DNA of 64,000 bases from Gemmata massiliana (GTDB lineage Bacteria > Planctomycetota > Planctomycetia > Gemmatales > Gemmataceae). The stretch spans positions 112,239-176,238 of the forward strand of contig HG799463.1 of the NCBI GenBank assembly GCA_000531095.1. The letters run 5' to 3'. Below, piece after piece: positions 1 to 64,000 of this stretch; the first letter of the stretch is position 1; the number at the start of each line of letters is the position of its first letter. Made by a program: the position numbers and the translations under genes. Below the pieces are notes generated by a model, which was not told where the DNA came from, ran no database searches, and saw nothing but the letters and a program-made list of their open reading frames with translations.

Positions 1-39
1 CATAACTTCGTATAGCATACATCATACGAAGTTATACGA
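1..39. other. loxP-type sequencing linker (assembly artefact)
   Basis: Bases 2-35 are a loxP site: 13-bp arms at 2-14 and 23-35 around an 8-bp spacer at 15-22. The only difference from canonical loxP is C instead of T at base 23. The extra bases at the inner end (to 39) match the loxP circularisation linker used in 454 Titanium paired-end libraries, as I remember it. A planctomycete chromosome has no reason to carry loxP, and the transposase reading frame is cut exactly here. I read it as untrimmed linker at a contig end, not biology. Confidence 0.9.
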
Positions 40-192
40 GCCGTACTCGGCGATCTCCTCCCACCCGTCGGCCCCGGCGATCACCGCGCACGTGGCGATC
101 ACCAAGATGTCGGTGAGCTTGTGGAGCTTGTTGGCGGTTTCGATCCGAGGGTCGGGTACGTCCGCGAACACCGTGGTCAGTGCAAGGGGCAT
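40..192 (-). CDS. ISAs1-family transposase, N-terminal fragment
   Basis: The reading frame starts at ATG 192 behind a clear AGGAGG (200-205) and gives about 51 residues before running into the linker. The segment DPRIETANKLHKLTDILVI followed by CAVIAGADGWEEIAEYG is the typical N-terminal DDE_Tnp_1-associated domain of ISAs1-family transposases. The DDE catalytic domain is missing because the contig ends. The terminal inverted repeat should lie between 206 and about 300 but I could not define it. The insertion sits next to a truncated galT, so it may mark the rearrangement that broke that gene. Confidence 0.8.
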
Positions 193-308
193 CGGGCATC
201 CTCCTGATACCCTCGGTGTAGACGTAAACGCCTATATCGTCAGCAGTTCATAGTGCGCACGCCCTGCCCCCAAGGGGAGAGGGGCTTAAAACCACCTTGA
301 GTTCTGTT

Positions 309-378
309 CCCCCTTCCTTCGCCGCCGGTCCGCGAGAAGCTCCGCTGACAGGACCGGCGCTCAAAGAGGCGAAGGGGG
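309..378. repeat. REP-like imperfect hairpin beside broken galT
   Basis: Left arm 309-331 (C-run, then TTCGCC and GCCGGTCC) pairs with right arm 351-378 (GGACCGGC, then GGCGAAGGGGG). The two paired blocks are separated by small bulges, around a loop of about 19 bases. A short tandem, GGGGGTTAGGGGGTTAG, follows at 374-390. The block lies exactly where homology of the galT remnant stops, so it appears to be non-coding repetitive DNA rather than gene sequence. No second copy was found in this window. Confidence 0.55.
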
Positions 379-391
379 TTAGGGGGTTAGG

Positions 392-676
392 TTGCCTTTG
401 CTCCCCAACAGGTCGCACCGCCGGGTACATGTTCGGCACGATGCGGAGCTGCCAGCCGGGGCCGTTTGGCACCGTTCCGGGTGCGCGGAGGGCGTAGATC
501 TCGTTCGGTGTCTCGCTCTCCTGACCGGGGCAGAACGGACACGGCCGCCCCTTCCCATTGGTACGATGTCGGGGAGCGTGGCCGCTCAACGCGATCGGGC
601 GCTGTGCCCGCTGCGGAGCGATCACGACCCACCGACCGGTCACCGGGTCACAGCGCAATTCGGGATCAGCGTTCAT
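392..676 (-). pseudogene. galT: galT remnant (galactose-1-phosphate uridylyltransferase, N-terminal part)
   Basis: From ATG 676 about 94 residues match the start of GalT: LRCDPVTGRWVVIAPQRA, the zinc-type CPFCPG motif, and WQLRIVPNMYPAVRP. GalT swaps UMP between glucose-1-P and galactose-1-P in the Leloir pathway and is normally about 330-350 residues. Here the similarity ends near 395, where the frame enters repeat DNA and stops at 248. The second half, including the catalytic HPH region, is missing. The ISAs1 fragment lies just beyond, so insertion or deletion is the likely cause. The gene follows the lipoprotein gene by 41 bp and was probably in an operon with it. Confidence 0.75.
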
Positions 677-717
677 GCAGGTAACGTAGGGCGCGACCGC
701 GCCAGTTACTTGAACTG

Positions 718-1218
718 TCAGTGGTTGCAGTCCGCGCCGCCGCTCGCGGGCTGGACCGAGTTCCGGTTGAATACCGAGAGCGGCCCGCCTGCTGGTTGCA
801 CACCTGTCGGTGGATACTGCGTCTGGACCGTGGTACCAGTCGAAGCGGAATCGAGCTTGCGGTACGTGATCCGATACTCGGTGGCTTCCTCTTGTTGCGT
901 GGGCGTCGCGCCGATCGGCCGCTTGGCCGGGTACGCCTGGTTGCGCGGGTTGAGTGATTCGTTCGTTTCTGGCAACGAGTTACGCGCGACGCGGCCGGTC
1001 GAAACCGTGCGCTCGTCGAGGATCTCGAAGTTCGGCCCGACGTGTTTCTCGATCAGTGCGAGGGCAGCTTTTCGGTTGTTATTTGGCCAAGTGTCGGTGT
1101 CGTCCGGCACCGCGACGATGCCCGTATCAGTTTTTCTCTCAATGTATTTGGCCTGTGACGCGCACCCGCCCGTGGCAGCGGTGGCCGCCAATAACGCGAA
1201 AACGAAGGATCGCCTCAT
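718..1218 (-). CDS. predicted lipoprotein, unknown function
   Basis: This 166-residue protein begins with a lipoprotein signal (MRRSFVFALLAATAATGGC), with a lipobox ending at Cys19, so it should be anchored in a membrane facing the periplasm. The mature part has no domain I recognise. It contains a stretch with mixed charge (VGPNFEILDERTVSTGR) and a Thr/Gln/Pro-rich tail with only one further cysteine near the end. It is the first gene of a probable two-gene unit with the galT remnant. Confidence 0.6.
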   Translation of the reverse strand: MRRSFVFALLAATAATGGCASQAKYIERKTDTGIVAVPDDTDTWPNNNRKAALALIEKHVGPNFEILDERTVSTGRVARNSLPETNESLNPRNQAYPAKRPIGATPTQQEEATEYRITYRKLDSASTGTTVQTQYPPTGVQPAGGPLSVFNRNSVQPASGGADCNH

Positions 1219-1349
1219 GACCCGCTTCCCCCGACGATTCGCGCGGCTTCCCCCGAAGTCGCCGGAATCTGCCGGGGTATAACAAACCGAACTCTCGTGT
1301 CGAGACGAGTTTTCGCTATAATAAAGCCAAGGTCATTCACCCCGACACT

Positions 1350-2780
1350 TCACTCTACAGCCTTATCGATCACCGTACCGCCGACGTCCGTGAGGCGCTC
1401 GTCGCGCCCGCTGTGGCGGAACGTCAACTGCTCGTGGTCGAGTCCCAACAGGTGCAGGATCGTGGCGTGGAAGTCGTTGACCGAAATCGGGTCTTCAACA
1501 GCTTTTAGCCCGAACTCGTCTGTGGACCCGACGACGGTTCCACCCTTCGCCCCGCCGCCCGCGAGCCACATCGTGTAGCCGAGTGGGTTGTGGTCGCGTC
1601 CCTTACCGCCCTGGCTGTTCGGGGTGCGGCCGAACTCACTACACCACACGACAAGTGTGTCCTTCAGCATCCCGCGCTGCTTCAGGTCTTTGAGGAACGC
1701 GGCGATCGGCCGATCCGTGTGACCGCACATTTTCTCGTGGTTCGCGTTGATGTCGTCGTGTGCGTCCCACTGCATCACGACAGGACCACCACCGCTATAA
1801 ACCGTCACGAACCGGACGCCGCGTTCCAACAGTCGCCGAGCTAGAAGCAGTCGCGTGCCGAAGTCGGCGGTCACCTTGTCGTTCAGCCCATAGGCCGTTT
1901 TGGTCGCCTCGGTTTCTTTCGCGAGATCGACCGCATCAGGGGCTTCTTTCTGCATCTTGAACGCGAGTTCGTAGCTCGCAGTGCGCGCGTCCAGTTCCGC
2001 GTCACCGGCCGATTGCGCCGCGTTGAGCTTCTGCACGAGGTCGAACGCCCGGCGGTTCTGTTCCGCACTCGTATCCGTGGGCGGCTTCAGGTTGATGATC
2101 GGGCTTGGTCCTCGGCGCAACAGCGTGCCCTGATAAACCGGCGGCAGGAACGCCCCCGACCAACACGGCGCGCCACCTTCGGGAACGCCCTCCGGTTGCG
2201 GCATGACGCAGTAGGCCGGGAGGTTCTCGCTCACGCTGCCCAAGCCGTAGGTCACCCAACTGCCGATACTCGGCCAGCCCATCAGCGTGCGCCCGCTGTG
2301 CAGTTCGTACATCGCGGGCGCGTGAACGGTGTTGGTAGACCAGCACGAACGCAGGAAGCAGATGTCGTCCGCGCACGTCGCGAGGTGCGGCATGAGGTCG
2401 GACATCTCGACCCCGCTTTTACCGCGCTTCGAGAACTTCCGCGTGCTCGCAAGGAGCACTTCCTTCCCAGAGGTGAACTGGCTCTTGGGGCGCCCGGTCG
2501 ATTCCGGGAGCGGTTTACCCGCCCATTTCGTGAGTGCGGGTTTGGGGTCGAACAGGTCCATCTGGCTCGGCCCGCCGACCATGAACATGAACAGAACGCG
2601 CTTCGCCGACGCCGGGAAGTGTGGCTTCTTCTGCGCGAGCGGATTTCCCCCCGCACGCGGCGTATCAGTTCCGCGCGCTTCTTGGTGGAGGAGCCAGTTC
2701 AGCGCGATACCGCCTAACCCGCCGCCGGAGCGAAGCAGGAACTCGCGCCGCGACGAAGCGAGAGGGATGTGCATGTTCAT
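1350..2780 (-). CDS. DUF1501 protein, TAT-exported sulfatase-fold protein
   Basis: The open frame extends upstream to 2972, but the N-terminus that fits the family is ATG 2780. It gives a TAT signal (SRREFLLRSGGG) and avoids overlap with the Kelch gene. The 476-residue protein has the DUF1501 hallmarks: KRVLFMFMVGGPSQMDLFDPKP near residue 50, the WCSEFGRTPNSQG block, and a C-terminal DFHATILHLLGLDHE. DUF1501 proteins resemble the alkaline phosphatase/sulfatase superfamily and in planctomycetes are usually paired with DUF1553/cytochrome proteins. That partner is absent here, so this copy is solitary. Substrate unknown. Confidence 0.88.
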   Translation of the reverse strand: MNMHIPLASSRREFLLRSGGGLGGIALNWLLHQEARGTDTPRAGGNPLAQKKPHFPASAKRVLFMFMVGGPSQMDLFDPKPALTKWAGKPLPESTGRPKSQFTSGKEVLLASTRKFSKRGKSGVEMSDLMPHLATCADDICFLRSCWSTNTVHAPAMYELHSGRTLMGWPSIGSWVTYGLGSVSENLPAYCVMPQPEGVPEGGAPCWSGAFLPPVYQGTLLRRGPSPIINLKPPTDTSAEQNRRAFDLVQKLNAAQSAGDAELDARTASYELAFKMQKEAPDAVDLAKETEATKTAYGLNDKVTADFGTRLLLARRLLERGVRFVTVYSGGGPVVMQWDAHDDINANHEKMCGHTDRPIAAFLKDLKQRGMLKDTLVVWCSEFGRTPNSQGGKGRDHNPLGYTMWLAGGGAKGGTVVGSTDEFGLKAVEDPISVNDFHATILHLLGLDHEQLTFRHSGRDERLTDVGGTVIDKAVE

Positions 2781-2876
2781 GGTGCCAGCGTACCCGCACC
2801 GCACAGGCACCGCAAGAACTTCACGTGCGCGCCCAAATATCTCTCTGTAAGCGCGGTCCAACTCTCGACACAAAAA

Positions 2877-2909
2877 GAAGAAGGAGCGACCACTGAGCCG
2901 CTCCTTCTC
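2877..2909 (-). terminator. intrinsic terminator after the Kelch gene
   Basis: On the minus strand, about 22 bases after the Kelch stop codon, AAGGAGCG pairs with CGCTCCTT around a short loop and is followed by a T-rich run (TTCTTCTTTTTG). This stops transcription between the Kelch gene and the DUF1501 gene, so they are separate units. Confidence 0.75.
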
Positions 2910-2931
2910 TGCGAACACAGTTGTTTTTGGC

Positions 2932-3948
2932 TTATTTCTCGGCGACCGGCTCACCGCGAGTCGCGATCGCAATCACTTCGAGCGAGTCCACGTTCCCGCC
3001 TCCACCAGCGGCAGCACCACCGAGGAGCACGACGCGATCCGCGCCAAACGGCACGAGCCGGGCCACGATACGGGTCTTCGCCACCGCACCGACCTTCTCC
3101 CACCCGTCACCCGCGGCCGTCAGCCGGTAGACCGGCCCTTCGGACGTGTTCAGAATAAGTTTGCCGTTCACCGTGCAGGCCGCAGGTGAGAACGCGACTC
3201 GCTCGCCGCCCGGCACTGCGGGACCAGTGCTCCACTTCTCCGTCGCCACATCGAGCACGTCCACGCGCTTGTCTCCGCCCTTGGCGCCCAACCCGCCGAG
3301 GACGTACACCTTGTTCCCGACCGCCGCGGCGGTGAGCGCCCGGCGCTGGAATGGCTGCGGGATCGACTTCCACTCCGGCTTCGCGCTGGCGAGGTCGAGG
3401 ACCAGGGCCGCTTCGGGCCATACCGGTTTCTCGTCCTTGCCCTTCATCTGCCACCCACCGACCACGACGAGCTTGTCGCCGACCGCTACAACGTCGTGCG
3501 ACGAGCGCGGGACGGGCAGCGCGGCGATGTCTTCCCACTTGCCGGTCTTCGGGTCGAACCGGGCGCACGACGCGGTCGAATAGTTGTCGGACGCTTCACC
3601 GGGCGCGTTCCGCGGTTGCATCCCGCCGATGCGGTACACCTTCCCCTTGTGGGCGACGAGGTTCATGCCCTGGGCGATCGGCCCCGAGGGGAGTTCTTCC
3701 CATTTCGCGCCGCCGTCGAGTTTGATGCGGTGAAACGTGCCCAGAACGGACTTCGTGTCGTAGTTGTGCGTCTTCCCGGCGTGGCCGCCGTAGATGTAAA
3801 CGTAGCCGTCGCACTCGATCGCGCCGAAGCTCGAAACGGCCTTCGGCATCGGCGGGAGTTCCACCGCCTTCGTCGGAGCGTCCGCAGCGAATGCGGGTGC
3901 GCTGAACGCGAGCAACGCGGCGAACGCGGCACGGAATCGGGTCAACAT
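2932..3948 (-). CDS. exported Kelch-repeat beta-propeller protein
   Basis: A 338-residue protein with a cleavable signal peptide (ending AFAADA near residue 22), then Kelch-type blades: IECDGYVYIYGGHAG, VAHKGKVYRIGGMQ, VVAVGDKLVVVGGWQ, AVGNKVYVLGGLGAKG and ADRVVLLGGAAAGGGG. Each carries the Gly-Gly pair and spaced aromatic residues of Kelch repeats, so about five or six blades of a periplasmic propeller are visible. There is no catalytic radical-copper motif of galactose oxidase, so a binding or structural role is more likely than enzyme activity. Monocistronic, with a terminator downstream. Confidence 0.85.
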   Translation of the reverse strand: MLTRFRAAFAALLAFSAPAFAADAPTKAVELPPMPKAVSSFGAIECDGYVYIYGGHAGKTHNYDTKSVLGTFHRIKLDGGAKWEELPSGPIAQGMNLVAHKGKVYRIGGMQPRNAPGEASDNYSTASCARFDPKTGKWEDIAALPVPRSSHDVVAVGDKLVVVGGWQMKGKDEKPVWPEAALVLDLASAKPEWKSIPQPFQRRALTAAAVGNKVYVLGGLGAKGGDKRVDVLDVATEKWSTGPAVPGGERVAFSPAACTVNGKLILNTSEGPVYRLTAAGDGWEKVGAVAKTRIVARLVPFGADRVVLLGGAAAGGGGNVDSLEVIAIATRGEPVAEK

Positions 3949-4411
3949 GGGTTCTCCAAGTCAATGAGGATCAATCGACTCCGAAAACACGGTGCTTGGG
4001 TGATGCACGCGAGAGATGTTACCCCGTCCGTGTACACAGCGGAAGTCAGCACCCGGGAACCACTCGTTGACGACAGTAATTAGTGGGTACCGCAGCACGG
4101 CTAGGAAATCTCTCAATGCACCGACGCTGAGGCGCCCTATGCACCGTGAAACTTACCGACCGCATTGCATACGGAGGACGGCAGCAGGCCCGTTACCGGC
4201 GGAAGCTAGCGGAACTGGCAAATCGTGAGAATCAATCTCAACAGTACCACTTCACTCTAGACGCAACTCAAACGCCGTCAACGACCGTGCGCAGAATTCC
4301 GGCGGCGGTCCGCTTCAATGTTCTCAGCTCAGCGCCCAACGAAGCGACTACGACAAGGAAAATCGCTATGACAACCCTGCTAATACTCCCGAACTCGCGA
4401 AGGGTACGACA
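3949..4411. other. intergenic region, no gene seen
   Basis: This 463-base stretch lies between the diverging Kelch and bacterioferritin genes. Its short open frames have no coding character. It should hold both promoters, but I see no convincing -35/-10 or -24/-12 pair and no riboswitch fold. A weak purine-rich AAGGG lies ahead of the bacterioferritin ATG. Confidence 0.5.
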
Positions 4412-4897
4412 ATGCAAGGCAACCAAACCGTCATCGACGCGCTGAACCGCGCACTCACCATCGAGCTGACCGCGATCAACCAGTATTTCTGTCAGGCGAA
4501 GATGTGCAAGAACTGGGGCTTCATGAAGTTGGCCCGCAAGCACTACGAGGAATCGATCGGCGAAATGAAGCACGCCGAGAAGATCATCGATCGCGTGCTG
4601 TTCCTGGAAGGAACGCCGGAAATTGCCCGGTACGACGTGATCCGCGTCGGGACCGACGTGAAGGAACAGTTCGAGAACGACCTGAAGCTCGAGACCGGCG
4701 GCGTGACGGCTTACAACGACCTCGTTGACCTCTGCATTAAGGTGAAGGACAACGGGACGCACAAGCTCGCGCTCGAAATCCTGGCGGATTCCGAAGAGCA
4801 CGTGGACTGGTTGGAAACGCAGTTGGGTCTGATTAACGCGGTGGGTCTGGAGCGCTACTTGGCGGAGCAGATTGCTGGGGACGAAGACGGCGAGTAA
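4412..4897 (+). CDS. bfr: bacterioferritin
   Basis: The 161-residue length is standard. Bacterioferritin forms a 24-subunit cytoplasmic shell that oxidises Fe2+ and stores Fe3+. Ferroxidase ligands align at E18, E51, H54, E94 and H130, with Y25 nearby, and M52 is the haem ligand between subunits. The family ExxH at 127-130 reads SEEH here, so the usual E127 is Ser; E128 or E129 might substitute. The 3' end overlaps the convergent Bfd-like gene by 43 bases, linking storage with the ferredoxin that helps release iron. Confidence 0.93.
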   Translation: MQGNQTVIDALNRALTIELTAINQYFCQAKMCKNWGFMKLARKHYEESIGEMKHAEKIIDRVLFLEGTPEIARYDVIRVGTDVKEQFENDLKLETGGVTAYNDLVDLCIKVKDNGTHKLALEILADSEEHVDWLETQLGLINAVGLERYLAEQIAGDEDGE

Positions 4898-5127
4898 ACG
4901 GCGAGGTAGGTGTTCAGTTCGCGGTGGCAGCAGGTGCACCCGTCGCCGGCTTCGGTCGCCTGGCGCACCTCCTTCACCGTGCGCAGCCCGAGAGCGACGA
5001 TGGCGGTAACGATCGCCTGCTCCGTCACCCCGAGGCAGCGGCACACGACCCGATCGGGGCAGCTCCCGACGGTCGCGCAACTGCGACACGAGCCGGCGCA
5101 CTCCTCCGCCGTTTGGCTCAATTCCAT
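4855..5127 (-). CDS. bfd: Bfd-like [2Fe-2S] ferredoxin with an extra Cys cluster
   Basis: A 90-residue protein. Residues 28-75 form the BFD fold, with C29-x-C31 and C64-x2-C67 as [2Fe-2S] ligands. In known systems Bfd docks on bacterioferritin and passes electrons that mobilise stored iron. Unusual here is an N-terminal extension with four more cysteines (C10, C14, C17, C23, plus C66 beside the core), which could bind a second cluster or zinc. The gene faces bfr and the two coding ends overlap. Dyads at 5145-5178 lie just upstream of its start. Confidence 0.85.
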   Translation of the reverse strand: MELSQTAEECAGSCRSCATVGSCPDRVVCRCLGVTEQAIVTAIVALGLRTVKEVRQATEAGDGCTCCHRELNTYLAVYSPSSSPAICSAK

Positions 5128-5144
5128 TGGCGTTGCCCATCCTG

Positions 5145-5178
5145 TTGAGATACAGTCTCAAGGCATCATACTTATGCC
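5145..5178. promoter_or_regulatory. two adjacent dyads in the bfd / regulator intergenic region
   Basis: TTGAGA-tacag-TCTCAA (5145-5161) is directly followed by GGCAT-n7-ATGCC (5162-5178). They sit 18-51 bases upstream of the bfd start, a good place for an operator controlling bfd. They do not match a Fur box closely. A single TCGACAC (5181-5187) follows on the plus strand, upstream of the sigma54 activator gene. Function inferred from position only. Confidence 0.4.
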
Positions 5179-5310
5179 TCTCGACACGTGCAACACCAAG
5201 GCGTGCGAAATCTCGCGTTCTTGTACACTTTTCCGATTCCGACCACGAAGCGGAACAAAAACGGCGGTAAAATCACATCACGCACCGCTCGCACAGCGCC
5301 AGACCGTGTC

Positions 5311-6933
5311 ATGAATTCGCGTATGCCCACACCACCCGCTGCACCCGGAGGCGGTCGCGGCTTTGTTACTTCACCCGTCGCGGAGCGCGCCGCGGTGCTA
5401 CTGGCCGTCGCACAAGCGGTCGCGGCACACACCGACCTCGGTGCCCTGCTCCGCGACCTCGCCGCCGCACTGGGTGCCCACCTTCCACGCGGGTACCTCA
5501 GCTTCGCCCTGCTCGAACTCCACTCCCACGCGGGAAAGTTGCAGTTCCTCGAACCACTCGGAGGCGCCGCGCCCCCCAAACCGGCTGATACACCGACCGA
5601 ACTCCCCGCTGCGGAATCGCCCACCGCGCACGTCTGGGACACCCAGGAACCGTTCTGGCTCGATATTAATGCCGACGGCCGGTTCCGGATGCTTCGTGCG
5701 GCATTCGCCAAACAGGGCGTTCAGTGCGCGTGCTTCGTCCCGCTCACCACTCCGCGGCGCAAGCTCGGCGCGATGGGGTTCACGAGTTACCTTCCCGTCA
5801 CCCCCGCCCCGGGCGACATCGACTTCGCGGTTCAAGTCGGCCGGTTGGTCGCCCTCGCGGTGGAAGGCGCACTCACGCGCCAAGAACTGGAACGCGCCAA
5901 CGCCCGACTCGCGGCAGAAAAGCTCTACCTCGAAGAAGAAATCCGCACCGACCGGCGCATGGGCGAGGTCGTCGGCGCGAGCCCGGCACTACACGAAGTG
6001 CTCCAACAAGTGGGGGTCGTTGCGCCGACCGATTCCGCGGTGCTCATTACGGGCGAAACGGGTACAGGAAAGGAACTCGTCGCACGGGCCGTTCACCGAC
6101 TGAGCGAGCGCCGCGACCGGACCTTCGTGAAGCTCAACTGCGCCGCGATCCCGACCGGCCTCCTCGAAAGTGAACTCTTCGGGCACGAGAAGGGCGCGTT
6201 CACCGGGGCCGTCGAGCGCCGACTGGGGCGTTTCGAGTTGGCGGACGGGGGAACGCTGTTCCTCGACGAAGTGGGTGACATTCCCCCGGAACTCCAGCCA
6301 AAGTTGCTCCGCGTGCTCCAAGAGCAGGAGTTCGAGCGCCTCGGGAGCGCGAAGACAATCAAGGTGAACGTGCGACTGGTCGCAGCGACGCACCGAAACC
6401 TCGCGAAGTTGGTCGCGGAGGGGAAATTCCGGTCGGACCTTTATTACCGATTACACGTGTTCCCGGTCCATCTCCCGGCCCTCCGTGAGCGACACGAAGA
6501 CGTTCCCGAACTCGTTCGACACTTTGTGGCGCTGTTCGCCCAGCGTTTCGGCAAAAAGATCGGAACGATCCCGCCCGAAACGATGGGCGCACTCGAACGG
6601 TACAGTTGGCCCGGCAACGTTCGCGAACTGGAACACTTGATCGAACGTGCGGTGATCCTCAGCGCACCCGGGGGCGAACTCCGCGTGCCACTCACAGATC
6701 TCATTTCGCCCGAACCGACTAACGAATCTATATCCGAAGCGCCGGTCCTTGCGACACGAGCGACCCTGCTCGAAAGCGAGCGCGAGCTCATTCGCCGCGC
6801 ACTCGACGAGTGCGACTGGATCATCGGTGGCCCGAGCGGTGCGGCCGCGCGGCTCGGTTTGAAGCGCACGACGCTCCTGTCTCGCATGAAAAAGATGGGA
6901 ATGACCCGGCCAGATCGAGGCAGTGTCGAATGA
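5311..6933 (+). CDS. sigma54 enhancer-binding protein (GAF-AAA+-Fis)
   Basis: Transcription activator of about 540 residues. A GAF-like sensor domain fills the first ~200 residues and a short coiled coil follows. The AAA+ domain has Walker A GETGTGKE, the sigma54-contacting GAFTGA loop, and Walker B LFLDEVGD. A C-terminal Fis-type helix-turn-helix (AARLGLKRTTLLSRMKKMG) follows. No receiver domain is present, so a small molecule or partner probably signals through the GAF domain. The start is uncertain: ATG 5311 or 5323 are both plausible and the frame is open to 5188. The gene lies directly upstream of a sigma54-type promoter serving a DUF1559 gene, making a local regulator-target pair likely. 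Confidence 0.92.
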   Translation: MNSRMPTPPAAPGGGRGFVTSPVAERAAVLLAVAQAVAAHTDLGALLRDLAAALGAHLPRGYLSFALLELHSHAGKLQFLEPLGGAAPPKPADTPTELPAAESPTAHVWDTQEPFWLDINADGRFRMLRAAFAKQGVQCACFVPLTTPRRKLGAMGFTSYLPVTPAPGDIDFAVQVGRLVALAVEGALTRQELERANARLAAEKLYLEEEIRTDRRMGEVVGASPALHEVLQQVGVVAPTDSAVLITGETGTGKELVARAVHRLSERRDRTFVKLNCAAIPTGLLESELFGHEKGAFTGAVERRLGRFELADGGTLFLDEVGDIPPELQPKLLRVLQEQEFERLGSAKTIKVNVRLVAATHRNLAKLVAEGKFRSDLYYRLHVFPVHLPALRERHEDVPELVRHFVALFAQRFGKKIGTIPPETMGALERYSWPGNVRELEHLIERAVILSAPGGELRVPLTDLISPEPTNESISEAPVLATRATLLESERELIRRALDECDWIIGGPSGAAARLGLKRTTLLSRMKKMGMTRPDRGSVE

Positions 6934-6982
6934 TCGACACGGGCGCGCCGAAGTGACGACACGCCGACACGCATTTCGACAC
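6923..6982 (+). promoter_or_regulatory. cluster of CGACAC motifs, candidate activator-binding sites
   Basis: An inverted repeat GTGTCGA-atga-TCGACAC (6923-6940) overlaps the stop codon of the activator gene. Further CGACAC copies follow at 6957-6962, 6965-6970 and 6977-6982, all in the same direction. The cluster ends about 105 bases upstream of the -24 element at 7087, a normal distance for enhancer sites of a sigma54 activator. The same heptamer, TCGACAC, is tandemly repeated upstream of the second DUF1559 gene. Confidence 0.55.
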
Positions 6983-7086
6983 GACAGTTCTGTCACACTC
7001 CTCCGGACCAACACTCGTTACCTCATCGCAACACTTCACTCTTCGTTTCCTCAAAACGCGCTCACATTTCGGGTCAGTGATCTCAT

Positions 7087-7102
7087 TGGTACGCGACGTG
7101 CA
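7087..7102 (+). promoter_or_regulatory. sigma54 (-24/-12) promoter for DUF1559 gene
   Basis: TGGTACGCGACGTGCA matches the sigma54 consensus TGGCAC-n5-TTGC with GG and GC exactly 12 bases apart. Differences are T for C in the -24 box and G for T in the -12 box. Transcription should start near 7112, giving a leader of about 38 bases before ATG 7150. The gene immediately upstream encodes a sigma54 activator. Confidence 0.6.
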
Positions 7103-7149
7103 TTAAGGGGATAAAGCCTCTGAAATCACTCTCTTCATCCGAGGTCGCC

Positions 7150-8196
7150 ATGTCGCGTTCGCGTCGCGGGTTTACATTGATCGAGTTGTTAGTCGTAATA
7201 GCCATCATTGCCATCTTGATCGGTCTGTTGTTGCCGGCGGTTCAAAAGGTGCGCGAGGCCGCCGCACGCATGAAGTGCCAAAACAATTTAAAGCAGTTCG
7301 GACTGGCCGCACACAACTACGAATCGACGAACAGTACGCTCCCGCCCACTCAACACACCACTGTCATCGCGGGTAGCACGGTGTCGTCCGGGGCGCCGCT
7401 GCAAGCCCTGTTGCTGCCGTACTTTGAACAGGCGAACAAGTTCAACCAGTTCAACATGAACTACAACGTGAACAGTGACGCCGCGATTCACTCCTCAATT
7501 CCGGCACTCACCGGGGCCAATGCCGCGGCCCGCGCCGGCGACGTGCCCGTGTTCCTGTGCCCCTCGGACGCTTCGAGCGAAACGTATTTCGGGGCCGGAC
7601 GGCAGAACTACTTCGGTTCGCTCGGGGCCTACGCCGGCTACCGTGGGGGTGGTGGCGTGAACGACGGGATCTTTTCCATCCCGTACCCTTCCGCCGGCCA
7701 AACGATGAAGGGGATCTCGATTCTGGGCGTATCCGACGGGACCAGTAACACGGTCATGTTCGCCGAGGTGATGCGCTCGACGACCCTGTACAACGCGGCC
7801 AGCGGCATCCGCGACCACGCCACGGTCATCATCAATAGCGGGAACACCGGGTACAACGAGACCGACGGAACCACGATCAGCATGTGCGTCGACGGCAGTA
7901 ATTGGAGCAGTTCGATCAAGTACGTCGGCTACCAGTATTACCGGAACCTGCCGTCGAACTTCGTGTTCACCCACACCCTGCCGGTCAACTGGAACAAAAA
8001 GTCACCGACCGGCCAACGGTACAGTTGCGGGAGCACGTCGTTCGCGTCCATGCACATCGCGGCCAGCAGCTACCACACCGGTGGGGCGAACGCATGCATG
8101 GCCGACGGGAGCGTGCGGTTCGTGAACGAATCGATCTCGTTCACGAACTGGCGCGCGATGGGCACGCGGGCCGGCGGCGAAGTCGTTTCGGAGTAA
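7150..8196 (+). CDS. DUF1559 pseudopilin-like protein
   Basis: The 348-residue protein starts with a short basic leader and a type IV prepilin cleavage site ([12 protein letters not shown]), then a long hydrophobic helix. After that comes the DUF1559 signature ([19 protein letters not shown]). The large C-terminal domain ends with the family motif [16 protein letters not shown]1559 proteins are greatly expanded in planctomycetes and are thought to be processed by a prepilin peptidase and displayed at the envelope; their role is unknown. A GAGGT sits ahead of the ATG, and transcription is predicted to be sigma54-dependent. A lipoprotein gene follows after a terminator. Confidence 0.92.
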
Positions 8197-8215
8197 GTGT
8201 GCTCTGAATACCACA

Positions 8216-8247
8216 CGCCCGCGGAACGTTCCGCGGGCGATTTTATT
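8216..8247 (+). terminator. intrinsic terminator after DUF1559 gene
   Basis: A perfect 24-base palindrome (8216-8239, arms CGCCCGCGGAAC and GTTCCGCGGGCG) begins 19 bases after the DUF1559 stop and is followed by ATTTTATTT. This is a strong rho-independent terminator, so the following lipoprotein gene may depend on readthrough or its own promoter. Confidence 0.85.
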
Positions 8248-8274
8248 TCCCTACTTCCTTTCGAGTCCTTCTCA

Positions 8275-8682
8275 ATGAGTCGCTTCGTATTGTTCCTCCT
8301 CGGCACACTCACACTCGTCGGCTGTTCATCGAATCAGAGTCAATCGACGTCACAAGGCCCCGGAGCGGACGCGGTCCTGCACGAAGTGGGCGGTCTCATC
8401 CAGATGTACAGCGGAGAGGCCGGTAAGGGGCCGAAGAAGGTCGCGGACCTGACCAAGTATCAAAACGGCTATCCCCTGGGGTTTCAAGCTGTGCAATCGG
8501 GCGAAGTGGTGGTCGTCTGGGGCGCGAAGATCGGTGGCGAAGGCGAAGCCGCATCCGGACCGACGAACGTGATCGCATACGAAAAGAAAACACCCACCGA
8601 AGGTGGGTGGGTGTTGTTCCAGAACACGACGACCAAGCAGATGTCTGCCAGTGATTTCGCGTCCGCACCAAAAGCACAGTAA
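8275..8682 (+). CDS. small predicted lipoprotein
   Basis: From ATG 8275 the 135-residue product has a lipoprotein signal (LLGTLTLVGC, Cys17). The mature domain includes LHEVGGLIQMYSGEAGKGP and a C-terminal beta-rich part (VVVWGAKIGGEG, NVIAYEKKTP). I recognise no named family. Small lipoproteins of this type commonly follow DUF1559 genes in planctomycetes, and the second DUF1559 gene of this window also has a lipoprotein partner. The larger frame from 8197 would start inside the terminator and is not used. It ends 4 bases from the convergent GHL10 gene. Confidence 0.7.
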   Translation: MSRFVLFLLGTLTLVGCSSNQSQSTSQGPGADAVLHEVGGLIQMYSGEAGKGPKKVADLTKYQNGYPLGFQAVQSGEVVVVWGAKIGGEGEAASGPTNVIAYEKKTPTEGGWVLFQNTTTKQMSASDFASAPKAQ

Positions 8683-8686
8683 CCCG

Positions 8687-10150
8687 TTACTTCACGACGC
8701 ACGGGGCGCTTTCGCGTGCCGTGTGGTCGAGGACAGTGGCTACCACGCGGCTCTTCTCCGAGGTGGGAAGAGTCGCGGTCTCATCGGCCGACAAGCCGTG
8801 AACGCTCGTGGTCCATGTCTCGCCCGTCTGTGTCCGCAGAACGACGAATCGCGTTCCCACAGCCGCCTTAACGCGGAGCACCGGCTTACCGTCGACCGTG
8901 TCGCGGGTCACATCCGGCTTCGCGGGGGGCTTTCCCTGAGCGAGCCACGGCGTTTCTGGCACGAGTGCGGGTTCCTCGTAGGTTTTCTTCAACTCGTCCG
9001 CGACCCCGCCAGAATTGCGCACAAGGGCCTTCATGCTAAAGTGGATTGTGCCGTCCGTGCTCTTCTGCTTCCGGGTGATCGCGATCTGATCAGTGACCTC
9101 CTTCGCGGGCCAGCTCTTCTCCTGCCCCGTCACGCGGCTCGTGTACAACCCCGGCCAGAGGTGCCGGTTTTTAGTATTTTCACCCACCCACCAGTTGAGC
9201 AACTTCGGGAAGCTCTGCTTTTCCTGAGCAATCGGCCAGTAGAGTTGCGGCGTGAAGTAATCGACCCACCCCTCGTTGAGCCACAATTTGGCGTCCGCGT
9301 AGAGGTCCGCAAACTGGTCCAAACCCGCAATGCCTGCGGGATACCCCGGGCGCCAGACCCCGAACGGGCTGATTCCCACTTTCACCCACGGCTTCGCCTT
9401 CTTCGTCTCGGTATACATCCTCTGCACGAAGGTGTTTACGGCATCGCGCCGCCAATCGTCGCGAGCCAGCTTTCCGCCGGCCTTCTGGTATTTCTCCCAG
9501 GTGTCGTCGTCGGGGAACGCGATGATCTTCCCGTCCGCGCCCTTTTCCTTGTACGGGTAGAAGTAATCGTCGATGTGAATGCCGTCGATGTCGTAACGTT
9601 TCACCACGTCGAGGACGACCGCGACCGAGCGGTCCTGTACCTCAACGTTCGTCGGGTTCATCCAGTAGTGCGTGCCGTAGGGCTTCGCGAGGTCCGGCCG
9701 CGTTTTGGTGATGTGGTCAGCGGGCGCGGCGGATTTGGCCGACGGGTGTCGTGCGCGGTACGGGTTGAACCACGCATGCAGCTCTAAACCGCGTTTGTGG
9801 GCCTCCTCGACCACGAACGCGAGCGGGTCGTAACCCGGCGATTTGCCCATCGTTCCCGTCAGGTACTCGCTCCACGGCTCCAGTTTCGATTCGTAGAGCG
9901 AATCGGCCATCGGCCGGACTTGGAAGATGACCGCGTTGAGTTTCAGTTCCACCGTCTTGTCGAGAATCGCGATCAGTTCCGCTTTCTGCTTCTCGGCAGG
10001 AAGGCCCGGCTTGCTCGGCCAGTCGATGTTCGAGACGGTAGCGACCCAGACCCCGCGGAACTCGCGTTTCAGCGGTGGCGGCCCGTCTGCGGCCCTAGAA
10101 ATGGGCGCGCAGAGGCCGAGGGCAATTAGCCCGACCAGATACCGACGCAT
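8687..10150 (-). CDS. family 10-like glycosyl hydrolase (GHL10, DUF187)
   Basis: A 487-residue exported protein with a signal peptide ending near ISRAADG. It has the GHL10/DUF187 core: REFRGVWVATVSNIDWPS at the first strand, LNAVIFQVRP, GLELHAWFNPYRARH, and a later YDIDGIHIDDYFYPY with acidic residues where retaining glycosidases place catalysis. Members are TIM-barrel hydrolases of poorly known specificity. It starts 11 bases downstream of the MurQ-kinase stop, so it is co-transcribed with that gene. This suggests it releases sugar from peptidoglycan or a related amino-sugar polymer, which is an inference from context. Confidence 0.85.
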   Translation of the reverse strand: MRRYLVGLIALGLCAPISRAADGPPPLKREFRGVWVATVSNIDWPSKPGLPAEKQKAELIAILDKTVELKLNAVIFQVRPMADSLYESKLEPWSEYLTGTMGKSPGYDPLAFVVEEAHKRGLELHAWFNPYRARHPSAKSAAPADHITKTRPDLAKPYGTHYWMNPTNVEVQDRSVAVVLDVVKRYDIDGIHIDDYFYPYKEKGADGKIIAFPDDDTWEKYQKAGGKLARDDWRRDAVNTFVQRMYTETKKAKPWVKVGISPFGVWRPGYPAGIAGLDQFADLYADAKLWLNEGWVDYFTPQLYWPIAQEKQSFPKLLNWWVGENTKNRHLWPGLYTSRVTGQEKSWPAKEVTDQIAITRKQKSTDGTIHFSMKALVRNSGGVADELKKTYEEPALVPETPWLAQGKPPAKPDVTRDTVDGKPVLRVKAAVGTRFVVLRTQTGETWTTSVHGLSADETATLPTSEKSRVVATVLDHTARESAPCVVK

Positions 10151-10160
10151 GGCAGATCTC

Positions 10161-12035
10161 TCAGGAGGGAACGGAAATGCGATCGAGTGCGAGGCGAACG
10201 GCGCCTTCGGCCGGTTCGCGGACGAGCGTTACGGGAGCCGCGGACAGACCGCGATCCGTTAAAGCAGCCAAAAACCGTTCGCAGTAACCGGGACCAGAAA
10301 CGAGTAACCCGCCCGCGAGCGCGATCGGGAACGATGCCCCCAGATCGAGCGCACGAGCGGCAGCAGCAGCAGCAGCGGCGAGTTCGCACGCAGCCTCACG
10401 AACAATCGCATCTGCAACTGGATCAGCACTTTCGGCAGCTTCCAGCACGACCGGCGCGAGTGCGGCAAGCGAGGCCCGATCGCCCCCGCGATAAACCACA
10501 CCAACTAACTCTTGAGGGCGTTTCAAACCGAGCACTGCGAGCAAGCGATCGGTGAGCGGGGTAACCGGTGCGCGCCCGTCAGCGGAACGCGCCGCGGCGC
10601 GGAGGCCAGCGAGTGCGATCGCGTAACCGCTCCCCTCGTCACCGAGGAGCGGCCCCCACCCGCCCGATCGCGCCGTGCGACCGTCCGGGCAACGAGCAAA
10701 CGCCATCGACCCGGTGCCGGCTACGATGGCGACCCCGGACCCGTTTGGCGTGCCAGCGGCCAACAGCAGCGCCGCATCTTCAATCACATCAACAGTTTCA
10801 GCCAAACGAGTACGAGCAGCCCACTCGCGAACAATTTCCTGGTCCCCGGGACGCCCGGCCCCGGCCAACCCGAGACACGCGGCCCGAACCGGCTGCCGCG
10901 ACCGACCCGCCGCCGCGAACGCCCGCGTGGTCGCTTCATCAAGGGCTGCGAGCGCGCTGGAAGTGCCGACCGCGTGGCGGTTCGACGGCCCCGCTTCCCC
11001 GCGACCCAGCGATTTCCACCCGTCCGAGGTTCGTGCCGCGAGCAACACGATCGTGCTAGTTCCGCCGCCATCGACACCGAGCACGAGTTGTTCCGCGTTC
11101 GTCTTCGCGTGTCCGTTACCGTTACCGTGGTGTTTGCCGTTTTTGCCGTTCGTGCCGACCGCAGCGCGAACCAAGCCATTCGCCTTTCGCAAGCGTTCGC
11201 GGGCTTCATCCGCCGAAACACCGGCCAGTTGCGAAACGAGAGCCGTTTTAAGTTCGCGCCCGCAGTTATTGAGCAGCACATCTGCGGCGGGTTGGTCTAG
11301 TCCGGTCGCTTCGCGGACGATGCGGTTGGTGCGTACTTTCAGTTTCTCATTGGTCGCACGCAGATCCACCATCAGGTTGCCGTAAGTCTTGCCGAGCCGG
11401 ACCATTGCGCCGGTGCTGAGGATGTTCAACACGAGCTTCGTCGCGGTCCCAGCCTTCAACCTCGTGGAACCACTCAGGATCTCGGGACCGACCACCGGCG
11501 CAATCGCGAGGTCGGCGCACGCACTCACTTCTGAATCGTGATTACACGATAGCCCGATTGTGAACGCACCGAGCTTCCGCGCATGATTAATGGCAGTCAG
11601 AACATACGGCGTGCGTCCACTGCTCGCGATCCCGACCAGAACATCCGCGGCAGTTAGGGAAACCGCGGCGAGGTCGTTGAGCGCAAGGTCCGAGCGATCC
11701 TCGGCCCCTTCGATCGCGTTCGTGAGTGCTGTGGGTCCGCCCGCAATGAGGCCAACCACAAGTCCCTGCGGAGCGTTAAACGTGGGAGGGCACTCACTTG
11801 CGTCGAGAACACCGAGCCGTCCGGATGTGCCGGCGCCAATGTAAACGAGCCGCCCGCCGGCGCGCAACCGATCGGTGATTACTTCGATCGCCCGGGCGAT
11901 CGCTTCCGCCTGCGAAGCAACGGCCGGGATGATTTTCGCATCCTCTGCGCACATCAACCGGACGAACTGAAGCGCGGAGAGTTCGTCCAGTTCGGACGAT
12001 GCGGGGTTCCGTGCTTCGGTTTGAAGGTGATCCAT
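10161..12035 (-). CDS. MurNAc-6-P etherase fused to BadF-type amino-sugar kinase
   Basis: The 624-residue fusion has residues 1-~303 as MurQ: an SIS fold with YIGAGTSGRLGVLDASECP and AIEGAEDRSDLA, the latter two carrying the catalytic glutamates. A Gly/Asn/His linker covers ~305-325. Residues ~326-624 are a BadF/BadG-family kinase (LGVDGGGTSTIVLLA, GTGSMAF, WGPLLGDEGSGY). MurQ cleaves MurNAc-6-P to GlcNAc-6-P and D-lactate; BadF-type kinases such as MurK phosphorylate MurNAc and GlcNAc. One polypeptide could therefore run both steps, with the kinase reaction first. Neighbours (SSS transporter, GHL10 hydrolase) fit uptake and recycling of cell-wall sugar. Confidence 0.88.
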   Translation of the reverse strand: MDHLQTEARNPASSELDELSALQFVRLMCAEDAKIIPAVASQAEAIARAIEVITDRLRAGGRLVYIGAGTSGRLGVLDASECPPTFNAPQGLVVGLIAGGPTALTNAIEGAEDRSDLALNDLAAVSLTAADVLVGIASSGRTPYVLTAINHARKLGAFTIGLSCNHDSEVSACADLAIAPVVGPEILSGSTRLKAGTATKLVLNILSTGAMVRLGKTYGNLMVDLRATNEKLKVRTNRIVREATGLDQPAADVLLNNCGRELKTALVSQLAGVSADEARERLRKANGLVRAAVGTNGKNGKHHGNGNGHAKTNAEQLVLGVDGGGTSTIVLLAARTSDGWKSLGRGEAGPSNRHAVGTSSALAALDEATTRAFAAAGRSRQPVRAACLGLAGAGRPGDQEIVREWAARTRLAETVDVIEDAALLLAAGTPNGSGVAIVAGTGSMAFARCPDGRTARSGGWGPLLGDEGSGYAIALAGLRAAARSADGRAPVTPLTDRLLAVLGLKRPQELVGVVYRGGDRASLAALAPVVLEAAESADPVADAIVREAACELAAAAAAAARALDLGASFPIALAGGLLVSGPGYCERFLAALTDRGLSAAPVTLVREPAEGAVRLALDRISVPS

Positions 12036-12045
12036 TGATTAAACC

Positions 12046-12060
12046 GACCATCTAATGGTC
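12046..12060. promoter_or_regulatory. dyad upstream of the MurQ-kinase gene
   Basis: GACCAT-cta-ATGGTC is a perfect 6-bp inverted repeat located 10-25 bases before the MurQ-kinase ATG. It may be an operator or affect ribosome access. No MurR-type regulator gene is present in the window, so the binding protein is unknown. Confidence 0.35.
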
Positions 12061-12291
12061 GCCGCAGCGCGTTCGAGTTACCGGAGTCGATGCGTTCCGG
12101 CTATGCAACAGGCATGCCGCACCGGGCAATCTTGTGGGGTAGGTCGAAACTCATGAGCGGGCCAAAAATCTCGCTGCTCATTGACGCCACCGGCCAACTT
12201 TCATCTCGAAACTTGCGGCCCTTCGAGTTCGTCACGGCGTTCGTTGACATTAATAGAGGACTCGCGTCTGCGTGACATGCTCAATTCATTT

Positions 12292-13806
12292 CTACTTTTT
12301 CGGGCTACGTCCCAAGAACCCGTTCCAGATAAGGGCCATCAGAATCGTCGTTCCGGCCCCGATGGGTGCGAACCACGGGAACGCGAGCAGGGGTTCCTTA
12401 TAAAACACCGGCGCCCACCCCGGAAGACCGGCCGTTAATCCGGTCGACGGCAACCAAAGAGCAAAAACGGTCAGGAACCCGCACACCAGCCCGGCGAGCG
12501 CGGCCCGCGATGCGACCAACTTTCGCATCGTGCCGAGGAGGAACAGCCCGAGTAGCAACCCCATCGTAAGCCCTGCGACCTCCAGCACCCGATCGATCAC
12601 ACTCTTGTTCCCGCCGAACTTGTACGTGCCGTAAGCCACCGCCATCTGTGCGATCCCCCACACGGCGGTCATGACGCGCGACAGCATCACGTACCACCGC
12701 TCCGAGTGGCCCGGGCGCAGTGGGCGATAGAAATCGGTCACAACGGCGTTCGCGGAACTGTTCAGCGACGACGACAGCGTGGACATCGCCGCCGCGAGCA
12801 CCGCCGCCACAAGTATCCCCACTACCCCCACCGGCATCTTCGTCACGATGAACAGGCCGAATACCTCGTCGTTCCGCACGCCCTTCGGCAAATCGAACCC
12901 GCCGGACCGGTTCAACAGGAACATCGCGACGCCGACCGACAGGAACAGGAGGAACTGCACGAAGACCACGAACCCGCTCGCAACGAGCGCGAACCGTGCC
13001 TGCCCCAGCGACCGCGCACAGAGATAGCGCTGCACCATGAGTTGGTCGGCCCCGTGACTCGCCATCGAGAACACCGCACCGCCGATGAGTCCGGCCCAGA
13101 TGTTCAGTGCGACCGTCGGCTTAAAGACCGTGTCGATCACTTTGAACTTGCCCGCGGCTTCGCCTTCAATGAGAAACTGGTCCCACCCGCCCGGGAGCAA
13201 CTTCAGCACGAAGACCCCCGCAAGCACGGCCCCCGCGATTTTGATGACGAACTGAATCAGGTCGGTCCAGATGACGGCCTTCATACCGCCGAGGTAGGTG
13301 TAAACGATCGTGACCACACCCACAACCACGATCGCCGGACCGATGCCGCCCAAGACGAACTGCAACAGCAGCGCGGTGAGGAAGATGCGCAACCCGTCCG
13401 CCACGGTCCGCGTCAGGAGGAACAAGCCGCTCGCGACGCGCTGCACGGACGGGTCGAACCGCTGCTTCAGTACCTCGTAAGCGCTGAACAACTCGCCGTT
13501 CATGTATTGCGGCAACAGTAGCCACGCGACCACGCACCGACCAATGATGTAACCGAACGAGAGTTGCAGAAACGTCAGGTTCCCGCCGTCCGGGTTGAAC
13601 GCGACCCCGGGCACGCTCAAGAACGTGACCGCGCTGGTCTCGGTGGCCACGATCGAGACCAGGATCATGAACCAGCCGATGCTGCGCCCGCCCACGAAAT
13701 ACGTGCGCAAGTCCTTCTGGGCGCGAGTGAACCACACGCCGAGCAGCGTCATCCCGAGAATGTAAACCGCAATAATGGTGAGATCGAGCGCAGAAAGTTG
13801 GGGCAT
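12292..13806 (-). CDS. sodium:solute symporter (SSS family)
   Basis: From ATG 13806 the protein has 504 residues and about 13 membrane helices, standard for SSS transporters. It begins LDLTIIAVYILGMTLLGVW, then YFVGGRSIGWFMI and the sodium-site region SIVATETSAVTFLSVPG. It also has the family region GGMKAVIWTDLIQF and a late SSSLNSSANAVVTDFYRP. SSS transporters import sugars, amino acids or sialic acid with Na+. Same strand as the MurQ-kinase and GHL10 genes, with 256 bases between, so import of an amino sugar is plausible. The longer frame to 13953 has a non-membrane, Arg-rich start and is not used. Confidence 0.9.
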   Translation of the reverse strand: MPQLSALDLTIIAVYILGMTLLGVWFTRAQKDLRTYFVGGRSIGWFMILVSIVATETSAVTFLSVPGVAFNPDGGNLTFLQLSFGYIIGRCVVAWLLLPQYMNGELFSAYEVLKQRFDPSVQRVASGLFLLTRTVADGLRIFLTALLLQFVLGGIGPAIVVVGVVTIVYTYLGGMKAVIWTDLIQFVIKIAGAVLAGVFVLKLLPGGWDQFLIEGEAAGKFKVIDTVFKPTVALNIWAGLIGGAVFSMASHGADQLMVQRYLCARSLGQARFALVASGFVVFVQFLLFLSVGVAMFLLNRSGGFDLPKGVRNDEVFGLFIVTKMPVGVVGILVAAVLAAAMSTLSSSLNSSANAVVTDFYRPLRPGHSERWYVMLSRVMTAVWGIAQMAVAYGTYKFGGNKSVIDRVLEVAGLTMGLLLGLFLLGTMRKLVASRAALAGLVCGFLTVFALWLPSTGLTAGLPGWAPVFYKEPLLAFPWFAPIGAGTTILMALIWNGFLGRSPKK

Positions 13807-14314
13807 CGGCAATCCCGGCCGGTGAGTGGCTCGTACCGACAGGGCGCCGGTATGTCGAACAGGTAAGATCGCAGGCGCAATGCGAACCGCGTGCCGAAAG
13901 ACCGGCGATTTACCGCGGTACACTCTGCTGCGAGACGGTGACGATCCTACCACAGCGCGCAGCTTAGCGACTCACTCACACTCACAAAATTTTAATTGTA
14001 CAGATTTTGTTCAGCATTCGAGGTGCGTCTGAGTGACATAAAACCTACAATCTGTCTCAAACAGGCAAATGGAACGACCTCCCCGTACTCTTCTGTTCGT
14101 ATATCGGCTCATAAGTCGTATTAATAACACGAAAGGTCGGAACCTTCTGCCGGTGTGCCCCAGAAAGTCACCGCGGAACACGGTGTTGCACTTGATGGCA
14201 CTCACCCGACAGGTTCAACTGACAGAGAAGTCGCTGCGCGGGCCACCTGAACTTGTACGCCCCCCGAAGCGGGGGCACCGCGAGCTCGGTCCCACCCACC
14301 CCAAACCCCACAAA
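13807..14314. other. intergenic region, AT-richer, no gene seen
   Basis: This ~508-base spacer separates the diverging symporter and HTH regulator genes. Part of it (about 13980-14150) is clearly AT-richer than its surroundings and could hold both promoters. A small GC hairpin (GCCCCC-cgaagc-GGGGGC, 14259-14276) lies 40 bases before the regulator start. Short open frames here show no coding bias. I see no RNA gene. Confidence 0.45.
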
Positions 14315-14629
14315 ATGCCAATGCCGAAACCCACCTCCGCCCTCGAGTCGCAGGCCAACTGGATCTCCGCTGCCGGTGAGCCGACGCGCCTCGCACTGAT
14401 CCGCGCGCTAGCGGCCGGCGAGAAGACCGTGACGATGCTCGCGCGCGAGTGTCAGACCGAAATGGTGAACGTGTCGCACCACCTCAGCATCCTGAAATCG
14501 GCCGGGATGGTGACCGCTCAAAAGGACGGGCGGTTCATGCTATACAGTCTGGTCGGGGCCGCGGCCACGGGCGCCTTACTGGAAATGACGCACTCGTCCG
14601 GGGCCAAAGTGATCGTACCGCTGGCCTAG
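14315..14629 (+). CDS. ArsR-type winged-helix regulator
   Basis: The 104-residue product from ATG 14315 has an ArsR/SmtB-like fold: NWISAAGEPTRLALIRALA is helix 1-2 with the typical GEPTR turn, then ECQTEMVNVSHHLSILKSAG as recognition helix and KDGRFMLYSL as wing. No CxC metal site is present, so it is not a classical metal sensor. The open frame extends back to 14069, but the upstream part is low-quality. Its target is unclear; the nearest genes are an SDR (convergent) and the SSS transporter (divergent). Confidence 0.8.
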   Translation: MPMPKPTSALESQANWISAAGEPTRLALIRALAAGEKTVTMLARECQTEMVNVSHHLSILKSAGMVTAQKDGRFMLYSLVGAAATGALLEMTHSSGAKVIVPLA

Positions 14630-14673
14630 CACGTTGCAGACAAATTATTTCAAACGAAACACGACTCTTCGCT

Positions 14674-14702
14674 CCAGTTGTGAACGTCTTGTTCACAACT
14701 GG
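14674..14702. terminator. perfect 12-bp hairpin between convergent genes
   Basis: CCAGTTGTGAAC and GTTCACAACTGG flank a 5-base loop, 45 bases after the HTH regulator stop and 28 before the SDR stop. Being symmetrical it could end transcription from both sides. It lacks a long T-run, so a protein-binding or RNA-stability role is also possible. Confidence 0.5.
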
Positions 14703-14729
14703 CGACTACTGACCTTCCTCAACTACCCA

Positions 14730-15479
14730 TTAGCGAACACCGCCACTCGCGAGGAGTTGCTCGCCGGTCAGCCAGCCGGAATCGTCGGAGGCGAGGAACA
14801 CGGCGATCTTGGCAATGTCATCAACCTTCCCGCCGCGGCCGAGCGGGGCCTGTTTCACCGTCTCCTTCTCCATCTCCGAACCGATGACGCCCGCGCTTAC
14901 CGTCCCCTCGGTCTCGATCAGCCCGGGGTTCAGGGCGTTCACCCGGATGCCCTTCGCTCCGAGTTCCTTGGCCAGCACCCCGGTGATGGCATCCACCGCC
15001 CCCTTCGTTCCGGTGTAGACGGCACTTTGCGGCGGGGTGATACGTGCGACCACCGACCCGATGTTGATAATGCTCCCGCCTGCCTTCAGGTGCTTGACGG
15101 CGGCTTGTGTGATGAGGAGGAGCCCGAGGACATTGATGTCGAACTGGCGGTGGAAGTGCTCTTCGGTGATTTGCTCGATCGCGCCGAACTCGTACACCCC
15201 GGAGTTGTTCACCAACACGTCGAGGCGGCCGTAGTTCTTGATCGCCGCCTCGATGATTGCCTCGGCATCCGTCTTCTTCGACACGTCCCCGCCGACCGCG
15301 ACGGCCTTGCCACCCTTGCTCGTGATGTCGGCCACGACCTTGTCCGCACCCGCCTTGCTGGATGCGTAATTCACTACGACCGCTGCGCCTTCGGCAGCGA
15401 GTCGCCGGGCGATCTCGGCCCCGATGCCCTTCGATGCTCCCGTCACCACCGCGACTTTACCGTTCAGCTTGCCGGACAT
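14730..15479 (-). CDS. short-chain dehydrogenase/reductase (FabG-like)
   Basis: Starting at ATG 15479 behind AAGGAG, this 249-residue protein is a classical SDR. Cofactor motif TGASKGIG is at residues ~13-20, NNSG at ~90, and catalytic Ser (NIGSV), Tyr and Lys (YTGTKG) follow. The C-terminal SDDSGWLTGEQLLASGG is typical. The reaction is NAD(P)H-dependent reduction of a carbonyl; substrate unknown. A TetR-type regulator is divergent, 92 bases away, and a dyad lies between, so this SDR is the likely target. Confidence 0.92.
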   Translation of the reverse strand: MSGKLNGKVAVVTGASKGIGAEIARRLAAEGAAVVVNYASSKAGADKVVADITSKGGKAVAVGGDVSKKTDAEAIIEAAIKNYGRLDVLVNNSGVYEFGAIEQITEEHFHRQFDINVLGLLLITQAAVKHLKAGGSIINIGSVVARITPPQSAVYTGTKGAVDAITGVLAKELGAKGIRVNALNPGLIETEGTVSAGVIGSEMEKETVKQAPLGRGGKVDDIAKIAVFLASDDSGWLTGEQLLASGGVR

Positions 15480-15502
15480 GACCGTCTCCTTTTGGAACGT
15501 TG

Positions 15503-15518
15503 TGTACCGTGGAGTACA
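15503..15518. promoter_or_regulatory. candidate TetR operator between SDR and tetR-type gene
   Basis: TGTAC-cgtgga-GTACA is a 5-bp inverted repeat in the 92-base divergent spacer, 24 bases upstream of the SDR start and 54 upstream of the regulator. TetR-family regulators usually bind such dyads and control both directions. Inferred from position and symmetry only. Confidence 0.45.
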
Positions 15519-15571
15519 ATACTGATGTCTGAGCCTTTCACGCCCCCAAAATTTTCTCCGTGAGGTGCGAT

Positions 15572-16159
15572 ATGGGGCGTCCGCGCGAGTTCGATACCGA
15601 CAAAGCGCTTGATCGCGCGCTGGAAGTGTTCTGGCGCCACGGGTACGAAGGCGCGACGATTCCGGACCTGACCCGGGCAATGGGGATTAACCGCCCCAGC
15701 CTCTACGCGGCATTCGGAAACAAGGAAGCGTTGTTCCGTAAAGCGCTGGAACGCTACCAAACCGGCCCGATCGCGTTCGTTCACTTGGCACTGGCAGAGC
15801 CGACCGCTCGAAAAGTGGCAGAACGTTTGTTGTGCGGAGCAGTGCAACTCGTGACCGACACGAGTAAGCCGCGCGGGTGCATGGTCGTGCAAGGTGCCCT
15901 AGCATGTGGTGACGATGCGGAACCGATTCGGCGCGCGCTAACCGAATACCGAGAAGCCGGGTTCACGGCGATCCGCGCCCGATTCGAGCGCGCAGTATCA
16001 GAAGGCGATCTGCCCAAGGGAACGGACTGCACAACTCTCGCTCGATACATCGCCACGGTGTTGAATGGACTTGCTGTGCAAGCTGCGAGTGGAGCATCCG
16101 CGGACGAACTGCGGCGCGTGGCGGAACTCACCGTGCGCGCCTTCCCGACTGAAGGATGA
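15572..16159 (+). CDS. TetR-family regulator
   Basis: A 195-residue protein from ATG 15572 (an in-frame GTG at 15560 is a weaker alternative). The N-terminal HTH is clear: RPREFDTDKALDRALEVFW, then GATIPDLTRAMGINRPSLY and AAFGNKEALFRKALERY. The rest is helical and resembles the C-terminal domain of AcuR/YxaF-like TetR proteins (PRGCMVVQGALAC). It probably represses the divergent SDR in the absence of a ligand. Confidence 0.9.
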   Translation: MGRPREFDTDKALDRALEVFWRHGYEGATIPDLTRAMGINRPSLYAAFGNKEALFRKALERYQTGPIAFVHLALAEPTARKVAERLLCGAVQLVTDTSKPRGCMVVQGALACGDDAEPIRRALTEYREAGFTAIRARFERAVSEGDLPKGTDCTTLARYIATVLNGLAVQAASGASADELRRVAELTVRAFPTEG

Positions 16160-16257
16160 GGCTCGCGGCTCCTGGCAAGCCGGGGCACAAGGTTTGCGCG
16201 TTCACCGCCTGCGAGTGCCTGTAAGCGAAGTTCCACACTTCGAGCAAGTAGACGGGC

Positions 16258-16291
16258 TGTTCAAACAAAAATGGGCCGCACCAGGCGGCCC
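16258..16291 (-). terminator. intrinsic terminator after LD-carboxypeptidase gene
   Basis: GGGCCGC-accag-GCGGCCC (16273-16291) lies 33 bases past the LD-carboxypeptidase stop. On the minus strand the stem is followed by ATTTTTGTTTG, a good U-tract. It ends the minus-strand unit that includes the M15 peptidase. Confidence 0.75.
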
Positions 16292-16323
16292 GAATCACTT
16301 CTTCACCTTCTGCATTTCGTCGT

Positions 16324-17388
16324 TTACCGTTTCGCGCCCAAAGCAACTGGATTTTCGAGCACGCGGACCGTCAGTGCGTCCGCGTCGATCTCGATCAGCC
16401 CGCCGTGCGGGAGGGTCGCATTGAATGGCGTGTGGCCGATCGGGAAGTTGGTAATCACCGGCACTTTCCGGTTCCCGAAGTATTCGCGGATCACGGTATC
16501 CAGCTCCTTCTCGTCCGATCCGTCGAACGTTCCCAAAACGAACCCGGCGAACTTGTCGAGTAACCCGGCCAACTTCAGCTGGGACAGCACCCGGTCAATG
16601 CGGTACGCCTTCTCGCCCGTGTCCTCGAGCACCAGGATGTTACCCTCCGCTTCGATCTCGTAGGGGGTGCCCATCGTCGCGCCGACCAGTGTCAGGTTAC
16701 CGCCCACCAGTCGGCCCTTCGCTTTGCCGGCCACAAGGCGCTGCGGCTTCGGCCCGTTTTGGGGCAGCGCAACGGCGTACCCGTTCTCGCCCTTCGGGTA
16801 CAAGTCCGCGCGCACGGTCCGCCAGAACACCTCGGACGAGTACCCGAACCCCTCGTCGTCGCGGTACAGGCCGTACTGCGGCATCGGGGCGTGGAACGTG
16901 ATCACCCGACACTTTTTCGCGACCGCGAGGTGAAGCGCGGTCAGGTCCGAGAACCCGACGATGATCTTCGGGTTCTCGCGAATCGCGGTGTAATCGATGC
17001 GGTCCAGGATGCGCGTCAAACCGTACCCGCCCTTCACCGAGAACACAGCCTGAACCGTTTTGTCCTTGATTGCCGCGTTGAACTCCGCGGCTCGGTCCTC
17101 GTCGGAGCCGGCCAAGTACCGATCCTTGCGTGCGGTAAGAGTTGGGGGGACTTTCACCTTGAACCCCATTTTCTCGAACCGTTTCTTCGCCTTTGCGACC
17201 TTCTCGGCGTCCGCCGGACCCGCAGGGGCCACAAACGCGATCGTGTCGCCCACACGGAGAGCCGCCGGACGAATCCATTCCGCGCGCTCGGACGCGGACA
17301 CCGTTGGAGGCGCAATTGGGAACGCCGCAGAACCGGCAATCGCAACGAGAGCCAGGACCGGCAATGTGCGGATCAGGGGGGCAATCAT
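16324..17388 (-). CDS. LD-carboxypeptidase (peptidase S66, LdcA-like)
   Basis: From ATG 17388 this 354-residue protein has a signal peptide and then the S66 fold: LRVGDTIAFVAPAGPAD at the start, IVGFSDLTALHLA with the nucleophilic Ser, ILVLEDTGEKAYRIDR with the catalytic Glu, and ITNFPIGHTPFNATLPHG with the catalytic His. LdcA removes the terminal D-Ala from muropeptide tetrapeptides during peptidoglycan recycling. An exported form would act in the periplasm. It follows the M15 peptidase gene with 31 bases between, so they form a two-gene wall-peptide unit. Confidence 0.92.
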   Translation of the reverse strand: MIAPLIRTLPVLALVAIAGSAAFPIAPPTVSASERAEWIRPAALRVGDTIAFVAPAGPADAEKVAKAKKRFEKMGFKVKVPPTLTARKDRYLAGSDEDRAAEFNAAIKDKTVQAVFSVKGGYGLTRILDRIDYTAIRENPKIIVGFSDLTALHLAVAKKCRVITFHAPMPQYGLYRDDEGFGYSSEVFWRTVRADLYPKGENGYAVALPQNGPKPQRLVAGKAKGRLVGGNLTLVGATMGTPYEIEAEGNILVLEDTGEKAYRIDRVLSQLKLAGLLDKFAGFVLGTFDGSDEKELDTVIREYFGNRKVPVITNFPIGHTPFNATLPHGGLIEIDADALTVRVLENPVALGAKR

Positions 17389-17419
17389 GAATAATCTCAA
17401 GCGTTGTGGCTCGCCCGCG

Positions 17420-18097
17420 TCACTTGGCGGGCGGGGCCGGTTTCTCGAAGTGCTGGTAGTCTTTGAGCGACTTCCAGTTTCCGCCCCACTCCCACCCGCG
17501 TGCGAGAAACGCCTTGGCAAATGGGTGATCGGCGGTCAGTGTACCGGGAGCCTTCGGATCGTATTTCGAGTCTTGCGGAAGGGTCGTTTTACCCTTGATG
17601 TACGGGTTCTGCACCGGGTTGATGTCGATCGCGCGCCCGAGGGCGTGCTTCGACAGCGACGTGCCGCCGGTCACCTCGCGATAGTTGAACGCGGAGGTGT
17701 TGTTCGCGGCCATTGACAGGTCATCGTCCCACTTCTCGTTCTTGCGGAACTTCGCGTGCGAAACCGGGATCACGGACCGGATCGGGAATTTTTCCTTTAG
17801 CGCGACCTCGAACACCTCGACGATGTCTTTCTCCAGATCCTTGTCCACAACGAGTTGCCCGCGGTGGACCTTCTCGTCGAAACCCCAGTACGTCACGGTA
17901 ACGATCTTTTGCCGCTCGCGGAGATCCTTCGGACAGCGGCGGTCGAGGCCCTCAAAGGCTTCGTCAGCGGTCATTTTGCTGTCGATGATCGGATCAGACG
18001 TTGTGCCGGCAGGTTCGGCGGGCACCGGGCGCCCGATTGCGGGCACCAGTGCCAGAGCAAAAACAACCCACACGAGCGCGGGTACGGTTCTGTTCAT
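17420..18097 (-). CDS. exported M15-family peptidase (peptidoglycan peptidase-like)
   Basis: A 225-residue protein with an N-terminal signal or anchor (VPALVWVVFALALVPAIG). The zinc site typical of M15 is visible as SKHALGRAIDINPVQNPY (His and Asp) and DYQHFEK (His) near the C-terminus. M15 enzymes cut D-Ala-containing or cross-link peptide bonds in peptidoglycan. Co-directional with and just upstream of the LD-carboxypeptidase gene, which would trim the released peptides. Supports an active peptidoglycan metabolism in this organism. Confidence 0.85.
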   Translation of the reverse strand: MNRTVPALVWVVFALALVPAIGRPVPAEPAGTTSDPIIDSKMTADEAFEGLDRRCPKDLRERQKIVTVTYWGFDEKVHRGQLVVDKDLEKDIVEVFEVALKEKFPIRSVIPVSHAKFRKNEKWDDDLSMAANNTSAFNYREVTGGTSLSKHALGRAIDINPVQNPYIKGKTTLPQDSKYDPKAPGTLTADHPFAKAFLARGWEWGGNWKSLKDYQHFEKPAPPAK

Positions 18098-18125
18098 CCG
18101 ACTCTCCCTCGTGTGGGTACCACGA

Positions 18126-18566
18126 TCACTTCAGGTCGATGTCGAGCGGCTGACCGGACTTCGCCTCGCCCGTGAGTTCCGACTTATTCGGGTCGCCGTA
18201 CTTGTCCGGAATCGGGAACCAGCTCTTGATGACCTCCGGCGCTGCCGGGGGGATGTTGGGCGGGGGCTTGTCGTCGTCGCTGTCGCGCCCGCCAGCGGAT
18301 TTGCGAGGCGGTTCGGACCCCGGTGGAGGTGGACTGGACACGGCTACCTTCACCGGTCCCGGGCGCACCCCACTGACCCGGTACGTGCCGTCGGGTTGGA
18401 TCTGGCCCGACTTCGGCGCGCCCGCGGCATCCAGAACGACGACCGTTCCGAAAGCCACCGGCTTGCCCCTATAAGTCACTTTGCCGGACACGTCCGTGGT
18501 CGGTTCGCCGCACCCGGCAAGTGCCAGAATCACGACCAGAACAGCGGGTCGGATGAATCGGGTCAT
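18126..18566 (-). CDS. carboxypeptidase-regulatory-like lipoprotein
   Basis: From ATG 18566 the 146-residue protein has a lipobox (LVVILALAGC, Cys18) and then a short beta domain, VSGKVTYRGKPVAFGTVVVL plus GQIQPDGTYRVSGVRPGPVKV, of the transthyretin/carboxypeptidase-regulatory type. A Pro- and Asp-rich segment follows. This family (often annotated planctomycete lipoprotein) commonly accompanies DUF1559 genes. The start overlaps the stop of the upstream DUF1559 gene by 4 bases, so the two are translationally coupled. Confidence 0.85.
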   Translation of the reverse strand: MTRFIRPAVLVVILALAGCGEPTTDVSGKVTYRGKPVAFGTVVVLDAAGAPKSGQIQPDGTYRVSGVRPGPVKVAVSSPPPPGSEPPRKSAGGRDSDDDKPPPNIPPAAPEVIKSWFPIPDKYGDPNKSELTGEAKSGQPLDIDLK

Positions 18567-19492
18567 TCGGAGATCACCTCGCTCATAGCGCGCGTGGACA
18601 TGGCGGTGATAATCGTCGGTCCGGCGGAGTATTGGAAGAATCGAACCGAGCCGTCTGCGAGGGCGAAGTTCCCTCCACCCGTGTGGTACGACCAGAAGTG
18701 GTACCCGTCGCACTGACGCGGCGGCGAGGCCGGGGCCTGGAAGTACATCGGGAACGGGCACGCCCCGACCGAGTCACTGGTCCCGAGAGAAGCGGTGTCG
18801 GCCGACGTGTACTGCGCCCAACCGATGCTATCGAGGTTCGGCGATCCGGCCATTACCCATCCCCACTGCAAGTCCTTGGCTGCAGGGCGCTCGGCAAACG
18901 CGACCGTGTTGCTCAATCCGTCAGTCACGGAGGAGAAGTTAATCTTCACTGGCTTACCGGTCGCGTCCGTAACGGCCATGATCCCGGTGTCCATGCTGAA
19001 CCCGGCAGGCGGTGCCTTCCAGTCGCTCCGCTGGCGCCCGGTGATGCCCAAGTAACTCCCCAAAGCGATGACGTTGACTCCACTCGTGACGGTCGTGGGC
19101 TGCGTGTTGCTCGGGCAAATATACGTCGAAATCACGCGCGGGCGAACAAGTGTGAAGTAGTCGGCCCGCGTGGGAATCGTCTGCTTGGCAATATTGTCTT
19201 GCTCGATATAGGGGAGCAGAACGAAGGACCAGTTTTCGGTGTACCGGCGCGGGTCCGTGGACGCTAACCCGGCGGGGTAGTATGGCGGGAAGCGATCGTT
19301 TGCGTCGTGGTAGGTGTGCAGCGCGAGCCCGAGCTGCTTGAGGTTATTACTGCACTTCATCCGGGCCGCTGCTTCGCGCACTTTCTGTACGGCTGGCAGC
19401 AGCAGTCCAATAAGGATCGCAATGATCGCGATGACTACCAGCAACTCAATGAGCGTGAAGCCCGATCGCGTTTTTGTGGGCTGAGCGGACAT
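18563..19492 (-). CDS. DUF1559 pseudopilin-like protein
   Basis: The 309-residue protein has a prepilin cleavage site ([12 protein letters not shown]), a hydrophobic helix, the DUF1559 core [21 protein letters not shown] and the C-terminal NFALADGSVRFFQYS. It is smaller than the other copy at 7150. Upstream on the minus strand are a sigma54-type promoter (19550-19565) and two TCGACAC repeats (19630-19644), like those of the first copy. It is coupled to a lipoprotein gene downstream by a 4-base overlap. Probably envelope-displayed; function unknown. Confidence 0.92.
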   Translation of the reverse strand: MSAQPTKTRSGFTLIELLVVIAIIAILIGLLLPAVQKVREAAARMKCSNNLKQLGLALHTYHDANDRFPPYYPAGLASTDPRRYTENWSFVLLPYIEQDNIAKQTIPTRADYFTLVRPRVISTYICPSNTQPTTVTSGVNVIALGSYLGITGRQRSDWKAPPAGFSMDTGIMAVTDATGKPVKINFSSVTDGLSNTVAFAERPAAKDLQWGWVMAGSPNLDSIGWAQYTSADTASLGTSDSVGACPFPMYFQAPASPPRQCDGYHFWSYHTGGGNFALADGSVRFFQYSAGPTIITAMSTRAMSEVISE

Positions 19493-19549
19493 AACGTGTA
19501 CAGCCTTGAGGCGAATGGAGTGACAAGGAGAGGTGGGTTAGTGCGCAAG

Positions 19550-19565
19550 TGCAAGTCCGATGCCA
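19550..19565 (-). promoter_or_regulatory. sigma54 (-24/-12) promoter for second DUF1559 gene
   Basis: Read on the minus strand, TGGCATCGGACTTGCA fits TGGCAC-n5-TTGC at every consensus base but one, with GG and GC at the correct distance. The predicted start point is near 19540, leaving a leader of about 48 bases before ATG 19492. Confidence 0.68.
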
Positions 19566-19629
19566 CAATCCGATTTGCGGAAGCACTCTTCAAAAACTCG
19601 CGGTTACTGCATCTGCCCGACATGACAAA

Positions 19630-19644
19630 GTGTCGAAGTGTCGA
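19630..19644 (-). promoter_or_regulatory. tandem TCGACAC repeats upstream of second sigma54 promoter
   Basis: Two direct copies of TCGACAC (minus strand; GTGTCGA at 19630-19636 and 19638-19644) are 8 bases apart and begin 65 bases upstream of the -24 element. The same heptamer is clustered upstream of the first DUF1559 promoter. Candidate binding sites for the activator encoded at 5311-6933. Confidence 0.5.
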
Positions 19645-19720
19645 TTATTCGCCACTGGCGCGTCGGTATTTCGTCACGTCCAAAATTGTCGCTCCACTAC
19701 TGACAAAGCACCAAAGACAA

Positions 19721-19749
19721 AGCTCGCGGGTATAAACCACCCGCGAGCT
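19721..19749 (-). terminator. intrinsic terminator after nucleoside monophosphate kinase gene
   Basis: An 11-bp perfect stem (AGCTCGCGGGT / ACCCGCGAGCT, loop of 7) starts 30 bases after the kinase stop. On the minus strand it is followed by a T-rich stretch (TTGTCTTTGGTG). Confidence 0.65.
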
Positions 19750-19778
19750 CGAGTATCTTCAACCGAACTCACGATCCG

Positions 19779-20984
19779 TCAGTGTCCGCGGCGGATGTCA
19801 GACGGTGGGTACCGAATCTCGATCTGGAACACTTTCTTCGTCCGACAAAAGATCTCCCACGTCTGCGGGTCGACGCGCATGGGCACGTCGATCCGGTGGA
19901 TGTCCACGGTTACGTGGAACCCGCGCTCGGAGAACACATCGATCATCATCCGCAGCGCCACCGGTTCATCGAGCAGCGCCTCTTCACTGTTGATCTGCGC
20001 GTGCCCGGACATCGCGTGCGCTTGGACGATCGGGAGCAGTTTCGACTCGATCAGTTCCACCACGCCCCGAAACAGGTCCGGGTTCTCGCGCCCGTACTGC
20101 TCCAACCGGCGCACCAGTTCCTGCCGCGCGTGCCGCGCCAGTTGGGTCGCGATCGGGATGTTCTGGATCAGCGCGAACACTTCCGGGCTGAGTTCGAGCG
20201 AGCTTTGGTACGCAAACTCCCGAACAATATTGCGCTGCACCTCGGGCAGGTCGCCCTCGGCGTCGATGAAGTGGAAGTGGAAGATCTGGCGCAGCGACTG
20301 AAGCGCCTCGAACGTCGTGTCCTTGAAGCCCTTGTACCGTTTCCGGCACAGCCCCGGGTCGAGGTCCGTAACGCGCTCTTCCAAGAGTTCCCCGACCGCG
20401 GACTCGCGCACCTGCCGGTTGTGTTCCCGGATCACCCGCCCGCGTTTCAGTTGGCGCTCGACGCTCACCTCTTCCGTGACGAACAGCAGCGCGATGCGGA
20501 ACATCGGCTTGTTCGCGTCCTGGGTCGAGTCGTCGCGCCCCCCGAGATCGAGCATCGCGTGGTAGAAGAGTTTCAGGAACTCCACCTGGACCTTGGTCCG
20601 CGGGAACCCGTCAATAATGACGCCGTCCCGGTACCGCGGGTCGAGTAGTTCTTCGAGCAACAGCGCGATGACCTCACGGTCCCCGACCATCTGGCCCGCG
20701 TTCTTGAGCGCGACCGCTTGCGGCGCGGTGAGGAGGCTGCTGATGACGATGGGCGGTGCGGTGATGTCGCGTGCGCGCGCGATGAACGGCGTGTTGGTGC
20801 CCTTCCCCGCCCCGGGCGCCCCCCCGAGCCAAATGAACTCGTTCGGGAACCGCACGTCGCCGGCGTGGTGCTCCAACAGGTCGGCCCAGACCGCCGAGAA
20901 AATGAGTTGCGCGTCCTTGATTTCTAAGTCGGCGCTCGGTGGGGCGGTCGCGCGGGGCGCGGGGCTCGGGACGGGTTCGCTCAC
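19779..20984 (-). CDS. adenylate-kinase-like nucleoside monophosphate kinase, enlarged
   Basis: The open frame runs to 21329, but no ATG lies between there and the conserved part and it would overlap the next gene. GTG 20984 with a GGAG upstream gives 401 residues and is preferred. The P-loop LGGAPGAGKGTNTPFI is near residue 55, DGVIIDGFPRTKVQVEFL is the NMP-binding/ADK signature, and RQLKRGRVIREHN with downstream Arg residues resembles the lid. Typical adenylate kinase is about 215 residues, so this has an added C-terminal domain of about 150 residues (VPMRVDPQTWEIFCRTKKVF at the end). Probably phosphotransfer to a nucleotide; exact substrate unsure. Confidence 0.75.
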   Translation of the reverse strand: MSEPVPSPAPRATAPPSADLEIKDAQLIFSAVWADLLEHHAGDVRFPNEFIWLGGAPGAGKGTNTPFIARARDITAPPIVISSLLTAPQAVALKNAGQMVGDREVIALLLEELLDPRYRDGVIIDGFPRTKVQVEFLKLFYHAMLDLGGRDDSTQDANKPMFRIALLFVTEEVSVERQLKRGRVIREHNRQVRESAVGELLEERVTDLDPGLCRKRYKGFKDTTFEALQSLRQIFHFHFIDAEGDLPEVQRNIVREFAYQSSLELSPEVFALIQNIPIATQLARHARQELVRRLEQYGRENPDLFRGVVELIESKLLPIVQAHAMSGHAQINSEEALLDEPVALRMMIDVFSERGFHVTVDIHRIDVPMRVDPQTWEIFCRTKKVFQIEIRYPPSDIRRGH

Positions 20985-21240
20985 GGGAACTCCGGGGCAG
21001 GCGGGCAACCTTGAATGTGCGGCGCGCGGAACCGTGATGAACGAACCGGCGCTCAGAACCGGGTTCAGTGTAGCGTCCGAGTAATGGAGAACCAACGATG
21101 GTCCCGATAGAACGAGCGCGGGCTCGAGAACGGCCCCGTCACAGTGTGACCCGCGAAGTTTCGGAAGCGCAGTCCGCGGGGCTCGGGCGCGATTCCGGCC
21201 GCAAGAAGGGCTTGCTCGTCGGCACTTTGCTACGGGCCAC
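20985..21240. other. spacer upstream of NMP kinase gene, no gene seen
   Basis: A 256-base gap on the minus strand between the unknown gene at 21241 and the kinase start. It has no start codon continuing the kinase frame in ATG form and no clear promoter or hairpin that I can identify. Confidence 0.4.
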
Positions 21241-21684
21241 TCAGGGCTTCGGTGCGTCGCCTTCTGCCGACCCCTTGGTGGCCACCTCCCAGAACAGCTC
21301 GCGGCCCGCGGCGAAGACCTCGCTGGCACGGAAGTCGAACACCTGGGCCGTCTCGCCCGGCTCCAGGCCGATCGAGTCGAGGGTCACGTAGAACAGGCCG
21401 TTGTGGTAACCGATCCGGGCGTCGGTGATCTTCGACTTGGGCTGCGAGGGGCGCATCTGGAAGCGGAACTCTTCCACGCCGTTGAGCCGCAAGCGGAGCC
21501 GCACGTGGCGCGGGTCTTTACCCAGATCCGTAATCGCCTCGCGCACGCGCGTGTGGAACTCTACGGTCACCACACGCGCGCCCTTGTGGACCACCTTCAC
21601 GGCGCGGAGCCGGCCGCCGATGAACCGGTAGGCGCGCAAGAACTTCGCGACTTCGTGCGGTTGCAGGCGGGTCATTTCGGACAT
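21241..21684 (-). CDS. conserved hypothetical protein
   Basis: From ATG 21684 the product has 147 residues, a soluble alpha/beta composition and no signal peptide. Visible stretches include LQPHEVAKFLRAYRFIGGRL, VVTVEFHTRVREAITDLG, RHVRLRLRLNGVEEFRFQM and GYHNGLFYVTLDSIGLEPGE. The pattern of alternating hydrophobic strands suggests a small beta-barrel or sandwich. I do not recognise a named family. The Dabb-domain gene lies 7 bases upstream, so they are likely co-transcribed. Strong codon bias supports a real gene. Confidence 0.7.
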   Translation of the reverse strand: MSEMTRLQPHEVAKFLRAYRFIGGRLRAVKVVHKGARVVTVEFHTRVREAITDLGKDPRHVRLRLRLNGVEEFRFQMRPSQPKSKITDARIGYHNGLFYVTLDSIGLEPGETAQVFDFRASEVFAAGRELFWEVATKGSAEGDAPKP

Positions 21685-21691
21685 GGGGAAC

Positions 21692-22006
21692 TCACACCAG
21701 TGAATCGAACACCCGAACGGCGGCCCAGCTCGGCTTGTTCTCTTCAATGAACTTGTTGTGCGTCGCGTCGTCCTGATAGGCGTCGTGGGCCGCCTTGTCC
21801 ACGAACACCAGGTGCAGCCCGACGTGCCAGTCGCGGTCGTTCACCGGGCGGTCGAGTTCCGCGCACAGAGAACCGGCCGCAAAAAACACGATACCGGGTT
21901 GCACGTTCAGGTACTTCTTGCAGGCGTCGACCAGTTCCTGAACCTTGGCGGGCGCAGGATCCTTCAACTTGAAGAACACGTTGTGGGCCAGTCGCGGAGA
22001 GGACAT
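21692..22006 (-). CDS. Dabb (stress-responsive alpha/beta barrel) protein
   Basis: A 104-residue protein starting at ATG 22006. It shows the Dabb pattern: an initial HNVFFKLKDPAPAKVQELV strand-helix with the conserved His, then DWHVGLHLVFVDKAAHDAY with His residues and Tyr, and a terminal HNKFIEENKPSWAAVRVFD. Dabb proteins are dimeric alpha+beta barrels of the dimeric ferredoxin-like superfamily, some enzymatic. The frame upstream to 22123 is Arg-rich shadow. Probably in an operon with the gene at 21241. Confidence 0.85.
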   Translation of the reverse strand: MSSPRLAHNVFFKLKDPAPAKVQELVDACKKYLNVQPGIVFFAAGSLCAELDRPVNDRDWHVGLHLVFVDKAAHDAYQDDATHNKFIEENKPSWAAVRVFDSLV

Positions 22007-22132
22007 TACGGTGGGCCTCGCGGTTCGCGGTGAGTTTCGGCGGGCGGAACCCGCTCCATCACATCGTAGTGGCGCCCGGCGCGGTCGGCGCCCCGCACGC
22101 TTGGTCGTTTCCGCGGGCCTCAAGGCGACGAG

Positions 22133-22465
22133 TCAATTATCCGGCGCGTACAGGTAAATCTCGACTGTATCGTCGGCAAAAACATGGAATTCTTCGACCT
22201 CCCGGCCCGTCTCCGGCAGACTGATTCGGGCCGTGAGAGCGGCTACGGCCGCGTAGAACCGCTCCCGGTCGGCGAAGACGTCACCGGTTCGGGCCACCTC
22301 GCGCTGGTACTCTTCGTCACCCTGATGGGCTTCTTCAAAGGCCCCGCGACACACCTCGAACCCGGCTTCGGGCACGAATCGACCGAACACGCAGTTCCCG
22401 TCGCGCTGGGACACGACAATACGGCCGACCCGCTGACCGTCCCAATGCACGGCAAGATCCGTCAC
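22133..22465 (-). CDS. hypothetical protein, 110 residues
   Basis: A small soluble protein beginning MTDLAVHWDGQRVGRIVVS. The N-terminal half looks like a short beta sheet (RDGNCVFGRFVPEAGFEVC), followed by a helical segment containing DEEYQREVARTGDVFADRE and a last strand pair ending VEIYLYAPDN. No family recognised. It is acidic and not exported, and stands 127 bases upstream of the Dabb gene on the same strand. Confidence 0.6.
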   Translation of the reverse strand: MTDLAVHWDGQRVGRIVVSQRDGNCVFGRFVPEAGFEVCRGAFEEAHQGDEEYQREVARTGDVFADRERFYAAVAALTARISLPETGREVEEFHVFADDTVEIYLYAPDN

Positions 22466-22622
22466 GATTGCTCTCCACCCGAGCTACCCACACCAAGCGG
22501 CACCGATCGCACCATCGACCGCAAGATTAATGATCTCCACAATTAATGTCACAGTACATAGTAAATGTGGTGCGAACCTGCACAACAGCACGATTTCGAT
22601 CCCCATTCTGGAACTGCGCCCA

Positions 22623-23402
22623 ATGCCGACCGAACTCCAGCGCGTCCGTCAGAGCCTTCGCCGTCGCGCCCGACTCTTGCGGTCCGTGGAAATACGTCGC
22701 GCGGCCCGCAGGGGCTTCGACCTGGTACACTTCGGCTCCGGACCGGTGGAACGACTGTGTGCGGCCCTGATTCTCGCGGCCCTGTTCGTGTTCGTTACGC
22801 TCGCCGTGTCGCTGATCGCGAAGTTGGGGCCAACTTACGGGTTGGCTCTCGCGGGGATCGCGTTCCTGTCCGCACTCGGGGCCAGCGCGGTCCTGGTACT
22901 GTGGCCCCGGAATGACAGGGTACTGGAAACCGAGCGCAGGCAGTTGAGGGACGATATCGTCGCGTTACGGGCGCGCGAAGCGGACTTGCTCGATGCGATG
23001 GAAGAGGAACTGGTCAAGCGAGAAGACGCCCGGCACCGGGGAATCGACCGGGACGCGCGATCGCGGACGAGACCGTGCCCCTACTGCCGGGAAGTGATCT
23101 CGGCCCGCGCGCTCAAGTGCCGGTTCTGCGGGGAATTCGTTGACGAAGAATTGGCCCGTGAGCGGCAGCGGGCGTGGAACCCCGGAATTGCCGCGGCCCT
23201 CAGCTTCATCATCCCCGGACTGGGCCAGGTGTATAAGAGCCAGGTTCTCGGAGGGCTCGTATGGTTTTTCGTGATCGACTGCGTTTACGCGGGTAGTTTC
23301 GTTGGAATGTACATTTGCTGCATGGGGCTTCTCACTCTTCCCGTGGCCGTCATCCTCCACGTCGTCTGCATATTCGATGCGGCCGCAAGCAGTACCGCGT
23401 GA
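22623..23402 (+). CDS. membrane protein with a double-zinc-ribbon-like motif
   Basis: From ATG 22623 (the first 40 residues are Arg-rich and the start is uncertain) the 259-residue product has two N-terminal membrane helices (residues ~48-105), a coiled-coil stretch (ERRQLRDDIVALRAREADLL), a zinc-knuckle pair CPYCREVISARALKCRFCG (residues ~156-174), and a C-terminal membrane domain starting IAAALSFIIPGLGQVYK. That last segment is typical of TM2-like domains (PGxGQxYxG). A membrane-anchored zinc-ribbon/TM2 protein; function unknown. Confidence 0.72.
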   Translation: MPTELQRVRQSLRRRARLLRSVEIRRAARRGFDLVHFGSGPVERLCAALILAALFVFVTLAVSLIAKLGPTYGLALAGIAFLSALGASAVLVLWPRNDRVLETERRQLRDDIVALRAREADLLDAMEEELVKREDARHRGIDRDARSRTRPCPYCREVISARALKCRFCGEFVDEELARERQRAWNPGIAAALSFIIPGLGQVYKSQVLGGLVWFFVIDCVYAGSFVGMYICCMGLLTLPVAVILHVVCIFDAAASSTA

Positions 23403-23579
23403 CGTGTACTCCGCGCTCTGGTGTGGTGGGGCTACGCAACAAGAAGAGTTGCTGATGTGCTGAACTATCACCGCCCGACGCGCCCGCTCCGTTTCGGTCA
23501 CGGGCAGGCGCATCGGGCGTGAGTGTTCTGGCCGTGGTGATTCAACTTGGGCTGTGCGGCCGTGGCCACTCACCGTGCG

Positions 23580-23753
23580 TCACTCGGACCAGTTGCTGTC
23601 CCACTCAACCGTGTAGTGAACGCTCGCCACCATCGGTTCGGCGGTGGCCGCGGGGTGTTGCCCTTCCGAAGTGCCGCCGAGAGTTCCACCCGACGGGCGC
23701 ATCTCGTGTGCCCGCGTCCCGTGCGGGTTGTCGGTCCGTGTGTCGTCGCTCAT
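23580..23753 (-). CDS. possible small protein, 57 residues
   Basis: From ATG 23753 (start MSDDTRTDNPHGTRAHEM) a short polar peptide ends VASVHYTVEWDSNWSE. It has no Cys, no signal and no recognised family. A GGGGCGAT lies 5-12 bases upstream as a weak ribosome site. The parent frame runs to 24335 but there it is a shadow of the VCBS gene. Composition is more protein-like than the other frames of this gap, but support is thin. Confidence 0.25.
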   Translation of the reverse strand: MSDDTRTDNPHGTRAHEMRPSGGTLGGTSEGQHPAATAEPMVASVHYTVEWDSNWSE

Positions 23754-24072
23754 GGTATCGCCCCGCAAAAGATGGTGCCCGAACAGCCCCGGCGAACCGC
23801 GCCGGCAATTAATCATCGTGCAAGACCACACATTCTTTGCCCGAAGTTGCGACTCTTTCGCGTTGTTTCGGTACACGACGGTACTGAATGGTGGGGTGAG
23901 GTAAGCCCCGTGCGGTTCGTCCTCGCAGTCATGCCATTCATTCATCGGCCAGTTCGTCCCATTGAAACCGAAAAAACGTTGAGCGCGGTCTACCGAATGG
24001 CGACACTTGGGGCGCGTCGCGGACCCGCGCTCGGTGGCCCGAGCCGGGAACGACCTGGTCCCAGAGCAGCAC
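23754..24072. other. intergenic region before VCBS gene, no gene seen
   Basis: About 320 bases without convincing coding content. The plus-strand frame that enters the VCBS gene is open from 24007, but its first 22 residues do not resemble a signal peptide; the ATG at 24073 does. No hairpin or promoter stands out. Confidence 0.4.
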
Positions 24073-26028
24073 ATGCGCACGCTACTGTCACTCTTCGCAC
24101 TCTCCCTCGTTCCCAATGCCCTCCACGCCGATGAACTGGAACCGCTGAAGTACAACCATCCCGGCCTCGTGGTCGACCTGGGAGTGGGGTTGTGGGCGTG
24201 GCCGGTACCGTGCGACGCGGACGGGGACGGCGACTTCGACCTCATCGTCTCGTGCCCCGACAAACCCTCGAACGGGGTGTGGTTTTTCGAGAACGTCACC
24301 GGCGACACGGCCAAGAACAAGCACCCCGTCTTCAAACCCGCGCGGAAACTCAGCGGCGCTGCGCACTACGTCATGCCGTCCTTCGTGGACGGCAAACTTC
24401 GGGTTCTCACACCCGGCACCGAGCACCCGAACTTCATCACAAAGGGGCTAACCGAGGTGAGACCGCTGTCGGTGCCCAAAAACTTCTACAAGCCGGAGGG
24501 GAAGCAGCCCAAAGGCCCGAAGGTGCGGCACAACCAGTGGCGCTTCGCGGACTACGACGGCGACGGGCGCCCCGATCTGGTTGTGGGCATCGAAGACTGG
24601 AGCTTCTACGGCTGGGACGATGCGTACAACGCGAAGGGCGAGTGGCAGAACGGCCCGTTACACGGCTTCGTGTTCGTTTTCCTCGCGAAAGATGGAGGAA
24701 CGTTCGCCGAGCCGTTCCGCGTGGAAGCCGGCGGTAAGCCGGTCGACACGTTCGGGTGCCCCACCCCGAACTTCGCAGACTTCGACGGGGACGGGGATCT
24801 CGACCTGCTATGCGGCGAATTCCTCGACGGGTTCACCTACTTCGAGAATATCGGCACGCGCACGAAGCCGAAGTACGCTCCGGGTCGGCGGTTGAAAGAC
24901 GCCGTGGGTGCGCCGATCGCGATGGAACTCCAGATGATCGTGCCGATCGCGTTCGACTGGGACAAGGACGGTGATCTCGACCTCATCGTCGGCGACGAGG
25001 ACGGGCGCGTAGCGCTCGTGGAGAACACCGGGCGCCTGGACGCGGACCGCGTGCCGGTCTTCGCGCGCCCGGTGTACTTCCAGCAACAGGCGGACGCGCT
25101 CAAATGCGGCGCGCTCGCGACCCCCGTAACCGCGGACTGGGACGGTGACGGCGATCTCGACATTCTGAGCGGCAACACCGCGGGGTACATCGAGTTCTTC
25201 GAGAACCTGAGCGGGCCGGGTGTACCAAACCCGAAATGGGCCACACCGAAGCGCCTCACGGTCGATGGCAAGCCGTTCCGGGTGACGGCCGGTCCCAACG
25301 GCAGCATTCAGGGACCGGCCGAAGCGAAGTGGGGGTATACCACGTTCAGTGTTGCCGACTGGGACGCAGACGGACTCCCGGACATCGTGCTGAATAGCAT
25401 TCTCGGCGAAGTCGTGTGGCTCAAGAACGTCGGCACGCGCACGGCGCCGAAACTGAGCGCCCCGCGCCCGATCGAGGTGGCGTGGCCGAAAGAGCAACCG
25501 TCTCCTGAACTCGCATGGGGCTGGCGCAAACCTCAAGGGAACGCGCTCCTGACGCAGTGGCGCACCACGCCGGTCGCGTTCGACTTCAACCGCGACGGGC
25601 TGCCCGATCTCGCGGTACTCGACACCGAGGGCTACCTCGCGCTCTTCGAGCGCGCCAAACGCGCCGGTAAGTTGGTGCTGCTTCCTCCGCGTCGCGCGTT
25701 CGTGTCCGAAAACGGGGAACCGCTCCGGCCGAACCCGAACGCGGCGGGCAAGAGTGGGCGCCGGAAGTTGTGCGTGACGGACTGGAACGGGGACGGGAAG
25801 TTCGATTTTCTCCTGAATTCCGCGAACGCGGACTTGTTGCAGCAGGTCGGTGAGAAGAACGGTACCTGGGTGTTCAAGAACGCCGGCGCATTGGCGAAAC
25901 GGAACATCGAGGGCCACGACGTCAGCCCGAGCGTCGTTGATTTCGACGGGGACGGCGTACCCGATTTCCTCGGCGGCGCCGAAGACGGGCGGTTGTACTT
26001 CCTGCGCAACCCACGCACGAAGAAGTAA
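24073..26028 (+). CDS. exported FG-GAP/VCBS-repeat beta-propeller protein
   Basis: From ATG 24073 a signal peptide (LLSLFALSLVPNALHA) precedes a 630-residue mature protein made of FG-GAP/VCBS blades. Calcium-type loops recur: CDADGDGDFDLIV, ADYDGDGRPDLVVGIEDW, ADFDGDGDLDLLCGEF, FDWDKDGDLDLIVGDEDG, ADWDGDGDLDILSGNTAG, ADWDADGLPDIVLN, FDFNRDGLPDLAV, TDWNGDGKFDFLLN and VDFDGDGVPDFLGGAEDG. Nine Asp-rich loops imply two propellers or one large propeller binding Ca2+. Such proteins are abundant in planctomycetes and probably act in adhesion or ligand binding outside the cytoplasmic membrane. Confidence 0.93.
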   Translation: MRTLLSLFALSLVPNALHADELEPLKYNHPGLVVDLGVGLWAWPVPCDADGDGDFDLIVSCPDKPSNGVWFFENVTGDTAKNKHPVFKPARKLSGAAHYVMPSFVDGKLRVLTPGTEHPNFITKGLTEVRPLSVPKNFYKPEGKQPKGPKVRHNQWRFADYDGDGRPDLVVGIEDWSFYGWDDAYNAKGEWQNGPLHGFVFVFLAKDGGTFAEPFRVEAGGKPVDTFGCPTPNFADFDGDGDLDLLCGEFLDGFTYFENIGTRTKPKYAPGRRLKDAVGAPIAMELQMIVPIAFDWDKDGDLDLIVGDEDGRVALVENTGRLDADRVPVFARPVYFQQQADALKCGALATPVTADWDGDGDLDILSGNTAGYIEFFENLSGPGVPNPKWATPKRLTVDGKPFRVTAGPNGSIQGPAEAKWGYTTFSVADWDADGLPDIVLNSILGEVVWLKNVGTRTAPKLSAPRPIEVAWPKEQPSPELAWGWRKPQGNALLTQWRTTPVAFDFNRDGLPDLAVLDTEGYLALFERAKRAGKLVLLPPRRAFVSENGEPLRPNPNAAGKSGRRKLCVTDWNGDGKFDFLLNSANADLLQQVGEKNGTWVFKNAGALAKRNIEGHDVSPSVVDFDGDGVPDFLGGAEDGRLYFLRNPRTKK

Positions 26029-26066
26029 ATTCAGCGAAGTAGGGGCGTCGCGTGGTAATTTTGGAC

Positions 26067-26675
26067 TCAGTGGGCAGTTCCAGTGAGTATGTGAGACGGG
26101 TCGCGTTTGATATCGAACGCCTTAACGACGACCGATCCCCCACCCGGCAGCGCGAGGACAAACGGGTCGGTCAGAGCGGGTTGGTTCCAGACCGCGGAGC
26201 CAGCCAGATAGTCGGCCCACTCGGTTAGCACATCGCCCGCGCTCGCGGCCACGACGATCAACAGGGACGCGGACAGCTTCCATCCGAGCCGCTTCAGCTT
26301 GTCCGCGTCGGCTTCGAGCTTTTGCTGCCACGTCCTGCCGACGCGGTTCCCGTCGTGGAGCAGAGCGATTTCGGCAAACAGCCAGCAGTGGTTGGCCCCG
26401 TCGTTGGGACCACCTACCCGCAAATCACCCGAGCCGAGTTCCGGTGTACCACCGTCGTCTGCCACGTTCTCGCTGCTGTAGGTGGGTTTGGCCGTGACCT
26501 CGCAGAACGGATAAGTCGCTTCTCGAAGTTTGCAGGCCAAGAACGCTTCCCAGTTGAGCCACTCCTCGAACGATGAAGTGGTCTCGACCATCAACCGCAG
26601 GTCAGCGGCGCGAGTCGTGAGCCGATCACAAACGGTTCGGAACACACCGACGGCGAAGGAATACGAAGCGCCCAT
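26067..26675 (-). CDS. hypothetical protein, possible degenerate PD-(D/E)xK fold
   Basis: Start ATG 26675 gives 202 residues; a TTG at 26717 would add 14. No signal peptide. The layout WLNWEAFLACKLRE, then SGDLRVGG, HCWLFAEIALLHDG, TWQQKLEADADKLKRLG and KLSASLLIVVAAS looks like the Glu, Asp, E-x-K order of PD-(D/E)xK nucleases, but the Lys of E-x-K is Ala. It could be an inactive nuclease-like protein or something unrelated. It follows the SGNH hydrolase gene on the same strand by about 60 bases. Convergent with the VCBS gene. Confidence 0.6.
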   Translation of the reverse strand: MGASYSFAVGVFRTVCDRLTTRAADLRLMVETTSSFEEWLNWEAFLACKLREATYPFCEVTAKPTYSSENVADDGGTPELGSGDLRVGGPNDGANHCWLFAEIALLHDGNRVGRTWQQKLEADADKLKRLGWKLSASLLIVVAASAGDVLTEWADYLAGSAVWNQPALTDPFVLALPGGGSVVVKAFDIKRDPSHILTGTAH

Positions 26676-26737
26676 TTGCTGACCTGTCGGAATGGTGTCG
26701 GTTCGTGTTTGTGGCAATCGGGACGCGGGCGCTGCAG

Positions 26738-27451
26738 TTACTTGAGCAGTGCCTTCAGCGGCTCCTCGATCGCGTCGGCCCAGATGCCGTACCCCTTCTC
26801 CGACAAGTGCAAGGCGTCCGGCATGATGTCGGCGGACAGAGTACCGTCGTCGGTCAGGAACTTCTTGCCGATGTCCAGGTACACCACGCTCTTCCCGTCT
26901 CCCAACTTGGAAATCGCTTCGTTCGCTTCGGTGATCTTCTTGCGGAACGCGGTCCCGGCCGCTTTGTCCCGCGGGAAGATGCCGAGCAGCAGTATCTTCG
27001 CGTCCGGGGCCTTCTTACGGACGCTCGTCACCACCGCTGTGACGCCCTTAACTGTGTCCGCGACCGAGTCGCCGGGGAGCCCGAAGTTGTTCGTCCCGAT
27101 CATCAGCACTACGGCCTTCGGCTTGATGCCATCAAGGACACCGTCGTTGAGCCGGTACAGCACCTCGCGGGTGGTATCGCCGCCGATCCCGTAGTTCGCG
27201 GCATTGAGCGGCGCGAACCGCTTCTTCCACACCGACGCGCCGTCTCCGCCCCATCCTTGGGTGATCGAGTCCCCCAGGAACGCCACATCGACCGCGCCCT
27301 TCTTGGTCCGCGCGAGGTGCCCCGCGTGCAGCTTCTTCCAGGTTTCGACCGACATCCACGGGTACTCTTTCGCTCGTGCGGCCGGTTCCCACGCGACATC
27401 TTTCGCGGGCGGTTGTGCGACGGCGAGAAGGGTCAGTACGAGTGCGTGCAT
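26738..27451 (-). CDS. SGNH/GDSL-family hydrolase
   Basis: From ATG 27451 the 237-residue protein has a signal peptide-like start and the four SGNH blocks: FLGDSITQGWGG (Ser), NYGIGGDTTREVLYRL (Gly), VVLMIGTNNFGLPGDS (Asn) and MPDALHLSEKGYGIWADAI (Asp and His). It resembles the platelet-activating-factor acetylhydrolase IB-like branch, so it is probably a secreted esterase or carbohydrate deacetylase. The substrate cannot be read from sequence. Followed closely by the hypothetical gene at 26675. Confidence 0.9.
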   Translation of the reverse strand: MHALVLTLLAVAQPPAKDVAWEPAARAKEYPWMSVETWKKLHAGHLARTKKGAVDVAFLGDSITQGWGGDGASVWKKRFAPLNAANYGIGGDTTREVLYRLNDGVLDGIKPKAVVLMIGTNNFGLPGDSVADTVKGVTAVVTSVRKKAPDAKILLLGIFPRDKAAGTAFRKKITEANEAISKLGDGKSVVYLDIGKKFLTDDGTLSADIMPDALHLSEKGYGIWADAIEEPLKALLK

Positions 27452-27653
27452 CGGCTGCTCCGAACGAGTTGGTAGTGTCAGCATATCCGCAACGCGACGC
27501 GCGTCCGTACTGCCTCCCACAACCAATCAAATTCAGATACTGTTGCGCGCAATCGTGCAATCAAAAAAAACGCCTCGCGTCTAGACGCAGAAACTGATCG
27601 ATTCTTGAACTCGGTATCGCATTGGACGCGCGCCGTGAATACTCGCACTTCGG
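27452..27653. other. AT-rich intergenic segment
   Basis: Part of a 560-base non-coding region between the diverging SGNH hydrolase and nitrilase genes. It holds an A-run with a 12-base palindrome GCGTCTAGACGC (27577-27588) but no gene. The repeat element at 27654 and another partial copy of its core (GCTAACAT, 27739-27746) lie in the rest of this gap. Confidence 0.4.
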
Positions 27654-27679
27654 CGGCTAACATTTGCTAACATTCTGGG
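27654..27679 (+). repeat. 26-bp intergenic element, copy 1
   Basis: This 26-base element has the core GCTAACATTTGCTAACATT, itself a direct repeat of GCTAACATT. A second copy at 40488-40513, in the opposite orientation, matches 25 of 26 positions. Flanking sequence is unrelated. Here it lies about 330 bases upstream of the nitrilase gene. Confidence 0.75.
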
Positions 27680-28011
27680 ACTACGAGGGGCACGCACCTT
27701 CATTTCGCCGCGAAAAACGCCTTTTCCCCCTCGCCTCAGCTAACATACGTTCCATTTCCCAGGTGCGAACGCTCCACGCGACCCTGCACACACTGTTCCA
27801 TCTTCGGGCATTATACCGGCAATAGAATTGCGACATCAAGACCACTAGTGAAAATAAGATCAATAATTTACTGGAGGTGAGCTACTGAGCCGGCGACAGC
27901 GAAGAGGATTTCACCGCAGAGGGCACGAGAGGGCGCGGAGAACCGGACCGCGTTCCCACGGTGAACCTCGAAGCGCTTGAGATCCCGAAGCCCGTCGCCT
28001 ACCTTGAACGC

Positions 28012-29400
28012 ATGAATCCGCTCCTGATTAACGACGTCTCTGCTACTCGCACGGTTCGTGCGGCGGTCGTACAGTCGGCCCCGGTACTGTTCGACACGCC
28101 CCGGACGCTCGACAAACTCGCCGACCTGACGGCCGACGCCGCCCAGAAGAAAGCCGAACTGGTCGTGTTCCCGGAGGCGTTCATCGGGGGCTACCCGAAG
28201 GGGCACGACTTCGGGGTGAGTCTCGGCGTTCGCACGCCCGAGGGCCGGGACGAGTTTCGGCGCTACTTCGAGAGCGCCATCGACGTGCCGGGGCCGGCAA
28301 CGGAGATGATCGGCGCCATTGCCAAGCAGCACGGCATCCATCTCGTCGTCGGGGTGATCGAACGGAAGGGCGGCACCCTGTACTGCTCGGCACTCACGTT
28401 CGGACCCGACGGTTCACTTCTCGGCACGCACCGGAAGCTGATGCCGACGGCACTGGAGCGGGTCGTTTGGGGAACCGGTGACGGGTCAACCCTGCCCGTC
28501 GTCGATACGCCGCTGGGCAAGGTCGGGTCGGTCATTTGCTGGGAAAACTACATGCCCCTGCTGCGGACCGCGATGTACGCCAAGGAGGTGGAATTGTACT
28601 GTGCGATCACCGTGGACGACCGGGAGACGTGGGTGCCCACGGTGCGGCACATCGCACTCGAAGGTCGGTGCTTCGTCCTGTCGGCGTGTCAGGTGTTGCG
28701 TCGAACCGACTTGCCGACCGACTACCCGACCGGGCGGTTCTCGGTCGACCAGGAGTGGCTGATTCGAGGCGGCAGTTGTATCGTCGGCCCACTCGGGCAC
28801 TTGCTCGCGGGGCCGTTGTACGGTGAGGAGGCCGTGCTGTTTGCCGACCTGGACCGGGCCGACCTCGTGCGGGCCAAGTTCGACTTCGACGTGGTGGGCC
28901 ATTACGCCCGGCCGGATGTGTTCCGGCTCACCGTCAACGAATCAGCGGTGAAGCCGGTGACGTTCGCAACTGCCTCCGAACAAGCCGAAGCGAGCCACGG
29001 ATCGGCACGTGACGCCCTTACGTTGCTCGAAGTGGCCGGGCGCTTCGCTGTTTGCAAGTTGCCGCCCGGCTCGGCGATTCCCGCGTGGGCGACGGTGGGG
29101 GACGTGTTCAATATCAGTCGAACGGCCGACGAATTGTCGGTGGTGTGTCGGCAGGAACTGGTCCCCGAGGGAACGCACTGCGAGCGCGGATGGCGGTGCC
29201 TGCGGGTGGCCGGGGCGATGCCGTTCACCCTTGTCGGTGTGCTGGCTTCGCTCACCGCGCCGATCGCGCGGACCGGGATCGGGGTGTTCGCGTTCTCGAC
29301 GTTCGATACGGACTACTTATTGGTGAAGGCCGAGCGGTTCCCGGAAGCAGTCGCGGCCCTGCGCGCGGCCGAACATACAGTGGAGCTGTTGACCACATGA
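28012..29400 (+). CDS. nitrilase fused to a C-terminal ACT (CASTOR-type) domain
   Basis: The 462-residue protein starts at ATG 28012; an upstream GTG at 27961 is possible. Residues ~10-320 are an aliphatic-nitrilase-type carbon-nitrogen hydrolase with catalytic Glu55 ([10 protein letters not shown]), Lys142 (THRKLMPT) and Cys176 ([13 protein letters not shown]). Residues ~345-460 are an ACT domain of the CASTOR/ACT_7 type ([53 protein letters not shown]), usually a separate amino-acid-binding protein. The fusion suggests a nitrilase whose activity is tuned by an amino acid. The stop overlaps the next gene's ATG (ATGA), so translation is coupled. Confidence 0.88.
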
Positions 29401-30467
29401 CTCCCGAACAAGTCGCCGCCAGCTACGACCAGATCGCCGACCAATGGGTCGAGGTCTCGACCTACGGGTTCGCCCAAATCGAGCGCGCCGTCGCCTTCGT
29501 GAAGCACAGGGGGGCGGCCCTTGATGTGGGGTGTGGTACGGGGCGGCTGATGGGACTATTGAGCGGGCACGGGTTCCGCACGGACGGACTCGACGTGTCC
29601 CCGGCGATGATCGCCCGCGCCCGGGAGCGTCACCCGGGGGCCGAACTGTTCCACACCGACGTCTGTCGGTGGGAATTACCCCGGTCGTATGACCTGATTG
29701 TGGCGTGGGACAGCGTGTGGCACGTCCCGCTGGCCGAGCAGGAAGCGGTTTTGAAGAAACTGTGCCGGGGACTGTCTGCGGGCGGGGTGCTCGTCTTCAC
29801 AATGGGCGGAACGGATGAGCCGAACGAAAAACAGAACTCGTACATGGGACCGCCCTTGTACCACGCCACCCTCGGGATTCCCAACACGCTACGAGTCCTC
29901 GCCGAGATGGGTTGCATTTGCCGCCACCTGGAGTACGACCAGCACCCCGAATCGCACGTCTACCTCGTCGCTCAGAAGTCGGAGACCAGCGCCCCAACGA
30001 CGAGCGACCTCGTTCGCCTGCGCCCCGTCGAGCGGAACGACCTGCCCCGGATGTACGAACTGCAACGCGACCCGGACTCGAACCGGATGGCGGCCACGAT
30101 TCCCCGGGACCGGGAAGCGTTCGACTCGCACTGGGCAAAGGTGCTGAACGACCCGAGCGTCGCCGCCCGAGTGATCCTTGTTGGCGAGGAGTTCGTCGGA
30201 ATCGTTTCCTGTTTCCCGAGGGACGGCGCGGATCACGTCGGGTACTGGATCGACCGCGCGTATTGGGGCCGGGGGATCGCCAGCCGAGCGCTGCGCCTGT
30301 TACTCCAAGAGATCCCCAAGCGCCCGCTAACCGCCACCGCCGCCACGAGTAACGCGGCGTCCCTGCGGATACTCCAGAAGTGCGGGTTCGTGGTCACACA
30401 GGTCCGGCACGACCCGGCCACCGACCGCTACCCCGAGTGCGAGGTCGCCGTTCACGTACTGAGGTAA
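29397..30467 (+). CDS. class I methyltransferase fused to GNAT acetyltransferase
   Basis: A 356-residue protein starting at the ATG that overlaps the nitrilase stop. Residues 1-~198 are a SAM-dependent methyltransferase: [13 protein letters not shown] (motif I), [17 protein letters not shown] (acidic loop), [13 protein letters not shown] and [13 protein letters not shown]. Residues ~205-356 are a GNAT domain: [36 protein letters not shown] (acetyl-CoA loop) and [13 protein letters not shown]. Both halves are normally separate enzymes. Together with the nitrilase-ACT gene it makes a two-gene set with four activities, perhaps acting on a shared small amine or amide. Function inferred only. Confidence 0.88.
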
Positions 30468-30680
30468 GCCGGCAATCCGCACTCGGCCGACGCGAGGCCC
30501 GCTGGTAGGTCGCGCCTCGTTGGGAACGAGACGAGTTCGAGAGCTCCTTCTGAATCACCTGCGGATCGTAGAACGGTGAGGCATCTCCGATCACATCCCG
30601 CTCTATAGAGGTGCGAAGTGCGGGCGCGTCCTCTCCACGACGTCGCCCTTACCCGCAATCGTTGCTGCCTGGTACCCCGT

Positions 30681-30694
30681 GTGAAAAAATCGTG
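30681..30694 (+). promoter_or_regulatory. motif shared upstream of two ECF sigma genes, copy 1
   Basis: GTGAAAAAATCGTG lies 65 bases before the ECF start at 30760. A close relative, GTGAAACAAAATTGTG, lies 59 bases before the other long ECF gene (40547-40562). The shared position suggests a promoter recognised by these sigma factors themselves, as is usual for ECF autoregulation. Not experimentally supported. Confidence 0.4.
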
Positions 30695-30759
30695 GATGAA
30701 TTGGCCCCCGAGAGCGGAATGATGGGTAAGAGCCGCTGAACTCAGCACTAGGAGGGTGG

Positions 30760-32355
30760 GTGGTGACGATCCGAATTCATCGGACAGTGAGCGCGCTCGC
30801 TCGAATGCCGGCCGACGCATTCCCCGAAAATCGGCACACCGATGAGGAACTGATCGGCGCGTTCGTTGAGTTACGGGCTCCTGACGCATTCGAGGAACTC
30901 GTCCGTCGGCACGGGCCGATGGTCCTCGGCGTGTGCTTGCGGGTGCTGCGCCACCGGCAGGACGCCGAGGATGCGTTCCAGGCCACCTTCCTAGTGCTGG
31001 CGCGTAAGGCCGGTTCGATCTCACCTCGCAACGCGGCGGCCAACTGGTTGCACGGGGTCGCACTCCAAACGGCGATCCGGGCGCGGGCGATTACCATGAA
31101 ACGGCGCAAACGCGAGACTTCGGTCCCGTTGGTTCCCGAAGCGGGGGTTCGGGAGGTCTGGTGGGACGATGCGGCAGCGGTTCTGGATGAGGAACTGGGG
31201 CACCTACCGAGCCACTACCGGGCCGTTGTCCTCCTCTGTGATGTGGAGGGTAGGACGCGAGCGGATACCGCGCGCCACCTGGGGTGCCCAGAGGGATCGG
31301 TATCGAGTCGACTGAGCCGCGCGCGGGCGCTACTGGCCCGGCGGTTGAGCCGGCGCGGGGTCGCGCCCCCGTTGGGCGGGCTGGCTCTGCTAGCGGGGCC
31401 GAGCGCGGCCATTGCGGTGCCGCCGGCGCTCGTGAAATCAACGGTCGAGGCCGCCGGATCCGTGCCGGGAGCGAGTACCTCCCCGGCAGTCACAACTCTC
31501 ACCGAAGGGGTTCTCAAGGCCATGCTGATTACGGAACTCAAGACGCTCGCGCTGATAGCCCTGTTCGTCGGATTCCTCGGACTCGGTGGAGCGATCGGGA
31601 TCGGGCGGTCTGCCGGTCAACAGCCCGGTAAACCAGTTGAGGAGAAACGGGCCGATGGCCCGAAGAACCCCGAAGTTGCTCTTCAGAAGGAGGTGGACGC
31701 CGCTGTTGAGAGTGTCAAACGGGCGAAGAAGGCCCTCGACTTGGCGGTCACGGAGCTACACCGAGCTGACGAGCGCCTGGCCACAGCCAAACGAAAGGGT
31801 AAACCGCTCGAAGTGAAGCCCGTGACCGGTAAACTGCTCCGATCCGATGTAGCGGAGCGAACGGTGCATGTAGAGGTGTACAAGGAAGTCGCGGATTCCC
31901 GCGCGGAGTTGTGGGGTGGGATCATCGGGTTCTGCGGGCACGTGTACGAAACCTTCCCATTGGTACCACAAGCGACCGTTCTGCAAGACCATGTGCCGAC
32001 TAAATTGGCCGATCTGAAGGAAGGCGCACAAGTCACGCTCCAGTTGGGACGTGACGGCAAGAGCGCCGAGAGTGTGACGGCCGACGGCGGGTCCGTGCGG
32101 GGGCGCTTCGTGTCCTGGAACGAGACCAGGAACACGATCACGGTCACGATCGGCGCGAAGAGTGAGCCACGAGTGTTCCACCTATTGAGGGCGTGCGTGC
32201 GCGGGGCCGCTCACGTCAAGGACTTCAAACCGGGTACACCGCTCTTGATTACCCGGTCCGTCGAGGACGCGAACACCGCGATTGAAATCGAAGCCGTTGC
32301 TGCCGGTGAGGACAGAACCGAGCCCCAGCCCAATCAACCCGCGAAGCGGGAATAG
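30760..32355 (+). CDS. ECF sigma factor with membrane anchor and extracytoplasmic C-terminus
   Basis: GTG 30760 (or the adjacent GTG 30763) follows GGAGGG at 30751. Of 531 residues, ~28-95 are sigma region 2 (LVRRHGPMVLGVCLRVLRH, AEDAFQATFLVLARKAG) and ~140-195 region 4 (LPSHYRAVVLLCDVEGRT, CPEGSVSSRLSRARALL). A Ser/Pro linker and a membrane helix (LIALFVGFLGLGGAIGIG, ~265) precede a coiled coil and a ~190-residue outer domain rich in beta strands. This is the planctomycete ECF01-Gob-type layout, where the sensor is fused to the sigma factor instead of a separate anti-sigma. No anti-sigma gene lies nearby. Confidence 0.88.
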   Translation: MVTIRIHRTVSALARMPADAFPENRHTDEELIGAFVELRAPDAFEELVRRHGPMVLGVCLRVLRHRQDAEDAFQATFLVLARKAGSISPRNAAANWLHGVALQTAIRARAITMKRRKRETSVPLVPEAGVREVWWDDAAAVLDEELGHLPSHYRAVVLLCDVEGRTRADTARHLGCPEGSVSSRLSRARALLARRLSRRGVAPPLGGLALLAGPSAAIAVPPALVKSTVEAAGSVPGASTSPAVTTLTEGVLKAMLITELKTLALIALFVGFLGLGGAIGIGRSAGQQPGKPVEEKRADGPKNPEVALQKEVDAAVESVKRAKKALDLAVTELHRADERLATAKRKGKPLEVKPVTGKLLRSDVAERTVHVEVYKEVADSRAELWGGIIGFCGHVYETFPLVPQATVLQDHVPTKLADLKEGAQVTLQLGRDGKSAESVTADGGSVRGRFVSWNETRNTITVTIGAKSEPRVFHLLRACVRGAAHVKDFKPGTPLLITRSVEDANTAIEIEAVAAGEDRTEPQPNQPAKRE

Positions 32356-32471
32356 CTGGTCGCACACGAGGGACGCTCAGCAGTGCCGCACGGATCCTCG
32401 GGCACTTGATTTAACGGCACCCATTTCCAGAAACGTTATTCGGCACATTTTGGCTCGAGTGCCGAATCCGC

Positions 32472-33734
32472 CTATTTCAATTGTCCCGCCTTCACGACCC
32501 CGCCCTGCATGACCGCAATGAACCGGGTGCGGTCTTCCAGTACGCTGATGTCCGCAAGCACGTCCCCGTCCACCACCAGCACGTCCCCGAGCTTTCCCGG
32601 TTCCAGTGTCCCGAATTCGGCCCCCCGCCCCATGATCTGCGCGCCCGTCCGCGTCGCACACGTGATGACTTCCAGCGGCGAGAACCCGACGTACTTCACG
32701 AAGAAACTCAGTTCGCGCGCGTAATCGCCGTGCGGATTCCATCCAAAACCAAAATCTCCACCCATGCCGAGGCGCCCGCCGGCCTTCAGGATCTTGCGGG
32801 CGCTTTCGGCCCCGCCCTCCAGCGTCTCCTTGTGTCCATCAATCACGCGCGGCGGTAACCGGAACTCCGGTCCGCGCTCGACGCTCGCCAGCTCGAAGTA
32901 CAGCGCCGGCACGCACGGCACGTCGCGCTTCAGGAGCAACTCCAGACCTTCGTCGTCGATGAACGTACCGTGCTCGATCGCGTCGTACCCGGCCCGCAGC
33001 GCGTTCTTGATCCCCTCGGTCGCCCGGCAGTGTCCCGTCACCTTCAACTTGTGGTTGTGCGCCGTGGACACGACCGCGTGCATCTCCTCGAACGTCATGC
33101 ACAGCGTGTGGTGGTCGTTCGTGTCCGGCGCGGCCGCGTCGCCGGTGGGGTACGTCTTCACCCACTCCACGCCGTCCTTCACCAACTTGCGCACCGCGGA
33201 CCGGGCCTCGTCCGGGCCGTTCACGAGCAGCACCAGCCCGTCCATCCCGATCTTGCGGAAGTCCGGGTTCCAGTCCATTAGCCCGCCGACGCCGCAGATC
33301 TCGCGCCCGCTCGCCGCGAGACGCGGACCCGGGCACAAATCCCCTTCGATGGCCTTCTTCAACCACACGTCGATGTTGAACAGACTCCCGCCGCTACGTG
33401 CGGCGGTGTACCCGCACTCGAGGGCCAGTTTCGCGTTCGCCGCGGCGAGCAGCGTGACGTACTCGACTGGGTACTTGATGTCGAGGTCTTCGAGCGCGGC
33501 CACATTGAAGTACGTGGGGTGGAAGTGGGCCTCCACGAGCCCCGGCATGATCGTACCCCCGCGCGCATCGATCCGCGTAGCCTCGGGTTCAACGGGCGGA
33601 GCCTCGCGCATCGGTCCCGCGAAACTGATGCGCCCGTCGCGGATCACGAGCGCGGCGTCGCGCACGGGCGGGCCGCCGTTGCCGTCGACGAGGGTGCCGT
33701 TTGTAATAGCAGTTGTGCCTGAAGCGAGTTTCAT
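32472..33734 (-). CDS. amidohydrolase-family metal-dependent hydrolase
   Basis: From ATG 33734 the 420-residue protein has the amidohydrolase layout: a beta start TAITNGTLVDGNGGPPVRD, the metal HxH in MPGLVEAHFHPTYF, a later TGHCRATEGIKNALRAG (His), DAIEHGTFIDDEG (His) and GGDFGFGWNPHG (Asp), then LEPGKLGDVLVVDGDVL. Members cleave C-N bonds in cyclic amides, ureas or similar, in the cytosol. The open frame runs on to 35015, but that is a shadow of the alpha/beta hydrolase and pseudogene. It follows the alpha/beta hydrolase gene by 20 bases, suggesting a shared catabolic step. Confidence 0.9.
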   Translation of the reverse strand: MKLASGTTAITNGTLVDGNGGPPVRDAALVIRDGRISFAGPMREAPPVEPEATRIDARGGTIMPGLVEAHFHPTYFNVAALEDLDIKYPVEYVTLLAAANAKLALECGYTAARSGGSLFNIDVWLKKAIEGDLCPGPRLAASGREICGVGGLMDWNPDFRKIGMDGLVLLVNGPDEARSAVRKLVKDGVEWVKTYPTGDAAAPDTNDHHTLCMTFEEMHAVVSTAHNHKLKVTGHCRATEGIKNALRAGYDAIEHGTFIDDEGLELLLKRDVPCVPALYFELASVERGPEFRLPPRVIDGHKETLEGGAESARKILKAGGRLGMGGDFGFGWNPHGDYARELSFFVKYVGFSPLEVITCATRTGAQIMGRGAEFGTLEPGKLGDVLVVDGDVLADISVLEDRTRFIAVMQGGVVKAGQLK

Positions 33735-33754
33735 GGGAGAGGTTCGCGTTGGGG

Positions 33755-34627
33755 CTAAAGCGAGTTCAAGAACGAGTGCAGTAACCGCAGCGTGCTCGGC
33801 GTGTCCTGCCAGTGAACCAGGTGGCCCACGGCGGGCAGATCCACCCGCGTGCAGTCGGGGAGTGCCGCGGCGAGCGGGTTCGCGTCTTCGGGCGGGAGCA
33901 TCCCGCCGTACAGCGGGTCCGCGACGATGAGCAGCGCCGGGCACTTCACCCGTTTCGCGATCGCGAACACGTCGTAGCCGTCGAGCCAGTGCTTTTTCAG
34001 CGGCGGGTCGAACACGCCCGGGTCGAGGTCGCGCAGACAGCGCGCGACAAAGCGCAGAGAGGCCGCGTCGCGGAAGTCGCCCAGGCGGATGGTTTCGCCC
34101 GGCTGCGCCCCGGGAACGCGCACGTCCGCGAACTCTCGCGCGACCGCGCTCGTGTCCTTTCGCCCCGCGAGTTTCTGCATCGCGGCCCAGATGGTGCCGT
34201 AGGGCGAGGTTTCGAGCGTCGCCAGGAACCGCGGTCCCGGTGGGTCGATCAGCACCACCGCCGTAACGAGATCCGGAACTTGCGCCGCGACGCCCATCGA
34301 TACGAGCGCGCCGAGCGAGTGACCGACCAACACGCATTTCTTGTGAGCGGCCTTCACCGCCGCGACGAGGTCCGGGACGTAGTCCGCGACGCGGTACGCG
34401 CCCGGGGTGCGTGTGGATTCGCCGTGCCCGCGGTGCGAGTATGCGTGAACGTGCCACCACGCCGTGAGGTCGCACAGAATCGGGCTGAAGTCCTCCCACC
34501 GGCGCGAGAGGCCGTGAACGAGCCACAATGATTGTTTCGCGACCGGCCCCGCGACGCCCCACAGCGCGGAATACTCTTCGTCGCTGCCCGTGGGGTTGAT
34601 AATGGGAATGCTGTCGGTGGTAAACAT
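33755..34627 (-). CDS. alpha/beta hydrolase
   Basis: Start ATG 34627 gives 290 residues. Visible are the oxyanion strand LWLVHGLSRRWEDF, YSHRGHGES, the nucleophile elbow VGHSLGALVSMG, ALLIVADPLYGGMLP for the acid, and the catalytic His in LPAVGHLVHWQDTP. This is a cytosolic serine hydrolase of the haloperoxidase/lactonase-like type. Paired with the amidohydrolase downstream (20 bases). The upstream frame to 34744 is repeat DNA. Confidence 0.88.
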   Translation of the reverse strand: MFTTDSIPIINPTGSDEEYSALWGVAGPVAKQSLWLVHGLSRRWEDFSPILCDLTAWWHVHAYSHRGHGESTRTPGAYRVADYVPDLVAAVKAAHKKCVLVGHSLGALVSMGVAAQVPDLVTAVVLIDPPGPRFLATLETSPYGTIWAAMQKLAGRKDTSAVAREFADVRVPGAQPGETIRLGDFRDAASLRFVARCLRDLDPGVFDPPLKKHWLDGYDVFAIAKRVKCPALLIVADPLYGGMLPPEDANPLAAALPDCTRVDLPAVGHLVHWQDTPSTLRLLHSFLNSL

Positions 34628-34686
34628 GGAGAGGCTCGTTCTGTTTGTAACCGCTTGCGGTGAGCGGTGAAAGCGCGATTTTACTC

Positions 34687-34741
34687 GTGGTACAGGCCTC
34701 TGGCCTGTGGGAAACGTCCACAGGCCAGAGGCCTGTACCAC
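34687..34741. repeat. 24-bp perfect inverted repeat (REP-like element)
   Basis: Arms 34687-34710 and 34718-34741 are perfect complements over 24 bases around the 7-base loop GAAACGT; each arm contains ACAGGCC and GGCCTGT sub-palindromes. The element sits between the alpha/beta hydrolase start and a decayed gene. Such CAGGCCTCTGGCCTG-type palindromes look like dispersed REP elements or miniature mobile units. No second copy was seen in the window. Confidence 0.8.
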
Positions 34742-34806
34742 CAAACCACAAAGCCACGCGCATCAATTCAACGGGTAACTGCAGGCGCACAGAGCAAGCC
34801 GCATTG

Positions 34807-35463
<657 letters not shown>

Positions 35464-35464
35464 C

Positions 35465-35593
35465 GGCTCAACGATCGTGACCGATGAGGGCGCGGCCGTG
35501 TTCCGCCTCGCCTACGCGCCGAAGGACAAAGTGTGGGTCGCGGTCGTGAAGCCCAAGATCGTCGTTCCGGCCGAAGAGGGCGATCCGAAATAG
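35465..35593 (+). pseudogene. C-terminal remnant of an unknown plus-strand gene
   Basis: An open frame without a start ends at TAG 35591 and encodes IVTDEGAAVFRLAYAPKD followed by VWVAVVKPKIVVPAEEG. GC-rich third positions and an antiparallel-strand pattern look like true coding sequence. Its upstream part is replaced at about 35465 by the oppositely oriented oxidoreductase remnant, so a deletion or inversion joined two gene tails. The strong terminator at 35627 fits as its original end. Confidence 0.5.
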
Positions 35594-35626
35594 CGACTGC
35601 CGCGTGAAGCAAAGTTAGAATCGCAA

Positions 35627-35660
35627 AAAGGAAGCTCCTGAAACGTCAGGAGCTTCCTTT
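35627..35660. terminator. bidirectional intrinsic terminator
   Basis: A 14-bp perfect stem (35627-35640 with 35647-35660, loop AAACGT) has A/T runs on both sides, giving a U-tract in either direction (TTTCTTTTA on plus, TTTCCTTTTTG-type on minus). It ends the alcohol dehydrogenase transcript and the plus-strand remnant. Confidence 0.85.
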
Positions 35661-35689
35661 CTTTTACGGTCTCCAATGCCCGCCGTCAT

Positions 35690-36859
35690 TTACGGCTTCA
35701 AGACGACCTTCACGCACTCGTCCTTCTTCGTCGCGAATTCAGCGTAGGCTTCCGCCGCTTGCGACAGGTTGTACCGGTGCGTGATGACGAACGACGGATC
35801 AATGTCGCCGCGCTCGATGCGGCTCATGAGCGGCTTCAGGTACTTGTGGACGTGCGTTTGCCCCATCTTGAAAGTGAGGCCCTTGGCGAACGCCGCACCC
35901 ATCGGCAGCTTGTCGAGCAGCCCGCCGTACACGCCGGGGATCGAGACCGTTCCTCCCTTGCGGCACGCCATGATCGCCATCCGAAGGGCCGTCGGCCGGT
36001 CGGTCGCCAGATAGGTCGCAGTCTTCACGCGGTCGTAGAACCCCGCGATCCCGTTCCCGTGGGCCTCCATCCCGACCGCGTCGATGCACGAGTCCGGCCC
36101 GCGCCCGGCGGTCGCCTCGTCGAGCCAGCGGAGCAGGTCCACGTTCTCGAAGTTGACCGTTTCGGCCCCGCACAACTCGCGTGCCTTCTTCAGCCGCCCC
36201 TCGACCGAGTCGATCCCGATCACCCGGGCCGCGCCGAGCATGAACGCGCTCTTGATCGCGAACAAACCGACCGGGCCGCACCCCCACACCGCGACCGTGT
36301 CGCCCGGTTCGATGTTGCAGTTCTCCGCGGCCATGTACCCGGTCGGGAAGATGTCCGAAAGGAACAGCACCTGCTCGTCCGAGAGGTGCGAGGGAACCTG
36401 AACCGGGCCGACATCGGCGAACGGCACGCGGACGTACTCGGCCTGCCCGCCCGCGAACCCGCCCATCATGTGCGAGTACCCGAACAGCCCGCTGCCGGAG
36501 TAGGCGTACATGGTCTCCGCGACTTCCGCCTTCGGGTTCGAGTTGTCGCACAGGGAAAAGAACTGTTTCTTGCAGAAGAAGCACCCGCCGCACGCGATGG
36601 TGAACGGCACCACCACGCGGTCGCCCTTCCGCAAGTTGGTTACGTCGCGCCCGGTCTCGACCACTTCGCCCATGAACTCGTGACCGAGGATGTCCCCGGC
36701 CTGCATGGTCGGGATGTACCCGTCGTACAGGTGCAGATCGGACCCGCAGATAGCAGTCGTGGTGATCCGGATGATCGCGTCCCGCGAGTTGGTGATCTTC
36801 GGGTCCGGAACCCGTTCGACCGCCACATCTTTCTTCCCGCGCCAGCACAAGGCTCGCAT
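35690..36859 (-). CDS. zinc-dependent alcohol dehydrogenase (formaldehyde-dehydrogenase-like)
   Basis: From ATG 36859 the protein has 389 residues. Catalytic zinc ligands appear in [12 protein letters not shown] (Cys) and [12 protein letters not shown] (His, Glu). The structural zinc loop is [17 protein letters not shown], and the NAD site is [13 protein letters not shown] with Asp at [12 protein letters not shown] for NAD preference. It resembles glutathione-independent formaldehyde dehydrogenases and threonine-dehydrogenase-like MDR proteins. The open frame to 38170 is a shadow. The SRPBCC gene lies 32 bases upstream; the two are probably co-transcribed. Confidence 0.92.
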
Positions 36860-36891
36860 TGGTTGTGTCCTCTCTGGAAGTTTGTGGAGAG

Positions 36892-37671
36892 TTAGCGCTT
36901 TCCGTGGGGTTGGCCGTAAGTGGTGGGGATCTCGCCGGTTTCGAGGATCTGGCGGAACCGGCGCATGTCGGCTTTGATTTGCGCTTCCGGGGACTGGCCG
37001 ATCAGCTTCGCGAGCGCGGTGCCCACTTTGCCGCCCGGGGGATCGTACTTCAGGCTCACGCGCACCTCGGTCCCGCGGCCGTGCGGTAGCTCCTTGAAGT
37101 GGACCGAACCGGTCGTGTCCACGTCCGCGCCGTCGAGCGAGCGCCACGAGATCACCTGGTTCGGACGGTCCGCGACGATCTCCGCGTCCCATTCCACCTT
37201 GATGCCCAGCGGTCCGCGTGCGATCCAGTGCGAGCGGTTGTCGGTGGTCGTGTCCACATCCAACAAGTGCGTCATAAAGCGCGAGAGGTTCTCGAAGTCG
37301 CGCCAGAACCGGTACACGTCGGCCACCGGCTTGTTCACGGTGATCGCGTGTTCGATCTTCGTACCGTGACCGGCGGCAATGGCCGTTTGAGACTTCGTCG
37401 AGTCCGATGTGCTGACGCCGAGGGTCTGATACAGCGTGCAGTTCCCGGTCGCGCCGCGATAGATCAGCCCAGCGCCAAGCAGCGACGACAGCAACGTCGG
37501 CCCGCGCCCGAACCCGAACACTGCGAGTGCGCCGCCACCGGCAAGTGACAACCAGCGCTCGTTGCTGCCCACGTTCGTGCGCGCTTGCGGAAGCCGGTTT
37601 ATAGCCCGCGCGACGCCGGACTTGGGACCGGCAGCAGACTTGACCGATGTGGTCAGCAGGGTACTGGCCAT
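36892..37671 (-). CDS. SRPBCC-domain protein with N-terminal DUF2892 membrane segment
   Basis: A 259-residue protein. Residues ~38-80 form a two-helix DUF2892/YgaP-like membrane hairpin ([34 protein letters not shown]), and residues ~105-240 form a SRPBCC/cyclase-dehydrase domain ([49 protein letters not shown]). SRPBCC domains have a deep lipid or hydrophobic pocket. Co-directional with the downstream alcohol dehydrogenase, a pairing I have seen as common in soil bacteria; its role there is unclear. Confidence 0.88.
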
Positions 37672-37949
37672 GAATTACCTCGGGATGCGACTGGGGCGGA
37701 CGCGCCAACTCGGGTGCAATCGGGGTGCCGTGATCCGTCCGATCGCGCGGACCGGCAAAAGGCTTCAAATCGTGTGAGGAGAGTGCGAGGGCAACAGCAA
37801 CGCGCATCGATTCGCGCATGTTCGGGTGCGACGGGGCGCGATCGGGTATGTCACGCGATTGTTCGTGTGCTGGAACGAATAGACTCGACGGCGGCACTCG
37901 AATTGCTGCCCGTAATGTGACGTACCCTTCGCCCACGGGGATTCTTCTG

Positions 37950-38993
37950 ATGAAGCGCGCACTTCTGCTCACGGGACTCGGCGCAGTGGGGTATCTCGCG
38001 TACCGCGCGCTAAAACCGCGGTACGACTTCCGCAACAAGCACGTTCTCATTACCGGCGGGTCACGCGGTCTGGGCCTCGTCATGGCCCGGCAACTCGCCG
38101 ACGCGGGCGCGCGGATCTCGATCTGTAGCCGCGAACCGAACGAACTACTGTGTGCGGTGGACGACCTCAACCGGTACGGCGAGCGGATCGTTGCGGTCGA
38201 GTGTGACGTGACGAATCGCGATCGCGTGCGCGAGTTCGTGGCTTACACGCAGCTCCGGAACGGCCCAGTCGATGTACTGGTCAACAACGCGGGTGTCATT
38301 CAGGTCGGGCCGTTCGACGAAATGCGCGAGGAAGATTTCGCCCAGTCGCTCGCGACGCACTTCTGGGCGGCTCTTTACACCACGCTCGCAGTGCTCCCGG
38401 AAATGAAAGCGCGGCGCACGGGGCGCATCGTGAACATCGCCTCGTTCGGCGGGAAGGTCGCGGTGCCGCACCTGCTCCCGTATTCGGCGGGTAAGTTCGC
38501 GCTGGTTGGGTTCTCGAACGGGTTGCGGAGCGAATTACAGCAACACGGGATCGTAGTAACAACCGTGTGCCCCGGGCTGATGCAGACGGGGAGCCACTTG
38601 AACGCGGACTTCAAGGGGCGAAACGAAGAAGAATACGCTTGGTTCGCGACCGGCAACGCGGTACCGGGGTTCTCGATGACCGCGGAGACGGCCGCGTCGA
38701 AGATAATCTCCGCATGCGCGCGGGGAGATGCGGAACTGGTGCTCGGGTTGCCCGCAAAACTGACAGTCGCGTTCCAGGCGCTCTGCCCAAACTTGATGGC
38801 CGATATTCTCGCGCTCACCAACGATCACATTCTCCCCGAACCGGGCGGCATCGGTACCGCGACCGCGAAGGGAAAGCACAGCCGGGGCGCGTTACCCGAC
38901 GCGGTCACCGCACGAACCGATCGCGCCGCCGCACGGAACAACGAAGTTGCGGGTGCCGGTGCTCCCCCTCCACTCCCGCTACCGTCTTCCTGA
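37950..38993 (+). CDS. membrane-anchored short-chain dehydrogenase
   Basis: ATG 37950 gives 347 residues. An N-terminal hydrophobic segment ([17 protein letters not shown]) could anchor it to the membrane. The SDR core has [17 protein letters not shown] for cofactor, NNAGVIQVG, catalytic Ser in [12 protein letters not shown] and [12 protein letters not shown] Pro/Ala-rich tail follows residue ~320. The larger frame back to 37818 lacks family similarity. Divergent from the SRPBCC/alcohol dehydrogenase unit. Confidence 0.9.
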
Positions 38994-39009
38994 CTTTGCG
39001 GTATGAGTT

Positions 39010-40179
39010 TCACTCGGGCTCGTCCTCGCTCGCGAAGCGAGAAAGAATACTTCGGATCGGTCCGTCTTTGGAATCCATGTCACCACAGAAACGGCGCAGG
39101 TGTTCCGGAACATCTGCGTAAGCCCGACGCAGAACCAGTCGCTGTTCACGGGTCGGGTCCGACCGGTACGCTTGGTGCGCCTCGATACAGCGCTGAACCG
39201 CACCCGGGCGGCCGTTCAACTGATCGAGGATGTCGGCCGCCTCGCGCAGGCGCTCGGTAGATTTAGTGGACCAGTACCCTTCCCCGGCCTGGAAGCGCCC
39301 GAGCCCGTCCAAAGTGACCCACGCGCCTTCCGGCACCGATAGGACCAATTTCTTCTGCTCGAACATCTCCGCCACGGCCTCTAGTGGCCGCAGCTCGTTG
39401 GCGTACCCGAGTTGCGAAAGTCCATCGGCGTAAATGAGCCACCGGCGCAGCCGGTACCCGTCCGGAACGACTTCCAGTACGGGTAATTCCCCTCCCAGTA
39501 TCTCATCCCCGGTCGGGGAAACGCGGTACGGTTTCCCGTTAACCAATCCGAGTTTGGCGTATCGGCCCCCTTTGCGGATTTCGGTCGCGTTCCCCTGCAT
39601 ATTGAGCAGACCTTCCCGCATGGGGTTCAGCTCGCGCAGTGCGTCCATTACCTGATGTTTGATGTCACTGCGGCTACACTCCCAGTGCGCGGAAAGCACG
39701 CGGGCCTGGCCCAGATTGTGAATATTGAGGATGCCCCCGATCCGGGCCTCGGGCACTACCCACCCCTGAGCCAGTTTGTCCCGGAACAGGTCCACATCGA
39801 CGAAGCCCCAACAGTTAATTGCGCCGTCGGCGTACACGTCGACCGTCGAGAGGAAGTAACTGCCGTTGTGAATGAACGCCGGGATCGCTTTGCCGTAGGT
39901 CTTGGGGGTTGGTTTCGTTCGGACGAGCCTCCAACCGGGCGACGGCCGATCCATTTGCGTCAACCAGCGCGCGTCGAACCCCGCACGCGCCTGATGCAGC
40001 CGTTCGCGCTGTCGACGAGTTCGGGCATCGGGTTCGGTCCGGTGCCACTCGACCTCGGCCCGCACGAACGCGGCCCGCGGGTCGCCGCGCTCCTCCAGCC
40101 AATCGGCGTAGACCAGCCGCAACGTGTCGTCCTCGGGATTCGCGAGTAACCCGTGAAGAAAGGCCAGTTCCTCGGACAT
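39010..40179 (-). CDS. TIGR02996-domain protein
   Basis: The conserved start MSEELAFLHGLLANPEDDTL at ATG 40179, followed by LVYADWLEERGDPRAAFVR, is the TIGR02996 domain, almost restricted to Gemmata-like and Myxococcus-like bacteria. The protein has 389 residues. The remaining part is not a leucine-rich repeat as often seen, but a mixed region with NIHNLGQARVLSAHWECS and a C-terminal helical DILDQLNGRPGAVQRCIEAH. Function unknown. Convergent with the SDR gene (17 bases between stops). Confidence 0.88.
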   Translation of the reverse strand: MSEELAFLHGLLANPEDDTLRLVYADWLEERGDPRAAFVRAEVEWHRTEPDARTRRQRERLHQARAGFDARWLTQMDRPSPGWRLVRTKPTPKTYGKAIPAFIHNGSYFLSTVDVYADGAINCWGFVDVDLFRDKLAQGWVVPEARIGGILNIHNLGQARVLSAHWECSRSDIKHQVMDALRELNPMREGLLNMQGNATEIRKGGRYAKLGLVNGKPYRVSPTGDEILGGELPVLEVVPDGYRLRRWLIYADGLSQLGYANELRPLEAVAEMFEQKKLVLSVPEGAWVTLDGLGRFQAGEGYWSTKSTERLREAADILDQLNGRPGAVQRCIEAHQAYRSDPTREQRLVLRRAYADVPEHLRRFCGDMDSKDGPIRSILSRFASEDEPE

Positions 40180-40487
40180 GATTCGTGCCTCGAATTGGTG
40201 TCCTGCCATTCATCGTCTCACGACACGTCGGCGCCCTCAACGGTCAGAGCGAGGTGCGTCCCCAAAAACCTTCCCTACCTCAATTTGCCACAACTGAACT
40301 TGCGTATATTTTGCGATGTGGTAACATCGTTTAAATGGGAGGGATATTCTCTCGAATCCGCGCGACGAGCTTTACGCGATTCGGGACTCAAAAGTTGAAA
40401 TCTCGGAGTAAAATTTCGTGCGCGACATTATCGCCGCAACCACCATCCAAAAAAGCAATTACGTCAACCAACACGAGCTAGACGAGA
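40180..40487. other. intergenic region, no gene seen
   Basis: About 310 bases upstream of the TIGR02996 gene. Part of it (40270-40450) is AT-richer than average. No RNA gene or strong hairpin is visible. The 26-bp element and the ECF-type motif listed separately occupy the rest of the gap before 40622. Confidence 0.4.
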
Positions 40488-40513
40488 CCCAAAATGTTAG
40501 CAAATGTTAGCCG
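40488..40513 (-). repeat. 26-bp intergenic element, copy 2
   Basis: On the minus strand this matches the element at 27654-27679 in 25 of 26 positions, including both GCTAACATT units. It lies about 310 bases upstream of the TIGR02996 gene in its own orientation and 108 bases before the large ECF gene. Confidence 0.75.
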
Positions 40514-40546
40514 TCGCCCGGTCCGACGAGAAGCCCCGGAGGTGAT

Positions 40547-40562
40547 GTGAAACAAAATTGTG
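40547..40562 (+). promoter_or_regulatory. motif shared upstream of two ECF sigma genes, copy 2
   Basis: GTGAAACAAAATTGTG starts 75 bases upstream of the 1067-residue ECF gene. It resembles GTGAAAAAATCGTG at 30681-30694, which has almost the same position relative to the other ECF gene. Candidate autoregulatory promoter element. Confidence 0.4.
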
Positions 40563-40621
40563 CGACGCGCGGAGCATCTGCCACACACTATTCGGGCGAA
40601 CCGTAACTCGGAGGGTCGATC

Positions 40622-43600
40622 ATGCCCCGCTCCGCAGTCGCGCTCGTGCGATTCGCCGCTCCGCCCACGTCTCGAACGACGGACGGGCAGTTGCTCCGCA
40701 TGTTCGTAGCCGCGCGCACCGATGACGCATTTGCCGAGTTGGTCCGGCGGCACGGGCCGATGGTGCTCGCAGTGTGTCACCGGGTGCTCGCAAACCCGCA
40801 CGACGCCGAAGACGCCTTCCAAGCCGTGTTCCTTGTACTGGCCCGCAAAGCGGGCGCGGTTCGCGGGTCGAACGTCGCGGGGTGGCTCTACAGCGTCGCG
40901 GTGCGAACCGCACGAGGAGTGCGCATCATGCGGGACCGGCGAAAGCACGTCGTCGCGAGTCAGAGTGCCAGAATCAGCGCCCCCACGATTCCGGACGACA
41001 CCCTCGTTGTCACGGAGCAAGCGGCCATCATCGACGAAGAACTGGCGAAGCTCCCCGAACTGCTGCGCGAAGCGCTCGTGCTGTGCGAACTGCACGGGCT
41101 GTCCCGCAGACAGGCCGCGCTCGAACTCGGGATCGCCGAAGGGACGCTCTCCAGCCGGCTCGCTGCGGCAAAGCGGAAGCTCGCAGAACGCCTCTCGGCC
41201 CGTGGAGTTACGGCCACCGCCGCACTAAGTATGCTGCTCTCTTCCGCCACAGTTTCGGCCGGCCTGCTCCGGACCACGACGGCCGCCGTTCGCGGCGCAG
41301 CGGGAAGTGTGGCGAACGCGGCCGCAGCCACGGTCCTCAAGGGGATGCTGTTCGACCAACTCCGGTCCGTTGCGCTCACTACCGTGCTACTCGCCACCGT
41401 TGTGTGCGGTGGGTACGCGATGACCGCCGCGCCCGGTTCCCCGCCAGAAGCAACGCCCACCGCTCCTGCACCACGACTCGCCGAAGACCCCGCCGCGCCA
41501 CTCGTGAAGCAGCTCGGCAGCGAAGACTTCAACGAGCGCGAGGTTGCAGATAAAGAGCTGCGCAAACTCGGACTCAAAGCCGAAGCCGCACTCAAAGTCG
41601 GACTGAAGGCCGAGAACCCCGAAGTCCGGGCGCGTTCTGCTGCGATCCTCACCGCCGTTCGCAAATCTGCACTCGAAGAACTGGCGAAGACCTTCGACCC
41701 CAAAGCCGACGGCGAGCCAACTCACCCCGTCTGGAAGCGCTACCGGGCCATTGCCGGAAACACCCCTGCGAGTCGCGAGTTGTTCGCCCTGATCGTTAAG
41801 CACGCGGACTGGCTGCACCGACTCGGCACCGCGGAAACCGGTCCCGAATCGGCCGAACAACAATACCGCGAAGCAATGGTTCAAATGGGCCGGCATTTCC
41901 TGGGCAACATGCGCGTGTTTTTCGAGATCCCAGTGTGGCCGTGTGATTACGGCCAAGAAACCGCGTATTTGATGCTCCTCGGCAGTTACCCCGGCACCGA
42001 AAAGGCGCGGTCCAAATGCGTAGGCGATGAGGCTGAACTGTTCTTGCACGGCGAGGGGCGCATCCATTTCGCACGCGGATTGGAACTCGGGCTTCAGGGT
42101 AAGACGCTCGAACAGAGCCCCAAGTTTCGCCCCGATACAGTTGATGCAGTGCCGGGAACGAATCGCGTTTTTGGAAAATTGCTCGCGTCGTGGCTCACCC
42201 ACCGGACCGAACCGGCCGTCATCTACTGCGCTCTCGAACTGGCCGTGAAATGGCGCACCGCAGACGTGTTGCCTGCGGCACGAACCATCGCGGCCGACAA
42301 GGAGCGCGGACCGGATGCCCGGTGCGCCGCCCTGCACGCCGTTGCCCAGTTCGGTACCATCGCAGACCTACCGCTATTCGCCCCGCTCTACGACGACCCA
42401 ACGGGTCTCGTCGTTCCCCCTCCGCCGTCGATCGGACTCGGCCCGCGCTCGCGCCGCATGCAGGTTCGCGACCACGCCGTCGGTCTCGCGCTCCTGCTGT
42501 GCGACCGAGACCCGTTCGAGTTCGGGTTCCCCTACGCGCAGAACCGTTTCGCCCGCGAGAACGGTCGCCCGGTCGTCGCGGTCTACGTCGGAGAGCCGTT
42601 CGGCTTCCCCAATGAGGAAGCACGGACCGCGGCTCACACCAAAGCCCGTGCGTTCCTCGACAAGCAAAAAGACGCACCGAAGCCGGACCCGGCCCACATG
42701 AAGCTCATCGAACGGCTCGGCAGCGAGGATTTCGCCGAGCGCGAGGCCGCACACAAGCAACTGAAAGAACTCGGCTCGAAAGCCCGAGCTGCCCTCGAAG
42801 CGGGGATCAAATCCGGGAACGCGGAGATCGTGAAGTGGTGCCGCGAACTGCTCGACCAACTGACTCGCGCCGAGTTCGACGCGACGCACTGGCCGCGGTT
42901 CGCAAAAGTGATCGGTGACGACAAGCCGAGTCGTGCCCTTTTCGAGCGCATCCGGAGTCTGCCGCGCAACGTCGAACTACTCGACGCGGTCGCAGCGAAC
43001 CCGAACGCAGCCGGCAAACACTACCACGATCGCTGGGCCGAACTGAACAAGACCGCGCGCGTCCCGATCGGGGTCGGCTCGTTCCAGCTCGTAGCCGCGC
43101 CGCTCGCGGACGTGGTGGGGTGGATGTATTTGGGCACCTTCCCCGGCGCCGAAGGAGCGTTCAACACCTCACACAGCATCGATTTTCTTCCCGGTGGGAA
43201 GCACTCAAACGACGCAATTGCGGCCGCACTCAAGGACAAAACGGTCGCGCCCGCAGTTCGTCAACTCGTCGGTAAGTGGACCGCGGCGCGGGTCGATTAC
43301 ACCGGGCGCGCGTATGGCTTTCAACTCGCGCTCGATTTCGGCATCGAAGAGGTGCTCTCGGCCGCTCGCGAAACCGTTCGCGCGAAAGTTAAAGACGACC
43401 CGTACCCCGGAAACACGGCGCAGAACGTCCGGCTCGCAATCCTCGTTGTTGGCAAGCTCGGCTCGAAGGACGATCTCCCGCTATTGGAAGTGCACTCAGC
43501 AAACGATACCCAGTGCGGCGTCTTCCTTCACGATCCGCCAGAGAAGCCGGGCGAACCGGTCTTACGCATCTACCGGCGCGCCGTTGAGGGCCAGGACACC

Positions 43601-43825
43601 ACGATCCAGGTGCGCGACGTGTCCACCGCGATGCGATTACACCTGCTCGGCCAGAACCCGGACGACTTCGGTTTCTACTGGCGCTGGCCCCACGGCTCGG
43701 ATGCAGGGAAGCGCATGGAACCCGACAACCGATTCAGCCCGTACTCAATCGGGTTCCTGCGAAAGACCGACCGTACCGCAGCGCACAAGAAAGCTCAGGA
43801 GTGGTTCGACAAACAGAAGAAATGA
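40622..43825 (+). CDS. giant ECF sigma factor with duplicated extracytoplasmic sensor module
   Basis: This 1067-residue protein begins with ECF regions: region 2 at ~25-95 (VRRHGPMVLAVCHRVLAN, AEDAFQAVFLVLARKAG) and region 4 at ~135-195 (LPELLREALVLCELHGLS, IAEGTLSSRLAAAKRKLAE). A membrane helix follows at ~255 (SVALTTVLLATVVCGGYAM). The outer part is two copies of one module of about 400 residues, each opening with LGSEDFxERE-type HEAT/PBS-lyase-like helices (residues ~294 and ~693) and ending with repeated L-x-DRDPFEFG / LLGQNPDDFGFYWRWP-type segments. The layout is a one-piece transmembrane sigma factor; the ligand is unknown. Confidence 0.88.
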   Translation: MPRSAVALVRFAAPPTSRTTDGQLLRMFVAARTDDAFAELVRRHGPMVLAVCHRVLANPHDAEDAFQAVFLVLARKAGAVRGSNVAGWLYSVAVRTARGVRIMRDRRKHVVASQSARISAPTIPDDTLVVTEQAAIIDEELAKLPELLREALVLCELHGLSRRQAALELGIAEGTLSSRLAAAKRKLAERLSARGVTATAALSMLLSSATVSAGLLRTTTAAVRGAAGSVANAAAATVLKGMLFDQLRSVALTTVLLATVVCGGYAMTAAPGSPPEATPTAPAPRLAEDPAAPLVKQLGSEDFNEREVADKELRKLGLKAEAALKVGLKAENPEVRARSAAILTAVRKSALEELAKTFDPKADGEPTHPVWKRYRAIAGNTPASRELFALIVKHADWLHRLGTAETGPESAEQQYREAMVQMGRHFLGNMRVFFEIPVWPCDYGQETAYLMLLGSYPGTEKARSKCVGDEAELFLHGEGRIHFARGLELGLQGKTLEQSPKFRPDTVDAVPGTNRVFGKLLASWLTHRTEPAVIYCALELAVKWRTADVLPAARTIAADKERGPDARCAALHAVAQFGTIADLPLFAPLYDDPTGLVVPPPPSIGLGPRSRRMQVRDHAVGLALLLCDRDPFEFGFPYAQNRFARENGRPVVAVYVGEPFGFPNEEARTAAHTKARAFLDKQKDAPKPDPAHMKLIERLGSEDFAEREAAHKQLKELGSKARAALEAGIKSGNAEIVKWCRELLDQLTRAEFDATHWPRFAKVIGDDKPSRALFERIRSLPRNVELLDAVAANPNAAGKHYHDRWAELNKTARVPIGVGSFQLVAAPLADVVGWMYLGTFPGAEGAFNTSHSIDFLPGGKHSNDAIAAALKDKTVAPAVRQLVGKWTAARVDYTGRAYGFQLALDFGIEEVLSAARETVRAKVKDDPYPGNTAQNVRLAILVVGKLGSKDDLPLLEVHSANDTQCGVFLHDPPEKPGEPVLRIYRRAVEGQDTTIQVRDVSTAMRLHLLGQNPDDFGFYWRWPHGSDAGKRMEPDNRFSPYSIGFLRKTDRTAAHKKAQEWFDKQKK

Positions 43826-43844
43826 TTCCCCGTACCGGTGGCAC

Positions 43845-45866
43845 TCAGCGCGTCCACTGGTCCCGAATGCGATCGAACTCGCCGTCGTCTTTCATGGCCC
43901 GGAGCGCGTCCTCGATCGCTTTTCGGAGCGCATGAGCTTCCAACCGAAGCGCGATCCCGAGTGGCTCTACATCGAGCGCGCAGCCGGCGGTGTCGACAAC
44001 GATCAGTTTGCGCTCCCGGCTCGCGTACTGGGCGATCAACTGGTGATCCAAGGCGAGGTCGGCAGTCCCAGACTGAACGGCAGCGAACGGCTCGGGGGAA
44101 GCGCGGTAGCGCACGATCTCTTTAACTCCCAGCCCCGCGCGCTGCAAGCGCTCGATTGTGTCGTGTGCGGTCGTGCCTTCTTGCACTGCGATGACCTTAC
44201 CGACCAAGTCGCGCGGACTTGTGGGGCGCGGTCCGGGGCGCGCGGTGAACACGAGCGGGTCGCGCGCGTACTCGATGAACGCGACCTGCCGTTTCCGCTC
44301 ATCGGTGATCGTGGTGGCCGAAAGGAGAACGTCCAGGCGCCGGGTTTGAAGTTCGCGGTTCATCCCGGCCCAATCCCAGTACAACTCGTGGTGCTCCGCC
44401 TCCACACCCAATCGCCCCGCAATCGCGCGGGCCAGTTCCACGTCGAACCCCGTGAGCTGTCCGTCTTTCTTAAAGGCGTAGGGCGGACAGTTCGGGTCGA
44501 TGCCGACCACCAGTTTGTGAGAGCGCTGCACGCGCCAGAGTGAATCGTCCTTGGGTGGGAGTATGATCCCGAGTGTCACGAGCGCGACGAGGCTGAAGAA
44601 ACCGGTAAAGCCCGCGATTCGTGCCAGCACCGGGTTACGCCGACACCGACGACGGAATCGCCCCCAGGCGCCGTGGACCTTCACATGGGCCAGCGGCTTA
44701 CCGGCAAGGAAGTTGGCCAGATCGTCTGCAAGTGCCAGAGCGGAGGGGTAACGGTAACTCGGGTCTTTCTCCAAACACTTGAGACAAACCGATTCCAGTT
44801 CCTTCGGGACCGAAGGACAGAACGAGCGCGGGGCGGGGGCTTCTTCGCTTTCAACCTTGCGCAAAAGGGTTGCCGTGGTTTCGGCAACGAAGGGCACGCG
44901 CCCGGTGAGTAGCTCGAACAAGATCACCCCGAGCGCGTAAACATCAGCCGCCGGCCCGACATTCCGGACGTCCCCGCGGGCCTGCTCGGGCGCCATGTAG
45001 CTGGGGCTGCCCATGACCACGCCGGTCAGCGTCAAGCTCGAACCGACGTCGGCCACTTTCGCCAGCCCGAAGTCGGCGATCTTCGGTTCGCCCGCTTCCG
45101 TGAGGAGCACGTTCCCCGGTTTCAGGTCGCGGTGGACGATCCCGCGCTCGTGAGCATACGCGACCGCCCGCGCGAGCTGCTCGACCAACCGCACCGCGGC
45201 GCGGAACTGTTGCGGCGAACCGTTGAGCTTCTGTGCGAGGCTCCCGCCCTCGACGAACTCCAGAACGAAATAGGGGAGTTGATCGGCCTCACCGATTTCG
45301 TGGATCTGCACGATGTGAGAGTGGCGCAGTCGGGCGATCGCGTGCGCTTCGGCCCGGAACCGGACTTGTTGCCCCTCGTCCGCGTGCGGTCCGGCCAGGA
45401 TCATCTTTATCGCGACGGAACGGTTCAGTTTGACTTGTCGCGCCTTGTACACGACCCCCATTGCTCCGCGACCCAACTCGCCGAGCAGTTCGTAGCCGGG
45501 AATTTTCGCCCGCATTTGCCCGGTCACCGTACCGGTGCTAGCGCCTTCAAGCAGCGTTGGTGCTTCTACTGGCGTGCCGGTAGTGGCGGTGAAAACCGCG
45601 GTGATTAGCTCGTCTCGGTCCGGGAAGCGCTGGCGGTACTCGTCCCGGTCTGGTTTTTCGCCGTTCTGAGTGCGGTAGTGCAGTTCCAGTAGCAGTAACT
45701 CGCGAAAGAGTACCGACCGGTCGATTTCCGGAGCGCGTGCCAGAAGCTCTTCGATGGCGGGGCGATGGCCCGTGCGCCAGGCGTCCTCGAACATGTCGCA
45801 CGCACGCTCCACCCGGAGCAGCCGCCCGCGTGCGTCGTCATCGTCCCACGATAAGGTAGCGCTCAC
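43845..45866 (-). CDS. receptor Ser/Thr kinase with periplasmic amino-acid-binding-type domain
   Basis: GTG 45866 overlaps the upstream sigma factor stop (GTGA), so 673 residues are translated by coupling; an ORF extends to 46037 but only as shadow. Kinase domain ~124-385: LGELGRGAMGVVYKAR, AIKMIL (Lys), HRDLKPGNVLL, IADFGLAKV, SYMAPEQA. A membrane helix at ~428-448 precedes an SBP_bac_3-type domain (~460-673): LVVGIDPNCPPYAFKKDGQL, LTGFDVELARAIAGRLG, DVLLSATTITDERKRQV. This is the fold that binds amino acids for ABC uptake. Presumably the outer domain senses a solute and signals through the kinase. Confidence 0.92.
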   Translation of the reverse strand: MSATLSWDDDDARGRLLRVERACDMFEDAWRTGHRPAIEELLARAPEIDRSVLFRELLLLELHYRTQNGEKPDRDEYRQRFPDRDELITAVFTATTGTPVEAPTLLEGASTGTVTGQMRAKIPGYELLGELGRGAMGVVYKARQVKLNRSVAIKMILAGPHADEGQQVRFRAEAHAIARLRHSHIVQIHEIGEADQLPYFVLEFVEGGSLAQKLNGSPQQFRAAVRLVEQLARAVAYAHERGIVHRDLKPGNVLLTEAGEPKIADFGLAKVADVGSSLTLTGVVMGSPSYMAPEQARGDVRNVGPAADVYALGVILFELLTGRVPFVAETTATLLRKVESEEAPAPRSFCPSVPKELESVCLKCLEKDPSYRYPSALALADDLANFLAGKPLAHVKVHGAWGRFRRRCRRNPVLARIAGFTGFFSLVALVTLGIILPPKDDSLWRVQRSHKLVVGIDPNCPPYAFKKDGQLTGFDVELARAIAGRLGVEAEHHELYWDWAGMNRELQTRRLDVLLSATTITDERKRQVAFIEYARDPLVFTARPGPRPTSPRDLVGKVIAVQEGTTAHDTIERLQRAGLGVKEIVRYRASPEPFAAVQSGTADLALDHQLIAQYASRERKLIVVDTAGCALDVEPLGIALRLEAHALRKAIEDALRAMKDDGEFDRIRDQWTR

Positions 45867-46468
45867 GGCGGAAGCTCCTGCCCCCAAAGGGTACGGATCA
45901 CACGCAACTTCCGCTCCACGCTCCCCAGTGATCGCCCGAGTTTGGCGGCGATCTCCTCGTTCGTGTGCCCCTCCATCTTCCAAACGGCCACCGCGCGCAA
46001 TTCCGGATCGTCCAGTATCTCCAGGAGCCGCCGACACTCCTCGGCCACCTCGACCACCACCCCCGGTTCCGGTTCGCGATCGATGAGTTCGGCCAACACA
46101 GTATCGTCGCCATTCGCGTCAGAAGCGCTGAGCGCAATCGGCTGCGCACGCCCGCCGCGCTTGAGGGCGTTCTCGCGTTTCAGGAGATTCGCGGTTTTGC
46201 GGACGGTGAGGACCAACAGAATTTGCCACAAGTCGTCCCGGTCGAGGAGCCGCGGGAAGCGCCCCTCCACCGCGCCGCGACAGAAATTGTCGAACGCACT
46301 GAGAGCGGCGTCTTCTTCGTCCGCGGCCCGCCGCGGTGCGGACCCGAGTTTTTTCCGCGCGAGGCTCACGAGGCGCTCGTAGTACGCCTCCCAGAGTTTC
46401 TGAACGGCCCCTTCGTCGCCGGCTCGGAGCGGGCCGAGAAAGCGAGTAATGGACCCCTCAGCGGACAT
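45863..46468 (-). CDS. ECF-type sigma factor coupled to Ser/Thr kinase
   Basis: The 201-residue protein has sigma region 2 (VQKLWEAYYERLVSLARKKL, then DNFCRGAVEGRFPRLLDRDD) and region 4 (LRAVAVWKMEGHTNEEIAAK, GRSLGSVERKLRVIRTLW). This is the planctomycete type repeatedly found directly upstream of Ser/Thr kinases. The stop codon overlaps the kinase GTG, so both are made together, suggesting that the kinase controls the sigma factor, perhaps by phosphorylation; there is no anti-sigma gene. A possible sigma70 promoter lies at 46516-46544. Confidence 0.9.
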   Translation of the reverse strand: MSAEGSITRFLGPLRAGDEGAVQKLWEAYYERLVSLARKKLGSAPRRAADEEDAALSAFDNFCRGAVEGRFPRLLDRDDLWQILLVLTVRKTANLLKRENALKRGGRAQPIALSASDANGDDTVLAELIDREPEPGVVVEVAEECRRLLEILDDPELRAVAVWKMEGHTNEEIAAKLGRSLGSVERKLRVIRTLWGQELPP

Positions 46469-46515
46469 GTTCGGCTGCCTTGTGGCGACCCGGTAATCGG
46501 GTCGAAGTGAGAATG

Positions 46516-46544
46516 AGTCTAGAGGCGGGCCGGCCCGTTGACAA
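46516..46544 (-). promoter_or_regulatory. sigma70-type promoter for sigma/kinase operon
   Basis: On the minus strand TTGTCA (46544-46539) and TAGACT (46521-46516) are 17 bases apart, near the housekeeping consensus. The spacer contains the palindrome GGGCCGGCCC. The predicted start at about 46509 leaves a 40-base leader before ATG 46468. Confidence 0.45.
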
Positions 46545-46655
46545 GCGCGAGTGCGGGCGGGCGATTTCGGAAAAAATGCTCACAGCGCGCAGGGTTCCGG
46601 ACGCGGTTGTTGAGGAACGGGGTAGCGGGCCATTCCCGTACACCGGAGCCGACCC

Positions 46656-47129
46656 ATGATAACCGCGGCCACGATCCTACTTGCGTTCGCACTCGCCTTC
46701 CCCGTCGGAACGCTCGTCGAGTACGTCCTCCACCGATGGCTCCTCCACGCCCGGAGCCGCACGTTCGTATCGCACCGCCACCGGATGCACCACAAATCGA
46801 ACGAAGCCGATACGTTGTGGGGCGATTTCCGCGATTTCTCGCTCGGGGCCGTTCCGTTCTGCTGGCTGGGGTTCCTGCACTCCCCGGTCGCCGGCATCGG
46901 GTTCCTTCTGGGTGGTGCGGCTTACGTGTTCGTGTTGGCTCTGGTCCACAAACTGTCCCACGAGCGCCCGCAGCTCGTGTTCTGGATGCGCCCGACCTCG
47001 CACGAACTGCACCACGGCGAAACCCCGCGCTACAACTTCGGCATCGTCACCCGGTTCTGGGACCGCGTGTTTGGAACCTTCGCCGATCAAATGCCCGCGC
47101 CCCGCTACCTGCGTCGAGGGGGCAAGTAA
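46656..47129 (+). CDS. fatty-acid hydroxylase/sterol desaturase-superfamily protein
   Basis: A 157-residue membrane protein with di-iron histidine clusters: EYVLHRWLLH, SHRHRMHHKSNE and LSHERPQ, TSHELHHGETP. Membrane helices lie at ~5-25 and ~65-100. The short size and His order resemble small bacterial lipid hydroxylases or CrtZ-like carotene hydroxylases rather than full-length sterol desaturases. The stop codon overlaps the ATG of the CarF-type desaturase by one base, so both act in the same lipid pathway. Confidence 0.88.
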   Translation: MITAATILLAFALAFPVGTLVEYVLHRWLLHARSRTFVSHRHRMHHKSNEADTLWGDFRDFSLGAVPFCWLGFLHSPVAGIGFLLGGAAYVFVLALVHKLSHERPQLVFWMRPTSHELHHGETPRYNFGIVTRFWDRVFGTFADQMPAPRYLRRGGK

Positions 47130-47824
47130 TGAGCACGCCAGCACAACCCAAGCTCACAGTACAGCCCGAATTCACGCTCCAGCCGATCGAGGTCGTTTCG
47201 GTCATCGGCGCAATTGGCTTGGTACTGACACACGTGGTTCTGTTCGCCCGCGTTCCCGAATTCTGGCACTGGTCTACGCCACTGGTGATCGTGCTCGGGT
47301 TACTCGGAGCAGACTTCTTCGCCACGGTACTGCACTGGGCCGGGGACACATGGGGAACGGAAGCAACCCCGTGGCTCGGTAGGCGTTTCCTGCACCCGTT
47401 CCGGTACCACCACGCGCGCCCGTTGGAAATGCTGAAGAGTCACTTTTTCACCACCAACGGCGACACGGCCCTCTCCACCCTTCCCTTTCTTCTGGCGCCG
47501 TTCGTGATCCCGCTCGATACCGCGGGCGGGCGCTTCAACGCCCTGTTCTTCGCTTCTGTTGGTGGGTGGGGCATGTGGACGAGCCAGTTCCACCAGTGGG
47601 CACACATGAAGTCGCCGCCACGGGTGGTCGCGTGGTTACAACGGCGCCGCGTGATCCTGAGCCGCGAACACCACTTGAAACACCACAAGGCCCCGTTCGC
47701 AACAAACTACGGCATCACTACCGGTTGGTGCGACGGGTTCCTGAACGCGATCCGGTTCTTCACCGCACTGGAGTGGCTCGTGACCAAATTGACCGGGTGC
47801 CGTCCGCGAAGCGAGTTCGAGTGA
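47129..47824 (+). CDS. CarF/PEDS1-type plasmanylethanolamine desaturase
   Basis: 231 residues. The eight-histidine pattern of CarF/TMEM189 (PEDS1) is present: ATVLHWAGDTWG, RFLHPFRYHHARPLE, FFTTNGDTALSTLPFLL, TSQFHQWAHMKSPPRVV, LSREHHLKHHKAPF, followed by the family signature YGITTGWCDGFL and a C-terminal ALEWLVTKLTGCRPR. Known homologues (Myxococcus CarF, animal PEDS1) introduce the vinyl-ether bond that converts plasmanyl lipid to plasmalogen. Four or five membrane helices are visible. Coupled to the upstream lipid hydroxylase by a one-base overlap. Points to plasmalogen formation in this organism. Confidence 0.9.
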   Translation: MSTPAQPKLTVQPEFTLQPIEVVSVIGAIGLVLTHVVLFARVPEFWHWSTPLVIVLGLLGADFFATVLHWAGDTWGTEATPWLGRRFLHPFRYHHARPLEMLKSHFFTTNGDTALSTLPFLLAPFVIPLDTAGGRFNALFFASVGGWGMWTSQFHQWAHMKSPPRVVAWLQRRRVILSREHHLKHHKAPFATNYGITTGWCDGFLNAIRFFTALEWLVTKLTGCRPRSEFE

Positions 47825-47928
47825 AAACGAGCACACCTCCAGCGCGAATGCGCATCAACTCGGCCGTTCTGGGGGTTGGAAAGCCGGGCGACGGGCGTAA
47901 GGTTGATGGCACCCAAAGGAGGTGCGCA

Positions 47929-48786
47929 GTGGCTGCTTCGCAGTGGGTTGTTGAAGGGACGATGGAGAACTTCCAGCAGGTCGTCGTGGACGGGTCGCGC
48001 GAGCGCCCGATCGTGATCGATTTCTGGGCGCCGTGGTGCGGACCGTGTCGGGCGCTCGCACCGCTGCTGGAAAAACTGGCCAACGAAAAGGCCGGCGAGT
48101 TTCTGCTCATGAAGATTAACACCGACGAGAACCCGGACCTCGCCCAGATGTTCCAGGTCGAGGGTATCCCGGCCGTGTTCGCAGTGCGCGACGGTCAGGT
48201 GGTCAACAACTTCACCGGGCTGCTGCCAGAAGCGCAACTACGGCAATTCATTGATGATTTGGGTACGGGAGCGGCCGCTCCCGCGGAACCAACGCCGCTA
48301 GACCAGGCGGCCGAACTGGAATCACACGATCGCGGCGCGGCGGGTAATGCGTACCGCGCGATGCTCGCGACAGCGCCGGACGATCCGGCCGCCCGCGTCG
48401 GGCTGGCGCGCGTGCTGTTGTCGGCCCCAGGCAACGAGCCACAAGCGATTCCGCTTCTGTCCGGGGTCGATTTCGGCGACTTTGCGACCGAAGCCCAGCG
48501 CCTCAAAACGATCATTCACCTTCGCGAAGTGCCACACGCCGACGCCGATCTTACCGCGGCCCGGTCCGCAACCACGGCAGAAGCGAAGGTCGCACTCGCC
48601 CGAATTCTCGCCGCACGCGGCGACTACACCGGCGCGATGGACGAGCTACTCGCCGCCGCGGACGACGACCGACAACTCGGGCGCACCGCGGTCCGCGATC
48701 TGATGCTCAAGGTGTTCGAGGTGATCGGCCCGCGCAGCCCGCAGGCCGATGACTACCGTAAGCGGCTCCAGAGCCGGCTCTACTGA
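47929..48786 (+). CDS. cnoX: thioredoxin-TPR protein (CnoX/YbbN-like)
   Basis: GTG 47929 is preceded by AAGGAGG (47916-47922) at good spacing, giving 285 residues; longer frames start inside the CarF gene. Residues 1-~115 are a thioredoxin domain with active site FWAPWCGPCRALAP and cis-Pro VEGIPAVFAV. Residues ~120-285 are TPR-like helices (NAYRAMLATAPDDPAARVGLA, AKVALARILAARGDYTGAM). E. coli CnoX (SxxC) is a redox-inactive chaperone-holdase; here the CGPC site is intact, as in other bacterial relatives, so thiol-disulfide activity is likely. Cytosolic. Confidence 0.88.
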   Translation: MAASQWVVEGTMENFQQVVVDGSRERPIVIDFWAPWCGPCRALAPLLEKLANEKAGEFLLMKINTDENPDLAQMFQVEGIPAVFAVRDGQVVNNFTGLLPEAQLRQFIDDLGTGAAAPAEPTPLDQAAELESHDRGAAGNAYRAMLATAPDDPAARVGLARVLLSAPGNEPQAIPLLSGVDFGDFATEAQRLKTIIHLREVPHADADLTAARSATTAEAKVALARILAARGDYTGAMDELLAAADDDRQLGRTAVRDLMLKVFEVIGPRSPQADDYRKRLQSRLY

Positions 48787-48790
48787 GTGC

Positions 48791-49888
48791 TCATTCGCGC
48801 CGGTTCACGAGCGCGACCAGGAACCGGCTCACGAACAAGCACATAGCCGCACCCGCAAGCACAGCGAACGCGGGTGCGGCTCCCGTATCGGTCCGGGCCG
48901 CGTAGACGATGCGGGTCGGGCGCTCGACTGAGGTCTGATCGGCGGCCGGAATGAACGTCAAATCGCTCCCGCCCTTTCGCGGCGAAGAGCCATCCTCGAA
49001 CTCGGTGAGCCACGTCCCCTCGTTCGGCGCCCAGCCCGGGATCTTCAAATGCGTGCCGACGCCCTTCCACCCGTTGGCACCGGGCTTCCCGGCCCACACG
49101 GTATTGCCCGCCCACAACTCCTTCGTCCCGAGGACGCCCGCCATTTTCTGGTTCGCGATCGCGTACACGCGGAACAAGCGGCGCGTCTTCGCCTCGCGCA
49201 TGTCGTCCGGCTCGCTGTACGGAAAGAACGGTGCCTCGGTCGTGAAGCTCATGCGCACGGCTGCAGACCCAACGGCAGTACTCGCCCCCGTGGACGAGGC
49301 ACCCGCAATCTTGAACGCGGTGACTACCCAGCCCTTATCGAGGTACGGCTTCAGCCACCGCGCAAGCGCCGGGCGCACTTCGTACCCGCGCTCGTTCAAC
49401 CACGCCGCGAGTGCGTCACTGTCGCCGGCTTTCATCACTTTCGCGTCGTACCCGGCGACGTGCTTCTCGGCCAGCAACTCGACGTCCGCGTGCCCGACGG
49501 CGGCTTTCGGCGCGCTGGCCATTCCGCACCCCATCGCACACCCGCCACCGCTCGGCGGCGACCGCGTTTCGATTTTGGGAGCCGTGATCTTCGCGAGTTC
49601 ATCGAACGCTTTATCGTCGACCTCTTCGAGGACCGGCACCGACGGTGTGGGAACGAGGAACCCGAAGTCTTTCACCGGTGCTTCGCCCGGCGCGGTCGCC
49701 GCGAACGTGGCCCGGCGGATGAAGTGCTGCGTCTTGGCCTTTTCGTCCCAAATGATGATCGCGCTCTCGGTCGCGACCTCCACCACAACACCGCGTGGCG
49801 GAATCACGGCACACCCCTCGGACGAAGTGGGGAACGCGAACACGCCCACGAATAGAGCGGGCACGACGAACCGAACGCAGGTCCACAT
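48791..49888 (-). CDS. DUF2330 membrane-anchored protein
   Basis: A 365-residue protein with a signal peptide (LFVGVFAFPTSSEGCAVIPP, Cys just after the cleavage region) and a C-terminal membrane helix (APAFAVLAGAAMCLFVSRFL). The DUF2330 core is visible: ESAIIIWDEKAKTQHFIRR, DFGFLVPTPSVPVLEEV and AAWLNERGYEVRPALARWL, plus a Cys/Gly-rich GGGCAMGCGM. Function unknown; likely an envelope protein with the main domain in the periplasm. Its stop lies 4 bases from the convergent CnoX stop. Confidence 0.85.
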   Translation of the reverse strand: MWTCVRFVVPALFVGVFAFPTSSEGCAVIPPRGVVVEVATESAIIIWDEKAKTQHFIRRATFAATAPGEAPVKDFGFLVPTPSVPVLEEVDDKAFDELAKITAPKIETRSPPSGGGCAMGCGMASAPKAAVGHADVELLAEKHVAGYDAKVMKAGDSDALAAWLNERGYEVRPALARWLKPYLDKGWVVTAFKIAGASSTGASTAVGSAAVRMSFTTEAPFFPYSEPDDMREAKTRRLFRVYAIANQKMAGVLGTKELWAGNTVWAGKPGANGWKGVGTHLKIPGWAPNEGTWLTEFEDGSSPRKGGSDLTFIPAADQTSVERPTRIVYAARTDTGAAPAFAVLAGAAMCLFVSRFLVALVNRRE

Positions 49889-50031
49889 CAGCGCGGCTCC
49901 TCACGTGGCGCACAAAGACCCGATTCTATGATCCCCTAAACGGATCGATCCGTCCACGCAAACCTTGGGTGTTTGGGTGTCGCGTGAACGGATCGCAAGT
50001 TCTCTGAAATCAGAGTGCACTACGCTCAGTG

Positions 50032-51750
50032 TTACTTCCGGTGCGGTACGAACAGTCCGGTCGGTACGGGCGCAGTTGCTCCGCTCGATGCCTTTACTCC
50101 GGCCGCGGTCGACAAGATCGCCGCCGTTGCGAGCGGGGTGACGCGCCCCGTGTGTACTCCCGGCACGACGCCCGTTCCGTAAACGACCAGCGGGACGTGC
50201 GTGTCGTACTCCCACGGGCTGCCGTGCGTGGTGCCCGTATCGAGGACCGCGGTCGGGAGGTAGTACGGCTTCAGTAACACGTACACGTCACCGCAGCGCT
50301 CCGCACGGAACGACCGCGCGACCATTTCGCCCGTTGCGTCGGTGGGAGGAATGCCGGCGGTCAGAGCCGTGCGGGTGTACACGGCCTCCACCCCGTCGCG
50401 CTTCGCCAACCATCGGGCCAGTTCCAATTCGACGTCGGCCTGTTTCACACCCGCCGCCGTGACCGCCTTCGCGTTCAGATACAACCACGGACCGGAAGAC
50501 GCTTCCACCCACTTCGCCGCGGTCTTTCCGTACTTCTCGACCAGGAACGCTTCCACTTTCGCCGAGAGCGCGGGCTGCACGCGGGCCGCGTCCTTGCCCT
50601 GTTTGCGGCTCACTTCGGGGAGCGGGCAGATGCCGTGATCGGCCGTCATCGCCAGAACGTACTTCCCGCGCCCCACCTTCGCGTCGAGCACCTCCAGGAG
50701 CCGCTTCATGATCCGGTCCGACCGGAGCGTCACGTCGAGCACTTCCTGCGAATCCGGCCCCCAGGCATGCCCGACCGCGTCGTTCGACGAGAAGCTCAGC
50801 GACAGCAGATCCGGAACGTCGTCCTTACCGAGCCCCTCCGCAGAGATCGCGCGCTCGGCGAGATCGAGCAACAAGTCGTTCCCGAACGGCGATGTGTAAA
50901 CCGCGTTCAGGTACGCGGGCTTCGCCTTCGGGTCGGTCGGCTCAAACGGGTGCGGGAACACGCGCCCCTGACCGGAAGCTCCTTTGCTCTCACCCGCAAT
51001 GTCGTCCGGGCCGCTCAGTTTGGCGTAGTCGATGTCCGTGCGGAACCGGTCCCAGGTCTTCCCACGCCAGCGCTCGGCGGGCTTGGACTTGTTGAACGCC
51101 GCGACCCACGGGTGCACCGCGTCGCGATAATACGTGGAGGTAACGAACTGACCGGTGCCACCGTCCATCCAGTAACACACGTCGGGTGCTCGGCCGCCCG
51201 GAAGGGCCGCGCCGCGGTTCTTGAGCGACAGCGCAACGACTTTCCCCTTGCCGTCCGTGCCTAGTTTGATGGCGTCGGCGACCGTCGGCTTCAGTAAGCG
51301 CTCCGGCGATACCCCGCCCTTTGCGCCCTTCTTCTCGTCGCTGTCTGTGCCTTCGGCCGTCCGCCCCGGAACCTGTTCGTGCCGGTCGGACCCGACACAG
51401 TTAACGGTCTTCCCGACTCCGCGGTCGTACCAGTCGTTGCCGATGACGCCGTGAACAGACGGCACACACCCGGTGGCGACTGACGAATGCCCCGCTGCGG
51501 TGACGGTGTAGGCGTAGGGGTAGTGGCAGTTCTGGAACCACGCGCCGTCCGTTGTGATGCGCTTGAACCCGCCCTCCCCGAACTCGTCTTTCCAGCGCGC
51601 CAGGTAGTCACCGCGGAACTGGTCGAAATAGACTAGAACCACGAGCCGCGGGCGCGCGGACTCTTCGGCCACGGTGTCCGGTGCGAGGAACAAACCAGCG
51701 AGCAAGATGGCAGCGAGGAGGCAGAACAATCGCACGAGAAGAGTCTCCAA
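50032..51750 (-). CDS. PafA-like alkaline phosphatase-superfamily phosphodiesterase
   Basis: The 572-residue protein has a signal peptide (LFCLLAAILLAGLFLAP) and an alkaline-phosphatase fold: VVLVYFDQFRGDYLARW (first metal Asp), the Thr nucleophile in YAYTVTAAGHSSVATG, SLSFSSNDAVGHAWGPDS (Asp and His), AMTADHGICPLP (Asp-His) and a late TTHGSPWEYDTHVPLV (His). This resembles PafA, a Thr-nucleophile phosphatase of the periplasm. It likely scavenges phosphate from monoesters. Monocistronic as far as spacing shows. Confidence 0.92.
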   Translation of the reverse strand: METLLVRLFCLLAAILLAGLFLAPDTVAEESARPRLVVLVYFDQFRGDYLARWKDEFGEGGFKRITTDGAWFQNCHYPYAYTVTAAGHSSVATGCVPSVHGVIGNDWYDRGVGKTVNCVGSDRHEQVPGRTAEGTDSDEKKGAKGGVSPERLLKPTVADAIKLGTDGKGKVVALSLKNRGAALPGGRAPDVCYWMDGGTGQFVTSTYYRDAVHPWVAAFNKSKPAERWRGKTWDRFRTDIDYAKLSGPDDIAGESKGASGQGRVFPHPFEPTDPKAKPAYLNAVYTSPFGNDLLLDLAERAISAEGLGKDDVPDLLSLSFSSNDAVGHAWGPDSQEVLDVTLRSDRIMKRLLEVLDAKVGRGKYVLAMTADHGICPLPEVSRKQGKDAARVQPALSAKVEAFLVEKYGKTAAKWVEASSGPWLYLNAKAVTAAGVKQADVELELARWLAKRDGVEAVYTRTALTAGIPPTDATGEMVARSFRAERCGDVYVLLKPYYLPTAVLDTGTTHGSPWEYDTHVPLVVYGTGVVPGVHTGRVTPLATAAILSTAAGVKASSGATAPVPTGLFVPHRK

Positions 51751-51876
51751 GGGGCAGGCAGGTATTCACATTTTATGAATACCCCCTCCCCACTCGGTAG
51801 GTGCGGCCACGTTCCAAACGATCTGTCGCAAACAGGATGCGAAAGAGCCCGTGCGAGGCGCGATCGGGTTGTGCGA

Positions 51877-52395
51877 TTACCTGCGGTACCAATCCAGGGC
51901 CAACTGTTCGGTCCGCTTGATCCAGGTGTTCTTCGCGGCGTTGTAGGCATCAATGTCGGCCGGGTGCAGCGTGTAGGCCGCGCGCTTCTGCTCCTCGTAC
52001 TCTTGCCGCGCCGAATCGTCGTGTCGCAAGTACGCACAGAATGCCAGGTGGCGCTCCACTTCGGGGTTATCGAACTGATAGACGTGAACGTTGTGCGTTC
52101 GGAGCCCGTCGCGGTCCCGGGTGAAGTACCGGCGCCCCGATAAACCGTACTCGCCCCAATCCCGGTACCCCGCATCCCGGAACGCGGGTACCAGGAAATC
52201 AACGGACTCAATCACACGAACCACGGGCATCAAATCAATGATCGGCTTGGCGGCCAAACCGGGTACGGACGTGCTGCCGATGTGGTGAACGGCGACCAAC
52301 TCCCCATCGAGCAAGAGCCGGAGTTGCTTCGCCGCGTCCTCGAACGCCGCCGGCCATTCGGGGGAGTAGTCTGCGAACGAATACCGGCTCCGCAT
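51877..52395 (-). CDS. GrpB/UPF0157 nucleotidyltransferase-fold protein
   Basis: From ATG 52395 the 172-residue product matches the GrpB domain: DYSPEWPAAFEDAAKQL, VHHIGSTSVPGLAAKPIID (nucleotidyltransferase-like GS motif with Asp), LRTHNVHVYQFDN and HLAFCAYLRHDDSARQEYE, ending with a helix NTWIKRTEQLALDWYRR. GrpB proteins belong to the nucleotidyltransferase superfamily; activity unknown. Cytosolic. The longer frame to 52449 adds an unlikely start. Confidence 0.9.
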   Translation of the reverse strand: MRSRYSFADYSPEWPAAFEDAAKQLRLLLDGELVAVHHIGSTSVPGLAAKPIIDLMPVVRVIESVDFLVPAFRDAGYRDWGEYGLSGRRYFTRDRDGLRTHNVHVYQFDNPEVERHLAFCAYLRHDDSARQEYEEQKRAAYTLHPADIDAYNAAKNTWIKRTEQLALDWYRR

Positions 52396-52484
52396 GTGCC
52401 CCTCACAATGCCGTGAAACGAGTCGGGCGGCCGCCAAGTCACAACTCAACGACCGCCCGACACTCGTCCCGAAACAGGTTCAAA

Positions 52485-53123
52485 CTACTTGCGACTGGCG
52501 AGGTACTCGACCAGCACCTTCAGGTCCGCGTCACTGATTTTGTCCGGCCCGGACGCGGGCATTGAAGACATTGGTGAGTGCGACTTCGGATTGCGAATGT
52601 GCTCGCTGAGCCACTGAGTCGTGTGTCCGGGTTCGGCCCCGGTCTTGGTGAGGTCCGGTCCCGCCATTCGTCCAGGTGGCCCACCCATCCCAGGAGGGCC
52701 GCCCATTCCCGGAGGTCCACCCGGTCCGCCGGGAGGACCACCCGCAGCACCAGGGGGACCACCGGGACCACCAGGAGGCCCACCCATCCCGGGAGGGCCA
52801 CCCATTCCCGAGGGCGGTCCCATCGCCATACCCGTGTCACCGAGTTTGTGGCAGTTAACGCACTTGTTGTCCGCGTACACCTTCTTACCGGCCGCGAACT
52901 CGTCCCCACCGGGCAATTTGGCGAGCACGTCCGCCGGAGACATGCCTCCTGGTGGGCCGCCCATTCCGGGAATCCCACCGGGCGGATTGTTGCGCGAGTT
53001 CACGGGTGGCGCGCCCGAACCCGTGTCTTCGGTCTTCTTCTGACACCCCGCGACCGCGAGTCCGAGCGCCACGCTCAAGCAGAGCGGCGCGGGCCACGCC
53101 CTCAGAATACCTCCGCGAGTCAT
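52485..53123 (-). CDS. cytochrome c lipoprotein with Gly-Pro insertion
   Basis: A 212-residue protein with lipobox LGLAVAGC (Cys27), then an Asn/Gly/Pro stretch, then the heme-binding site NKCVNCHKLGDTGMAM near residue 88. The distal part of a class I cytochrome c (TTQWLSEHIRNPKSHSPMSS, KISDADLKVLVEYLAS) is separated from CxxCH by about 60 residues made largely of repeated GGPPGMGGPPG-type units. In ordinary small cytochromes this segment is much shorter. Anchored on the periplasmic side, it is likely an electron carrier. Confidence 0.85.
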   Translation of the reverse strand: MTRGGILRAWPAPLCLSVALGLAVAGCQKKTEDTGSGAPPVNSRNNPPGGIPGMGGPPGGMSPADVLAKLPGGDEFAAGKKVYADNKCVNCHKLGDTGMAMGPPSGMGGPPGMGGPPGGPGGPPGAAGGPPGGPGGPPGMGGPPGMGGPPGRMAGPDLTKTGAEPGHTTQWLSEHIRNPKSHSPMSSMPASGPDKISDADLKVLVEYLASRK

Positions 53124-53392
53124 TACCGTGTCCTTTCCGAGATGAATGAAGCCGCCCGCCGTCCGGATGGGATAGATCGCGGCGGGGCGTTCGAGTACGG
53201 GGATGTGATTCGGCCCGACCCGAACGGCATCGGCAAATTAGACCACGGCGCCTTAAACGGGACAAGCGTCTCGTTCGAGACTTCCGCAGAGCGTGATCGG
53301 AAGGGTTTGATTGGAAATGAGTTTCGGTACTACCGCCTCGGCCCACAGCGCGGGCCGAGGTATCGACGAGTGCATTCACACGAACGCCGATT
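53124..53392. other. intergenic region, no gene seen
   Basis: About 270 bases between argF and the cytochrome gene. A GC-rich dyad CCTCGGCCCACAGCGC-GGGCCGAGG (about 53336-53360) may end the argF transcript; T-runs next to it are weak. Confidence 0.4.
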
Positions 53393-54304
53393 TCACTTCA
53401 GCAGCCATTCCAGCACGGCCTTCTGAGCGTGCAACCGGTTACCAGCCTGCTGGAACGCGGCGCACGCGGCGCCGTCCATCACCTCGTCGGTGATCTCCTC
53501 GCCGCGGTGCGCCGGGAGACAGTGAAGCACCTTACAGTGCGACGGGGCTTTCGCGAGCAGTTCGCCGTTCACCTGGAACGATGCGAACCGGCGCAGGCGC
53601 TCCTCGCGCTCGGCTTCCTGGCCCATGCTCGTCCACACGTCGGTGTAGATCACGTCCGCGCCCTTCACGGCCGCGATCGGGTCGTTGACTTCACGGGGGA
53701 AATCGGGAGATACCTGCGCGGTGTATTGGGCCTTGAACCGGTCGTCGAAGCCGTACCCGATGGGGCACGCGAGCACGAACCGCATACCGAGCCGGCCGCA
53801 CCCCACCGCGAGCGAGCGGGCCACATTGTTCCCGTCGCCCACGAACACGATCGTGCGCCCGGTCTCGGTGCCGAACAGTTCGCGCACGGTCAGGATGTCG
53901 GCCAGCCCCTGGCACGGGTGCGACCAGTCCGACAGGCCGTTGATAATTGGGATGCTGCCGGTGCCCGCGATCCCGTCGAGCGTCTCGTGGCGGTACACCC
54001 GGAGCACCAGGGCGTCGACGTAGTTGGAAATGGTGCGGGAGAAGTCCGCGAGGCTCTCGCGCCAGCCCAGCCCGACCTCGTTGCCGGGCAGGTACAGGCT
54101 CGTCCCGCCGAGTTGCGCGACGCCACTCTCGAAACTCACCCGCGTGCGCAGCGACGGTTTCTCGAACACCAGCCCCACCACACGCCCGCTCAGGCTGTGC
54201 GACGGGATGCGGCGCGATTGCGCGTCCTTGAGCCGCGCGGCTTCAGTGAGCAGGTGGCCCAGCTCGTCCGTCGTCAGGTCGATGAGGTTCAGAAAGTGTT
54301 TCAT
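53393..54304 (-). CDS. argF: ornithine carbamoyltransferase
   Basis: ATG 54304 gives 303 residues, the normal length. It joins carbamoyl phosphate and ornithine to citrulline in arginine synthesis. The carbamoyl-phosphate motif EKPSLRTRVSFES is at ~50-62, HPCQGLADILTV at ~130, and the ornithine-binding HCLPAHRGEEITDEV at ~270. Last gene of argB-argD-argF, with 106 bases and a hairpin after argD. Confidence 0.96.
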   Translation of the reverse strand: MKHFLNLIDLTTDELGHLLTEAARLKDAQSRRIPSHSLSGRVVGLVFEKPSLRTRVSFESGVAQLGGTSLYLPGNEVGLGWRESLADFSRTISNYVDALVLRVYRHETLDGIAGTGSIPIINGLSDWSHPCQGLADILTVRELFGTETGRTIVFVGDGNNVARSLAVGCGRLGMRFVLACPIGYGFDDRFKAQYTAQVSPDFPREVNDPIAAVKGADVIYTDVWTSMGQEAEREERLRRFASFQVNGELLAKAPSHCKVLHCLPAHRGEEITDEVMDGAACAAFQQAGNRLHAQKAVLEWLLK

Positions 54305-54361
54305 TGTTCGATGCGTCGTGGTCGTAGAGGCGGTCGTTAAGCTACAGTGTCGAATGTCGCA

Positions 54362-54398
54362 AAGTCGAAGACCCATAAATGAAGTGGGTCTTCGACTT
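54362..54398 (-). terminator. hairpin between argD and argF
   Basis: A 14-bp perfect stem (54362-54375 with 54385-54398; AAGTCGAAGACCCA and complement, 9-base loop) begins 13 bases after the argD stop and 58 bases before the argF start. Only a short TTT follows. It may be a weak terminator, attenuator or RNase-resistant stem that sets lower argF expression. Confidence 0.6.
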
Positions 54399-54410
54399 CC
54401 GCGCTCGACC

Positions 54411-55622
54411 TTACGACGATTGGCGGAGGTTCAGCAGCACCTCCGAAATGATGTCGCAGCCGTCTTCGAGTTGCTCGTCCGACAGGGTCAGCGCCGGGAG
54501 CAACCGCAGCACGGTCTGGTGCGTGCAGTTGATGAGCAACCCCTTCTCCAAGCACCCCTGAACCACCGGCGCGCCTTCGACGCTCAGTTCCACGCCGATC
54601 ATCGTCCCCTTCACGCGGACGTCGGTAATCAGCGGGCACTTTTCCTTCAGTTCGAGGAACCGCTGTTGGAACCGCGCCCCGAGTTGCACGCCGCGCTCCA
54701 GCAGTCCCTCTTGCTCGATCGTCTCGATGGTGGCGAGTGCAGCGCGCGCGGCGAGCGGGTTGCCGCCGAACGTGGCCGCGTGCGTGCCGGGCTTGAGTTT
54801 CTCCGCGACCTCCGGCGTCGCGACGAGCGCGCCCATCGCGACGCCCCCGGCGAGCGCCTTGGCCAGCGTAATGATGTCCGGGCGGACGTTCCAGTTCTGG
54901 TACCCGAACCACTTACCCGTGCGCCCCATCCCGGTCTGCACTTCGTCGAAGATGAGGAGCAAACCGTGCTTGTCGCACAGTTCACGCAGCCCTTCGAGGA
55001 ACCCCGCGGGCGGAACGTTCACGCCGCCCTCGCCCTGGATCGGTTCGAGCATGATCGCGCAGGTTTCGCCGTCGACGGCCTTCGCGACGCTCTCCAGATC
55101 CCCGTACTGGGCGTAATTGAAGCCGGGCAGCATCGGCTCGACGCCGGCGTGGTACTTCGGCTGCGCGGTCGCGGTGAGCGCCCCCATCGTGCGGCCGTGG
55201 AAACTGCCCGTGAGGGTCACGATCTTGTACTTGCCCTTGGGCTTCCCGTTGAGGCGCGCGAGCTTGATCGCGGCTTCGTTCGCCTCGGTTCCGCTGTTGC
55301 AGAAGAACGACACACCGTTGAAGTCGGTGCGCTCGGCGAGCGCCTGGCCGAGCAGCGCTTGCGGCTCGGTGTACCACGTGTTCGGCACGTGGATGAGCGT
55401 CGCGACCTGCTCCTGAACGGCCTGAACCACGCGCGGCGGGCAGTGCCCGAGGATGCCGCAGCCCCACCCCGGGAAGAAGTCCAGATACCTGTTGCCCTCC
55501 GCGTCCCACACCCAGGAATTGCTCCCCCGCACCAGGCACACCGGGTATCGGGTGTAGTTCCCGGTCAGGTGTTTTTTCGCCAGGGCGATGGTCTGTTCGC
55601 TGGAAAGCAATTCGGTTGTCAT
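54411..55622 (-). CDS. argD: acetylornithine aminotransferase
   Basis: A 403-residue class III PLP aminotransferase from ATG 55622. Landmarks: LDFFPGWGCGILGHCPP, SFFCNSGTEANEAAIKLAR, LTGSFHGRTMGALTAT, MLEPIQGEGGVNVP, LLIFDEVQTGMGRTGKWFG, and the Schiff-base Lys in IITLAKALAGGVAMGAL. It transfers an amino group from glutamate to N-acetylglutamate semialdehyde in arginine synthesis. The gene follows argB by 77 bases. Confidence 0.95.
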   Translation of the reverse strand: MTTELLSSEQTIALAKKHLTGNYTRYPVCLVRGSNSWVWDAEGNRYLDFFPGWGCGILGHCPPRVVQAVQEQVATLIHVPNTWYTEPQALLGQALAERTDFNGVSFFCNSGTEANEAAIKLARLNGKPKGKYKIVTLTGSFHGRTMGALTATAQPKYHAGVEPMLPGFNYAQYGDLESVAKAVDGETCAIMLEPIQGEGGVNVPPAGFLEGLRELCDKHGLLLIFDEVQTGMGRTGKWFGYQNWNVRPDIITLAKALAGGVAMGALVATPEVAEKLKPGTHAATFGGNPLAARAALATIETIEQEGLLERGVQLGARFQQRFLELKEKCPLITDVRVKGTMIGVELSVEGAPVVQGCLEKGLLINCTHQTVLRLLPALTLSDEQLEDGCDIISEVLLNLRQSS

Positions 55623-55699
55623 TGGTCGGCGTTGAGAAATAGGGATTATGGGTCGGATCCGAGTACAGTGGGACAGAGAACACAAAGAGGAGGTTCGGC

Positions 55700-56563
55700 T
55701 TACCGCGTGATAACGGTGCCGGTAAACGTGTCGTGGAGGAACACGTTCAGCAGGGAGTAGGGCACCCTGCCGTCGAGAATGAGAGCGGATTTCGCACCGG
55801 CGTCGAGCGCCTCAAAGCACGCTTCGACCTTCGGCACCATGCCGCCATCAATCACGCCGGAAGCGATGAGGGCGCGGCACTCACTCTCGGTGAGTTGGGA
55901 AATGAGCGATTGGGGATTCGCACGGTCGCGCAAGACGCCCGGCGTGTCGGTCAGGAAGACCGCTTTGTCGGCCTTCAGCGCGCCGGCCACAAAGGACGCC
56001 GCGGTATCGGCGTTCACGTTCAGCCATTGCCCTTCAGTATCACGTGCGATCGAGGGAATGACCTGAACGTAATCGTAAGGGGTTCCCGCGCGCCCGACCG
56101 GAGAGTGCGCGAGGGTAGCCGGCGTTCCGACCCGGCCGAGATCGGTGGGCTTGCCATCGGCCCCCGGTAGCACGAGTCGTTCGCCGAGCAGTGCGTCGGG
56201 AGTGACCGTGGCCGGGCACCCCCATTTCGTCAGTCGATCGGCCAAATCGTGACCGATCTCCTGTAGCACGCGGACGACGATTTTGAGCGTGTCATCGTCC
56301 GTGTACCGGCGCCCGGCAACCTTCCGCGGCGTGAGACCGGCTTCGGCCATTGCGCGGTCGATCGGTTTCCCGCCGCCGTGGACGAGCACCACCTCGACAC
56401 CGAACCGAAACAGCGTGACGACGGAACGCAGACAGGCGTCGGTCGCGGCGGGATCTTCCATCGCGCTACCGCCGAGTTTCACCACGATTGGTCGACCGCG
56501 GTGCGCGGTCAATCGCTCAACGGCAGCGGCAAATACTTCGGCGGTAAGGCTCGGCTCGGACAT
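55700..56563 (-). CDS. argB: acetylglutamate kinase
   Basis: The 287-residue length is right for ArgB. The amino-acid kinase fold is visible: PIVVKLGGSAMEDP (ATP site), VEVVLVHGGGKPIDRAM, KVAGRRYTDDDTLKIV (substrate Arg), LNVNADTAASFVAGAL, VFLTDTPGVLRD and GVIDGGMVPKVEACFEAL. The enzyme phosphorylates N-acetylglutamate, the controlled step of the acetyl arginine route. No N-terminal helix of the arginine-inhibited hexameric type is obvious. First gene of the arg operon. Confidence 0.95.
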   Translation of the reverse strand: MSEPSLTAEVFAAAVERLTAHRGRPIVVKLGGSAMEDPAATDACLRSVVTLFRFGVEVVLVHGGGKPIDRAMAEAGLTPRKVAGRRYTDDDTLKIVVRVLQEIGHDLADRLTKWGCPATVTPDALLGERLVLPGADGKPTDLGRVGTPATLAHSPVGRAGTPYDYVQVIPSIARDTEGQWLNVNADTAASFVAGALKADKAVFLTDTPGVLRDRANPQSLISQLTESECRALIASGVIDGGMVPKVEACFEALDAGAKSALILDGRVPYSLLNVFLHDTFTGTVITR

Positions 56564-56718
56564 CCGAAACGGTCCCAGATTCGAGCAATAGCTTGATAGA
56601 AATCGAAAAATCCATCGTATGCCGCAGCGCGAACAGCGTCAACGGCCGGACTAAGATTCTCCGTGAATGTTGCGCGAGCCGAGAAAACCACCGAGCCGGA
56701 AGCCACTCACGCGCGTTC

Positions 56719-58059
56719 TCATTTCACCGGTTTCGCGTAGTCGCCCCGCATAAACCCACTATCCGCAGGCGGGTCGTATCGGATGTCGAGGTCCGGTGTT
56801 TCGAGCCGCTTCGAGTCCGTCGCGCGCGACTCGATCGCGTAATCGAGGATGCCCCCCGTGAGCTGCGTGCGCTCCACAGGGTACGGCGGTTTGCCCGTTG
56901 CGAAGAGCGTTTCCGTGTGCCCCGCGAGCGCTTCGAGGAACGCCGCTCCCGGAGGAGGCGGGAGCCAGAACAGGCACGACGACGGCTTCTTCTCGCCCTC
57001 CACGCGGGCCGCGAACGTTTCGTCCGCAACGTGACCGTCCAGTTGGAGTACGGTCGCTTTCAACCCGTCCGCGTACTCGACGAGGAACGCGATCGGGCCT
57101 TTGACGAAGTTCCCCCACGTCGCGGGTCGCGGGAACCGCCGACAGTTCGCGCGCACGTCCCCGGCGTTGCGCGACGTACTGTGCCCGAGCGCGTGTTCGA
57201 GCAGTTCCCACGACCACAACCCGTCGTCGCCGGCCTTCCACACCGCGTCGCCTTGTAAGCACGTCACCGCCTTCACGCCCTGGTTCGCGGGTTTCGGATC
57301 GCCCCCCGAGAACCGGCGCTCGACCATGCACTGCAGCGCTTCGAGAGCGTGGATGCCGTAGATCTCCAGTTCGCCGCGCGACGCGATCAGGGCTTCGGTG
57401 ATCTTGGTGCCGCACTTGAACTCCAGTTCCGGTCGACGCCACGTGACCGGGAGGGACGAGCCGGCCATGAGCGGGAAGCGCATCTTCTTCGCGGTCGCGA
57501 CCATCTCCGCGGCCTTTGTGCGGTCGTAGCTGAGGTGCTTGTCGCAGAATACGGGAACGCTCTTCCCGGTCTTCTCGAACACGGCCGTGATCTTCTTAAA
57601 GAACTCGTACCGCGGATAGAGCTTCTGTCCGCGGTCGTTGTACTTGTAGTCGCCGTGTTCGCAGATGAGCAGCACGCCGTCGACCGCGAGCTTACCGGTT
57701 CCGAGCGTGAGTGCGTCGTCGATGCTCTCGGAAAGGCGGAAGCTGTGCTCCTTCGCGAGTTCGCGGCTCAGGTCGTTCGCCTTCACCTGATCGACATACG
57801 CGGACGCGATCCCGAATTCCGGGAAGTGGTGCTCGTCGCCCTTCATGTACCCGTCGAGGTAGCGCCCGGCGATGTGGTAAGCGTGCGAGAGGTAGTGATA
57901 GATGGAGCAAACGACCGCGACCTTCTTCGCGGCCGGTCGCGCGCGCTTCGGCGGCTTGGTTCTCAACGAATCTGTGCCGAGAACGAGCGAAGGGCACCAG
58001 CCCCCCGAAGCAGCGAGTGCGGACGCGGCCAAAAACGAGCGACGGTCGATCGACAGCAT
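56719..58059 (-). CDS. TAT-exported Gfo/Idh-like hypothetical protein
   Basis: A 446-residue protein starting with a TAT signal (DRRSFLAASALAASGG). The mature part has VAVVCSIYHYLSHAYHIAGR with a nucleotide-binding-like first strand, LICEHGDYKYND, SVPVFCDKHLSYDR and MAGSSLPVTWRRPELEFKCG. A C-terminal half ends with DIRYDPPADSGFMRGDYA. The layout resembles exported planctomycete oxidoreductase-like proteins without a classical GxGxxG. Function unknown. Monocistronic. Confidence 0.78.
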   Translation of the reverse strand: MLSIDRRSFLAASALAASGGWCPSLVLGTDSLRTKPPKRARPAAKKVAVVCSIYHYLSHAYHIAGRYLDGYMKGDEHHFPEFGIASAYVDQVKANDLSRELAKEHSFRLSESIDDALTLGTGKLAVDGVLLICEHGDYKYNDRGQKLYPRYEFFKKITAVFEKTGKSVPVFCDKHLSYDRTKAAEMVATAKKMRFPLMAGSSLPVTWRRPELEFKCGTKITEALIASRGELEIYGIHALEALQCMVERRFSGGDPKPANQGVKAVTCLQGDAVWKAGDDGLWSWELLEHALGHSTSRNAGDVRANCRRFPRPATWGNFVKGPIAFLVEYADGLKATVLQLDGHVADETFAARVEGEKKPSSCLFWLPPPPGAAFLEALAGHTETLFATGKPPYPVERTQLTGGILDYAIESRATDSKRLETPDLDIRYDPPADSGFMRGDYAKPVK

Positions 58060-58121
58060 GGGTATCCTCTGCGGTGTTACCGCACGAGTGTACCCGCCAT
58101 TTGGTAGTGATTAAAACAAAG

Positions 58122-58145
58122 AACCCGGAGCACTGGCTCCGGGTT
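58122..58145 (-). terminator. intrinsic terminator after HEAT-protein gene
   Basis: AACCCGGAGC / GCTCCGGGTT with a 4-base loop starts 24 bases after the stop of the HEAT gene; the minus strand continues CTTTGTTTTAATC. Clear rho-independent terminator. Confidence 0.85.
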
Positions 58146-58169
58146 TGATGCCTGCCGATTGCGGATGCC

Positions 58170-58694
58170 TTACTTCCGGGTGCCGCTGATCGATTTGAGC
58201 GCGTCCTTCGCGGCAGCATTGAGTGGACTCTTCTTGTCTGTCGATTTGACAATATCGCGAACCACGGGCAACGCCTCTTTCGCTGACGTACCCATTGAAG
58301 ACAGTCCCTTCGCAGCCGCAATCTTCACGGCCTCGGCTTTGTCCCCCTTCAGCAGCTTCACGAGGATGTCGCCGGCCTTGTCGTAAGGCTCGTCCGCCTT
58401 ACCAATCGCTTCGGCGGCAGCGGCCCGAACCGCCGGGTCTTTGTCTTCGGCCGCCTTGTAAATGTCGGGGAGCGCGTCCGTTGCCAGCGACTTCTTGATC
58501 TGCGCGAGCGTCCCGAGTTCCTGGAGAGCCGTAACGCGCGCCTTCACGTCCTTGCTCTTCCGAAGTTGCTCCGTGTACTTCTTCGCGAGGTCGTCCTTCT
58601 CGCCCGCGAGCGCCTCTTCCTTGATGCACAGGTAGAACGCGCCGTTGAACAGCGCCACCGCACACATCGCCTTTACGAACCGAGCGGAACCCAT
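58170..58694 (-). CDS. exported HEAT-repeat protein
   Basis: A 174-residue protein with an N-terminal signal-like segment (AMCAVALFNGAFYLCIKEE) and about three HEAT repeats: ARVTALQELGTLAQIKKSLA, DPAVRAAAAEAIGKADEPY and VKIAAAKGLSSMGTSAKEAL. These helical pairs form protein-binding scaffolds. No enzymatic signature. It is bounded by its own terminator and diverges from the PQQ propeller gene. Confidence 0.85.
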   Translation of the reverse strand: MGSARFVKAMCAVALFNGAFYLCIKEEALAGEKDDLAKKYTEQLRKSKDVKARVTALQELGTLAQIKKSLATDALPDIYKAAEDKDPAVRAAAAEAIGKADEPYDKAGDILVKLLKGDKAEAVKIAAAKGLSSMGTSAKEALPVVRDIVKSTDKKSPLNAAAKDALKSISGTRK

Positions 58695-58918
58695 GATTAT
58701 CTCCCGTGAGGACTCGGTTGTTTGAGAAGCGCAACCTCGTTTGGGGCAATTACAGCAACACTACAACGGGATTCGGCTACCGGTTCGACGCGGGAACCCG
58801 GATTTTCGTTCCCCGAGCTGGTTCCTTATGGTGAAATCGCTCCCGAATTCGTCGAAACGGCCCACCGAGTCCGCCCACCACAATCAACACATCCGATCGT
58901 GCCCGGAGAACCGCCTCA

Positions 58919-60157
58919 ATGCACCCGCGACTACTCGCTGCCCTCGGATTGCTACTCGTTCCAAGCTTCGTTTCGGCCGAGGATTGGCCCGGCTGGCGCG
59001 GCCCGCGTGCGGACGGAACGGTAAAAGATCAGGGTTTTCCACTCACCTGGGACGCTAAAGAGAACGTGAAGTGGAAGCTCGAACTCCCCGGCACGGGGCA
59101 CTCGTCCCCGGTCGTGAGTCGAGGAAAGGTGTTCGTCGCGGGGTGCGTGGAAGCCGACAAAACGCGCGTGCTGTACTGCGTGGACCGCGCCACCGGCAAA
59201 CTGCTCTGGACCAGAACCGCCGCGGTTTCGAGTTTGGAGTTCAAACACAGCGAGAACAGTTGGGCCAGTTCCACCCCCGCGACCGACGGCGAGCGCGTCT
59301 ACATCACGTTCTTCGACAAGCCGCACCTACGTGTCTACTGCTACGACTTCGACGGCAAACTGTTGTGGGAAAAGACTCCGGGCGAGTTCCACTCGGTCCA
59401 CGGTTTCTGTAGCCCACCGGTGCTGTACAAGGATCTGGTGATTGTGAACGGCGACCAGGACGCGCCGAAGGACAAAAACGCATACATTGTCGCCCTCGAT
59501 AAGAGAACGGGTGAGGAAAAGTGGCGCGCGGACCGACCGAACAAGCTGCGTTCGTATTGTCCGCCCGTTGTGGTGGAAGCCGCGGACAAGCCCCAACTCG
59601 TGCTGACCGGGAGCAAGTGCGTCACGAGCTATTCTCCGGACACCGGGAAACAGAACTGGATCATTGACGGCCCGACCGAGCAGTTCGTTTCCAGCATGGT
59701 CCTGCACGACGGCGTGCTGCTCCTCACCGCGGGTTTCCCGCAACACTGGGTCATGGCGATCAAGCCGGACGGCACCGGGAACGTCACCAAGACGCACATC
59801 CTGTGGTCGAAAAAGGGCGAAGGCGGGTACGTCCCCTCCCCCGTCGCCCACGACGGCAAATTGTTCCTCGTGGACGACGCTGGAGTCGCAAGTTGCTGGG
59901 ACGTGAAGACGGGCAAACAGCTCTGGAAAGAGCGCCTGAGCGGGAAGAAGCACCACGCTTCGGCGATCGCAGCCGACGGGCGCATTTACCTCACGTCCAG
60001 CGAAGGCACCACGTTCGTGCTGAAAGCGAGTGAAGAGTTCGAGCTGCTGGCGAAGAACCCACTCGGCGAAGGCGTGTTCGCCTCCCCCGCGTTCTCGGAC
60101 GGCGACATCTTCATTCGCGGAACCAAACACCTGTGGTGCATCGGCGCGAAGAAATAG
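58919..60157 (+). CDS. exported PQQ-like beta-propeller protein (BamB-like fold)
   Basis: 412 residues with a signal peptide (LLAALGLLLVPSFVSAEDW). The mature part begins with the planctomycete PWRG-type WPGWRGPRADG and has repeated PQQ-type blades: VLYCVDRATGKLLWTRT, VYCYDFDGKLLWEKT, AYIVALDKRTGEEKWRA, SYSPDTGKQNWI and ASCWDVKTGKQLWKERL. No quinoprotein dehydrogenase catalytic Asp/metal set is apparent, so this is probably a periplasmic scaffold. It lies 108 bases upstream of murB on the same strand. Confidence 0.9.
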   Translation: MHPRLLAALGLLLVPSFVSAEDWPGWRGPRADGTVKDQGFPLTWDAKENVKWKLELPGTGHSSPVVSRGKVFVAGCVEADKTRVLYCVDRATGKLLWTRTAAVSSLEFKHSENSWASSTPATDGERVYITFFDKPHLRVYCYDFDGKLLWEKTPGEFHSVHGFCSPPVLYKDLVIVNGDQDAPKDKNAYIVALDKRTGEEKWRADRPNKLRSYCPPVVVEAADKPQLVLTGSKCVTSYSPDTGKQNWIIDGPTEQFVSSMVLHDGVLLLTAGFPQHWVMAIKPDGTGNVTKTHILWSKKGEGGYVPSPVAHDGKLFLVDDAGVASCWDVKTGKQLWKERLSGKKHHASAIAADGRIYLTSSEGTTFVLKASEEFELLAKNPLGEGVFASPAFSDGDIFIRGTKHLWCIGAKK

Positions 60158-60265
60158 TGCCGAAATGCGTGTCTCGCGGTTTCTGGTGATGAAATGTTCG
60201 CGTTGGTGACAGCGCCTACGCGAGCAAAGGGCGGGGCGATACAGTAACGGTAAGGAGGCCGCGAA

Positions 60266-61144
60266 ATGTCCCTTGCCGACCAGTTCCCAGAAATCACCCA
60301 GCGGAACCAGCCGCTCGCCCCGTTCACGCACCTGAAAATCGGCGGCCCGGCCGAGTTCCTCATCCAACCGCGCTCGCTGGACGAACTCAACGCGGTCCTG
60401 TCCGCGTGCCAGCGCGACCGCGTTCCGGTCCGAATGCTCGGCGGCGGGTTCAACCTGCTGATCCAGGACGATCCCGTTCCGGGCGCGGTGATCCGCCTCA
60501 CCGCGGAGGCGTTCACGTTCCTCCAGCGCGACGGGAAGCGCATCACCGCGGGCGGAGGCGGGCAACTGTTCGACCTCATCGCGTTCACCGTGAAGCACGG
60601 ACTCGGCGGGTTGGAAACGCTCGTCGGTATTCGCGGAACCGTCGGCGGGAGCGTGCGGTGCAACGTCGGTGATCGTAACGGCGAAATCAGCCAAACCGTG
60701 CGAAATGTAACCGTGCTGACCGAGGCCGGCAAAGTGCAGGTCCGCGGGCGCGACGAACTCACGTTCAGTGAGCACCACAGCGACCTGGATGAGCCGGTGA
60801 TCCTCTCCGTCGAGTTCGAGCTGGAACCCGAAGAACCGGCTCAGGTTATGAAACGAATGCAGAAGGCGTGGATTCAACGAAAAGCGGCCGAGCCGCTGAG
60901 TTTCCAGGCATCCGTTCGGCTGTTCCGCAATCCGGCGGGTCACACCGCTGCAACCCTCATCGACCGTGCCCAAATGACGAAGGCGCGGGCGGGCGGCGCG
61001 GAACTGAGTGAGCGAAACTCGAACTACGCGGTCGCGCACCCCGGCACTACCGCCCGGGACATTCTGCAACTGGTCGAACTCGTTCGATCAAAAGTGAAGG
61101 ACCGCACCGGTGTGGCGCTCGAACGGGAGTTACACGTCTGGTGA
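60266..61144 (+). CDS. murB: MurB-like UDP-N-acetylenolpyruvoylglucosamine reductase, divergent
   Basis: A 292-residue protein with MurB layout: THLKIGGPAEFLIQPRS, LGGGFNLLIQDD (FAD), GIRGTVGGSVRCNVGDRNGE and a C-terminal SERNSNYAVAHPGTTARDI. MurB makes UDP-MurNAc. Key positions differ: the Y-R-x-S segment reads E169-H170-H171-S172, the Ser normally five before NP falls on R218 (S216 is nearby), while the terminal Glu (E287) remains. Either strongly diverged or changed in activity. The stop overlaps the ftsQ GTG (GTGA), fitting a division/cell-wall pair. Confidence 0.82.
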   Translation: MSLADQFPEITQRNQPLAPFTHLKIGGPAEFLIQPRSLDELNAVLSACQRDRVPVRMLGGGFNLLIQDDPVPGAVIRLTAEAFTFLQRDGKRITAGGGGQLFDLIAFTVKHGLGGLETLVGIRGTVGGSVRCNVGDRNGEISQTVRNVTVLTEAGKVQVRGRDELTFSEHHSDLDEPVILSVEFELEPEEPAQVMKRMQKAWIQRKAAEPLSFQASVRLFRNPAGHTAATLIDRAQMTKARAGGAELSERNSNYAVAHPGTTARDILQLVELVRSKVKDRTGVALERELHVW

Positions 61145-61809
61145 AGCGAGCCAAGAAAGCGCCCGCCCCGCCGCCCAAAGCCCCACGCACGACGCGGCCC
61201 ATTGTCGCGGTCGTGCTCACGCTCGGTGTCGCGGGCGCATTGCTATTCGGTCTGTCGCGGTTGGGTGATGAAGCCCGCCGAAACATCGGCCCGCGCGACC
61301 GGTACGCGGTGCGGTTTGCTGACATTCAATGTGAGCCGCCGCCGAACACGTCGCGCGAGACATTTCTAACCGAAGTGCGATACAGTACCCAAATCGAGCC
61401 GACGTTCCAGATTCTCGATCCCGATTTGAAGAAGAAGTTGTCCACCGCGTTCACCGCGCACCCGTGGGTCGCGAGTGTCGACGCGGTGACAATTGAAGCC
61501 CCCGATGTGGTGACCGTGGCACTCACGTTCCGCAAACCGGCACTGGCGGTACTTCAATCTGGCGGCAAGCGCGTGGTCGATGCAAAGGGCGTGATACTCC
61601 CGATTTCTGCCCCGACGGATGGCTTACCCGAGCTTCTCAAGGCCCCCGCGCTGCCAACGAACGCGGTCGCCGGGCAGTTCTGGCCCGGGGACGTCGTAGT
61701 GCGTGCGGCTGCGGTCGCGGCAGAGTACAAGCCACAAACGATCGAACGTACCCCGCAAGGCTGGCAACTCATCCAGCGCAATGGTCAGAAACTGATGGTG
61801 GCGAAGTAG
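61141..61809 (+). CDS. ftsQ: FtsQ-like division protein
   Basis: GTG 61141 overlaps the murB stop. The 222-residue product has a short basic cytoplasmic tail, one membrane helix (PIVAVVLTLGVAGALLFGL, ~22-40) and a periplasmic domain. The domain includes RYAVRFADIQCEPPP (POTRA-like), AFTAHPWVASVDAVTIEAPD and the strand pair VTVALTFRKPALAVL. That matches FtsQ/DivIB topology. Sequence is weakly conserved, as expected for planctomycetes, which lack FtsZ. The position after murB is the classic dcw-cluster order and supports the call. Confidence 0.72.
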   Translation: MKRAKKAPAPPPKAPRTTRPIVAVVLTLGVAGALLFGLSRLGDEARRNIGPRDRYAVRFADIQCEPPPNTSRETFLTEVRYSTQIEPTFQILDPDLKKKLSTAFTAHPWVASVDAVTIEAPDVVTVALTFRKPALAVLQSGGKRVVDAKGVILPISAPTDGLPELLKAPALPTNAVAGQFWPGDVVVRAAAVAAEYKPQTIERTPQGWQLIQRNGQKLMVAK

Positions 61810-61861
61810 TGAACCCGGATCGAGCCGGCAGCGTCCACTCTGATACTCGGAGGGTCACACG

Positions 61862-63265
61862 ATGTCCGGTTTCTGGCCCACACCAGCGGCACCCGGGACT
61901 GTCGCACCGGCACATCTGGCAAAAGTCCGCGAGCTTCACGGCACCGTGCGGAACTGGCTCGATCGATCCGCCACCGCACGAAGCAACCAGCACCTCGCCG
62001 CGAACTTGCCCTACGCGGACCTGATGTTCGCTTTCGGCTTCGCAACCCTCGGCGGCGCCGCGACAGCAAACGAACTTGTGGAGGGCGCACGAAGGGTACT
62101 CGTCGTCCCGATCCCCGAAGACCCATACGACCCAAAAACGTTTGGGGCCACAATCAGCGCTCTTGTGAGCAATTTCCTATTCACGGCGCTCCACTGTCGG
62201 ACCCAGCAGGCACTGGCAGGTAAACCGCCCGGCGGCCCACTATCCGCTGAGATACTGGCCAATCGAGAGATGATCGCGAAGGGTGCGGGTTCCAGAACGG
62301 TGCTCAACCCGTACCTGCGAGCAGCGTATGCCACCGACTGTTTCAGACTGGTATCGCGAATCGTCGAACCGGAAGAACAGGTAAACCCCTACGCCGCGTG
62401 GGTAAGACTCAATCCGGTGCAGATTCAACTGAAGCGCGCCGTTGAGTTGAACGACCAAGCGGCATTTGTGGCCGTGGTCCGGCAAAACCTGATTGAAGGC
62501 GCCGAGGGGAAACCACTTTCGGAAGTTCAGCTCAACGCCCTCTACGACGTGTTGCCGTTGGCACCGCAAATCGGTGAAGCGTTCACGATCGATCTCTTGA
62601 ACTTAATCCCGGCGGCACTCATCGCAAATTCGACCGCACCGCTCGGCCGATTAAGTGGCCTGTTGGAGCGGGGCTACTTTTGCGCCGGGCATTTCGGGTT
62701 TGCTGATGCGGTCAGCAAATTAAGTAACGCGCTCCTCAACCTCGTCCAGCGCACCCCCGAGGTATTGCGTGCGCGACTGGTCGCTCTAACAACCGGATCG
62801 TGCTTGCCCGTCCTCAAGAAATTCGGCTTCGCCAACGAAGTCAGCCGGCTCTTGAGTGCGCTACTCGATGAGGTCACTCATGGAGCCACGCTAACAGAAC
62901 TACGGGCGCGGTACGCGGCCTCACCCGAGTTGTGGGCCAGCACTCTCCGCACGCTGCTCGGTTTGTCCAGCCCCGACAACCCGTCACATCCGTATCAGGA
63001 AGCGGCACGGAGCCAGCTCCTCGGGCGGGACGCCATTTCGCTCACGCCGGCCGGCTACACAGAACTGGCGCGTGCTTACGTCGCGGCCGTCGGCGAGTCC
63101 GATGTGGCGTTCGCCGGCATCACCGATTTGTTCCGAGAGATGAACCCAACGAAAATTACGAATACCTGGACGACCGCAGAATACTACTCGCGGCTCCACA
63201 TCCTCCTTGTGGAGGACACAGTTCTTGCTGTTTGCCGGACCGACCGAGAAACACCGCTCTCCTAG
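61862..63265 (+). CDS. hypothetical protein, 467 residues
   Basis: A largely helical soluble protein with no signal peptide. It starts MSGFWPTPAAPGTVAPAHLA, has an N-terminal region with NLPYADLMFAFGFATLGGA and two similar repeated helical units: GYFCAGHFGFADAVSKLSNA and VLKKFGFANEVSRLLSALLD. It ends in a Thr/Asn-rich stretch near TKITNTWTTAEYYSRLHIL. I know no family. It lies 52 bases downstream of ftsQ, so it may share the murB-ftsQ transcript and be a lineage-specific envelope or division factor. Confidence 0.7.
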   Translation: MSGFWPTPAAPGTVAPAHLAKVRELHGTVRNWLDRSATARSNQHLAANLPYADLMFAFGFATLGGAATANELVEGARRVLVVPIPEDPYDPKTFGATISALVSNFLFTALHCRTQQALAGKPPGGPLSAEILANREMIAKGAGSRTVLNPYLRAAYATDCFRLVSRIVEPEEQVNPYAAWVRLNPVQIQLKRAVELNDQAAFVAVVRQNLIEGAEGKPLSEVQLNALYDVLPLAPQIGEAFTIDLLNLIPAALIANSTAPLGRLSGLLERGYFCAGHFGFADAVSKLSNALLNLVQRTPEVLRARLVALTTGSCLPVLKKFGFANEVSRLLSALLDEVTHGATLTELRARYAASPELWASTLRTLLGLSSPDNPSHPYQEAARSQLLGRDAISLTPAGYTELARAYVAAVGESDVAFAGITDLFREMNPTKITNTWTTAEYYSRLHILLVEDTVLAVCRTDRETPLS

Positions 63266-63288
63266 CCGCGGTCCGACTCGAATCGTTG

Positions 63289-63903
63289 TTATTTCGCTCC
63301 CTGAGTCAAATAGCCCAGTGCAAACTGGGACCACGTCTCGAACTGCTCTACGTCGCGGAGCAGTTCCGCTAGCGGGGCGAACCCCGAATCTGCTAGCGCG
63401 TCTTCGCGTGAGCGAGCTGTGGATGATTCCAACTCGAAGATATGAACCACTCCCAGGTGAACGCTACCCACCGGAGTGCGGTCGTCGTTAATGAACCCCA
63501 CACACCGCTCGTGGAAACCGCAGCCGAGTTCCACTTCTTCGGTTAACTCGCGCATCATGCCCGTCTGGTAGGGATCGTCCCCGCCCGCGGCATCTGCTTC
63601 GCTGATATGGCCACCTATTCCGATCGATCGCAGTGCTTCCAGGCGCTTCTCTGTGCCAGCCGCGCCGCGCCGGTAGTGAAACAGGTGGTCACCGCACTTC
63701 AGCACGATGTACGGGATAAGTTGCTTGAACGACGGATCGGTTTCGACCTCGTAACGTGGGCGAAACTGGAACACGGCCGGGTCGAGAATCGCCGCACGAA
63801 ACGCACTATCTGCGGCGCGAAGCCCGTGAAAGTAGCCCGCAGCGCGGAACCGCTCCGTCGGGATCACGAGCACCTTTTCGTCGAGCGGCACGACCGCCTC
63901 CAT
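63289..63903 (-). CDS. Nudix-type hydrolase
   Basis: A 204-residue protein with a Nudix box carrying an insertion: GIGGHISEADAAGGDDPYQT continues to GMMRELTEEVELG, giving the R-E-L-x-E-E-x metal core. The N-terminal part includes YEVETDPSFKQLIPYIVLK and FHYRRGAAGTEKRL, seen in the Nudix phosphoesterase-type subgroup. It cleaves a nucleoside diphosphate linked to some moiety; substrate unknown. Cytosolic; convergent with the orphan gene at 61862. Confidence 0.85.
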   Translation of the reverse strand: MEAVVPLDEKVLVIPTERFRAAGYFHGLRAADSAFRAAILDPAVFQFRPRYEVETDPSFKQLIPYIVLKCGDHLFHYRRGAAGTEKRLEALRSIGIGGHISEADAAGGDDPYQTGMMRELTEEVELGCGFHERCVGFINDDRTPVGSVHLGVVHIFELESSTARSREDALADSGFAPLAELLRDVEQFETWSQFALGYLTQGAK

Positions 63904-63940
63904 CCATGTCAGTGGTCACCGAACAACGACACAACGCCGC

Positions 63941-64000
63941 TCAGAACACGAACTTCAGCAGTACCGCGGCAAGAAGCGCAAAAGCGAGGATGTACAACCC
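63941..64000 (-). CDS. partial membrane protein, C-terminal tail
   Basis: The window end cuts a minus-strand frame that encodes GLYILAFALLAAVLLKFVF and stops at 63941. The all-hydrophobic tail is a membrane helix that finishes the protein. The rest of the gene lies outside the window. Confidence 0.55.
   Translation of the reverse strand, partial: GLYILAFALLAAVLLKFVF

Follow-up and report, generated by a model that had tools for sequence, protein, structure and literature searches.

Several groups of ECF sigma factors associated with Ser/Thr kinases (STK) include planctomycete examples, namely ECF59, ECF61, ECF62 and ECF217 (PMC8999054). As in the gene pair described here, the ECF sigma gene of these groups lies beside a Ser/Thr kinase gene, and phosphorylation has been proposed (PMC8999054). 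The STK-associated groups other than ECF43 are said to keep the acidic motif, as our sigma factor does; in the accessible text of the same source, the accounts of ECF59, ECF61, ECF62 and ECF217 mention neither an SBP sensor nor an N-terminal module, unlike the kinase described here (PMC8999054). The ECF43 sigma factors are reported to be phosphorylated by a neighbouring kinase (PMC8999054, PMC13147305); they have no acidic DAED, and the charge is gained by phosphorylation of a Thr (PMC8999054). In the ECF43 pairs EcfP/PknT and EcfK/PknS, as in ours, a Hanks kinase gene adjoins that of its ECF sigma factor; those factors are activated by phosphorylation within region 2.2, a mode proposed for ours too. 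Uncharged residues with a Thr replace their acidic DAED, whereas our sigma factor keeps DEED and its candidate residue lies at a later Glu position. A serine switch is already in print, because a review ascribes the activation of ECF59 and of the former ECF60 to a Ser (PMC8103513); the accessible parts of the literature on this switch make no connection with a kinase module.

The fusion of an SBP domain to a kinase is not new in itself, since a paper of 2005 lists for Streptomyces coelicolor a Ser/Thr kinase that carries a Glu/Gln solute-binding domain; the same source has an ANF-receptor kinase of Nostoc (PMC1262709). Like ours, both are Ser/Thr kinases fused to a solute-binding domain; unlike ours, they are given with no sigma factor in the accessible text of that paper (PMC1262709). 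In the GlnH–GlnX–PknG system of actinobacteria, an amino-acid SBP is likewise proposed to control a Ser/Thr kinase, but the system consists of three separate proteins without a sigma factor, whereas ours is a single polypeptide (PMC6069109). The Venus-flytrap receptor tyrosine kinases of invertebrates also combine a Venus-flytrap outer domain, one transmembrane helix and an inner kinase; as animal tyrosine kinases they provide an analogy only (PMC2680970). Planctomycete kinases with WD40 or TPR domains have been described (PMC11032199, PMC8567305). Among the open-licence papers listed, we came across no description of a sigma factor paired with an SBP-kinase. Kinase-paired ECF groups and the SBP–kinase fusion are known; the SBP sensor on a sigma-paired kinase appears to be new.

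General features of the gene pair

The window, the whole 64 000-nucleotide stretch of Gemmata massiliana DNA that was analysed, belongs to a genome of 9.27 Mb in 22 contigs. The number of kinases in this genome suggests Gemmataceae, for which 98 to 140 are given (PMC11032199). The window carries the following pair, at the coordinates and on the strand given in a preliminary description of this DNA.

45863..46468, minus strand: ECF sigma factor gene (201 aa; sigma2 and sigma4 only)
43845..45866, minus strand: receptor-type Ser/Thr kinase gene (673 aa, GTG start)
45863..45866, minus strand: GTGA, composed of the kinase start GTG and the sigma stop TGA (sequence read directly)

A Ser/Thr kinase gene adjoining an ECF sigma gene is the trait of the STK-associated ECF sigma groups. 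The sequence AGGAG lies 8 bases upstream of the kinase GTG. The GTGA overlap is as first described; the translational coupling proposed with it is suggested by this one feature, which is the norm in the family (see below). Compared with locus L016, dN/dS is 0.06 for the sigma factor, 0.08 for the kinase domain, 0.09 for the SBP domain and 0.13 for the N-terminal module; comparisons with L016 and L017 together place all four under purifying selection (0.06 to 0.30). Lipid genes (FA_hydroxylase and lipid-desaturase) lie divergent from the sigma gene and were noted as possible targets.

Relatives of the sigma factor (E ≤ 1e-25) are present in 42 of 95 genomes of the same family and in 31 of the 392 genomes of a phylum sample. 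The set used for comparison contains 85 sigma frames. They come from the window, from three relatives and from 79 of the other sigma places, of which 147 were listed. These frames represent 83 genes: L143 repeats an L158 gene (linked), and L157 holds a cut copy of the L123 gene, counted as unlinked. A kinase gene follows on the same strand, at most 1.5 kb downstream, in 60 of the 85 (two genes counted twice). The 55 usable pairs are these 60 without L143 and without L146, L147, L170 and L172, which have fewer than 30 residues after the kinase domain; the Pfam scan covered 54 of them (L144 excluded).

In 31 of the 55 pairs, window included, the start codon of the kinase is part of the same overlap of 4 bases (28 of 51 when the window and its three SBP-bearing relatives are left aside), and 42 of the 55 overlap by 1–15 bases. 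Among 59 linked sigma genes, 54 end in TGA, and 37 of the 59 kinases are in the matching frame. A likely transmembrane helix follows the kinase domain in 47 of the 54 kinases. Models of WD40-type propellers match 24 of the 54, and an SBP domain is found only in the window and in L016–L018. From these frequencies, the overlap is a trait of the family and not a special feature of this locus, and the sensor is the variable part. Pairs of this kind are common in planctomycetes, but an SBP sensor on them is rare: the unit in the window represents one choice of sensor within a large planctomycete family that has a similar sigma and kinase chassis and interchangeable outer or repeat domains.

Sigma factor and region 2.2

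The sigma factor matches PF07638 (E 9.5e-38) over residues 6–198 of 201. The profile of its family matches a solved sigma-H (E 7e-5) along its length and, with weaker scores, the solved SigE and SigW; the top-scoring chain is a designed repeat protein, which matches by short repeated pieces only.

46298..46321, minus strand: region 2.2 motif D50-E-E-D53-A-A-L-S57 (family alignment and alignment with sigma-H 6in7_B)

When the family profile is aligned to sigma-H (6in7_B), Leu56-Ser57 is paired with the Gln-Glu of the core-binding motif, so that Ser57 occupies the position that the Glu has in the canonical DxxDxxQE. D53 is present in all 60 kinase-linked frames of the family alignment. Position 57 is Ser or Thr in 56 of the 60 kinase-linked frames and in 23 of the 25 unlinked ones; five kinase-linked frames carry another residue, four of them neither Ser nor Thr. 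Four further positions, Thr8, Thr88, Thr169 and Ser183, are also Ser or Thr in more than 80 per cent of the sigma family alignment. A switch of the ECF43 type is ruled out as such by the intact acidic DEED of region 2.2, and because DEED is intact the unphosphorylated factor may already be able to bind RNA polymerase.

Kinase domain, topology and N-terminal module

The kinase is divided into the following parts, in the order in which they are translated.

45579..45848, minus strand: N-terminal helical module, residues about 7–96 (alignment of 32 kinases; AlphaFold2)
44745..45494, minus strand: protein kinase domain, residues 125–374 (PF00069, 5.8e-54; VAIK, HRDLKPGN, DFG, APE)
44562..44618, minus strand: predicted transmembrane helix, residues 417–435 (mean hydropathy 2.2 over 19 residues)
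43851..44513, minus strand: SBP_bac_3 domain, predicted to be extracytoplasmic, residues 452–672 (PF00497, 2.6e-28)

The translation contains the complete set of Hanks-type Ser/Thr kinase catalytic motifs (VAIK, HRDLKPGN, DFG and APE). The hydrophobic stretch 417–435 is the only one of its kind in the protein and is preceded by an Arg-rich segment (WGRFRRRCRRNPVLAR), so that, by the positive-inside rule, the SBP domain is predicted to lie outside the membrane. No PASTA domain is found among the Pfam matches, and the PASTA kinase model NF033483 was rejected on the same ground and on its score (296.7 against a cut-off of 450 bits). The kinase had been described beforehand as carrying an outer SBP_bac_3 domain in place of PASTA, and this agrees with the single predicted transmembrane helix, the SBP domain after it and the Pfam result.

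The approximately 120 residues N-terminal of the kinase domain have no Pfam match. They include a module of about 95 residues that can be aligned in 32 sigma-paired kinases, with Cys23, Glu27 and Arg65 invariant. AlphaFold2 predicts five helices for it, with block pLDDT values of 82–95 over residues 11–90; the model of the full-length kinase (pLDDT 48, three-row alignment) was set aside. Foldseek returned no known fold for the module at E ≤ 0.001 (best E 2.6), and VIA-align no Z ≥ 5 among 189 chains, from which nothing follows on the novelty of the fold. We consider the module a candidate sigma-docking part.

Association between the module and the serine of region 2.2

In the 95 genomes of the family, 40 of the 50 best module matches lie at most 1.5 kb downstream of a sigma gene of this family, a count biased upward because the module profile was built from sigma-paired kinases. 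Relative to this sigma family, the 150 module matches listed comprise 61 co-directional, 7 divergent and 1 upstream, with 81 having no such sigma gene nearby. Conversely, among these 150 matches, at least 62 of 100 family sigma genes have a module-kinase co-directionally downstream and at least 7 have one in divergent orientation.

The genome of the window has 13 Sigma70_ECF genes. Three of them have a module-kinase downstream, and the same three are the only ones with Ser in place of the Glu; for six others, the downstream kinase lacks the module. Five genes of this genome carry the module, and three of them follow a sigma gene; next to the other two, no sigma was recognized by eye among the same-strand frames of at least 130 residues.

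This pattern was seen first in the window's own genome and was then tested outside its sigma family, on 60 sigma genes of 7 other genomes (60 of 150 matches). The rows used have E values from 1.3e-19 to 3.3e-7 and cover at least 150 model positions, a range that keeps out the sigma family of the window and the strongest PF07638 group; the module was counted at E ≤ 0.01. Ser or Thr occupies the position in 18 of the 22 sigma factors encoded beside a module-kinase, against 7 of the 38 others; Fisher's test, which here takes no account of relatedness, gives p 2e-6. By orientation, this is 12 of 16 co-directional and 6 of 6 divergent pairs; the four module-paired exceptions have Asp (three) or Glu (one). 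With module matches under 1e-4, a cut chosen afterwards, 15 of 16 have Ser. Mapped on the sigma tree, the Ser trait shows 5 changes and the module 7, and an independent-pairs test found too few pairs to have power, with hardly any pair in the opposite direction. The association is real as a pattern; it may be largely a clade effect, stemming from one ancestral clade or shared ancestry.

The kinase might also control the sigma factor without phosphorylating Ser57, either as a membrane anti-sigma anchor that holds it through the module and releases it on autophosphorylation, or through another site (the linker, or one of Thr8, Thr88, Thr169 and Ser183). In keeping with such control, the module is predicted to form a helical domain of its own in a protein tethered to the membrane, DEED is intact, Ser57 is retained in unlinked frames, and four other positions are conserved as Ser/Thr; phosphorylation of EcfK extends to sites in its linker (PMC13147305). 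We nevertheless regard control without Ser57 phosphorylation as rather unlikely, since in other genomes a Ser in place of the Glu is associated with the module, and the module matches no known fold that would suggest an anti-sigma factor (Foldseek best E 2.6, a result compatible with one). Phosphorylation of Ser57 is the reading that we retain.

The SBP sensor domain

The closest solved relative of the SBP domain is AncQR (4zv1), a reconstructed amino-acid-binding protein (1.6e-29 over 220 residues); other amino-acid SBPs are also among the solved relatives. In alignment with ABC relatives, the domain keeps the Arg and the Thr of the first-lobe motif TITDER (TIT-x-x-R), whose Arg and Thr/Ser we take to be the residues that hold a carboxylate. 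The Gly-Thr-Thr of the second lobe is kept in the window and in the three same-genus fusions described below. These four share a His at a column that is Asp in L019 and in most ABC relatives, where the Asp is presumably the site of the alpha-amino (ammonium) group; the alignment register could shift at this column, because an Asp stands one residue earlier.

The ligand is likely to be a small carboxylate; because the usual ammonium-binding Asp is replaced by His, an amino acid is no more than a possible ligand. The domain had been presented as of amino-acid-binding type: its membership of the SBP_bac_3 family (PF00497) stands, and the amino-acid ligand is uncertain, with His for Asp in four of the five fusions. 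The same substitution would fit an outer domain that has lost small-molecule binding and serves as a docking or envelope-binding lobe. We find this improbable, given that the first-lobe Arg and Thr and the second-lobe Gly-Thr-Thr are kept in all four and that dN/dS values of 0.09, 0.16 and 0.16 in three comparisons indicate purifying selection on the domain. A ligand-binding sensor is the interpretation followed below.

Distribution and origin of the SBP–kinase fusion

A search of the window's genome returned two SBP_bac_3 genes, the kinase fusion and one fused to an ABC permease. In the same family, SBP matches at E ≤ 1e-8 occur in 9 of the 95 genomes, and five of the 9, window included, are kinase fusions. 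Three belong to other genomes of the same genus (G009, G011 and G015, with 95, 89 and 60 per cent identity over the SBP domain), and the fifth to another genus (G065, loci L019/L054; 39 per cent over the SBP domain). The preliminary description had called for a search for the same fusion in other planctomycetes, and these four are its result.

A sample of the class (397 genomes) yielded the same five fusions, together with three SBPs that have no kinase in their frame. In the phylum sample, 92 of the 392 genomes have SBP matches at E ≤ 1e-10; among its best 30 loci, which include that of the window, the window's is the only kinase fusion. Outside the five fusions, none of 42 SBP frames (from 43 loci) has a kinase in the SBP frame. 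Two short peptide patterns, searched in a collection of named genomes that may omit close relatives of the window, gave nine loci, of which two are fusions: PNLP01000081.1 (a G015 contig, isolate DS2.012) and VGZI01000266.1 (a G065 contig).

In G009, G011 and G015, the same sigma gene directly precedes the kinase gene, with overlaps of 4, 4 and 8 bases, respectively. The SBP-kinase of G065 has neither an adjacent sigma gene nor the N-terminal module, so the three-part chain is not obligatory. In the trees, the G065 fusion has an SBP domain that clusters with those of the four same-genus fusions (support 98/95) and a kinase domain that falls elsewhere, from which we conclude that the sensor probably moved between kinases. 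A single origin of the fusion, with the five kinases held together, was rejected (p-AU 0.028, for a group named after the tree was seen).

The distances between sigma factors and between kinase domains are correlated over 50 pairs (r 0.48, above all 2000 permutations), as are those of sigma factors and modules (r 0.31 over 50 pairs, above all 2000 permutations). For kinase domain and module, r is 0.16, with 53 of 2000 permutations as high. In only 8 of the 50 pairs is the nearest neighbour by sigma also the nearest by kinase. That the two genes are merely co-transcribed, with other targets for the kinase and regulation of the sigma factor at synthesis, would accommodate the 25 of 85 sigma frames without a kinase just downstream and the lone SBP-kinase of G065, but is very improbable in view of the correlated sigma and kinase distances, the overlap in most pairs and the recurrence of the pairing in both co-directional and divergent order.

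Proposed signalling mechanism

Starting from the gene pair and its overlap, the domains, the family pattern, the conservation of Ser57 and the predicted topology, we infer a ligand, signalling across the membrane, docking, phosphorylation and an effect on RNA polymerase. In the periplasm, the outer SBP domain would bind its ligand, a small carboxylate that might be an amino acid. The two lobes of the domain would then close, and this movement would be transmitted through the single transmembrane helix to the cytoplasmic Hanks kinase, which would hold the sigma factor by its N-terminal helical module and phosphorylate it, with Ser57 in region 2.2 as the most likely site. Phosphorylated Ser57 would restore the negative charge equivalent to the Glu of canonical ECF factors and so help the factor to bind core RNA polymerase. 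Owing to the overlapping start, the sigma factor and the kinase would be made together.

We consider it probable, on the sequence evidence, that the pair forms such a one-operon unit, leading from ligand through the SBP, transmembrane and kinase parts to a sigma factor phosphorylated most likely on Ser57, and thence to RNA polymerase. A chain from solute to kinase, sigma phosphorylation and transcription had been suggested at the outset. It is still the best hypothesis, being consistent with a pair kept in three other genomes, a kinase link in 60 of 85 sigma frames and a conserved Ser at the contact with core RNA polymerase; as an obligatory arrangement it does not hold, L019/L054 being without the sigma factor.

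Implications for the planctomycete family

The stimuli of bacterial Ser/Thr kinases have been called an outstanding question (PMC6069109), and the kinase-paired ECF groups other than ECF43 are reported to be still in need of characterisation (PMC8999054). The ligands of the SBP family can be screened by thermal shift, the sigma gene is adjacent, and both the single candidate phosphosite and the candidate docking module can be mutated; the path from ligand to promoter choice is therefore testable within one operon.

More tentatively, and with some doubt, the same scheme might extend to the whole family: a standard chassis of docking module, Hanks kinase and transmembrane helix would phosphorylate a dedicated ECF sigma factor on a Ser that replaces Glu, while the sensors are swapped, and the SBP version would wire a diffusible ligand to a promoter-specificity switch in one polypeptide. 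The answer obtained for this pair would bear on its sister pairs with WD40 or unknown sensors.

Genes around the sigma factor–kinase pair

The gene pair studied here, an ECF sigma factor and a Ser/Thr kinase with an SBP_bac_3 sensor, is flanked by the first three genes below; the fourth lies elsewhere in the same genome.
40622-43825, plus strand: gene convergent to the kinase gene, coding for 1067 residues that include sigma70 regions 2 and 4
46656-47129, plus strand: FA_hydroxylase gene, divergent to the sigma gene
47126-47824, plus strand: Lipid_desat (PF10520) gene, divergent to the sigma gene
Contig 4, 946311-949991: SBP_bac_3 gene fused to an ABC permease-like part

In the 1067-residue protein the sigma70 regions form the N-terminus, a hydrophobic stretch is also present, and a HEAT-like part scores slightly below the Pfam cut-off. 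Judged from its sequence, this protein is a sigma factor fused to a long C-terminal part of its own.

The contig 4 gene is the only further SBP_bac_3 gene found in this genome. By eye, its fusion partner resembles an ABC permease, and an ATPase-like frame adjoins it. In G065, a genome of another genus, the SBP-kinase (L019/L054) has neither a neighbouring sigma gene nor the N-terminal helical module, and its kinase domain clusters with sigma-paired kinases different from that of the window.

Among sigma factors paired with module-bearing kinases, a sub-group (L298, L326 and L331) carries Asp (DF[AV]QDVW) at the Ser position of the others, as if the charge there were permanent. At another locus (L158, G020 contig 65), a tandem of two family sigma genes precedes one kinase.

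The FA_hydroxylase and Lipid_desat genes are retained at the same divergent place beside sigma in two same-genus genomes (G009 and G011); in a third (G015), a relative of FA_hydroxylase (50%) lies about 3.4 kb upstream. Both genes are possible members of the sigma regulon.
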